A program made the translations under genes and the position numbers. Shown in pieces: positions 1 through 35,786 of a stretch of DNA of 35,786 nt. Under the pieces are notes generated by a model that ran no database searches, was not told the origin of the DNA, and saw nothing but the letters and a program-made list of their open reading frames with translations. Numbering within the stretch: position 1 is the first letter of the stretch; each line of letters starts with the position of its first letter. The DNA lies in NCBI GenBank assembly GCA_919901555.1, contig CAKKPG010000056.1, positions 1-35,786 of the forward strand, read 5' to 3'. The stretch comes from Nitrospiria bacterium (GTDB taxonomy: Bacteria; Nitrospirota; UBA9217).

Positions 1-3000
1 CTGTCGGCGCCTGAATTATGGTGTTTAGGAGCTTCGGGTTATAGGGATCTTTTATGTCAATGACATGGATTTCATTTCCTCCGGTCACATACGCGAGCCC
101 GGACGTTTTGCTGATCGTAATGTCCATGGCGTGGAGGTCTGTCCGCTCATTGCCCTGGTCGTCCTTGACCACGCCGATCTTGTTGGGGTTATAGGGGTCG
201 GTGAGGTCGAGGGTGTGGATTTTGCCTTCTTTGCTGCCGGTGACGGCAAGGTCGATGGTTTTTGAATTTCCGTCAGGATCTATATAGGTGTATTCCGGCT
301 CCGCTGCGATGCGCCAAGCGCTGTAGTTTGCCGGTTTATAGGCCGTGATGAGCCGGGGTACCTGGGGCATGCTCAAATCGAGGATTACCAGGTGCCCACT
401 GAACGTGGTGACGAGCGCCGACGTGAAGGCGTGATTTCGATACACAAGAATGTCGCTCGGATTTCCGCAGCGCTGGACCGTCGGGTTGTCGGGGTCCGTG
501 CAGTCAAGACCGATGGTGTCGAAGATTCCCACAATGGTTGAGCCGTCGGCGCTGCCCACAAAACTCTGCGCGGCCTTGATATCGATGACCTGAATTCCGA
601 CTCCGGTGGTTGCAACGTAGGCATAATCGCCCGACAGGGCGACCCTTCCGGGCACCCCGGTGTATGCCTCGGCGAGCTTCTCACGGCCCACGATCCGTGG
701 TTTTGCGGCATAGCTGGTCGGCAGCGTGGTCGTCTGGTCGTAGCCGAGGTCATAGAACCGGATGTATCCGTACTGGTTTCCGTCGGCGTAACGGATGTCC
801 TCGGTGGTCGATAATATCCGCCGGTCCGGTTCAACGGCGATTCCCCGATAACCCCAATTGACGCCGGCGTTCGACATGGTCTGGCTGTGGGTCACGACGG
901 ATTTCGTCGGGTCCGTGACGTCAACGACGTACCAGCCGTCGGGACCGGCTGCCACGTAGATGTAGGTCCTGCCTTCGTCTTTCGAGTCGTAGAGGGCTAT
1001 ATCGCGTCCTCCATCGAACCCCCCGCTCACGATATCGTAGACCTTCGGGTCTTTGCTGGTGAAGACGGCATGGTACTCTTTGTCGAGCGGCAGAAGTCCG
1101 TCTCCGGTCGGCGGCGCATAGGGTTCGGGCGCGGAAGGGTTGGGGATGGAGTCGGTGATGTCTCTTGTGACGACGATTTCGTACTTATGCCCGAAGGTCA
1201 AATTGGTCTTGGGCTGTAACGTGGCCTTTACCCTGCCGCCCTCTATGCCCGTAGAGACATACGCAGGAACGAGTGTTGGCGTAAAGGAGGGATCAGGCGG
1301 GTTCGTCGGTCCCAAATCCCTGAGCTTGAGCGTCGTTTCAGTTACGTTCTTCACCGGTTCGTTGAAGGCTACGATAATCGCCGTGTTTACCATTACGTCC
1401 TTGGCGCCGTCCGCGGGGATGATCTCGTCAACTGCGGGCGGGCCGTCAATTCCTTCTGGCTGGGTGCCGGGCAGGATTGCCCGGACAGTGATGCTCCGGC
1501 TGCTCTTATGCCCTGCGGTGTCTGTGGCCTCGGCTTTGATGGTGTACGTCCCAGGAGCCCCGGGCATGAAGAAGCTCGGCTGGCTGCCGGATAGGGGGGA
1601 ACCGAACGCCGGCTGATATGTGTACCTGTACACAGCCACAGGGTTGTCCGGGGTTATGTACGTGTGTACCACGGAGCCTGTCTGGGAGAGCTGGGCTGGA
1701 TAGACCTGCTCGGACGGCATGTCGGGCGTCTTGTACGTGACCGTGAGCATGGCTGTGCCCATTTCCTGGTCGAGTATGGTGATGGGAATCTCGATGTCTG
1801 TGCCGACAGGAATCGTTCCTGCCACAAACCGGGGGTTGTTCGGCTGTCCGGACACGACCTGCATGTTCATGCTGATCACCGGCGCGGTGGTGTCCGGGTG
1901 CGCCGTGTCTTTATCCGCTAACTTGAAGTTTAAATTATTCACGATATACGGGGTCTCACACGTCGTGATATTCGCGGTCACGCGGTTCATGGTTTGCGGA
2001 TGAATTGCCGTGGTTGCAAATGACCGGCAGACGTCGGCAGCGGTAAATCCATAGGCCGCATAGTGGCCGTCGTCTTTGGAATAGGAAATGAAGTTCTCGG
2101 CCCCGACGGAGCGGATGACCGCGCCTTTGATGGGCTGGTCGACTCCGGGCAAGTACCCGCCGATGCCGTCCATGTCGCGGTAGGTGTAACCGGAGATGAC
2201 CACCGGGCCGTTTAAGGGTGCGGGGGTGTAGAGGAACGTGAATATGCCGAAGCCGTAGATGCCGTCAAAGGGCGGGCTCGCGGTGGTGAGCCGCTTGCCG
2301 TCGGGAGTTTCGATGACCTTTGCGCTGTCGTGAATCACGTAGACGTTCTCCACCGTGCCGTCGGGATTGGCATGCTTTGCCGGCTGGGCCACAAAAGGAA
2401 CGGCATCGGACGGCATTGACGGCGCCGGAACAGATAGCTTTACTTCTTTTTGGAACTGCTGCCCGCCGGTATCGATGTTCATGGCTGCCAGGAATTTCGC
2501 CTGCTGCGGCGCTGGATTGTCCTGCGGAAGCTGGTCTTCGGCAACCGGCGTGATCTTCACGACGGTCGGCCCGGGGAGGGCGCCTTCGGGGATGTCGAGC
2601 CTGAGGCCGCCTTCGCCTTCCACGGTACCGCCCTTGGCCGTAACGAGGTATTTTCCATCCGCGCTCTTGAACGTAATGTACGTGATCAGGGTCTGGTTAC
2701 CCGCTGCATCCATGGAGATGATCTTTATCTCGTCGCCCAATTGGGCCATAATTTTGCCGGAAAATGACCCGTTGTCGTCAGGCGTTACCGACACTATTTC
2801 TCCGGAAGTATCGTTGATAATCAGGACAGTTCCGCCGTACTCGGCAGAGCCCTGGGTGGCTGTAATAGTCACATACCCGTCTGCATCAGGGAAGCTGCCC
2901 GTTATCATTCCTGCCTGGGGCATGGGCGGTGGGGTCGTGTCCTTGACCGTGAAATGGGTCACGACATCGATACCCATGCGGTACTTCTGCAAATCCTGGA

Positions 3001-6000
3001 TCGAATCTGTAGGATGGTCAGCGCGAGTGCCAATGATGGTCAGGGTATACTGCGCTTCGGATTTCAAAAGCTGATCAGGATAGAAGGTAACGACCGTACC
3101 TTCGGGATTTATGGAGAAAACTCCGGGAATAACATTGTTCGAAGCATCTTTTAAAATAATATTAGAGCTCTTAACTGTAGCCTTATCCAACGCCTCGGTG
3201 AACGTTACCACGATTGAGGCGTTCGGCTCTACGCCTGCCGCGTTGTTTGCCGGACTGACAGAAACCACCCGCGGCGGGGTTGCCTGAATGACGAGTTCCA
3301 CGGTTGCTGCCTGATGAGCAGTTATGATCGTACCCGTTGCGGTGCCGGTATCGTTCTTGTAAATGTCCGTGGCCTGTGCGGTAAATCCGGATACCGTTCC
3401 CGCTATAAGATATTTTCCGTCCGCTCCTGTTAAATCAACAAGCGAACAGGTGCTCGACGTCGTGAGGACCGAGGGATAGGGGTTGTCTGAGCCGTCTTTG
3501 ACGGCGCCGGTGATGAAGCCGATCTGAGACTTAGCTTGCAGGAAGAAATAGGTCCCGGAAGAAGCAATGCCTTTTGCCACAGAGTTCACAGAGGGCACAG
3601 AGAAAGGATAAGAAGTGATCAATGAGCCGGAGAGCCGGGCAAGGGCCACAAGCTTCAGCCGCTTGGCGCCGCGGACCTCGATGGCTTTGGCGACGACGAT
3701 TGGCAGGGCGCTGTTCAGCCCCGTGGGCGCAGGGATCGACAGCTCGGCAGAGGACGCGAGGGTTCTGTTGGTCAGGTTCACGTCGACAGCGCGGAGCAGC
3801 GTGAAGTCAGTTCCGACAACACCCGTAAGCGTTGAAGGGTCCACGGTCTTTGTCTCGACCGGCACGGTCTGGTTGAGCGCCCCCTGGGGAACTACGAGGA
3901 CATTGCCGTCGGAATCGAGCAGCCGCGCTCCGTCAGAGCCGACCATGGTGCCGGAGACGGCCTCTTCGGGCCGGAGATTGACCTCGATGCCCACCTTGCC
4001 GAGCATGAGTTCGGTGATCGTGTATTCCTTCGAAGGCGTGACCGGGAACGTTGTCAGAACAGATCCATTTGCCACAGAGGACACAGAGGACGACCCTGAA
4101 TTCGTGATACAAGGGTGGTGATATAAGACTAAATCTTGGATATACTCAGACGGCAGGACGACCTCGCCGGAGAAGAGGTCGAAACGCTCGGTGACGCGGG
4201 CGGTGACGATGAGTCCGGAAGACAGCGCCCCCTCACCCCCGCCCTCTCCCGCGAGGGGAGAGGGTGAAAGAACAACTTCGCCGACTGCTTTGAGGCCCGC
4301 GGAAGGCGGAGCTGCGGGAGGAACCACTCTGCCTGTCGCCGTAGGCGATGAGTTCAGAGTTGAACCACACTGTGGAACCGCAGAGGCAACAATCGCAGTG
4401 CAGGCGACATCATCCGGCAGGACGAAGGCGTACTGGCCGGTGGATGGAATTGAAGCAGTGATGAACCGGCCGTCGGAACTTACCGTGCCGGCATTCTGCA
4501 CGATCCATTGATGCGATGCACTGTCATACGAAACCAGAATGACCGGTGATAATGGGGTAAGCGTAATCCCCGCTGCAACAGGAACTTTGAATGTTGCGGG
4601 TTGCATGAATGTAGCGGCGGGGTTTATCCCCGACGAAGAGCCGTTGCCCGTAAAGGGCAACGCTACAACATCCACCACGGCAATCGGCGACCAGCCCGCC
4701 GGCAACAGCCCCGCAAGCCCCTGGTTGCTGATCGGCGTGAGTCTGATGTCGACCTGCTCCGTGAGCGCTCCAGCAGGAACGTCAAGCTCAATTTTTACCG
4801 CAGAGGACGCAGAGAGAGGCACGGAAATTACTGTACCTGCGGAACCAACAAGATTCTGGTGCGTGCTGATCGGCGTGAGCCGCGCATCGATGGCAACGGC
4901 GTTCTTCTCCGGCCTGACAGCGACCACACGTTCTACCGTAGTGTATCCGGTCTTCGCAAGCGTGACGAGGTAGTTCCCTGCCCCTGCTTCGGTGAAGTAT
5001 CCGCCGTCCGGCTGAGTAACGATTTCTGCCACAGAGGTCACAGAGGACACAGAGTTAACAGTTACATTGGCAGCTTCAAGTCTTAGACCCTTGCTGTCGT
5101 CGTACACCTCGCCCTGGATATATCCGGGGCCGGTCGGCCCTTGCGTTATCTGTATCTGGGCATTTGCGGTGCCGATATTCCCCGCGACATCATAAGCCTT
5201 TGCTTCTATAGCGACAGCCAAGCCCTGAACAAAATCAGGAGACAAAGTAAAAGCAAAAGAGTTCGAAGTGCTGAGTTCAGCGTTCAGGGTAGAGGTCCAG
5301 ACTGGAACGCCATTCACAAGAACTTCTGCGATGGTTAGTCCTCGGCTGTCCGTTGCTCCCGCTGAAATGGTGATCCTTTGTCCTGCCCCTGCCTGGCCGG
5401 GTGCGCTTACCGTGACCGAAGGAGCCTGCGTGTCGAGTATGAGCGTGACACTCGAAGTGCCTACATTTCCCGCCCGGTCAGTTGCCTCTACCGTAATCGT
5501 GTTCTGATCCGGGTTCAGGCTATGATTAAGGTTGAACGTTGAGCCGGATATTGAGGCGGTCGCTCCATTGACCGTGACCGAGGTCACTGTCTCGTTCACG
5601 CTCCCCGAAACCATTATCTGCGGAGTATTCACGATCGCACCCTCATAAGGCGTGCTGATCGTTACTGTTGGGGACGTGGTATCCAAGGTGACGAAGACAG
5701 AGGCTGTTGATTCGTTCCCTGCCTTGTCCTTTGCCTTGAACCGGATGACATTAATGCCCTGGGTCAGGCTGAAGTCAGGTATGCTGAAACCGCCGTTTGT
5801 CAGTTGCTGCTCCTGATCATTGACCCAGAACCCGTCGGGGTTGGCCTCGGTGACCGAGCCGGAGACGGTGATCTTCTGGGTATTGACGTAGGAATTGTGG
5901 ACCGGGGTCGTGACCGTGATGACGGGAAGGACGGTGTCGAGGACCAGCGTAATGGTTGCAGTGCCGGTGTTCCCTGCCCGGTCCAAGGCGTTCACGGTGA

Positions 6001-8275
6001 CGATATTCTCGCCTTCAACAAGGGAGAGATCAGCGAGGCTCCAGGTGTTGTCCTGGTTCACCACAGCCGCGAAGCCGTTCACCGTGACGGAGGTGACGGT
6101 CTCGTTCACGGTGCCGGTGATCGTGACCTTCGGAGTATTCACGAACCGGCCGGTCTGATGCGACGTGATCTGAACGACAGGAGCGATGGTGTCGAGGTTG
6201 ACGGTTATGCTCGTCGTGCCGGGATTGCCTGCGCGGTCCGTGACCGTCGCTGTGATGGTGTTCGGCCCTTCGGCGAGGGCGACGCCCGAGCGGCTGAAGC
6301 CGGTCTGGTCAGCGTTGATCGCGGCCGTGCCGGCATTTATGGAGGCCTGGATGATGGGCTCGTTTACCGTGCCGGTCACCGGTACCTCGGGGGTGCTGAG
6401 CCAGGCATTCGCCGTGGGCGACGTGATCGCCGGAACAGGCAAGACCGTGTCGAGGCTGACGATGACGCTCGCTGTGCCGCTGTTCCCTGCCCGGTCAACG
6501 GCGGTGACAGTGATCGTGTTCGCGCCTTCAATAAGCGAGAGCGCGGCCAGGCTGAAGCTGTTTCCTGCTGACGGCGTCACCGCTGTTCCGTTGACAGTAA
6601 GGGACGTGACCGGCTCGTTTATGCTGCCGGCTACGGTGATCGGGGACGCGTTGACGAACACATTGTTGGCCGGCGTTGAGATGGTTATCACCGGCGCCTG
6701 AGTGTCGAGATTGATCGTGATCGAGGCAATGCCGGTGTTTCCCGCCGGATCCTTCGCCTCGACAATGACGGTGTTCGGCCCCTCGGTGAGCGACAGGCCG
6801 GCATAGCTGAAGCTGTTCCCCGAGACCTGGGCGGTTTGGCCATTGACCGTGACCGTGGCCGTGGGGTCATCGAGCGTGCCGGAAATCGTGATCGATGAGG
6901 TGTTCAGGTACTGCTCATTCTGATGAGACGTGACGGAAACGACCGGAGCGACGGTGTCGGTGGTGAAGCCCCAGGTGATACTTGCGGGGTTCTTTGCCCG
7001 GTCGGAGACTGATACCGTGACCGTGTGGCCGCCCTCGGGAAGTTTGGATGACGGCGTGTAGTTGACGCCGGTTGCGGTGATTGATGCAGAGGAGGTGACG
7101 TCCGCTCCGTCGATGGTCATGCGGACGGTCTTTGTGTCTATGCCGGAGCCTTTGTACTCATCGACATACTGGGCCGAGATGCGAGGCATGGCAATGTTTA
7201 AGAGGCTGCCGTCAACAGGCCCGGGAGCGCTGATCACGGGCGGTGTATCGTCGCAGCCTTTGCCGATGATCTCGATGATGATGAAGGACGGGCCCTTCTT
7301 TTTGATCTTCTCGATCTTCTCTTCGATGTCCTCGAGCCGGTCAAGGACCTTTTCGCCGGCGCGGTCGAGTTCCTTGAGGAGCTTTGCCAGTTCCTTGAGC
7401 GCCTCGTCTTTCTTTTCGTGGTCTTTGTCGCGTTTGTTCTTCGGGGTCCTGTCGAGGGCGCCTTGGGCCTTCCCGGTCTCCTTGACGGTATTCTTGATCT
7501 CTTCCCGGTACTTGTCGAGCTTTTCCCGCTCTTTTGCGACCCAGCCGGAATCGATCTCGTCTTCGTCGTCGGACCCTTCGTTACTTACGTCCTCGGTGTC
7601 GTCGTCATCATCGAGGCTCCGGCTCATGCCGAAGTAGGTCGATTCATGTTCGTCGAGGGATTTTTTGATCTCATGAACTTCTTTGAGAAGACCCTCGATT
7701 TTTGCCACAGAGGACACAGAGTCCCCCCTCACCCCTGCCCTCTCCCCCGAGGGGAGAGGATTAAGGTGAGGGGCCAGAGCGGTAAGCTCATCCCTGAGCT
7801 CCTGCAGCCGGGCAAGTTCCTGCTCAAGCTCCGCCTTCCTGGCCTGGTACTTCGCCAGCTTGTCGAGGTAGCCGTGGCGCCCGCTCTTTAATATGATCTT
7901 GAGTTCATTGTGCTCCTGAATGGTGATGGGCTTTTCGAAGGAGGGGACTTTCTGCTTGAAGTCTTTCTCCGAGGCGACCTTGACGCCGTTTATGTAGACG
8001 CGGGCCGATTTGATCCGGGTCTTCTTGCCGTCTCCGTTCCGGACTTTGAGGAGGGCCTGACTCGATGGTTCACAGCGTTCGAAGGCATCTGCGTAAACGG
8101 TGGGCTTGCCTTTGAGCCGGTCGTAGCGCTTGGGGCCGAAAATGGTAAGGTCGATGAGTGCGAACGAATAAGTAAAGAAGAAAAAGAACGAAAGGACAAG
8201 GCTCAGGCCGAGCGTAAGAAAGAGACGCCTGCTTCGCACACTGTTCCCTATGGTCCGAAAAAAAGCACGGGCCAT
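1..8275 (-). CDS. Giant envelope/extracellular protein with Ig-like repeats and LVIVD beta-propeller (3' end outside window)
   Basis: The frame read leftwards from ATG at 8275 is open to the window edge, giving at least 2758 residues. I translated large parts directly and saw no stop. GAGG lies about 10 bases before the ATG. Residues 18-41 form one hydrophobic segment (signal or anchor). A charged coiled-coil region with an acidic patch follows to about residue 340. Then come about eight Ig-like repeats of 84-86 residues, each starting near D-T-x-x-P. After these are a carboxypeptidase-regulatory-like domain (about 5150-4890), further beta-sandwich segments, SbsA-type Ig domains (about 3270-2940 and 1430-1140), and LVIVD-type propeller repeats from about 1070 to the edge (for example DLTDPYNPNKIG and DIKDPYNPKLLN). 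A surface adhesin or scaffold role is inference; no enzymatic motif was seen. Eight short dispersed repeats are inserted in frame. Confidence 0.88.
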   Translation of the reverse strand, partial: MARAFFRTIGNSVRSRRLFLTLGLSLVLSFFFFFTYSFALIDLTIFGPKRYDRLKGKPTVYADAFERCEPSSQALLKVRNGDGKKTRIKSARVYINGVKVASEKDFKQKVPSFEKPITIQEHNELKIILKSGRHGYLDKLAKYQARKAELEQELARLQELRDELTALAPHLNPLPSGERAGVRGDSVSSVAKIEGLLKEVHEIKKSLDEHESTYFGMSRSLDDDDDTEDVSNEGSDDEDEIDSGWVAKEREKLDKYREEIKNTVKETGKAQGALDRTPKNKRDKDHEKKDEALKELAKLLKELDRAGEKVLDRLEDIEEKIEKIKKKGPSFIIIEIIGKGCDDTPPVISAPGPVDGSLLNIAMPRISAQYVDEYKGSGIDTKTVRMTIDGADVTSSASITATGVNYTPSSKLPEGGHTVTVSVSDRAKNPASITWGFTTDTVAPVVSVTSHQNEQYLNTSSITISGTLDDPTATVTVNGQTAQVSGNSFSYAGLSLTEGPNTVIVEAKDPAGNTGIASITINLDTQAPVITISTPANNVFVNASPITVAGSINEPVTSLTVNGTAVTPSAGNSFSLAALSLIEGANTITVTAVDRAGNSGTASVIVSLDTVLPVPAITSPTANAWLSTPEVPVTGTVNEPIIQASINAGTAAINADQTGFSRSGVALAEGPNTITATVTDRAGNPGTTSITVNLDTIAPVVQITSHQTGRFVNTPKVTITGTVNETVTSVTVNGFAAVVNQDNTWSLADLSLVEGENIVTVNALDRAGNTGTATITLVLDTVLPVITVTTPVHNSYVNTQKITVSGSVTEANPDGFWVNDQEQQLTNGGFSIPDFSLTQGINVIRFKAKDKAGNESTASVFVTLDTTSPTVTISTPYEGAIVNTPQIMVSGSVNETVTSVTVNGATASISGSTFNLNHSLNPDQNTITVEATDRAGNVGTSSVTLILDTQAPSVTVSAPGQAGAGQRITISAGATDSRGLTIAEVLVNGVPVWTSTLNAELSTSNSFAFTLSPDFVQGLAVAIEAKAYDVAGNIGTANAQIQITQGPTGPGYIQGEVYDDSKGLRLEAANVTVNSVSSVTSVAEIVTQPDGGYFTEAGAGNYLVTLAKTGYTTVERVVAVRPEKNAVAIDARLTPISTHQNLVGSAGTVISVPLSASSAVKIELDVPAGALTEQVDIRLTPISNQGLAGLLPAGWSPIAVVDVVALPFTGNGSSSGINPAATFMQPATFKVPVAAGITLTPLSPVILVSYDSASHQWIVQNAGTVSSDGRFITASIPSTGQYAFVLPDDVACTAIVASAVPQCGSTLNSSPTATGRVVPPAAPPSAGLKAVGEVVLSPSPLAGEGGGEGALSSGLIVTARVTERFDLFSGEVVLPSEYIQDLVLYHHPCITNSGSSSVSSVANGSVLTTFPVTPSKEYTITELMLGKVGIEVNLRPEEAVSGTMVGSDGARLLDSDGNVLVVPQGALNQTVPVETKTVDPSTLTGVVGTDFTLLRAVDVNLTNRTLASSAELSIPAPTGLNSALPIVVAKAIEVRGAKRLKLVALARLSGSLITSYPFSVPSVNSVAKGIASSGTYFFLQAKSQIGFITGAVKDGSDNPYPSVLTTSSTCSLVDLTGADGKYLIAGTVSGFTAQATDIYKNDTGTATGTIITAHQAATVELVIQATPPRVVSVSPANNAAGVEPNASIVVTFTEALDKATVKSSNIILKDASNNVIPGVFSINPEGTVVTFYPDQLLKSEAQYTLTIIGTRADHPTDSIQDLQKYRMGIDVVTHFTVKDTTPPPMPQAGMITGSFPDADGYVTITATQGSAEYGGTVLIINDTSGEIVSVTPDDNGSFSGKIMAQLGDEIKIISMDAAGNQTLITYITFKSADGKYLVTAKGGTVEGEGGLRLDIPEGALPGPTVVKITPVAEDQLPQDNPAPQQAKFLAAMNIDTGGQQFQKEVKLSVPAPSMPSDAVPFVAQPAKHANPDGTVENVYVIHDSAKVIETPDGKRLTTASPPFDGIYGFGIFTFLYTPAPLNGPVVISGYTYRDMDGIGGYLPGVDQPIKGAVIRSVGAENFISYSKDDGHYAAYGFTAADVCRSFATTAIHPQTMNRVTANITTCETPYIVNNLNFKLADKDTAHPDTTAPVISMNMQVVSGQPNNPRFVAGTIPVGTDIEIPITILDQEMGTAMLTVTYKTPDMPSEQVYPAQLSQTGSVVHTYITPDNPVAVYRYTYQPAFGSPLSGSQPSFFMPGAPGTYTIKAEATDTAGHKSSRSITVRAILPGTQPEGIDGPPAVDEIIPADGAKDVMVNTAIIVAFNEPVKNVTETTLKLRDLGPTNPPDPSFTPTLVPAYVSTGIEGGRVKATLQPKTNLTFGHKYEIVVTRDITDSIPNPSAPEPYAPPTGDGLLPLDKEYHAVFTSKDPKVYDIVSGGFDGGRDIALYDSKDEGRTYIYVAAGPDGWYVVDVTDPTKSVVTHSQTMSNAGVNWGYRGIAVEPDRRILSTTEDIRYADGNQYGYIRFYDLGYDQTTTLPTSYAAKPRIVGREKLAEAYTGVPGRVALSGDYAYVATTGVGIQVIDIKAAQSFVGSADGSTIVGIFDTIGLDCTDPDNPTVQRCGNPSDILVYRNHAFTSALVTTFSGHLVILDLSMPQVPRLITAYKPANYSAWRIAAEPEYTYIDPDGNSKTIDLAVTGSKEGKIHTLDLTDPYNPNKIGVVKDDQGNERTDLHAMDITISKTSGLAYVTGGNEIHVIDIKDPYNPKLLNTIIQAPT
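3572..3603. repeat. Copy of GCCACAGAG-type dispersed repeat inside coding sequence
   Basis: The plus strand reads TTTTGCCACAGAGTTCACAG, then GGCACAGAG. In the host frame (minus) it is translated as FSVPSVNSVAKG. It shares its core with copies at 4067-4091, 5023-5056 and 7701-7721. Confidence 0.75.
4067..4091. repeat. Copy of GCCACAGAG-type dispersed repeat inside coding sequence
   Basis: The core GCCACAGAGGACACAGAG is identical to the copy at 7701-7721. It is translated on the minus strand as SSVSSVAN between two beta-sandwich segments of the giant protein. Confidence 0.75.
4229..4267. repeat. Palindromic CCCTCACCC/GGGAGAGGG element inside coding sequence
   Basis: The arms CCCTCTCCC and GGGGAGAGGG form a stem, with flanking CTCACC and GGTGA. 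In the host frame it reads LSPSPLAGEGGGEGA, a composition unlike the surrounding beta-sandwich. It is related to the element at 7722-7773. Confidence 0.75.
4610..4668. repeat. 59-bp three-stem palindromic element inside coding sequence
   Basis: The ends TGTAGCG and CGCTACA are perfect 7-bp inverted repeats. Inside are two hairpins: GGGG-TTTAT-CCCC, and CGTTGCCC-GTAA-GGGCAACG. Together they make a cloverleaf-like fold. The giant gene reads through it in frame, giving VVALPFTGNGSSSGINPAAT. Confidence 0.75.
4794..4824. repeat. Variant CCGCAGAGGACGCAGAG repeat inside coding sequence
   Basis: TACCGCAGAGGACGCAGAG is a variant of the GCCACAGAGGACACAGAG family seen elsewhere in this gene. It is translated as PLSASSAVKI on the minus strand. 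It is more diverged than the other copies, so membership is less certain. Confidence 0.6.
5023..5056. repeat. Copy of GCCACAGAG-type dispersed repeat inside coding sequence
   Basis: It holds three consecutive ACAGAG units: GCCACAGAGGTCACAGAG, then GACACAGAG. It is translated as NSVSSVTSVAE and lies inside a carboxypeptidase-regulatory-like domain. Confidence 0.75.
5150..7250 (-). repeat. Tandem Ig-like domain repeats inside the giant protein
   Basis: About eight successive domains begin with D-T-x-A/L-P-V and carry the pattern ITVSGSVNEPVT, TVNG, LxEGxNTITVxAxDRAGN. The DNA landmark for the D-T junction recurs near 6958, 6704, 6453, 6194, 5936, 5684 and 5431, a spacing of 251-259 bases. This fits the bacterial Ig-like or glucodextranase-B-like beta-sandwich folds common in large surface proteins. 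The units differ clearly from one another in sequence, so recent tandem amplification is unlikely. Confidence 0.8.
7701..7721. repeat. Copy of GCCACAGAG-type dispersed repeat inside coding sequence
   Basis: TTTGCCACAGAGGACACAGA is immediately followed by the palindromic element at 7722-7773. Together they insert about 25 residues, ending DSVSSVAK, into the N-terminal coiled coil. Heptad-like sequence resumes on both sides. Confidence 0.8.
7722..7773. repeat. Palindromic CCCCTCACC/GGTGAGGGG element inside coding sequence
   Basis: The outer arms CCCCTCACC and GGTGAGGGG and the inner arms CCTCTCCCC and GGGGAGAGG give a long hairpin. It is read in frame as PHLNPLPSGERAGVRG, inserted between two coiled-coil stretches (DELTAL and IEGLLKEV). 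Confidence 0.8.
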
Positions 8276-8340
8276 GAAGTCTTTCTCCCTCTTACGTGGA
8301 AATTTAGATGAAACCGGTCATGGCTGAGATACGATTTCAC

Positions 8341-8369
8341 TTTATATGAGTTTTTCGATAGCTTGTTAA
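8341..8369 (-). promoter_or_regulatory. Sigma70-type promoter for the giant gene
   Basis: On the minus strand TTAACA (8369-8364) is followed after exactly 17 bases by TATAAA (8346-8341). Each hexamer is 5/6 to consensus. The predicted start is near 8334, giving a leader of about 60 nt before the ATG at 8275. Confidence 0.6.
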
Positions 8370-8517
8370 TGTTTAAGAAGGGTGTGGTTCTCTGCTCACC
8401 TGCGCTTTGCAAAGAGTATAATCCCCGTATTCGCAGGGATAAGAAGGATAGCAAGAAAGTATTAGGCTTGTCAAGCGTTATTACAGCATTATTACTAAAT
8501 TAATATATCCTTTGTTT

Positions 8518-8546
8518 TTGATTGTTTCCACTCTCTATGGTATAAT
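8518..8546 (+). promoter_or_regulatory. Sigma70-type promoter for prfB
   Basis: TTGATT (8518-8523), 17 bases, then perfect TATAAT (8541-8546), 36 bases before the prfB start codon. Confidence 0.65.
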
Positions 8547-8582
8547 CCGGCCGTCATTAAGAACAACGGACAGGAGACCGGA

Positions 8583-9690
8583 ATGCTGCTGGAAGATCTG
8601 AAACAGGAACTGGACAAAGTCAAGGCAAGAAGCGAATCGCTGCGGAGGCATCTTTGACGTTCCCGCCAAGGAAGCGCGTTTAGCCGAACTTTCCCGCCTC
8701 ATGGAGTCCCCGGGTTTCTGGGACGATCAAAGCAAGGCAAATACCATCCTGAAGGAAAAGGCCGTTATCGACCGTTCGCTCAAGGACATGACCACGTTCG
8801 TGCGGCGCCTGAATGATCTCGGCGCCATGGCCGAACTCGCCTCGGAAGAGGGCGGCGAGGCCATGCGGGGAGAGCTGGAGCGCGAGCTCGGCTCCATCAG
8901 GAAGGACATTTCCTCGGCCGAAGTGGCGGCGCTCCTTATGGGAGAACAGGATCTGTCCAACGCCATCGTCTCCATCCATCCCGGCGCGGGCGGCACCGAG
9001 GCCCAGGACTGGGCCGAGATGCTCATGCGCATGTATCTGCGCTGGGCCGAGAAGATCGGCTATACAACGGAGATCCTCGACTACCAGAACGGCGAAGAAG
9101 CGGGCGTAAAATCCGTCACCTTCACGGTTTCGGGCGACTATGCCTACGGCAGGACGAAGGCCGAGGCCGGCGTGCACCGCCTGGTGCGCATCTCGCCCTT
9201 TGACGCGAACAAGCGCAGGCACACGTCCTTTGCCTCGGTCTACGTCTATCCCGAGGTGGAAGAGAACATCGATATCGTCATCGACGAGAAGGAGCTGCGC
9301 ATCGATACCTACCGCTCCTCGAGCGCCGGGGGCCAGCACGTGAACAAGACGGACTCCGCCGTGCGCATCACCCACCTGCCCACGAACATCGTTGTCCAGT
9401 GCCAGAACGAGCGCTCGCAGCTCAAGAACAAGAACGTGGCCATGAAGGTGCTGCGGTCGCGGCTCTATGAATTGCGGAAAAAGGAGCAGGAAGAGAAGCT
9501 CGGCAAGCTGGTGAGCGAGAAGAAGGACATTGCCTGGGGGAACCAGATCAGGTCCTACGTGTTCCAGCCCTACCAGTTGGTGAAGGACCATCGTACCGGC
9601 GTGGAATCAGGGAACGTGAACGCCGTGATGGACGGCGAGATCGAGCAGTTCATCGAGGCATATTTGATGACAGTATCAAGTAGACAGTAG
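8583..9690 (+). CDS. prfB: Peptide chain release factor 2 (programmed +1 frameshift)
   Basis: RF2 recognises UAA and UGA and triggers peptide release. A 24-codon first frame starts at ATG 8583 (AGGAG upstream) and ends at UGA 8655-8657. The recoding site CGGAGG CAT CTT TGA C has the spacing of the E. coli site. The ribosome slips +1 on CTT and continues with GAC at 8656, giving 368 residues, close to the usual 365. The SPF codon-recognition tripeptide (LVRISPFD) and the GGQ catalytic loop (SAGGQHVNKTDSAV) are present. The slip site gives autoregulation: low RF2 favours frameshifting. The last codons (AGT AGA CAG TAG) already belong to the spacer repeat, which supplies the stop. The second frame alone would begin at ATG 8701 and lose the N-terminus. 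Confidence 0.96.
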
Positions 9691-9874
9691 GCAGCATACA
9701 GTAAACAGGGGGCAGGAGGCAGGAGGCAGGGGCAGTAAACAGTAGACAGTAGACAGCAGACAGTAGGCAGGGGTCAGGAGACAGAGACGACAGGCCGGGT
9801 CATCTTTTTAGCATTCCCTGTCTACTGTCTACTGCCTACTGTATGCTGTCTACTATCTACCGTCTACCGTCTAC
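9681..9874. repeat. Permuted TAGACAGTAGGCAG word repeat with inverted halves
   Basis: The left half is built from the words CAGTAGACAGTAGGCAG, CAGTAAACAG and GCAGGAGGCAGG. The right half (from about 9818) consists of their complements: CTGTCTACTGTCTACTGCC and TACTGTATGCTGTC. A long imperfect hairpin is therefore possible between the convergent prfB and amidase genes, and it may serve as a two-way transcript end. No protein is predicted here. Confidence 0.7.
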
Positions 9875-9881
9875 ACAGTTC

Positions 9882-11663
9882 TCATATCCCCGCCGTCTGC
9901 GGGTTCAGGGTATCAACGTATTTCTTGATCCCCTGGAACAGTGCCTCGGCAATGCTCTGGCGGTAGGAATCCTTTCGCAATAGTTTCTCTTCATCGGGGT
10001 TGCTGATGAACCCGACCTCGGCAAGGATGCTCGGCATTTCGGTATTAATGAGAACATAGAACAAGGCGCGCTTCACATCAAGATCGACCGCGTAGCGATT
10101 AACCGGCTTAAGAGTGGTCACGAGCGATTTCTGCACTACATTGGCAAAATGCACGGAAACGTCATCCTTGTTCTGATTACTCAGGTCTGCAAGCATTCGA
10201 TCCACAAGCATCCGCTTCAGTTCAGAGTCTATCTCGCTTAATCTCCTGGTTGTCATGGCATTCTCACGTGCTGCCGTTGCCATTGCGTCACGGTCTGATG
10301 CATGGATACCTTGGATATAGGTTTCAATGCCTCTCGCGCTCCGCCTCCTGTTTGCATTAACATGGATTGAGATAAAAAGATCCGCCTTGTTTGACCTGGC
10401 GACGAAAGGCCGTTTATCCAAGTCTACAAAAATGTCCCGGTCGCGTGTCATCACTACTTCGCACTTCAACTTCTCGCGTACGAGCTTCGACAGCCGTCTG
10501 GCTATATCGAGTGTGACATCCTTCTCTTTAAGGCCATATTTTCCAATTGCTCCCGGATCGTGTCCTCCGTGCCCGGCATCGATGGCGATCTTCTTGATCT
10601 TCAGCCCCATCTGCTCGGACAGGGAAAGTTTTTCTCCGCTGCTGCCGCCGCCCTCCGGTTTCTGTGTCGGGGGCTGTTCCTGGGCAGGCGTCTCAGCTTT
10701 CGGCGCCTCCTGGCCGGATTGTGCCGTCTGCACCGGGGGGCCGCCTGCTTCTCCGGTGATGTCGATGACGAGGCGCTCGGGGTCGTGGAGGGGGAAGGCC
10801 GCGTAGCTCTTGAGGCTGGCGAGGTCGAGGACGACACGGACGGTATCGGGCGTGAACTGGCTTGCGCGCACCTGCTTCAGGATGCCGTCGTTCACGGGAA
10901 GCGGCTCTTTGTTCAAGGAAGCGTCAATGCGGGCATTGCGCAGGTCGAAGACGAGCCTGTCGGGGTCTTTGAGCTCATGGGCCTGGAAGTTGATGGGCTT
11001 GTCCTGGTCGATGACAAGCCGGGTATAGGCCCCGCCGGACCAGTGCCGGATGCTCTTGACCACGCCCGTCTCCTTGCTGCTTTCCGGAGAGGCGATCACG
11101 GTCTCCTGAGGTTTTCGCAGCTCCTGCTCCTGTTTTCGTTTCCGGGAAACGAGGCCGAGCCGCGTCCTTGCCCGGCCCGTCCAGGTGCTGCCGGGGTAGA
11201 GTTCCTCCAGCTTCTCAAAGGTCCTTCCCGCGGCTATACGGTCTTTCCGGTAATCGAGATTGAGGTCAATGATCCGGGAAAGCGCTTCCGGCGCTTTCTC
11301 GTGTTTGGGGTATGCTGCCTGGCACTTTTCCGATGAGCGGACGGCTTCGTTCAGGTCTTTCGAATACTTGTTGAACTGGTACAGGTCGAAGTAGGCGCCT
11401 GACCGCTGAAAGCACGCGTCCGCCGCGCTGGGGCTCTTGGGATACTGCTTCTCCACCAGCTCAAAGGTGTGGATGCAGTCCATCCAGTAGGACCGGTATT
11501 TCTTTTTCTTGCTCGATTTTTTCAGGTCGGCCAGGCGTTCACAGGCGATAGAATACTTGCGCCCGGCCTCGGAGTTATTAGACGGGTAGGATTCGGCGGT
11601 AAACAACAGCAGGATGATGCAGGCCATGAAGGCCGCCAGGCATGTACGGCCGCGTATGAGCAT
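9882..11663 (-). CDS. N-acetylmuramoyl-L-alanine amidase, AmiC type, with AMIN domain
   Basis: It cleaves the amide bond between N-acetylmuramic acid and the stem peptide, normally at the septum in the periplasm. The 593 residues start with a signal peptide (LAAFMACIILLLFTAES). A TPR-like helical segment (about 40-165) precedes an AMIN domain (about 200-305; KSIRHWSGGAYTRLVID and RLVIDIT) that in this family binds peptidoglycan or localises the enzyme. A Pro/Gln/Glu-rich linker leads to the Amidase_3 domain (about 355-585). Zinc ligands are seen in IDAGHGGHDPGA and ISIHVNA, and the catalytic glutamate in SILAEVGFISNP. The helical N-terminal extension is longer than in E. coli AmiC. The gene lies downstream of the ribosomal operon but is separated from it by a terminator. 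Confidence 0.93.
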   Translation of the reverse strand: MLIRGRTCLAAFMACIILLLFTAESYPSNNSEAGRKYSIACERLADLKKSSKKKKYRSYWMDCIHTFELVEKQYPKSPSAADACFQRSGAYFDLYQFNKYSKDLNEAVRSSEKCQAAYPKHEKAPEALSRIIDLNLDYRKDRIAAGRTFEKLEELYPGSTWTGRARTRLGLVSRKRKQEQELRKPQETVIASPESSKETGVVKSIRHWSGGAYTRLVIDQDKPINFQAHELKDPDRLVFDLRNARIDASLNKEPLPVNDGILKQVRASQFTPDTVRVVLDLASLKSYAAFPLHDPERLVIDITGEAGGPPVQTAQSGQEAPKAETPAQEQPPTQKPEGGGSSGEKLSLSEQMGLKIKKIAIDAGHGGHDPGAIGKYGLKEKDVTLDIARRLSKLVREKLKCEVVMTRDRDIFVDLDKRPFVARSNKADLFISIHVNANRRRSARGIETYIQGIHASDRDAMATAARENAMTTRRLSEIDSELKRMLVDRMLADLSNQNKDDVSVHFANVVQKSLVTTLKPVNRYAVDLDVKRALFYVLINTEMPSILAEVGFISNPDEEKLLRKDSYRQSIAEALFQGIKKYVDTLNPQTAGI

Positions 11664-11707
11664 AATTTTCCTGCCTTTTTTTTAACCGAATCCCGGGTAG
11701 AAGTCAA

Positions 11708-11737
11708 TAAAAAAAGCCCCGGGAAAAGCCGGGGCTT
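11708..11737 (-). terminator. Rho-independent terminator of the thrS-infC-rpmI-rplT unit
   Basis: On the minus strand AAGCCCCGG, a 6-base loop and CCGGGGCTT form a 9-bp stem followed by a T run. It sits downstream of rplT and before the amidase start. Confidence 0.85.
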
Positions 11738-11756
11738 GTTTGGCTGTTTTGGGAAC

Positions 11757-11830
11757 CGGTGACGGGGAGAAACGGTGACGGGGAGATTTTTTCAGTCTCC
11801 GATCCACCCGCTCCCCGATTTTCCGATTCG
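11757..11830. repeat. Permuted GGTGACGGGGAGA word repeat
   Basis: GGTGACGGGGAGA occurs twice in direct orientation (near 11757 and 11774). It is followed by related opposite-strand words (TCTCCGATCC, CTCCCCGATTTTCCGATTCG). It fills the space between the terminator and the rplT end. Confidence 0.5.
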
Positions 11831-11853
11831 TCGTTACCGCAAGGGAGAACTGA

Positions 11854-12207
11854 TTACGATGCTGTCTTTGCCGACTCGGCCAGCTTGGTGAAACCCGCCG
11901 GGTCAGCCACTGCCAGGTCAGCCAGGATCTTCCGGTCAAGGCCGATGCCCGCCTTGGTGAGACCGGCGATGAACTTGCTGTAGGACAGGCCGTTCAGCCT
12001 GGCTGCGGCATTGATGCGCGCGATCCAGAGCCTGCGGAAGTCCCGCTTGCGCACCTTCCGGTCACGGTAGGCGTACTTCAGCGCCCGGTCAACGGCCTCG
12101 GTGGCGCTGCGGAACAGCCTGGATTTAGCGCCCCAGTAGCCCTCGGCCAGGTTGAGCACCCTCTTTCTTCTGGCCCTCGTCTTGGGGCCGCCTTTTGCTC
12201 TCGGCAT
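11854..12207 (-). CDS. rplT: 50S ribosomal protein L20
   Basis: The 117 residues begin with the typical [18 protein letters not shown] and keep the family signature region ([20 protein letters not shown]). L20 binds 23S rRNA early in large-subunit assembly. In enterobacteria it also represses its own operon at the mRNA level; whether that holds here cannot be told. AAGGAGGTCATT precedes the ATG. It is the last gene of the thrS-infC-rpmI-rplT unit. pheS does not follow it, unlike in many bacteria. Confidence 0.97.
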
Positions 12208-12227
12208 TTCAATGACCTCCTTAAAAA

Positions 12228-12295
12228 ATCATGATACATGACACCGGATGCATGACAGGAAACCGACTCTTAACCTGCATCATGCATCTTGAAAC
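12228..12295. repeat. Permuted ATGATACATGACA word repeat
   Basis: The words CATGATACATGACA, GGATGCATGACAGG, CTGCATCATGCATCTTG occupy the spacer between rpmI and rplT. They contain no ORF and are partly self-complementary. Confidence 0.5.
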
Positions 12296-12505
12296 TTACC
12301 TTGCCCCGTAGGGGATCATCCTCTTGATGTTGGCAACGTTGACCTTGTCGATGAGGACCGACTTGGACAGCCTGCCTTTGCGCGACGGGCTCTTGCCGGT
12401 GAGAAGGTGTCTCTTCCAGCCCTTGCTCCTCTTGACCTTGCCCGTGCCGGTTACCTTCAGCCTCTTGGCAGCGCTCCGCCTTGTTTTTAATTTAATTTTC
12501 GCCAT
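12296..12505 (-). CDS. rpmI: 50S ribosomal protein L35
   Basis: This 69-residue, strongly basic protein has the L35 pattern KIKLKTRRSAAKRLKVTGTG and KRSKGWKRHLLTGKSPSRKG. L35 is a small component of the large ribosomal subunit. It lies between infC and rplT in the order found in most bacteria. The C-terminal IKRMIPYGAR is typical. Confidence 0.97.
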   Translation of the reverse strand: MAKIKLKTRRSAAKRLKVTGTGKVKRSKGWKRHLLTGKSPSRKGRLSKSVLIDKVNVANIKRMIPYGAR

Positions 12506-12631
12506 ACTCTTTCCTTTCCGCCTATTGGGAAACCGGGACAGCCCGGACCCCTGAAAATGTATGAAAAACGCGGACCCCGGATACCGCTCGCCCTCTTCTG
12601 AAAATAATGGCGAGCAGACACCGACGGACCT

Positions 12632-13150
12632 CTATTTTTTCAGCCCGAGCATCATCGTCATGTTTCTTCCTTCCATGAGGGGACGCTGTTCCACGGACGC
12701 CACGGTCTCCAGGTCCTTGACGATGCGGTCGAGCAGGACCCTTCCCTGCTGGGTGTGGGCCATCTCCCTGCCCCGGAACATGATGGTAACCTTGACCTTG
12801 TCCCCTTCTTCGAGGAACCGCTTGATGTTGTTCGTCTTGAACTCAACGTCATGATCGTCGGTACGGGGCCGGAGCTTCACTTCTTTGACTGAGATAACGG
12901 TCTGGTGCTTCCGGGACTCGCTCGCCTTTTTGCTCAGCTCGTACTTGTACTTGCCGAAGTCCATGATGCGGCAGACCGGCGGCTTTGCCGTGGGCGCCAC
13001 TTCCACCAGGTCCAGTCCCAACTCCTCGGCCTTCTTGATCGCGTCCCTGACCTGCAGGATGCCGAGTTGTTCGCCGTTCGAATCGATGACCCGAACTTCC
13101 TTCACCCTGATCCCGTAATTCACTCTTACCGTAATTTTACCGCTACTGAT
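12632..13150 (-). CDS. infC: Translation initiation factor IF-3, non-ATG start
   Basis: IF-3 binds the 30S subunit, discriminates start codons and prevents early subunit joining. The N-domain (RVNYGIRVKEVRVIDSNGEQ, LGILQVRDAIKKAEELGLDL) and the C-domain (VEFKTNNIKRFLEEGDKVKV, MFRGREMAH) are complete at about 172 residues. There is no ATG or GTG upstream of the conserved N-terminus. Candidates are TTG at 13156, directly against the thrS stop codon, and ATC at 13150. The near-perfect Shine-Dalgarno AAGGGGGTGAT ends 4-14 bases upstream and fits ATC better (9 bases from GGGGG), so I place the start there with reservation. A rare start codon is a known self-control device of infC, because IF-3 rejects such codons. 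Confidence 0.9.
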   Translation of the reverse strand: MSSGKITVRVNYGIRVKEVRVIDSNGEQLGILQVRDAIKKAEELGLDLVEVAPTAKPPVCRIMDFGKYKYELSKKASESRKHQTVISVKEVKLRPRTDDHDVEFKTNNIKRFLEEGDKVKVTIMFRGREMAHTQQGRVLLDRIVKDLETVASVEQRPLMEGRNMTMMLGLKK

Positions 13151-13156
13151 AGACAA

Positions 13157-15097
13157 TCACCCCCTTGTAAGTTCCGTTGTCGTTCGTTTTTCCTGTATGA
13201 TCGAATGTACCTTTGTGATAAATTCATCCATCGCCATGGCCCCCAGGTCTTTTCCGCCCCGTTCGCGCACCGCCACGGCGTTCTGCTGGACCTCTTTGTC
13301 GCCCACCACGAGAATGTAGGGCACTTTCTCCAGCGCAGCCTCGCGGATCTTGAACCCGATCTTCTCGGAGCGGGCGTCGAGCTCCGTCCTGAGGCCCGCT
13401 GCAAGCAGCTTGTCCCGCACGTCTTTTGCGTAGTCAAGCTGCTTGTCCGTGATCGTCACAACCTTCGCATGGACCGGCGCGAGCCAGACCGGAAATGCGC
13501 CGGCATAGTGCTCGATGAGCATCCCGAAGAACCGCTCAAGCGACCCCAGAAGGGCCCGGTGGACAACGTAAGGCCGGTGCGCCTGGTTGTCGACGCCGAT
13601 GAAGTTCATATCGAACCGCTCGGGCAGGTTAAAGTCGAACTGGACCGTGGAGCACTGCCACAGCCTGCCCAGGGCGTCTTTGATCTTGATGTCGATCTTG
13701 GGCCCGTAAAATGCCCCGCCGGCCTCGTCGAGCTCGTACGCGAGTTCCGCCTTGTCCGCGGCGAGCTTGAGCGCCTGCGTGGCCTGCTCCCACATGCGGT
13801 TGTCGCCGACGGAGTTTTCCGGCCGCGTCGCGATGTAGGCTTTGAAATCATCGAACCCGAAGGTCTTGAGCATCTTGACCACGAAACCGATGACCCGGAT
13901 GATCTCCGCCTCCATCTCCTCGGGAGCGACGAAGATGTGGGCGTCATCCTGCGTAAAGCCCCGGACCCGGAGAAGGCCGTGCAGCACGCCGGACCGCTCG
14001 AAGCGGTATACCGTGCCGAGTTCGGCGAACCGCATCGGCAGTTCCCGGTAGGAGCGGAGCTTGTTCTTGTAGATCATGATGTGGAACGGGCAGTTCATGG
14101 GCTTCACGTAATACTCCTGCCCTTCCACATCCATGGAAGAATACATGTTCTCCCGGTAAAAGCTCAGGTGGCCCGAGGTCTCCCACAATGTCGCACGTCC
14201 TACATGGGGGGAGTACACGAAGTCGTAGCCATTCTTCTGGTGCTCATCGCGCCAGAAGTCCTCGATGGTCTTCCGGATGAGCGCTCCCCGGGGATGCCAT
14301 AGAACAAGACCGGCGCCCGACTCCTCGGAGATCGAGAACAGGTCGAGTTCCTTGCCGAGCTTTCGGTGGTCCCTGCGCTTGATCTCCTCGAGCCGTGCAA
14401 GATGGGCATCCAGGGCATCCTTGGTCGTGAACGAGATGCCGTAGATGCGCTGGAGCATCTTGTTCTTCTCGTTCCCGCGCCAGTACGCGCCGGCCACGGA
14501 GAGGAGCTTGAAGGCCTTGATCTTTGCCGTGGACGGGAGATGCGGTCCCCGGCAGAGGTCGGCGAAATCATCCTGTTCGTAGATCGAAACCGTGTTGTCG
14601 GGCAGCTCGTTGATCAGCTCGACCTTGTACGTTTCCGATCGCTTTTGAAAGAACGTCAAGGCTTCCGCCTTGGTAAGATTCCGTCTCGTTATCCTGCTGC
14701 CGGCCTTGACCAGCTCAGCCATCTTCTGTTCGATCTTCGCGAGGTCTTCGGGCGTGAAGGGACGCTCAAAGTCGAAATCGTAGTAAAAACCTTCTTCGAT
14801 CGCCGGCCCGATCGCAACCTTTGCCTGCGGAAAGAGCTGCTTGACGGCATGGGCCAGAAGGTGCGAAGTGCTGTGCCAGTACACTTCGCGGCCCTCGCTG
14901 CTCCCGAAGGTGACGATCTCTGCCGCGGAATCCTTTTCAACGGGAATGTTCAGATCCTGAAGCCGGCCGTCCAGCTTAACGGCGAGGGCGTCCTTTGCCA
15001 GGCGGGGACCAATCTTCTCAGCGACTTCCTGACCGGTAACGCCCGCGGGGAATACCTTCTCGGAACCGTCAGGCAGCCTGAGCCGTATTTCACTCAT
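13157..15097 (-). CDS. thrS: Threonyl-tRNA synthetase
   Basis: It charges tRNA-Thr. The 646 residues match the usual length. The TGS domain (1-62) is followed by the editing domain with the HxxxH motif (HSTSHLLAH) and a later C-x-x-x-H region (DLCRGPH). The class II catalytic core has YVKPMNCPFHI, RFAELGTVYRFERSG and RVRGFTQDDAHIF. The C-terminal anticodon-binding domain ends near KVHSIIQEKRT. The stop codon TGA directly abuts the proposed infC starts, so translation is probably coupled. tRNA-Val lies 42 bases upstream with no promoter between, so thrS seems to be expressed from the tRNA promoter. Confidence 0.97.
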   Translation of the reverse strand: MSEIRLRLPDGSEKVFPAGVTGQEVAEKIGPRLAKDALAVKLDGRLQDLNIPVEKDSAAEIVTFGSSEGREVYWHSTSHLLAHAVKQLFPQAKVAIGPAIEEGFYYDFDFERPFTPEDLAKIEQKMAELVKAGSRITRRNLTKAEALTFFQKRSETYKVELINELPDNTVSIYEQDDFADLCRGPHLPSTAKIKAFKLLSVAGAYWRGNEKNKMLQRIYGISFTTKDALDAHLARLEEIKRRDHRKLGKELDLFSISEESGAGLVLWHPRGALIRKTIEDFWRDEHQKNGYDFVYSPHVGRATLWETSGHLSFYRENMYSSMDVEGQEYYVKPMNCPFHIMIYKNKLRSYRELPMRFAELGTVYRFERSGVLHGLLRVRGFTQDDAHIFVAPEEMEAEIIRVIGFVVKMLKTFGFDDFKAYIATRPENSVGDNRMWEQATQALKLAADKAELAYELDEAGGAFYGPKIDIKIKDALGRLWQCSTVQFDFNLPERFDMNFIGVDNQAHRPYVVHRALLGSLERFFGMLIEHYAGAFPVWLAPVHAKVVTITDKQLDYAKDVRDKLLAAGLRTELDARSEKIGFKIREAALEKVPYILVVGDKEVQQNAVAVRERGGKDLGAMAMDEFITKVHSIIQEKRTTTELTRG

Positions 15098-15139
15098 AGT
15101 ATGCCATATCTCATAAGCTGTCGATAATCAAGGAATTAA

Positions 15140-15214
15140 TGGTAGGCCCGGGCGGTTTCGAACCGCCGACCTCTACCGTGTCAAGGTAGCGCTCTCCCCC
15201 TGAGCTACGAGCCT
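15140..15214 (-). tRNA. tRNA-Val (GAC)
   Basis: It is 75 nt with CCA encoded. The acceptor stem AGGCTCG pairs with CGGGCCT (one G-T pair). The anticodon stem is CTACC/GGTAG with loop TTGACAC, so the anticodon is GAC. The T arm is GGCGG-TTCGAAA-CCGCC. Confidence 0.97.
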
Positions 15215-15233
15215 GTTTTTTCAACGAATGTGG

Positions 15234-15262
15234 ATTTTATGAAATTTCCGGGGGATTGTCAA
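15234..15262 (-). promoter_or_regulatory. Sigma70 promoter for tRNA-Val and thrS operon
   Basis: Perfect TTGACA (15262-15257), 17 bases, then TAAAAT (15239-15234). The predicted start is about 13 bases before the tRNA 5' end. Confidence 0.8.
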
Positions 15263-15390
15263 GAATAAAAAACCGAAAACCCGTTGAATTCCCGCATGAA
15301 ACACGCGCCCCCTTGCTGCTCTCCGCCTCCCGGTCCAAGGCCGTCACGAGGATTGCTTTCCGATATAATCCCTCGAACGGCGCTCTCCTG

Positions 15391-15420
15391 AAAATAAAAA
15401 AGCCGATCCCTTGACCGACT
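15391..15420 (-). terminator. Rho-independent terminator after tRNA-Arg
   Basis: On the minus strand AGTCGGTC-AAGG-GATCGGCT forms an 8-bp stem with two G-T pairs, followed by TTTTTATTTT. It separates tRNA-Arg from the tRNA-Val/thrS promoter. Confidence 0.8.
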
Positions 15421-15430
15421 TTCTTCAATC

Positions 15431-15507
15431 TGGTGCCCCTGGGGTGATTCGAACACCCGGCACGCGGTTTAGGAAACCGCTGCTCTATCCACCTGAGCTA
15501 CAGGGGC
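15431..15507 (-). tRNA. tRNA-Arg (CCT)
   Basis: It is 77 nt with CCA encoded. The acceptor GCCCCTG pairs with CAGGGGC. The anticodon stem GCGGT/ACCGC carries loop TTCCTAA, so the anticodon is CCT (codon AGG). The T loop is TTCGAAT. Confidence 0.97.
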
Positions 15508-15520
15508 ATGCATCTAAACA

Positions 15521-15599
15521 CAATTGTAAATTTCAAAATGTAAATTGAAGATTGTAAAATTGAGGTCGAAAATTTAAAATTTCCAATTTTAAATTTCCA
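15521..15599. repeat. AT-rich permuted AATTTAAAATTTCC word repeat
   Basis: The words TTGTAAATTTCAAAATGTAA, AATTTAAAATTTCC and AATTTTAAATTTCC are strongly AT-rich against a GC-rich background and largely self-complementary. They lie between the sigma-factor gene and tRNA-Arg. A related block is at 25221-25318. Confidence 0.6.
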
Positions 15600-15612
15600 G
15601 TGCATTTCCTGA

Positions 15613-16563
15613 TTACAGCATTCCTTCCAAATCTATCTTCTTCCGCTTGGTGATGGCACGGAGCTTGTTGAGGGCCTGGGTCTCGATCTGCCGCACCCGC
15701 TCCCTGGTGATCCCGAACTCCTTGCCGATGCTGTCCAGGGTCTTCGGCTCGCCGTCGTTCAGGCCGAAGCGCATCTCGATGACCTTGCGTTCGCTCACCG
15801 AGAGCTGGGTGAGCCACTCGTCGATGTGCTCCCGCCTGCGGATGTCATCGGAGAAGTTCGCCGGCGACAGGGCATTGGTGTCCTGGAGAATGTCCTTGAG
15901 CGTGTCCTCTTCCTGGTCGCCGATGAGCATGTCCAGCGAGTACGTTTCCCGCACCACCTGGGATATGCTGCGCGCCTTGTCTACGCTCACGCGCATTTTT
16001 TTGGCGATCTCTTCGATCTGCGGCTCCCGGCCGAGCTGCTGCGTCAGCTGGCGCATGGCGCGCATGTACGAGTTGACGATCTCTGCAATATGTACGGGGA
16101 GGCGGATGGTCCGCGTCTGGTTTACGATGGCCCGCTCGATGGCCTGCTTGATCCACCACGAGGCGTAGGTGCTGAACTTGAAGCCCTTCTCGTACTGGAA
16201 CTTTTCCACCGCCCTGATGAGGCCGAGGTTGCCCTCTTCGATGATGTCCGAGAACGGCAGGCCCCGGTTGATGTACTTCTTGCCGATGGCCACGACGAGC
16301 CGCAGATTGGCTTCGATCATCCTGGCCCGGGCCTCGGCGTCGCCGCGGGCGATCCGCTTCGCGAGTTCCTGTTCTTGTTCAAAGGTAAGGAGGGGGGTCT
16401 TCCGGATCTCTTTGAGGTAATACTTGATGGCGTCCAGTCCCCGTTGGGACGGTGACTCGTCGGCGCCGGTTATCTTCTCGGTCTCTTCCTTCTCCTCTAT
16501 TTCCTCGCTGTAGGGCTCATCAACGCCCATGAGATCATCGACTGACTTCTCCCGTTCACTCAT
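15613..16563 (-). CDS. rpoS: RNA polymerase sigma factor, group 2, RpoS-like
   Basis: It directs RNA polymerase to alternative, usually stationary-phase or stress, promoters. At about 316 residues it lacks the long 1.1 region and the large insert of RpoD. Region 1.2 ([20 protein letters not shown]), region 2 ([36 protein letters not shown]), region 3 and the region 4 helix-turn-helix ([17 protein letters not shown]) are all intact. Two starts compete: GTG 16569, and ATG 16563 with GAGG five bases upstream; I prefer the latter. The nlpD-like gene ends 7 bases upstream, the classic nlpD-rpoS order. In E. coli the main rpoS promoter lies inside nlpD; whether that holds here is unknown. Confidence 0.93.
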
Positions 16564-16570
16564 CCACACC

Positions 16571-17269
16571 TCATTGGGGCAAGAAAAATAACGGATTTAC
16601 GGGTGTCCCGTTTTTTCTGATCTCGAAATGCACATGGTTCCCGCTGGCATTTCCCGTCCTGCCCACCCTGGCGATTACCTGTCCGGCGGTCACCGCGGCG
16701 CCCTCGGAGACCAGGTTGTACGAATTGTGTCCGTACAGCGTCGTGAATCCGTCCCGGTGGGTTATGTTCACGGCCTTCCCGTAATCCCCGGGACCCCAGC
16801 CCGAGCTGGCGACCACGCCGTCCGCCGCGGCCTTGATATCGGTCCCGGGCGGGCCGGCGATGTCTATCCCCTCGTGCATGCGGCTTTTCCGCATGCCGAA
16901 CCGGGAGGTGACCGTGCCCCGGAGCGGCCAGAGGAACCGGACATCGGCGGGAGCATCCTCCCGCGCCTCCTGCTGGGCCGGCTTGTTGATGTCGCCGGGC
17001 TCCGCAGCGGAAGGCACCTGAATGGTCTTTGCGCCCCCCGGTATGAAAAGGTACGCGCCCGCGTTGATCTCGAAGGTGTCGTCGAGGCGGTTTACCTTGG
17101 CGAGCGCGGCCACGTCCATGCCGTAGGCGCGGGATATTCTCCAGATCGTCTGGCCCGGCTCGATGCGGTGATACACGCCCTTCTCGCCGTTCTTTTTTAC
17201 GTAATAATAGTGCGGTCCAACGCACGCGGCGATGGAGAAGAGCACCACCGCCAGAGTCACCATCCGCAT
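16571..17269 (-). CDS. nlpD: NlpD-like lipoprotein: LysM plus M23 peptidase domain
   Basis: The likely start ATG 17269 gives a lipoprotein signal ([16 protein letters not shown]) with the acylated Cys at residue 17. GTG at 17290 is an alternative. A LysM domain ([20 protein letters not shown] to LFIPGG) binds peptidoglycan. The C-terminal M23/LytM domain starts at [14 protein letters not shown]. The zinc ligands that E. coli NlpD has lost are all present: HEGID, GHNS and HVHFEI. It could therefore be an active endopeptidase rather than only an amidase activator. It lies directly upstream of the rpoS-like gene. Together with the AmiC-type amidase at 9.9-11.7 kb it may form a septal cell-wall pair, but this is inference. 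Confidence 0.9.
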
Positions 17270-17428
17270 AGGGCCATCCACCACGGACACTCAATTCTGA
17301 ACAACCTCACGATCGGCGCGAACACGTGAAATCATTGCGAAAAGAGGCCCCCCGGCCCCCATGATTTAGCGAATGACTTCCTGCACGACGTCAGGGAAAA
17401 CCTGATCTTCCGTACTGACATAAAAAAA

Positions 17429-17506
<78 letters not shown>

Positions 17507-17515
17507 CAAGGCCGT

Positions 17516-17544
17516 ATAATATACCAACGGCGTTCGTATGTCAA
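17516..17544 (-). promoter_or_regulatory. Sigma70 promoter for tRNA-Pro
   Basis: Perfect TTGACA (17544-17539), 17 bases, then TATTAT (17521-17516), 11 bases before the tRNA. The TGA inside TTGACA is also the stop codon of the upstream receiver-domain gene. Confidence 0.75.
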
Positions 17545-18713
17545 CGGACAATCTTCTTCTGCGCCTCGATAAAATTATCAAAGGCTTCCTGATAGAAATC
17601 CTTTTTCTGTCTGATCGTCTCGGGCACCCGGTTATCATAGAGCCGCCTGCCCTCTTCCACGTCCTCCTTGAGCAGCTCAAAGAAGGTCCCGTTCCGGATG
17701 CCCGTGCTCACCGCTTCCTGATTATAGAGGGCGATATCGGACACGATGATCCTGGCGAACCGCTTCGCCTTTTCCACGGCCCTGGGATCGGACTCGTCCA
17801 CGGAGGGGATATCGCTTTCGCGCTTCTCAAAGATGGAGGATTCCAGCATGATAGAATCCGGCGCCATGGCAGCGCCGTCCTGGGCCTGCTGGATGAAGGC
17901 ATCGAGCCAGGACGACTGCGCAGAGGCCGAAGACGCGCTCGATGCCGATGCCGCGGGAGCGGGAGCCTCCGAGTCCATCTTGAGAAGGCTCGACGGACTG
18001 AACATATCCTCTTCGCTTTTCTTTGCCGCCGGTTTCACCGGCGCCGGCGGCTGCGGTATTGCCGCGGGCGCGGCCTCGGGGCCCGGCGGGGCCGACTCGG
18101 CTTCAGGAGCAGGGGCCGGGGCCTCGGCGTACTCTTCGGGATGGATGAGCTTGCGTATCTTGAGCGCAAGCTGATCGGCAACATGATGCTTTTCAATATA
18201 ATCATCGGCCCCGTAGAGGCTCACGGGCGGGCGTTTATACCGCGACATATCATAGGTGGAGGTGAGGAGGAGGATCTTCATCTCTCTCGTCTGGTTGTCG
18301 TCTTTCAGCCGCTCACAGAGCTCGAACCCGTAGATCCCGGGGAGCCCCACGTCAAGCACCATGACCTGCGGCCTCACCTCGGTGGCTTTTTTCAGAGCCT
18401 CCACGCCCTCAGCAGCGGTCTCGACCTTGTATTCGGCGTCAAGGAGCACATCGCGTATCATGTTCCTCACTGCTTCGCTCTCGTGAGCAACGAGAACGGT
18501 TATGGAGGACGAAGATGTCGCAGATGAAGCGGGAGCCGCGGCCTTGGGAGCTTTCGCCGGAGTTGCGGGCGCCGTTGCCGCAGCAGGCGGCGGCGCAGGC
18601 TTCCGGGCAAGGAGAATGTTGCCGCACCGGGGGCATCTCACCTTCACGCCCTTCTCGGTGATTCTTGAGTCATCCAATCTGAGCTTTGCGCCGCACTCAC
18701 AGGGAACGATCAT
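17541..18713 (-). CDS. Zinc-ribbon/response-regulator receiver protein
   Basis: The 390 residues begin with an MJ0042-type zinc ribbon (CECGAKLRL, CPRCGN; four cysteines). An Ala/Pro-rich linker leads to a CheY-like receiver domain (about 70-195) with the phospho-acceptor Asp in VMVLDVGLPG, the conserved Thr/Ser in LLLTST and the Lys in DDYIEKHH. A second low-complexity Ala/Pro linker precedes a helical C-terminal region (about 290-390) of unknown function, with ARIIVSDIALYNQEAV. There is no DNA-binding or enzymatic output domain. Such proteins are known from gliding or social delta-type bacteria, but their targets are mostly unknown. The gene overlaps the rhomboid gene upstream by ATGA, so the two are translationally coupled. 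Confidence 0.85.
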   Translation of the reverse strand: MIVPCECGAKLRLDDSRITEKGVKVRCPRCGNILLARKPAPPPAAATAPATPAKAPKAAAPASSATSSSSITVLVAHESEAVRNMIRDVLLDAEYKVETAAEGVEALKKATEVRPQVMVLDVGLPGIYGFELCERLKDDNQTREMKILLLTSTYDMSRYKRPPVSLYGADDYIEKHHVADQLALKIRKLIHPEEYAEAPAPAPEAESAPPGPEAAPAAIPQPPAPVKPAAKKSEEDMFSPSSLLKMDSEAPAPAASASSASSASAQSSWLDAFIQQAQDGAAMAPDSIMLESSIFEKRESDIPSVDESDPRAVEKAKRFARIIVSDIALYNQEAVSTGIRNGTFFELLKEDVEEGRRLYDNRVPETIRQKKDFYQEAFDNFIEAQKKIVR

Positions 18714-19408
18714 AGATAGTGTTCTCTCCTCCCGCCCCCAAAAGGCACGTCTGCCCGTTTAAACAGTCCAATGAGGGCCGCTCCGGCAACAAAGCCCCCC
18801 ACATGGGCGTACCACGCCACTCCGCCGCCCGTGCCCGATGATACGAGGGCATTCAGGAACTGGAGCAAAAACCAGAAACCCAGAATGAACATGGCCGGGA
18901 CCTCGATGGTCCGGATATAGAATCCGAGCATGACGATGGTCAGCACCCTGGCGCGGGGATAGAGAAGAAGATAGGCGCCGAGTACTCCCGAAATGGCGCC
19001 TGAGGCGCCGAGCATGGGAATGAGTGATGACATATCCATGAGCGCGTGGCTGTACGCCGCAGCAAGGCCGCAGAGCGCGTAGAAAATGATGAACCGGATG
19101 CGGCCCATGGCGTCCTCTATATTGTTTCCGAATATCCAGAGGTAAAGCATGTTGCCTGCAATATGGAGGAAGCCGCCGTGGAGAAACATGGAGGTGAAAA
19201 GCGTCACGCCCGCGGGCACGGCGCGTTCAGGCATGGCCTCGGGATGGAAAAGCCGCGCGGGAACAAGGGAAAAAGAGGCGACAAAGGACTCCTCGGCCTT
19301 GGTTCCGAGCAACGTCTGATGAAGGAAGACAAGAACATTGGCGATGAGGAGGAGCACCGTCACGATGGGGAAGCGCTTTGTGGGATTAATGTCTTTTATG
19401 GGTATCAA
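18710..19408 (-). CDS. Rhomboid family intramembrane serine protease
   Basis: It cleaves transmembrane segments within the membrane. The 232 residues carry about six membrane spans. The oxyanion-side motif is HGGFLHIAGNMLYLWIFG, the nucleophile Ser is in GASGAISG and the general-base His in WYAHVGGFVAG. All key residues are present, so it is predicted to be active. A large loop after the first span (about 30-70) is usual for bacterial members. The ATGA overlap with the downstream receiver-domain gene suggests joint expression; a shared function is inference. No substrate is evident. Confidence 0.92.
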   Translation of the reverse strand: MIPIKDINPTKRFPIVTVLLLIANVLVFLHQTLLGTKAEESFVASFSLVPARLFHPEAMPERAVPAGVTLFTSMFLHGGFLHIAGNMLYLWIFGNNIEDAMGRIRFIIFYALCGLAAAYSHALMDMSSLIPMLGASGAISGVLGAYLLLYPRARVLTIVMLGFYIRTIEVPAMFILGFWFLLQFLNALVSSGTGGGVAWYAHVGGFVAGAALIGLFKRADVPFGGGRREHYL

Positions 19409-19936
19409 ACGCTAACTCCGTCCAAACGTTGATGCTGCGCTCCGTGCCGTGCACCTGTATGAGCCGCATAAGATCCTGTCATTGAGAGCGCAGCAATCTT
19501 ACATTTTGCCATGAGACAGCTGTTTGAGCACGTTCCTCGTGGTACTACCATCCCCCACAACGACAAACCCGCGCAACCCCCCGGCCGCAGCGAGCGTTTC
19601 CCCGTTTCGTCACGTTCTCTGCTCTGTGCGCTGTGCCCCTGCGCAGCACTTAATATACGGTAAAATACAGGAAAAAACGGCGCTTGTCAATAAAATGAAG
19701 AGGCCGGATGGAACAAGACTGATTGGACTGAGGAGGAGTGAAATATGCCTTCTTGTAGGAAGCAAAAAGTGAGAAGAGGACAAGACAGTACGTAAGAATG
19801 ATTAACCTGAGAGGGTCTGGTGCTACTGGTCTCCGAACGTGCTGTCGAACGTTTCGCTGTTAATGGCTCCGTTGAAAGAGAGTAATCGACTTGACCGATG
19901 AAAGGCTGCTTGTCTCGGCGCCTTGCACATAACCGA
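19409..19936. other. Sparse region, no convincing gene
   Basis: Small ORFs here have no family signature and no good ribosome-binding site. The stretch contains a fragment TCATTGAGAGCGCAGCAATC near 19479 and a CTCTGCTCTGTGCGCTGTGC word block near 19620, both resembling dispersed intergenic repeats. No terminator or clear promoter was recognised. Confidence 0.5.
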
Positions 19937-20020
19937 CTACAACCAAAATAGCAAAAGTATTCCAATAATCATCAAGACAATCATCCATCTGTTTTCCGAT
20001 GCCGGCAATTGCTTGTCCAT
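19937..20020 (-). CDS. 27-residue single-pass membrane peptide
   Basis: ATG at 20020 is preceded by GGAGG with 8-base spacing, the best ribosome-binding site in this sparse region. The product has a short polar N-terminus (MDKQLPASENR) followed by an uninterrupted hydrophobic helix, WMIVLMIIGILLLFWL, ending at the stop. Single-helix proteins of this shape commonly act as small membrane modulators or type I toxins. Neither role can be assigned; no antisense RNA gene was recognised. Longer upstream extensions of the same frame lack a ribosome-binding site. Confidence 0.5.
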   Translation of the reverse strand: MDKQLPASENRWMIVLMIIGILLLFWL

Positions 20021-20254
20021 CTCTTGTTCCTCCGAAAAAAACGGCATTAAGATCATCCAGACAGGCCTGGTTCCACTGCGTTTCAATTGTGCGCACTGAT
20101 GAAGGGAGAATGTCCCATTGAACACTGGATTTTCTGATACCATAACGGTATTGTCGGAGTATTGCGGGATGCGGCAAAAAAAGTTTGTCCAAATAAAATT
20201 TTATCGCGCTTTCGGTTATGGTTCACGGCGATGAAGCGTTTGATTCTTGAGTTA

Positions 20255-21049
20255 CTAAAATCTCATCGCGACTCCCGCGAGGACCGTCAGGTCCGTCTCA
20301 GCATCGCTCAGCCCCGTCTTCACGCCCGCGTCGAAATCGAGGTTCTCCCTTAGTGAGTAAATGAAGCCTCCGAGCAGAAACGCCGGATTCGAGTCCGAGG
20401 CCTTGTCGGCGTTCCGCTCCGTGCCGATGTTCGCCACCGCCTTCAAGTCCTTCACAACCTCTACTTCCGTTGCAAGGGAAGCATGCCAGATACCTTTTTT
20501 GTTGGCGTCCTCGTCGGCCTGCAGTTTGTATTCGTTATGGGTGTAGCCGATATTGGCGTGGATCGCCCAGGGACCGGCTTCCTTCGTCGTAATGAACAGG
20601 ATCCCGTAGGACGGCTTTCCCGTCCCGAGCCCCCTTTCCTCGCCGCCCGTGGGAAGGGTGATGCCGGGCTTCACGGCCATGCTCAGCCCGTCCTTCTCGA
20701 AGAACCGGTGCTTGTACTCCAGCGACAGGTCGGACAGACCGCTCTCGCTCGCGATCGCCGCCCCGTTCTCCTTGATGGTGAAATCCCGGCGCGGAAGGCC
20801 CAGCACGATATCGGTGTCCTCGGTGACGCCCCAGGAAAACGTCGCGCTTGCCTCTGACTCGGTCTCCTTCACCGTTACGCCCTCTACGGTTTCCTTGTCA
20901 GCGCCGTATTCTCCGTTCATTTCGATCTGGAATTTGCCCTTTCCCTGGGTGCCCGTGTCGTCGGTGATGAGCGGATGGGCGGCAGAAACCGGATCCGCCA
21001 TGCCCAGCGTCAAAGCAACAAAAACAGCCATCACAATCGTTTTCATCAT
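20255..21049 (-). CDS. Outer-membrane beta-barrel protein, phenol_MetA_deg-like
   Basis: The 264 residues start with a signal peptide (MMKTIVMAVFVALTLGMADP to SAA). The mature start HPLITDDTGTQGKGKFQIE is typical of the Pfam family named 'putative MetA-pathway of phenol degradation', which are 12-strand-like transporters of uncertain cargo. Alternating strands continue to a terminal aromatic residue (VAMRF), the usual outer-membrane insertion signal. It follows the other barrel gene by 92 bases on the same strand and may share its Fur-controlled promoter. A metal or siderophore role is possible but only from context. Confidence 0.75.
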   Translation of the reverse strand: MMKTIVMAVFVALTLGMADPVSAAHPLITDDTGTQGKGKFQIEMNGEYGADKETVEGVTVKETESEASATFSWGVTEDTDIVLGLPRRDFTIKENGAAIASESGLSDLSLEYKHRFFEKDGLSMAVKPGITLPTGGEERGLGTGKPSYGILFITTKEAGPWAIHANIGYTHNEYKLQADEDANKKGIWHASLATEVEVVKDLKAVANIGTERNADKASDSNPAFLLGGFIYSLRENLDFDAGVKTGLSDAETDLTVLAGVAMRF

Positions 21050-21141
21050 GTCGGGATACTCCTCTCAAGAACAGTTCTACCGAGGCCGGAGAGCCGGCCC
21101 CGGCCCCGGTGATAATATTTTCGACGGTCAATCATCGAAAT

Positions 21142-21846
21142 TTAAAATGGCACACCGAGCAGGAACCGGACCTCGCGGTCGTTGGTCCTGCGGTTCAGCC
21201 CGTAGACGGCGCCGACGTTCGCCCAGATCCTGCCGCCGACCCAGGAGAGCGTCGGCCCCGCGGCGTACTTGTCCGTGCGGTAATTGCCCTTCGATTCAAC
21301 GCCGAACCTGAGGGCGGGCGTGATCTCATAGCTCGCGCCGACGGCATATTCATGGTCTGCATGATCGCCGGACGTATAGGTGTTCTTGTAAATCTGGTTA
21401 TAGGCGACGTTCAGCTTTCCGATGTCCTTTGCCAGAATGAGCTTTCCCTCGAACACGTTCTTGGCGTCCGCTTTCTCCTGGTGCTCTGCGTACAGGAGCA
21501 TGTCGACGGGCAGCCGGTTTCTCTCCGCGATCCGGTACCGCAGCCGGAACTTGTAGCCAGAATACTTCATCTTGTCATTCTCTTTCTGGTCGTACACCTG
21601 GTACAGCGCCGCGTCCAGCCGGTCCGTGATGCCGTATTCGAGTTCGAGCTGCTGCTGCCAGTCGCTGCTGTTGTCTTTCTGCCGGTCTTTGGTCGCCGCG
21701 GTCTGGTAATATTCCAGTTCCGCGTGGTCTTTGGCCAGCGTCAAATACTCGTACGTCCAGACATAGCTCCGCTGGTCCGCATGGGCCGACACACCCGACA
21801 GGGCGAAAAACATCCCAACCATCAGCACAAAAGTCATCCTCTTCAT
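21142..21846 (-). CDS. Outer-membrane beta-barrel protein, Fur-controlled
   Basis: The 234 residues have a signal peptide (MKRMTFVLMVGMFFALSGVS to AHA), many alternating beta strands rich in Tyr (YVWTYEYLTLAKDHAELEYY) and a C-terminal Phe (LLGVPF), as expected for an outer-membrane barrel. AAGGAGGACGAATC precedes the ATG. A near-consensus Fur box lies just upstream. With feoB and fur nearby, a role in iron or other metal entry through the outer membrane is a reasonable inference. No haem- or siderophore-binding motif and no TonB box were seen. Confidence 0.75.
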   Translation of the reverse strand: MKRMTFVLMVGMFFALSGVSAHADQRSYVWTYEYLTLAKDHAELEYYQTAATKDRQKDNSSDWQQQLELEYGITDRLDAALYQVYDQKENDKMKYSGYKFRLRYRIAERNRLPVDMLLYAEHQEKADAKNVFEGKLILAKDIGKLNVAYNQIYKNTYTSGDHADHEYAVGASYEITPALRFGVESKGNYRTDKYAAGPTLSWVGGRIWANVGAVYGLNRRTNDREVRFLLGVPF

Positions 21847-21863
21847 GATTCGTCCTCCTTAAA

Positions 21864-21882
21864 GATATTGATATTCATTTTC
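21864..21882. promoter_or_regulatory. Fur box
   Basis: GATATTGATATTCATTTTC matches the E. coli consensus GATAATGATAATCATTATC at 16 of 19 positions by eye. It lies directly upstream of the ribosome-binding site of the barrel gene starting at 21846, so Fe-Fur would block transcription. Confidence 0.7.
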
Positions 21883-21909
21883 ATTTAGTGGCCGTGAAAA
21901 ACCGCGGCC

Positions 21910-22077
21910 TTACCCCCTCGAAACCTTGCCGCCGGGCAGCCGCACCGAGATCGCCACCTCGATCCTCGCCCTGTCTTGTTCGCTCAGGATGTCCGCAGCC
22001 CGCTGAAAGAGCCCGAAGTCGCCCCGGAACCCGAGAAGTCCGTCAAGATAAGCCCGTGCGGCCTGTTCCCTGCTCAT
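21910..22077 (-). CDS. Small hypothetical protein of the feo unit
   Basis: The 55-residue ORF begins at ATG 22077 with AAGGAGGTATCGCA upstream. It is mostly helical and charged (MSREQAARAYLDGLLGFRG, ILSEQDRARIEVAI). There are no cysteines, so it does not look like the iron-sulfur FeoC. It is the last gene of the minus-strand feoB-dtxR series, separated from dtxR by a word-repeat spacer. Function not recognised. Confidence 0.6.
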   Translation of the reverse strand: MSREQAARAYLDGLLGFRGDFGLFQRAADILSEQDRARIEVAISVRLPGGKVSRG

Positions 22078-22096
22078 TGCGATACCTCCTTTCTCA

Positions 22097-22187
22097 ACGC
22101 ATGGTGCAGAGGGCAAAGCGCGGAGGGTAAAAATATGTCGTTCTGTCCTTCCTCCATGCGCCATGCACTATGCTCTCTGCTCTGCCT
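22097..22187. repeat. Permuted GCATGGTGCAGAGGGC word repeat
   Basis: The words GCATGGTGCAGAGGGCAAAG, CATGCGCCATGCACTATGC and CTCTCTGCTCTGCC lie between the DtxR-FeoA gene and the small ORF. They use the same vocabulary as the block at 22908-22990. Confidence 0.6.
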
Positions 22188-22893
22188 ATACCTTCTTCAC
22201 AAAAATCTCCTTCGTAATGTCCTTGTCCACGGCGATCATGGTTTCGCCGAGCTGGATCACGTAAGATGGCCGCTTCTGGTGGAGCTTCACGACGCTCCCC
22301 GGGACCACGCCCATGGCCGAGAGCCGGTCGAGCCGGGAGTGCGAACCGGGAGTGATGAAGACGATCTTCCCCTTCTCTCCCGGCATGAGGTCCGCCAGAG
22401 GCGCCACAAGAGGCCTCATTTCCTGCTTGAACATGGAGCAGCATTCGCCGCGCGGGATCGGCTTGCCGTCGGGCGAGGTGGGCGGATGGCCGAGGAGCGT
22501 GCAGACGCTGTCCGTGACCTCGGGAGAGAGGATGTGCTCGAACTTGCAGGCTTCGGCTTCGGCGCCGTCGAGACTGAAGAGGTCGAAGAACATCCTGAGG
22601 GAGAGCCGGTGCCTTCGTACCAGCTCGCGGGCCCGCTTCTCCCCTTTTGGGAGCAGTTCCACGGCCTGGCCCTTGAGGTCGATCCAGCCGTTCTTTTCCA
22701 GGTCTTTGAGAATATCTTCGCAGCCGTCGATGCTACAGCTTTGAATGATCTGGTCCCATGTCAGCTTCCCGTCCTCGCGGAGGATCCAGATGATTTCAAA
22801 TATCTCGTCCTCCTTTTCGATTTCCGGCAGCACGCACAATGCGGGATGGCCGGCCTTTCCCTCGAGAGTATCCAGTCTTTTGTGTTCCGACAT
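22186..22893 (-). CDS. DtxR-family metal-dependent regulator fused to FeoA/SH3-like domain
   Basis: ATG 22893 is preceded by AAGGAGGGACA and gives 235 residues. The N-terminal winged helix (about 15-85, IFEIIWILREDGKLTWDQII) is followed by the DtxR dimerisation and metal-binding region (HRLSLRMFFDLFSLDGAEAE, CKFEHILSPEVTDSVCTLLG, PIPRGECC). A C-terminal FeoA/SH3-like domain (about 165-235, RLSAMGVVPGSVVKLHQKRP) completes it. Family members repress iron or manganese uptake genes when metal is bound. It sits downstream of feoB and supplies the only FeoA-like domain in view, so it may be both regulator and Feo partner; that is inference. Confidence 0.88.
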   Translation of the reverse strand: MSEHKRLDTLEGKAGHPALCVLPEIEKEDEIFEIIWILREDGKLTWDQIIQSCSIDGCEDILKDLEKNGWIDLKGQAVELLPKGEKRARELVRRHRLSLRMFFDLFSLDGAEAEACKFEHILSPEVTDSVCTLLGHPPTSPDGKPIPRGECCSMFKQEMRPLVAPLADLMPGEKGKIVFITPGSHSRLDRLSAMGVVPGSVVKLHQKRPSYVIQLGETMIAVDKDITKEIFVKKV

Positions 22894-22907
22894 TGTCCCT
22901 CCTTGAA

Positions 22908-22990
22908 ATGCGCATAGCGCATGGAGCATGGCGCATAGGGTTTCGCTCTTCGTTGTTTGCCCTCTGCCCTCTGCTCTCTGCCCTATGCGC
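22908..22990. repeat. Permuted GCGCATAG/CCTCTGC word repeat with inverted ends
   Basis: The left words GCGCATAGCGCATGGAGCAT and GGCGCATAGGG face the right words CCCTCTGCCCTCTGCTCTC and CCCTATGCGC. GCGCATAGGG and CCCTATGCGC are perfect 10-base complements. It fills the feoB-dtxR spacer up to the feoB stop codon. Confidence 0.65.
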
Positions 22991-22992
22991 TT

Positions 22993-24975
22993 TTACAGCG
23001 CCACCTTCAGCGTCCTGAGTATCCAGTTCAGCACTCCCCCCACGGCGAAGGCGAAGGGGAAAATGAAAGCAACCATGGAGAGCGCGGTCTTGAGCCCCCG
23101 CTCCTTTACCATCATGAAAAAGTTCGCGATGCACGGAACAAAAAGCGTGATCACCACGAGGCTCACCACGATCTGGATCGGGTCCAGCATGCCGTTCTTG
23201 GCGAGCACAAAGAGCCCCGCTGCGCCGTAGTCCCTGCGCAGGAACCCGATGACGAAGGCCTCGGCGGCCTTGCTCGGAAGTCCCAGCAGGCCCACGACGA
23301 GCGGATCGGTGATCCTCTGGACGTACTCCAGGGCGCCGATCTTGTGGCCCACGAAGAGGATGAGCGTGCCGAGAATAAAGAGCGGAACCGCTTCCTTGAG
23401 ATACCACTGGACCCTGGCAAGGGTCTTGACGACGATGTTCATGAGCTGCGGCACCCGGATGGGCGGCAGCTCCAGTACGAAGTCCGAAGGTGCTCCCGGA
23501 ACGACCTTTGAGGCAATGTATCCCACGCCGAGCATCACCAGGACGACCGAACCGATCCAGATCGTTGTAGCAAGGCCGGAGAGCCCGGAAATCATGCCGA
23601 GAATGACGCCGAGCTGAGCCGAGCACGGAACGCCGAGGGCAAGGAGGAGCGTGACGAGAATCCGCTCCTTCTTCGTCTCGAGGATGCGCGTGGTAAGCGT
23701 GGCCATGGTGTCACAGCCAAGACCGAGGACCATGGGCAGCACGGCCTTGCCGTTCAGTCCCATGAGCTTGAATACCTTGTTCACCATCACCGCAAGCCTC
23801 GGCAGATAGCCCGAATCCTCCAGGATGCCGAAGGCGATGAAAAAGAACCCCACGATGGGCAGCACGATTGCAATGGCATAGGTGAGCGCCATGGTGATGA
23901 GCCCGTAGTCGCCGATGAGAAGTTCCCTGATGAACGGCACGGGAAAGATGAAGTCCACGATCTTCGTCGCCCAGGGGTTCAGGTATTCGCCGAACACGGT
24001 CTCTTCCAGGAACCCGACTGCATTGCCCGCTCCCAGCACTCCCACGAACTGATACACGAGGTACAGAACTGCAAGGAGGATCGGCAGGCCGTAGACGGGA
24101 TGCATGGACCATGTGCCCAGGTAAAAGGCGATCTGGGATCCCTTTCCCGCTTCGTGGAGCGTCAGTACCTGCGCGAGGATCGCATCGGCCTTCCTGAGAC
24201 GCTGCTGATTGATGAGATAGCCGAGCGAGTTATGGTACCGGGCCTGAATGCTCTGACGGATGTTCTCGATCCGGGCGATCACATGGTCCGGAATATGGGC
24301 ATGGAGCCAGGACTTGAGGCTCTCGTCCCCTGAGAGGAGCATGAGCGCAAGCGCCCGTCTCGCAATGTTCGTCTCGGGCAGGAGGGAAACAATGTCCCCT
24401 ACTCCCGCCTCGATGGCATCGTCGTAGCGGACTGATGCGGCCGACGTCCGGGGATGGGTAATGCTCTTGAGCAGCCTGTCGATGCCGCTCTTCCGCGTGG
24501 CCACGGTCTTGACGACCTCGATGCCGAGGAGCTCCGAGAGTTTTTCCTGGTCCACGGCAATGCCGCGGCTCCGGGCCTCGTCATCCATGTTGAGATCGAG
24601 GATAAAGGGCACCCCCATCTCGGCAAGCTGGAGCGTGATGAGGAGGCCCCTGCGGAGGTTCTTGGCGTCCGCCACCTGGATGATGACGCCCGCCCGGTCC
24701 GAAAGGAGCATGTCCCTCGTCACCCGCTCGTCCTCCGACATGGGCACCAGGCTGTTCACGCCGGGCGTATCGATGACCAGGGAGCGCGTCTTGTTCAGCA
24801 CGGCGTTTGCGTAGGTCACTTCCACCGTGGTGCCGGGATAGTTGGAGACGGTGACGTATTTTCCCGTCAGCAGGCCGAAGAGCGCGCTCTTGCCGACGTT
24901 GGGATTGCCGATGAGAAGGACCTTGTTCAGGTCCCCGGAGTGGTCGACGTCATTGGAGCCGTTATGGTCATGCAT
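22993..24975 (-). CDS. feoB: Ferrous iron transporter FeoB
   Basis: It imports Fe(II) across the inner membrane. The cytosolic G domain has G1 GNPNVGKS, the switch I region NYPGTTVEVTY, G3 DTPG and the G4-like NMDDE. The membrane part contains both Gate modules with the conserved cysteines (GLGCDTMATLTTR, GVPCSAQLGV and FVPCIANFFMM). At 660 residues it is a compact FeoB. GGAGG-AAGTTTC-ATG defines the start. No separate feoA or feoC precedes it; a FeoA-like domain is fused to the downstream regulator. A MITE separates it from fur upstream. Confidence 0.96.
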   Translation of the reverse strand: MHDHNGSNDVDHSGDLNKVLLIGNPNVGKSALFGLLTGKYVTVSNYPGTTVEVTYANAVLNKTRSLVIDTPGVNSLVPMSEDERVTRDMLLSDRAGVIIQVADAKNLRRGLLITLQLAEMGVPFILDLNMDDEARSRGIAVDQEKLSELLGIEVVKTVATRKSGIDRLLKSITHPRTSAASVRYDDAIEAGVGDIVSLLPETNIARRALALMLLSGDESLKSWLHAHIPDHVIARIENIRQSIQARYHNSLGYLINQQRLRKADAILAQVLTLHEAGKGSQIAFYLGTWSMHPVYGLPILLAVLYLVYQFVGVLGAGNAVGFLEETVFGEYLNPWATKIVDFIFPVPFIRELLIGDYGLITMALTYAIAIVLPIVGFFFIAFGILEDSGYLPRLAVMVNKVFKLMGLNGKAVLPMVLGLGCDTMATLTTRILETKKERILVTLLLALGVPCSAQLGVILGMISGLSGLATTIWIGSVVLVMLGVGYIASKVVPGAPSDFVLELPPIRVPQLMNIVVKTLARVQWYLKEAVPLFILGTLILFVGHKIGALEYVQRITDPLVVGLLGLPSKAAEAFVIGFLRRDYGAAGLFVLAKNGMLDPIQIVVSLVVITLFVPCIANFFMMVKERGLKTALSMVAFIFPFAFAVGGVLNWILRTLKVAL

Positions 24976-25005
24976 GAAACTTCCTCCAAGCTTTCAACAA
25001 ATAGA

Positions 25006-25013
25006 AAATCCCG
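25006..25013. repeat. 8-bp target duplication, left of MITE 1
   Basis: AAATCCCG, repeated exactly at 25203-25210 on the other side of the element. Confidence 0.9.
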
Positions 25014-25202
25014 GTAACTGCTCAGGTCAGCCACTTCGCTTCGGCGCAAGGCGCGCCAGCATGCTCTTGCTCTTCACGCTGTCGGTACACGTACCCGCAG
25101 CGCTTTCGCTGCGCACGCGCTGTTTTGGCTCAAGTGGCGCTGCCATGACGGTCATGGCGCGCTTTTTTGCGCCTGTGCTCAGCGGCAGACCTGAGTAGTT
25201 AC
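25014..25202 (-). mobile_element. 189-bp IS66-like MITE, copy 1
   Basis: The ends GTAACTGCTCAGGTC and GACCTGAGTAGTTAC are inverted repeats of about 19 bp with few mismatches. Perfect 8-bp direct repeats (AAATCCCG) flank it. The 5'-GTAA terminus and 8-bp duplication are the known hallmarks of the IS66 family. There is no transposase, so it would move only in trans. It is the reverse complement of the copy at 30993-31181, with about 11 mismatches in 189 by hand alignment. It inserted between fur and feoB. Confidence 0.88.
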
Positions 25203-25220
25203 AAATCCCGATATCCAAAC

Positions 25221-25318
25221 CTCAAATAACCCCCAAATTTTCAATTCAAAACTGCTTGAATTTTGCGAATTTTGAATTTCGGTATTAGTGGGCATTTGGG
25301 ATTTCGGAATTGAAAATG
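25221..25318. repeat. AT-rich permuted AATTTTGAATTTCGG word repeat
   Basis: The words AAATTTTCAATTCAAAA, GAATTTTGAATTTCGG and GGGATTTCGGAATTGAAAA lie between the MITE and the fur stop codon. Composition and vocabulary resemble the block at 15521-15599. Confidence 0.55.
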
Positions 25319-25319
25319 G

Positions 25320-25760
25320 TCATTTCCTTTGTCCTTGACAATCAGAACACAGGCCGTAGAGCTCCAGTTTATGGCTCTGGACCTTGAAGCGGTTCTTCCG
25401 GGCCACGTCCTGTTGAAGCTGCTCGATGCGCTCGTTCTCGAACTCGATGATCTTGCCGCACCGGGTGCAGATAAGGTGGTCGTGGTGGCCGTCCGAAGCG
25501 TTATACTCGTAGCGGGTAAAGCCGTCCTCGAACCGCCGTTCATCGGCGAGCCCCGCCTCTGCCAGGAGCTTCAGCGTCCGGTATACCGTGGCATAGCCGA
25601 TGCCGGGGTTGGACTTTTTCACCAGCAGGTACAGCTCTTCGGCGCTCAGGTGCCTGCCTGCGGACACAAAAGCGTTCAGAACATCGTCCCTCTGGCGCGT
25701 GGACTTGAGCCCCTGCCCCGAAAGATACTCCGACAACTGTTCAGCAGCCTGTTTGCGCAT
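25320..25760 (-). CDS. fur: Ferric uptake regulator, Fur family
   Basis: The 146 residues have the winged helix (GLKSTRQRDDVLNAFVSAG, NPGIGYATVYRTLKLLAEAG) and the metal-binding C-terminal half with HHDHLICTRCGKIIEF. Both structural zinc CxxC pairs are present: CTRC and CSDC. A perfect palindrome just upstream suggests autoregulation. Transcription continues towards feoB. Fur is the best reading. PerR or Zur cannot be fully excluded, but the feoB neighbour and the Fur box at 21864 favour Fur. No Shine-Dalgarno sequence is visible before ATG 25760. Confidence 0.9.
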   Translation of the reverse strand: MRKQAAEQLSEYLSGQGLKSTRQRDDVLNAFVSAGRHLSAEELYLLVKKSNPGIGYATVYRTLKLLAEAGLADERRFEDGFTRYEYNASDGHHDHLICTRCGKIIEFENERIEQLQQDVARKNRFKVQSHKLELYGLCSDCQGQRK

Positions 25761-25766
25761 ATTTTG

Positions 25767-25789
25767 ATATTGAAATCCGTTTTCAATAT
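25767..25789. promoter_or_regulatory. Perfect palindrome upstream of fur, probable Fur operator
   Basis: ATATTGAAA-TCCGT-TTTCAATAT has perfect 9-base arms and ends 6 bases before the fur start. Shifted to the classical frame it matches 13 of 19 positions of the E. coli Fur box. Confidence 0.55.
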
Positions 25790-25986
25790 GACCGCACTAT
25801 ACCCGAACGGCGGATGCCTGTCAAGGGTTTTTTGGGTGGTTTCCAGAATGGGGTGGAGCGGCCGCTGCGTCGAGGGGACGGTTGGCGTCAGGCGGCTGCC
25901 GGTTACGTCTCAGGGTTATGGTTACGAGGCCCGTTGCGGTTGTCGGTGCTCGTCTTTTGTTTAAAGACGTTACCGCTCACCGAACT

Positions 25987-26044
25987 ACGATACGGGCTTC
26001 GTTGCCGATTTCCGTTACCGATGCTATTCACGATACGGGCTTCG
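25987..26044. repeat. Direct repeat ACGATACGGGCTTCG
   Basis: The 15-base word occurs at 25987-26001 and 26030-26044, inside a spacer full of related words (GTTACG, CGTTACCG, GCTACCGG). No gene is supported between 25790 and 26077. Confidence 0.6.
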
Positions 26045-26077
26045 CTACCGGCCTCGGAATGCCGCCACCCGAACGCT

Positions 26078-26734
26078 TCAGTATATATACACCTTCGTCC
26101 CGACCTTCGCGGCTTTGTATACGGCCTCGAGGTCATCATCCCCCATGGAAACACAACCGTGGGTGAAGTGGGTCCCCAGAAGGTCCGTATAGGTCGTTCC
26201 GTGAAGCTTATAGCTGTTTCCGAGCAGGAGCGCGTACTTGCCCAGCACCCCGCGCACGATCCGGTCGGGGTCGTCTTTCGGGGGCACGGCCATGTTCTCC
26301 TCCACATACGACCAGTCCGGCCTGATCCAGACGGGGTTCCGTTCTTTTCCCAGGACGGTAAGGGTGCCGATAGGCGTCTCGAAATACCAGTTCCTCCCTG
26401 TCTCCTCTTCAACGTACTGCCGGCTGCCTGTTCCCACGACAACGGTCCGCAAAACCTTGTCGCCCCGACGCATGGTCAGCCGGTTGTTTTCCGTGTCCAC
26501 CACGAGATAAATCTCATTGTCCTCCATCTCTTTGAGCATCATCCGCAGCCCCTGGTTCTGCTCTTCGAGCTCCGCAGTCTCCTGTTCCAGGGCCGCTACG
26601 GAGGCGCGGAGATCTTCCATTGAGGGGACCGGAGACGGCTCCGCAGCGCCGGCCCGATGATCGGATAACAGCGGGATCGTCAAGCCCGCAAGAAGGACAA
26701 GTGCTGATATGTACTTTTTTGATTTCATGATCAT
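26078..26734 (-). CDS. L,D-transpeptidase (YkuD domain), periplasmic
   Basis: The family forms 3-3 peptidoglycan cross-links or attaches proteins to the wall. The 218 residues start with a signal peptide (KKYISALVLLAGLTIPLLSD). A short coiled coil follows (about 38-72, LRASVAALEQETAELEEQNQ). The YkuD domain (about 75-218) opens with IYLVVDTENNRLTM and ends with the catalytic motif HFTHGCVSMG, in which the Cys is the nucleophile. All catalytic residues are present. The short permuted-repeat spacer after it separates it from fur. No other cell-wall gene is adjacent. Confidence 0.92.
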   Translation of the reverse strand: MIMKSKKYISALVLLAGLTIPLLSDHRAGAAEPSPVPSMEDLRASVAALEQETAELEEQNQGLRMMLKEMEDNEIYLVVDTENNRLTMRRGDKVLRTVVVGTGSRQYVEEETGRNWYFETPIGTLTVLGKERNPVWIRPDWSYVEENMAVPPKDDPDRIVRGVLGKYALLLGNSYKLHGTTYTDLLGTHFTHGCVSMGDDDLEAVYKAAKVGTKVYIY

Positions 26735-26808
26735 TCGTTACAATTCGTGTAATTCATGCCTAAACGAAAGATTCACTCCATTCGTGAAAATTCGCGCCCA
26801 TTCGCGGC
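26735..26808. repeat. Permuted ATTCGTG word repeat
   Basis: The words CATTCGTTACAATTCGTGTA, CATTCGTGAAAATTCGCGCC and CATTCGCGGCCGG lie between the glcD-like stop codon and the L,D-transpeptidase start. There is no ORF. Confidence 0.6.
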
Positions 26809-26812
26809 CGGA

Positions 26813-28201
26813 TCATCTGTTCGTTGCCTCTTTTTCCAAAAAAATCTTCCCCGGATTCAGAATGTGGTTCGGATCCAGTGCGTCCTTGATTCTCTTCATG
26901 GCCGCAAGGGCGGCAGGCCCGACCTCCATCGGGAGATAAGCGGCCTTGGACAGCCCGATTCCGTGCTCGCCGGAGATGCTTCCCTTCAGCCGGAGGGTCG
27001 CCTCGAAAATCTCTTTCACTGCTCTCTCGGCCTTCGGAAGGTCCGCGTCGTCGACCATGATGTTCGTATGGATGTTGCCGTCTCCTGCATGGCCGAAGTT
27101 CACGATGAGAAGGCCGTACTTTTGCCCGATCGCGGTGATCTCCCGGAGGATATCGGGTATCCTGCTCCGGGGCACAACAATGTCCTCACTCATTTTTTTC
27201 GGTTTTATCGTATACAGCGCCGGTGAGATGGAACGGCGGGCCTTCCAGATATGCTCACGCTCGCTGTCCGTCTCCGCCCTCGCTATCCTCACAGCGCCGG
27301 CCTTCCGGCAGACCGCCTCGATCTGCGCGAGCTCCCTTTCCGTGGTCGGGGCGGGACCATCGACCTCAACGAGCAGCATGGCGGCAGCTCCGCCGGAAAT
27401 ATCTTCCTTGAGATAGTTTTCCACTGCCCGGAGCGCCTCGCGATCGACGAATTCCAGCGCCCGCGGGATGATGCGGCTTGCCGTAATGCCCGAAACCGCC
27501 CGCGCAGCGCCTTCGATATCCGGGAAAAAAGCGGACAATGCCCGGACGGTCTCGGGCAGGGGCAGCAGTCTCACGATGATCTTCGTCACCACGCCGAGGG
27601 TGCCCTCGGAGCCGATGATAAGCCTGGTGAGATCGTACCCGGCAACGCTTTTGGCGGTCCTCGCGCCGGTCTGGATGAGCTCGCCCGTAGGCAGCACCAC
27701 TTCGAGGCCGAGGACGTAATCCTTGGTGACGCCGTACTTGACGGCCCGCAGCCCTCCGGCGCACTCGGCAACGTTGCCGCCCATGGTGCAGAACCGGCTG
27801 CTTGCAGGATCGGGGGGATAGAGCAGCCCCCGGGCCTCAACTTCCCGCTGGAAATCACCGGTGACCACCCCCGGCTCCACAACGGCCAACAGATCATTCC
27901 CGTCGATCTCCAGGATCTTGTTCATCCGTTCCAGGGAGAGGACGATCCCGCCGTGCACAGGCACGGACCCGCCTGACATTCCGGTTCCGGCGCCGCGGGG
28001 GACCACGGGAATGAGTTCCCGGTTTGCCAGCACGAGGATGTCCGAAACCTCCTGCGCCGCAGCCGGCCGCGCAACGGCCCAGGGCAGGGACTCCTTCTGC
28101 GTGGCATCGTAGGAATAGGCTACCAGTTCTTCATGCGATGTAAACAGGTTGGCGGGGCCGAGTATGTTCTTCAGTTCTTTGACAAGGGACGGCTTAAGCA
28201 T
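26813..28201 (-). CDS. FAD-linked oxidase, GlcD (glycolate/D-lactate dehydrogenase) type
   Basis: It oxidises a 2-hydroxy acid such as glycolate or D-lactate, passing electrons on through partner subunits. The VAO-type FAD-binding domain is clear: PVVPRGAGTGMSGGSVPVHG, DPASSRFCTMGGNVAECAGG and GYDLTRLIIGSEGTLG. The C-terminal cap ends with NFGHAGDGNIHTNIM, GSISGEHGIGLSKA and LDPNHILNPGKIF. ATG 28201 gives 462 residues; TTG 28216 is an alternative. It overlaps the stop of the branching-enzyme gene by 8 bases. No GlcE or GlcF partner is present in the window, so the electron acceptor is unknown. Confidence 0.9.
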   Translation of the reverse strand: MLKPSLVKELKNILGPANLFTSHEELVAYSYDATQKESLPWAVARPAAAQEVSDILVLANRELIPVVPRGAGTGMSGGSVPVHGGIVLSLERMNKILEIDGNDLLAVVEPGVVTGDFQREVEARGLLYPPDPASSRFCTMGGNVAECAGGLRAVKYGVTKDYVLGLEVVLPTGELIQTGARTAKSVAGYDLTRLIIGSEGTLGVVTKIIVRLLPLPETVRALSAFFPDIEGAARAVSGITASRIIPRALEFVDREALRAVENYLKEDISGGAAAMLLVEVDGPAPTTERELAQIEAVCRKAGAVRIARAETDSEREHIWKARRSISPALYTIKPKKMSEDIVVPRSRIPDILREITAIGQKYGLLIVNFGHAGDGNIHTNIMVDDADLPKAERAVKEIFEATLRLKGSISGEHGIGLSKAAYLPMEVGPAALAAMKRIKDALDPNHILNPGKIFLEKEATNR

Positions 28202-29831
28202 AGACGCGATAATCAATATCCGGGAATATGTTGTCCTTATATTCTATATCCCCGAGCCATCCTTCGTCAATACGATTTCCTTTGATATCGTCGTAGAGCC
28301 TGGTGAACCGCAGGAGGTGTTCCCTGGTTCTCCTGACCGCGTATTCCACGTGGCTGCCGGTCTTCATGATGAAGGCCCAGTCAGAACTCTGCGCCAGCAG
28401 CAGCTCCCTCGCCGCCTGGTTCAGCGCCCGGCGGAGCCCGCCGTCCGCATGGGGAAACATCTTCGTCAGTTCCACCATCCGGTCAGCGGCCTTGTTCAGG
28501 TAGCGGTAAATCCAGTCATTGGAGCCTTCGAGCCAGACCTCGGCATACCCTTTATACCCCCAGCTCGAAAAGGAAGGAATCGAGACCTGGCAGCGGGGGT
28601 TCTCTTTCAGGTACTCCATGGGCGTTATGAGGCGCACGGTTTTCTGATCGCTGACGGTCTTCCGGATAAGAAAATTGAGCCAGTCCGGCCCCTCGAACCA
28701 CCAGTGGCCGTAGAGTTCCGCATCGTAGGGGGCGACGATCAGGGGCTTCCGGTCCTTGAATATATCGAAGAGCCACTCCGCCTGCCTCTCCCGGTTGAAG
28801 AGAAAGTTGCCCGCGTGATAAGCGGCCTTCTCCAGGGCCCAGTGGCGGATGTAGGGGTCCTTGTTGTCCGTTTCGCCCGTGATCTTGTGGTACTTGATCC
28901 CCAGGTTCACGCGCGCCCCGTCGGGGTGCAGGTATGGACGGACGTAGTTGTAGTCAAGGTCGAACCCCACGTCGCGATAGAAATCGCGGTAGTTGTAGTC
29001 GCCGGGGTATCCTTCGATGGAGCTCCAGACCTGCTTGGACGATTCGATGTCCCTGCCGAAGGCCGCCACGCCCGAGCGGCAGTAGATGGGTGCGTAGACG
29101 CCGTACTTGGGCCGGGGAGAAGCGTGGAAGATGCCGTGAGCGTCCGTGAAAAAATAACGGATGCCCGCTTCCTGCAGGATCTCGTCGAGGCCCTCGTAGT
29201 AGCCGCACTCCGGCAGCCAGATGCCCTTCGGGGCCCTGCCGAGGTGCTTTTTGTGGTGCTCCACGGCGACCATGATCTGGGCGCGCACGGCGTTGCGGTT
29301 CGTCATGAGCGGCAGGAACCCGTGGGTCGCTGAGCAGGTGATGATCTCCACCTTGCCCATGTCCTGAAACTTCCTGAAGGCGCCGACGAGGTTGCGGCCG
29401 TATTTCTCTTCGAATACGTACCGGGCGTTCAGGAACATGTCTTTGTACATGCGGGCGATGGGATTGAACTCGGGCTGGTTCCAGGTCCGCCCGATCTCCT
29501 TGTCCGCCAGCTCAATGAGCTTGTTGATGTGCCGCACGTAGCGGTTCTGGAGCAGCGGGTCCGTGAGCATGGCGATGAGCGTGGGGGTGAGGCTCATGGT
29601 GATGCGGAAGTCCACGCCGTCCTTCACGAGCCCGTCAAACATGTTAATGAGCGGGACGTAGGTCTCCGTGATGGCCTCGTAGAGCCAGTCTTCTTCCAGA
29701 AATTCATCGTGTTCGGGGTGCCGCACGTACGGCAGATGGCTGTGAAGCACCAATGCCAGGTAGCCCTTTTCTATTTCATCTCCGGGAGCTTCAGCTTGAC
29801 TTCGCTTTGCATCGAGGTTATCGTTTATCAT
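28194..29831 (-). CDS. GH57 1,4-alpha-glucan branching enzyme
   Basis: It creates alpha-1,6 branches in glycogen-like polymers. The 545 residues match GH57 branching enzymes. The N-terminal HSHLPYVRHPE motif is followed by the nucleophile Glu in WLPECGYYEG and the acid/base Asp in APYDAELYGHWWFEG. The C-terminal helical domain (about 440-530) carries SNDWIYRYLNKAADRM. It overlaps the following oxidase gene by 8 bases and is preceded by a DUF4912 gene, a recurrent neighbour of GH57 enzymes. No glycogen synthase is in the window. A role in storage polysaccharide follows from the family. Confidence 0.92.
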   Translation of the reverse strand: MINDNLDAKRSQAEAPGDEIEKGYLALVLHSHLPYVRHPEHDEFLEEDWLYEAITETYVPLINMFDGLVKDGVDFRITMSLTPTLIAMLTDPLLQNRYVRHINKLIELADKEIGRTWNQPEFNPIARMYKDMFLNARYVFEEKYGRNLVGAFRKFQDMGKVEIITCSATHGFLPLMTNRNAVRAQIMVAVEHHKKHLGRAPKGIWLPECGYYEGLDEILQEAGIRYFFTDAHGIFHASPRPKYGVYAPIYCRSGVAAFGRDIESSKQVWSSIEGYPGDYNYRDFYRDVGFDLDYNYVRPYLHPDGARVNLGIKYHKITGETDNKDPYIRHWALEKAAYHAGNFLFNRERQAEWLFDIFKDRKPLIVAPYDAELYGHWWFEGPDWLNFLIRKTVSDQKTVRLITPMEYLKENPRCQVSIPSFSSWGYKGYAEVWLEGSNDWIYRYLNKAADRMVELTKMFPHADGGLRRALNQAARELLLAQSSDWAFIMKTGSHVEYAVRRTREHLLRFTRLYDDIKGNRIDEGWLGDIEYKDNIFPDIDYRVYA

Positions 29832-29969
29832 TTACCCATTCACTTTCTCCATGGCATTCGCTCGCCAGGGAACCATACTCCGGCATCGCCCTGCAGGCCT
29901 TCCCCGCCTTTGCTGATGAGCGCGGGAGGATCCCGTCACGGCCTGCCGTGCGATTATCCGTTGCAGCCC

Positions 29970-30003
29970 AAAAAAAAGTCCATCCAGTTGCAGGATGGAC
30001 TTT
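29970..30003 (-). terminator. Rho-independent terminator after the DUF4912 gene
   Basis: On the minus strand AAAGTCCATCC and GGATGGACTTT form a perfect 11-bp stem around a 7-base loop, followed by a T run. It separates the DUF4912 gene from the GH57 gene, so the GH57 gene probably has its own promoter in 29832-29969. Confidence 0.9.
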
Positions 30004-30058
30004 ATTGTCCATGTCTCATGAAATCGCCGGTAAAACCGATGGGAGCGGGCCGCTCCGG

Positions 30059-30913
30059 CTATTTCCTGGCCTTCTCGCGGCTGTGCATGCCCGGCGAGGA
30101 AATCCCCTGCATGCGCATCCGACGCCACAACTCCGTAACATTGGGAGACGATCCGGCGGGGAAGCCGTACATCTTCCAGTAATCTTCGTCCAGAAGCATC
30201 CACTCTTCATCGATCACATCGGACACGCCGTCCCTGGGCATGTTGATGTAGTTCGACCGCGCAAGGGTCAGGAACCGTCCTGTCGGGGAAAGAAGCCCGA
30301 AATCGGCGCAGAACGAGTGCGTCGGCCTGCCCAGGTCAAAGTACCAGTTCCCTTTCCTGTCGTGCACCTCCTGGTCGAAAAACCCTATGGCGTTGGCGCC
30401 GTCGAACTGCACGCCCGTGACGTCATAGATCCGCACCGCCAGCTTGCTGTCCCAGCCGAACCAGGATTTTTCCTTTTCGACTTTGGCGGGAGAGGCTTCC
30501 CAGTAGGCATAGGCCACATAGGGGTCGCGTACCAGGATGGTAATGCGGTCTTCCCCGTACTCGTTGGGCAGTTCGCTGGACGACGGCGCAGGTTTCTGTT
30601 CTGCCGGACCCGTATAGTACTTGGATTCGGCCACGCGCGACTGCGCCATGAGCGGCTCTCCCGCCCCTTCGGGCATGTTGCGCTCCCGGCCGGGCGAGCC
30701 CGACGGCTTTGTCTCTGATGACCGCGTTGATCTACCGGCCGTAGGCTTCTCGGCCTTGCTGCTTATTGCCTTGTCATTTTCACCACTGCCTGTTGCCATG
30801 AGACTTTCCACAATATCCGTTTTTTTCGCCCCGGCAGGGAGCGCCACCTTCATTGTCTTGGCCAGGGCTTTGAGCTCGTTCAACGTCATTGCTGTCAGCT
30901 CGCTCTTTTTCAT
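30059..30913 (-). CDS. Rho_N/SAP-like plus DUF4912 protein
   Basis: ATG 30913 with AAGGGGG upstream gives 284 residues. Residues 1-42 (MKKSELTAMTLNELKALAKT) form a Rho N-terminal or SAP-like helical domain of the kind that can bind nucleic acid. A charged, disordered stretch follows, then DUF4912 (about 120-265; ITILVRDPYVAYAYWEAS, NWYFDLGRPTHSFCADFG and YINMPRDGVSDVIDEEW). DUF4912 looks like a carbohydrate-binding-type beta-sandwich and usually occurs near GH57 enzymes; its biochemical role is not established. It is terminated separately from the GH57 gene. Confidence 0.82.
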   Translation of the reverse strand: MKKSELTAMTLNELKALAKTMKVALPAGAKKTDIVESLMATGSGENDKAISSKAEKPTAGRSTRSSETKPSGSPGRERNMPEGAGEPLMAQSRVAESKYYTGPAEQKPAPSSSELPNEYGEDRITILVRDPYVAYAYWEASPAKVEKEKSWFGWDSKLAVRIYDVTGVQFDGANAIGFFDQEVHDRKGNWYFDLGRPTHSFCADFGLLSPTGRFLTLARSNYINMPRDGVSDVIDEEWMLLDEDYWKMYGFPAGSSPNVTELWRRMRMQGISSPGMHSREKARK

Positions 30914-30984
30914 CTCAAACCCCCTTTCAGAATATGACATATTTTACTGTTAAACTATAGCACAAAATCACGCATTGTCAAATT

Positions 30985-30992
30985 GATTCCTT
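30985..30992. repeat. 8-bp target duplication, left of MITE 2
   Basis: GATTCCTT, repeated exactly at 31182-31189 on the other side. Confidence 0.9.
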
Positions 30993-31181
30993 GTAAGTAC
31001 TCAGGTCTGCCGCTGAGCACAGGCGCAAAAAAGCGCGCCGTGAACGTCATGGCAGCGCCGCTTCAGCCAAAACAGCGCGTGCGCAGCGAAAGCGCTGCGG
31101 GTACGGGTACCGACAGCGTGAAGGGCAATAGGACGCTGGCGCGCCTTGCGCCGAAGCGAAGTGGCTGACCTGAGTAGTTAC
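30993..31181 (+). mobile_element. 189-bp IS66-like MITE, copy 2
   Basis: The ends GTAAGTACTCAGGTC and GACCTGAGTAGTTAC match copy 1 in the opposite orientation. Perfect 8-bp direct repeats GATTCCTT flank it. The length is identical to copy 1. There is no transposase. The different target duplications show two independent insertions. Confidence 0.88.
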
Positions 31182-31286
31182 GATTCCTTTTCCAAAACAG
31201 GGACATTGCCACACAGGCGCTGCATGACCGGCGAAGGAACTGCCGATGAGCTTCAATAAGTAAATGGTAGCGGCTTCCTGATGGCT

Positions 31287-31315
31287 TTGACAATCATGCC
31301 GAAAAACTTTATACT
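31287..31315 (+). promoter_or_regulatory. Strong sigma70 promoter for the ketoacyl synthase gene
   Basis: Perfect TTGACA (31287-31292), 17 bases, then TATACT (31310-31315). The expected start site, 31322-31323, coincides with the A of ATG 31323. Confidence 0.7.
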
Positions 31316-31322
31316 GCGCCTC

Positions 31323-32561
31323 ATGGACGTTCGGGTCGTCATAACCGGCATGGGAGCGGTTACTCCGCTCGGCAATGACATGAAAGCGACGTGGACAGCG
31401 CTCAAATCAGGCGCTTCCGGCGTCAACAGGATCACAAAGTTCGACGCGGCGGCCTTTCCCTGCCGTATCGCCGGGGAGGTCAAGGGCTTCGACCCCCTCA
31501 GGTACATGAACACCGGGGAAGTCCATAAAACCGATCCCTTCATCCAGTATGCCCTCGCTGCCGCCATCATGGCCGCACAGGACGCAGGATTGAAAATCAC
31601 TCCGCACTCCTCACTCCGCATTGGTGTTTTGGTGGGCTCGGGCCGCGGCGGGGTGACAACAATAGAGAAGAACGTAGCGGCCTACCTTGCCAGGGGCCAC
31701 AGGGCAGTGTCCCCCTTCTTCCCACCCATGTCCCTCGTGAACATGGCTTCGGGATATATTTCGATGAAACTGGGGGCAAAAGGCCCGTGCCTCGATGTTT
31801 CCACGGCCTGCGCGACAGGCACTCATGCCATAGGCGAAGCCATGAAGATCATCGAGCGCGGCGACGCCGACGTGATGATCGCCGGCGGGGCGGAGGCGGC
31901 GCTTACCCCCGCAATCCTCGCGGGCTTCTGCCAGGCCAGGGCGTTGTCACAGCGGAACAATGAACCGGAAAAGGCAAGCCGTCCCTTCGACAGGGACCGT
32001 GACGGGTTCGTGCTTGCCGAGGGAGCGGGCGTGTTGATCCTTGAGGAATTACGCCGTGCGGAAAAACGAGGCGCCCGGATCTATGCGGAACTTGCCGGAT
32101 ACGGGCTCAGCTCCGATGCATACCACTACACCAGGCCCGATCCCGAAGGAGATGGTCCTGCCAGGGCCATGACGCTCGCGCTCACCGATGCCGGACTCGG
32201 CCCGGAGGATATTGACTACATCAATGCCCACGGCACGTCGACGCAATCCAATGACCGGATCGAGACCCTGGCGATCAAGAAGGCCTTCGGCGCGCACGCT
32301 TACAAACTCGCCGTCAGCTCGACCAAATCCATGCTCGGCCACATGCTCGGCGCTGCCGGCGCTGTCGAGGCCGCTGTCACCGCCCTTGCTCTCTCCGAAG
32401 GGACCATCCCGCCTACCATCAATTATGAGCATCCCGGTCCTGAATGCGACCTGGACTACGTGCCGAACCGATCGAGAAAACACGCGATCAACGCGGCCCT
32501 CTCCGGCTCCCTCGGCTTCGGCGGCATCAACGCGGCCCTCGCGCTCAAGGCCTGGCAATAG
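31323..32561 (+). CDS. Beta-ketoacyl-ACP synthase II (FabF-type)
   Basis: It condenses malonyl-ACP with acyl-ACP in fatty-acid elongation. From ATG 31323 the protein has 412 residues, the usual length, starting at the conserved VRVVITGMGAVTPLGND. The Cys-His-His triad is complete: Cys in DVSTACATGTHAIGEA, His in INAHGTSTQSND and His in KSMLGHMLGAAGA. The C-terminal GFGGINAALAL is typical. An upstream ATG at 31281 would put the promoter inside the gene and adds unrelated residues. No Shine-Dalgarno precedes 31323, so the mRNA may be leaderless. No acpP or fabG neighbours it, so it may be a secondary KAS II or serve a special lipid pathway. Confidence 0.92.
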   Translation: MDVRVVITGMGAVTPLGNDMKATWTALKSGASGVNRITKFDAAAFPCRIAGEVKGFDPLRYMNTGEVHKTDPFIQYALAAAIMAAQDAGLKITPHSSLRIGVLVGSGRGGVTTIEKNVAAYLARGHRAVSPFFPPMSLVNMASGYISMKLGAKGPCLDVSTACATGTHAIGEAMKIIERGDADVMIAGGAEAALTPAILAGFCQARALSQRNNEPEKASRPFDRDRDGFVLAEGAGVLILEELRRAEKRGARIYAELAGYGLSSDAYHYTRPDPEGDGPARAMTLALTDAGLGPEDIDYINAHGTSTQSNDRIETLAIKKAFGAHAYKLAVSSTKSMLGHMLGAAGAVEAAVTALALSEGTIPPTINYEHPGPECDLDYVPNRSRKHAINAALSGSLGFGGINAALALKAWQ

Positions 32562-32614
32562 ATCCCTCCAACAGTTTAGCAACTCGTAAACAACTAATTT
32601 CAGGCACAATTTTC

Positions 32615-32643
32615 TTGACAACCCAAACTATAATTTATAGACT
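32615..32643 (+). promoter_or_regulatory. Possible sigma70 promoter before the cytochrome pair
   Basis: Perfect TTGACA (32615-32620), 17 bases, then TAGACT (32638-32643). TATAAT also occurs at 32629-32634 but too close to pair with this -35. The next start codon is 69 bases downstream. Confidence 0.45.
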
Positions 32644-32711
32644 ACGTACAAATTGTCCCTTTAGCTGTCCCGCCTTCCCACGCTATCATGCACTATCAGG
32701 AGGTACGGCCT

Positions 32712-32903
32712 GTGAAAAATAATGACCGTTCTGCCCTTTCGCCGAAAGCCCCGCCTTCCGCGGCAGTCTTCGATGCTTCTCCCCTGAAGCACCGAAGCCC
32801 GAACGCGGTGCTCAAGGCCTCCGGCGCCCTGCATTTTCTCTTTTCCCGGTATGTTCGCAAACGATCAGCTGAAAAAAAACTCAACAAGGAGGTAGGTGCA
32901 TGA
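32712..32903 (+). CDS. 63-residue ORF coupled to the cytochrome gene
   Basis: GTG 32712 is preceded by AGGAGGT with 7-base spacing. The frame ends in TGA overlapping the cytochrome ATG (ATGA), the usual sign of translational coupling. The product is basic and mostly polar (RYVRKRSAEKKLNKEVGA at the C-terminus) with no recognised domain and no signal peptide. It could be a small regulator or merely a translated leader peptide. Confidence 0.45.
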   Translation: MKNNDRSALSPKAPPSAAVFDASPLKHRSPNAVLKASGALHFLFSRYVRKRSAEKKLNKEVGA

Positions 32904-34183
32904 AGGCTTTCAAGCTCATTGCGGTACTCGCCTTCCCCGTCCTGCTGCTCGCCGCGCCGGCCGTTGGCCGGAACGCGGACGCCCAGGATAAGAAGGCGAA
33001 GAGCATCGACGAACTGGCCAGGATGTATGATTCCAGCTCGTGCAAGCAGTGCCATGAAGAGATCTACAACGACTGGAACAAATCGCTCCATGCCCGGTCC
33101 ATCTTCGGGACCGGAAGGACCGCCGCCACCATCAAGACGACGGTGGAAGTGGGACTCAAGGGTTGGAAGCACTCGGGGGTGAAAAAACCCGAGGACGTGG
33201 AGTTGCGGCACCTCATGATCTGCGCAAAGTGCCATCTTCCCCAGCTCGCCGATGCTACTGACGCAGTGGCCAAGGAGATCGTGAAGGCGGCCTACGTCTA
33301 TGCCGACCCGAAATCGAGCGACGCGGAGCGCGAAAAGGCCGTTGCCAGGCTGGAGAAGGTCAACATCAACTGCCTCATCTGCCACCAGCGCAATGCCATC
33401 ACCCACAAGTGGGTCGACGGCACGCCGGAAAAAAAGGCCGTGTACGGCTCCAAGGACGGAGCGCACCCCGCCCCCGGTCATCCTGCCCTCAAAAAGAGCC
33501 CCATCATGGGCGAATCTATCCTCTGCGGCCAGTGCCACGGCCTTGGGCCGAACTTCGAGCTCGAGAACCCGTCGCAGTGCGCCACGCTCTACGGCAGCTT
33601 CCTCTGGGCGTACCGGGCCGAGGGAGGCCAGGAGGCGTGCCAGGAATGCCACATGAAAAAGAGCAAGCTGGGCCACAACATGCAGAGCTACCGTAGCCCC
33701 GCCATGGCCAAGGCCGCTGTTGACTTCAAAGTCGAAATGCTCCCGAACCACTGGCGTGACGGCTCCAAGATGGTCCCGGAAAACCTTGTGAAAGTGGAGC
33801 TGCTGAACAAGGCGGGACATGCCATCCCGGACGGCTGACCAACACCCAACCGGCTGGTCCTGGAAGTGACCGCTAAAAATAATGCAGGAAAAGAGATCTT
33901 CAAAGCATCAAAAATTTACATGCCCATCCCTCAGCAACTCGGCCGCGGCGACAAGATGGGCCGTGGCCCCTATGAAAAGAGCGGAATTCTCCGCGACTCA
34001 AGCCTCCCGCCCAACCGTCCCGTCAAAGAGGACTTCGAGATCCCCTATCCCTCGGGCGAGTATGACATGACCGTTGACGTGGAACTCTGGTATCTGCCCT
34101 TCGGCACCAAGTCCGACCCGGACAACGCGTTCCTGTGGCAGAAGGTAACGAAGAAGGCGAGCATCGAAAAGGGCGGGGTGTAA
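32900..34183 (+). CDS. Five-haem c-type cytochrome with in-frame UGA at codon 313
   Basis: The first 312 codons encode an exported multiheme cytochrome: signal peptide (MKAFKLIAVLAFPVLLLAAP), then CxxCH at residues 48-52 (CKQCH), 108-112 (CAKCH), 158-162 (CLICH), 209-213 (CGQCH) and 247-251 (CQECH), in a cytochrome c554-like arrangement. TGA at 33836-33838 interrupts a frame that stays open for another 114 codons. That part continues a plausible beta-rich domain (NRLVLEVTAKNNAGKEI, YDMTVDVELWYLPFG). The product is either read through as one 427-residue protein, perhaps with selenocysteine, or truncated after HAIPDG. All haem sites precede the UGA, so the short form would still bind haem. AAGGAGGTAGGTGC precedes the ATG. 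Electron transfer in the periplasm or beyond is the expected role. Confidence 0.8.
33852..33874 (+). promoter_or_regulatory. Stem-loop with bulged U downstream of the in-frame UGA
   Basis: GGC, bulged U, GGUC pairs with GACC, GCU around an 8-base loop CUGGAAGU (7 pairs, one G-U). The loop begins 21 bases after the UGA, within the spacing known for bacterial SECIS elements. The first two loop bases are C and U, which does not meet the usual G requirement, so this is only a candidate. Confidence 0.3.
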
Positions 34184-34192
34184 AAAACTGAC

Positions 34193-34229
34193 GTTCAACT
34201 GATAACTGACGACTGACAACAACTGAAGT
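34193..34229. repeat. Permuted AACTGATAACTGACGACTGAC word repeat
   Basis: The words TTCAACTGATAACTGACG, ACTGACAACAACTGAAG lie between the cytochrome stop codon and its terminator, in the same style as the other spacer repeats. Confidence 0.5.
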
Positions 34230-34232
34230 GAG

Positions 34233-34277
34233 AACGCCGGCGACGGGATCCATTAACCATCGCCGGCGTTGTTTTTT
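34233..34277 (+). terminator. Rho-independent terminator of the cytochrome gene
   Basis: AACGCCGGCGA and TCGCCGGCGTT form a perfect 11-bp stem with a 16-base loop, followed by GTTTTTT. It lies 50 bases after the full-length stop codon and not after the internal UGA, which supports the longer reading frame as the original transcription unit. Confidence 0.9.
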
Positions 34278-34474
34278 AGAAATCTACCACTCCGCGTAAC
34301 GGGAGAGATCAATCGCCTGTTTTTTCAAGACGGCATTCTATTGGGCCAATATATCATCCGGGATAATGATCATGGAATGTTGAGCACAAGCTACACTACA
34401 TGCAGAATTGAATATTATGCAACCGCATAAATATAATAATATTACAGGGATACGCGAAGCGGTTTTTTGCTCGC
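34278..34474. other. AT-rich gene-free stretch before the cassette
   Basis: The composition drops to AT-rich (for example GCATAAATATAATAATATTA). No ORF with a ribosome-binding site is seen on either strand. In a complete integron, a divergent intI would lie on this side of the cassette; there is none. Confidence 0.5.
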
Positions 34475-34504
34475 TTGACACTGCAGGAAAAATCGTGATA
34501 AAGT
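34475..34504 (+). promoter_or_regulatory. Candidate cassette promoter (Pc-like)
   Basis: Perfect TTGACA (34475-34480) and TAAAGT (34499-34504) with 18-base spacing, just upstream of the GTTAGCC recombination point. Confidence 0.45.
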
Positions 34505-34525
34505 GAACAAAGTACTCAATTACTT

Positions 34526-34532
34526 GTTAGCC
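34526..34532 (+). other. Integron core site at the 5' cassette boundary
   Basis: GTTAGCC marks the left end of the cassette. Its complement GGCTAAC is exactly the inner core (R'') of the attC at the cassette's other end, as expected for one integron cassette. The preceding sequence may be an attI remnant or the end of another attC; it shows no obvious attC hairpin. Confidence 0.6.
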
Positions 34533-34548
34533 GTAGGAGAACACGCAC

Positions 34549-35229
34549 ATGGACGCATGGCAGACCGTCCTTCTAGCGTTTGGCGGGAACGCAGCACTCC
34601 TTGCAGTACTTGGCCTTCTCGGAAAGTCCTTGCTGGAAAAGCTCATCGCCCGCGACACGAAGCGATTTGAGACTGACCTCAAAGCGAAGTCAGACGCTGC
34701 GATCGAGCAGCTTCGCAGCGATCTACAGATACGCTCAATCGAGCACCAGGTACGCTTTTCCCGCCTACACGAGAAGCGCGCGACTGTCATCGCGGAGCTA
34801 TACGGCCATCTTGTCGAAACACTCTGGGAAGCAGAGAGCTTCCTCTCGCCAATGGAGTGGGTCGGAGAACCGGACAGACAAGAGAAACATCGAATCGCGA
34901 TGAACAAGCTTGTCGATTTCTTTCAGTACTTCGACAAGCACCGCATCTACCTACCTGAGGAAATCTGTGCGTCCCTTGAGGCGCTCGTGCTGAAGGTGCG
35001 CTCCCACGTCATTGCGTTTGGCGTCTACGTTCGGTTCCACGACCAATCGCTAAACGATCACACGCGCGAGCAGAAGGAGAAAGCATGGAGCGAGGGGTGG
35101 GACGCAATCAAGAACCAAGTTCCTCAAGCGCGGAAGCTACTCGAGGAGGAGTTCCGCACGTTGCTAGGAGCGACGGCTAACCTTTCGCTCAAGCCGACAG
35201 CCACCGGCAAGCCGGTGTCTCCGGCTTAG
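34549..35229 (+). CDS. Integron-cassette protein, membrane helix plus coiled coil, unknown function
   Basis: ATG 34549 follows AGGAG with good spacing and lies 17 bases after the cassette boundary. Residues about 7-29 (VLLAFGGNAALLAVLGLLGK) form a membrane helix. Residues 33-75 form a charged coiled coil. A helical domain with RLHEKRATVIAELYGHLVET follows. The C-terminus LSLKPTATGKPVSPA is encoded by the attC site itself, a common feature of cassette genes. I do not recognise a characterised family. Related-looking helical proteins occur in accessory and defence regions, so a stress or defence role is possible but unproven. Base composition is less GC-rich than in neighbouring core genes. Confidence 0.75.
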   Translation: MDAWQTVLLAFGGNAALLAVLGLLGKSLLEKLIARDTKRFETDLKAKSDAAIEQLRSDLQIRSIEHQVRFSRLHEKRATVIAELYGHLVETLWEAESFLSPMEWVGEPDRQEKHRIAMNKLVDFFQYFDKHRIYLPEEICASLEALVLKVRSHVIAFGVYVRFHDQSLNDHTREQKEKAWSEGWDAIKNQVPQARKLLEEEFRTLLGATANLSLKPTATGKPVSPA

Positions 35230-35243
35230 CTCAAACGTTAGGC
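35175..35243 (+). other. attC recombination site of the integron cassette
   Basis: The 69-bp site has R'' GGCTAAC (35175-35181), L'' GCTCAAGCCG (35187-35196), a hairpin ACCGGC-AA-GCCGGT (35203-35216), L' CGGCTTAGC (35222-35230) and R' GTTAGGC (35237-35243). L'' and L' pair except for one extra C in L'', which is the extrahelical G on the bottom strand known from functional attC sites. Confidence 0.8.
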
Positions 35244-35262
35244 AAACTCACACCGAAATTGT

Positions 35263-35568
35263 ATGCGGACTGACCATTCCGAGATTGAACATGCCCTTCA
35301 GGCAATCGGCCACGGGGCCTTCCCGGATGACCCCGACGTTCATTGGCAAGTCCGGGACATTGTCGAGCGGGGCGGCTTCCATTGTGTCGAGGCAGGACCG
35401 ATCCCGCCGACCGTGGGATATCCCCGCTTCCGCTTCGTCCTTCGCCGGGACATCTCCGGCGCCTTCATTGATCACGGCTGTTACTGTCTGGATGGCGACG
35501 CCTGGCAGCTGCTCTACACGACACCAGGCACATCCGATGAATGGAAAGCGCTGAAATTTGGCGCCTGA
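35263..35568 (+). CDS. Hypothetical protein, possible second cassette gene
   Basis: The 101-residue ORF begins 20 bases after the attC R' site, the usual position for a cassette gene. It is soluble and aromatic-rich (HWQVRDIVERGGFHCVEAGP, RFRFVLRRDISGAFIDHGCY, WQLLYTTPGTSDEWKALKF). There is no signal peptide and no recognised domain. No Shine-Dalgarno precedes ATG 35263. A second attC after it could not be identified: GCCTGAC at 35563 resembles an R'' core (expected GCCTAAC), but no matching GTTRRRY partner follows at proper distance. Confidence 0.6.
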   Translation: MRTDHSEIEHALQAIGHGAFPDDPDVHWQVRDIVERGGFHCVEAGPIPPTVGYPRFRFVLRRDISGAFIDHGCYCLDGDAWQLLYTTPGTSDEWKALKFGA

Positions 35569-35683
35569 CACCATCTTATACAACCGAGCGGGCCAGCCTT
35601 AATACCATGTGCCTGTCTGCGATCTTTTCATGACAATTTGCCGTTCATCCAGCGATGAATAAAGCCGCACGCTTATCGGCATT

Positions 35684-35709
35684 ACCATGAAGAAACTTCA
35701 TGGTATAAT
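35684..35709 (+). promoter_or_regulatory. Inverted repeat overlapping a TATAAT box
   Basis: ACCATGAAG-AAA-CTTCATGGT is a perfect 9-base palindrome. Its last base starts TATAAT (35704-35709). It could be an operator in the spacer of the promoter for the gene starting at 35719. No good -35 is visible, which would fit activator dependence. Confidence 0.45.
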
Positions 35710-35718
35710 TGACAGTAA

Positions 35719-35786
35719 ATGAAATACGATAAAATAACTTTCATATTTCGTCGCAGCATGACGGTGTTGGCCGCCACGCTTATCTT
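35719..35786 (+). CDS. Start of a gene running off the right edge, exported or membrane N-terminus
   Basis: ATG 35719 opens a frame to the window end: MKYDKITFIFRRSMTVLAAT then LI. The basic start followed by a hydrophobic stretch suggests a signal peptide or membrane anchor. TATAAT ends only 9 bases upstream, so the message may be leaderless. The rest of the gene is outside the window and no function can be given. Confidence 0.45.
   Translation, partial: MKYDKITFIFRRSMTVLAATLI

Follow-up and report, generated by a model that had tools for sequence, protein, structure and literature searches.

In the Geobacter literature, ExtKL is a cytochrome with five hemes for which a selenocysteine (Sec) was predicted, and which annotation splits into two genes, extK and extL (PMC5877670, PMC6148476). 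The Geobacter work also connected the ext cluster, via ExtI, with the reduction of selenite and tellurite, and ExtKL was called a candidate. ExtKL is also among the prokaryotic selenoprotein families listed by a 2026 review (PMC13188914). In NCBIfam the family is represented by NF040886, an equivalog model named "multiheme c-type cytochrome (seleno)protein ExtKL" (cyt_C_like_Sec) with a curated cut-off of 250 bits. Structures of a homologue, "Multiheme cytochrome c selenoprotein (MccSep)", are in the PDB (9WT8-9WTC). The original prediction for the locus described here implied that Sec in a multiheme cytochrome would be new. Such novelty is not supported: the prediction of Sec in ExtKL dates back years, and solved structures are now available.

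The locus lies in a 35,786-nucleotide stretch of DNA from a Nitrospiria bacterium (the window). The protein obtained by reading through its in-frame UGA matched NF040886 over its full length (residues 7-422, 589 bits), and its best PDB matches were the MccSep chains, with about 400 residues aligned and E ~1e-167. Opposite codon 313 the PDB sequence has X in the wild type (9WT8) and Ala in the U325A mutant (9WT9). All five heme motifs, Cys227 and Sec313 fall within the aligned residues, but MccSep is a homologue and a different protein, and the two differ by a short insertion near the C-terminus. Five CXXCH motifs were found in the window protein and in 64 of 65 family members. Like ExtKL of Geobacter sulfurreducens (GSU2937-GSU2936), the window protein has five CXXCH motifs, is predicted to be exported, and carries the in-frame UGA in PDG-U-PTPNR; three Geobacteraceae relatives (L014, L015, L038) align with it end to end and have UGA at the same column. 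Unlike Geobacter extKL, the window gene has fabF upstream and ends in its own terminator, and no ext-type cluster (extHIJ/MNOPQS-like) was recognised around it. Its neighbours, fabF and the genes further upstream, were common only to close Nitrospirota. Location in an ext cluster is seen in Geobacter but is not required by the NCBIfam model, and hence does not define NF040886.

Cytochrome c552 (PDB 5ZE8) was a weak match (E ~1e-6) with a similar HA(M/I)P-G segment, but it has Ala at the aligned position and no Sec. Searches of plasmid and phage collections returned one distant plasmid cytochrome and no phage match. It is well supported that the gene is a new Nitrospirota member of the already described selenoprotein family ExtKL/MccSep, and not a new kind of system.

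The gene and its surroundings

The features of the gene are listed in Table 1. As originally predicted, codon 313 is TGA in a frame that stays open for 114 further codons, up to a TAA at 34181-34183, and it is the only in-frame TGA of the ORF, which is preceded by a good ribosome-binding site. Since an open run of this length is by itself weak evidence (P ~0.044 by chance at the mean stop frequency of the window), the case rests on homology. The region past codon 313 has homologous counterparts in about 50 other genomes.

Table 1. Features of the cytochrome gene, with positions in the window
Feature	Position	Strand	Evidence
Shine-Dalgarno sequence AAGGAGGT	32886..32893	+	sequence
CDS, ExtKL/MccSep-type pentaheme c-type cytochrome selenoprotein, 427 aa including Sec313	32900..34183	+	NF040886, 589 bits; PDB 9WT8/9WT9, E ~1e-167; ORF
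Probable N-terminal signal peptide MKAFKLIAVLAFPVLLLAAPAVGRNADA (putative periplasmic export)	32900..32983	+	inferred from sequence
Heme motif 1, CKQCH, residues 48-52	33041..33055	+	translation; conserved in family
Heme motif 2, CAKCH, residues 108-112	33221..33235	+	translation; conserved in family
Heme motif 3, CLICH, residues 158-162	33371..33385	+	translation; conserved in family
Heme motif 4, CGQCH, residues 209-213	33524..33538	+	translation; conserved in family
Cys227, candidate partner of Sec313	33578..33580	+	sole non-heme Cys conserved in 65/65 family members
Heme motif 5, CQECH, residues 247-251	33638..33652	+	translation; conserved in family
UGA codon 313, predicted to be read as selenocysteine, HAIPDG-Sec-PTPNR	33836..33838	+	TGA in 52 of 55 relatives, Cys in the other three; aligned PDB residue X, or Ala in U325A
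C-terminal region, predicted to be translated only upon Sec insertion; family-conserved	33839..34180	+	PDB, relatives and NF040886 matches
SECIS hairpin GGC-U-GGUCCU-GGA-AG-U-GACCGCU	33852..33874	+	fold; synonymous-site constraint at codons 319-324; family pairing
Intrinsic terminator after distal stop	34233..34277	+	fold, -26.7 kcal/mol, z = -5.1

The terminator that had been proposed after the distal stop codon is real. It consists of a perfect 11-bp stem (34233-34243/34260-34270) followed by T6; its loop exceeds 8 nt, which is why a simple scan for terminators did not find it. In other genes UGA acts as an ordinary stop here, as the original prediction had also noted: prfB in the window carries the canonical RF2 programmed-frameshift site CTT-TGA-C (8652-8658). 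A 63-aa GTG ORF (32712-32903) with its own Shine-Dalgarno sequence overlaps the start of the cytochrome (ATGA). This ORF was not conserved in any relative, and it is probably a chance or lineage-specific ORF.

Codon 313 and the downstream hairpin in relatives

We compared 55 relatives from GTDB genomes, which were fetched by peptide patterns that exclude the codon-313 site. They span Nitrospirota and Desulfobacterota, with identity down to about 29%. At the column of codon 313, TGA was found in 52 loci and a Cys codon in the other three (TGT, TGT, TGC), while TAA, TAG, TGG or any other residue occurred in none of the 55. The homologue alignment had been suggested as a check on Sec, and the outcome named as speaking against it, homologues with neither Cys nor Sec at the site, was not the case in any locus. 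On a tree of 65 members, two or more Sec/Cys changes are required to explain the Cys forms. The genome also has a second ExtKL gene (contig C194, 56% identical), whose TGA lies in the same motif. More distant homologues, at 33-40% identity and in some cases with PDG-U-LW, were considered as a possible new family, but those tested exceed the NF040886 cut-off.

The invariant non-motif residues in the 65 members include His64, His307, Asp311, Cys227 and Sec/Cys313. A gene family that includes a protein starting MLKIAIAGGGIGGSALISLL was near the cytochrome in 16 of the 55 loci (L002, L003, L010, L015, L028, L044 and others). This family recurs downstream of the cytochrome elsewhere, and the window has no gene of it.

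A stem-loop with a bulged U had been predicted downstream of the UGA, with its loop 21 nt away and lacking the usual early G. The fold is real (-8.0 kcal/mol), but the distance of 21 nt holds only when the hairpin is drawn as CUGGAAGU, with an eight-base loop. In the minimum-energy fold two inner pairs (CU/AG) are added and a GGA loop lies 23 nt past the UGA, so the missing G was a product of the eight-base drawing. The bacterial SECIS model asks for a loop of 3-9 nt whose first two positions include a G, a distance of 16-37 nt to the UGA, and an MFE <= -7.5 (PMC13188914). The hairpin of the window agrees with this rule in its loop, distance and energy, although its stability is borderline.

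On its own, the window hairpin was no more stable than shuffled sequences (z = -0.48), and an Rfam search around the UGA returned no SECIS family and no other significant match. Since the single-hairpin fold is not significant, family-level constraint was used as evidence. Normalised codon entropy was about 0.09-0.27 at codons 320, 321, 323 and 324 and 0 at codons 319 and 322, compared with a mean of 0.85 over 144 other conserved codons. Nowhere in the gene is synonymous variation lower than in the stretch that starts at codon 317 and covers the hairpin codons 319-324. Pairing of the core stem was found in 89% of cells, against 23-61% when the stem was slid, and none of 1000 shuffles reached this level. 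Covariation was modest; two-sided changes were few, and 53 of 1000 shuffles reached their number. The sequence downstream of the UGA in the window gene matched the family consensus, and the Cys-bearing homologues do not have the hairpin consensus.

In the three Geobacteraceae relatives the hairpin is CCGAC-UGGUUCU-GUCGG, whereas most other members have GGUC...GACC, which is farther from the UGA. The window gene has GGUC...GACC, whereas Geotalea (Geobacteraceae) has CCGAC...GUCGG. These sequences suggest that one SECIS element has taken the place of another inside a single family.

Selenocysteine machinery in the genome

The genome assembly (G000; 3.45 Mb, 220 contigs, 96.5% complete) encodes a tRNA-Sec (selC) with anticodon TCA on contig C7 (7852-7946), which scored 61.7 bits against a gathering threshold of 47 and was also called by ARAGORN. 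It encodes selD on contig C10 (381.8 bits), in which TGA is at the classic Sec site GAG-U-ACK, and a formate dehydrogenase gene, fdhA, with TGA at the classic Sec site CARY-U-H. An FDH-like gene on contig C148 (1769-4615) has one in-frame TGA and is probably another selenoprotein gene. The original prediction had called for a search for selA, selB, selC and selD; selC and selD were thus found, but selA and selB were not found in the assembly. A genome lacking selB or selC had also been named as an outcome against Sec; selC is present, and the missing selB is most simply explained by a problem of the assembly.

The absence of selA and selB from a 96.5%-complete assembly raises the alternative that a recent loss of both genes in the lineage has left UGA as a stop only and the downstream half of the cytochrome gene as a relic. 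In the relative G001, the neighbours of selB-selA are tRNA-Sec, a Rieske/cytochrome b set and an antiporter gene. Contig C7 carries the antiporter, tRNA-Sec and Rieske/cytochrome b part of this region, and in the place of selB-selA it has a decayed, repeat-rich MFS-transporter fragment (L072, 4662-5630, and L117, 5045-8537) with three repeats that are about 91-94% identical, and this speaks for a loss. However, an assembly gap fits the repeat-rich junction and the position of smc, on the other side of the region, only about 125 bp short of where contig C218 ends. Moreover, selA was found in 12 of 13 family relatives (one of them a fragment), the 13th genome being only 74% complete, and selB adjoins selA in the relatives inspected; we therefore read the absence here as an assembly gap or a relocation. 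The tRNA-Sec, selD-UGA, fdhA-UGA and both ExtKL-UGA genes are intact, the frames downstream of their UGA codons are open, and the SECIS sequence of the cytochrome fits the family consensus. Because at least four intact UGA-bearing selenoprotein genes have been kept, true loss seems far less likely than a gap or a relocation, and it is very improbable that the cytochrome gene has been left without a means of reading its UGA. Although a lone in-frame TGA, seen in one contig of a MAG, might as such come from mutational decay or a sequencing error that gives a premature stop, or be read through generically with a near-cognate amino acid, the homologues already refute these explanations, which we consider negligible, since the same TGA recurs across the family with Cys as the only alternative and the PDB homologue was deposited as a selenoprotein.

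Predicted function and significance

Sequence comparison shows that the protein belongs to the family, that column 313 is conserved as Sec or Cys, and that the mRNA is constrained in the manner of a SECIS element. We thus consider it almost certain, from comparative evidence, that the product is an exported selenoprotein of the ExtKL (MccSep, NF040886) family, a c-type cytochrome with five hemes, and that UGA 313 specifies Sec. Among the three readings that the original prediction had left open, selenocysteine, read-through and decay, the first is strongly supported by homologues with only TGA or Cys at the site, a solved selenoprotein homologue, SECIS constraint, and the tRNA-Sec and other selenoprotein genes of the genome. 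Following established bacterial Sec biology, SelB with Sec-tRNA-Sec would bind the hairpin and insert Sec at UGA 313. Without Sec insertion, the product would end after heme 5 and the C-terminal domain would be lost.

Based on the Geobacter literature and the sequence, the cytochrome probably functions in periplasmic electron transfer, where Sec313 would be a redox-active or ligating residue near the invariant His307 and possibly Cys227. By analogy with Geobacter, a role in the reduction of selenite or another oxyanion is plausible, but since no ext-type neighbours were recognised in the window, selenite or tellurite reduction is only a lead. The invariance of His64, His307, Asp311, Cys227 and Sec/Cys313 suggests that Sec313 may ligate heme or pair with Cys227. 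A catalytic or ligating Sec313 that is more than a structural variant, acting as an axial heme ligand or in a selenenylsulfide with Cys227, is a tentative proposal that we regard as rather less probable than not. If it is true, a two-electron selenol site would be coupled directly to a heme wire.

A quarter of the protein is lost when standard gene callers stop at codon 312, so annotation readily turns genes of this kind into two, which is what happened with extK and extL. The family has already been described, and what is gained here is breadth and supporting sequence evidence, with no new principle. The comparison shows that Sec is an old feature of this cytochrome family and has been strongly retained in Nitrospirota and Desulfobacterota, where Sec and Cys were exchanged independently at least twice. 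This conservation argues that selenium serves a purpose in the electron-transfer chain.
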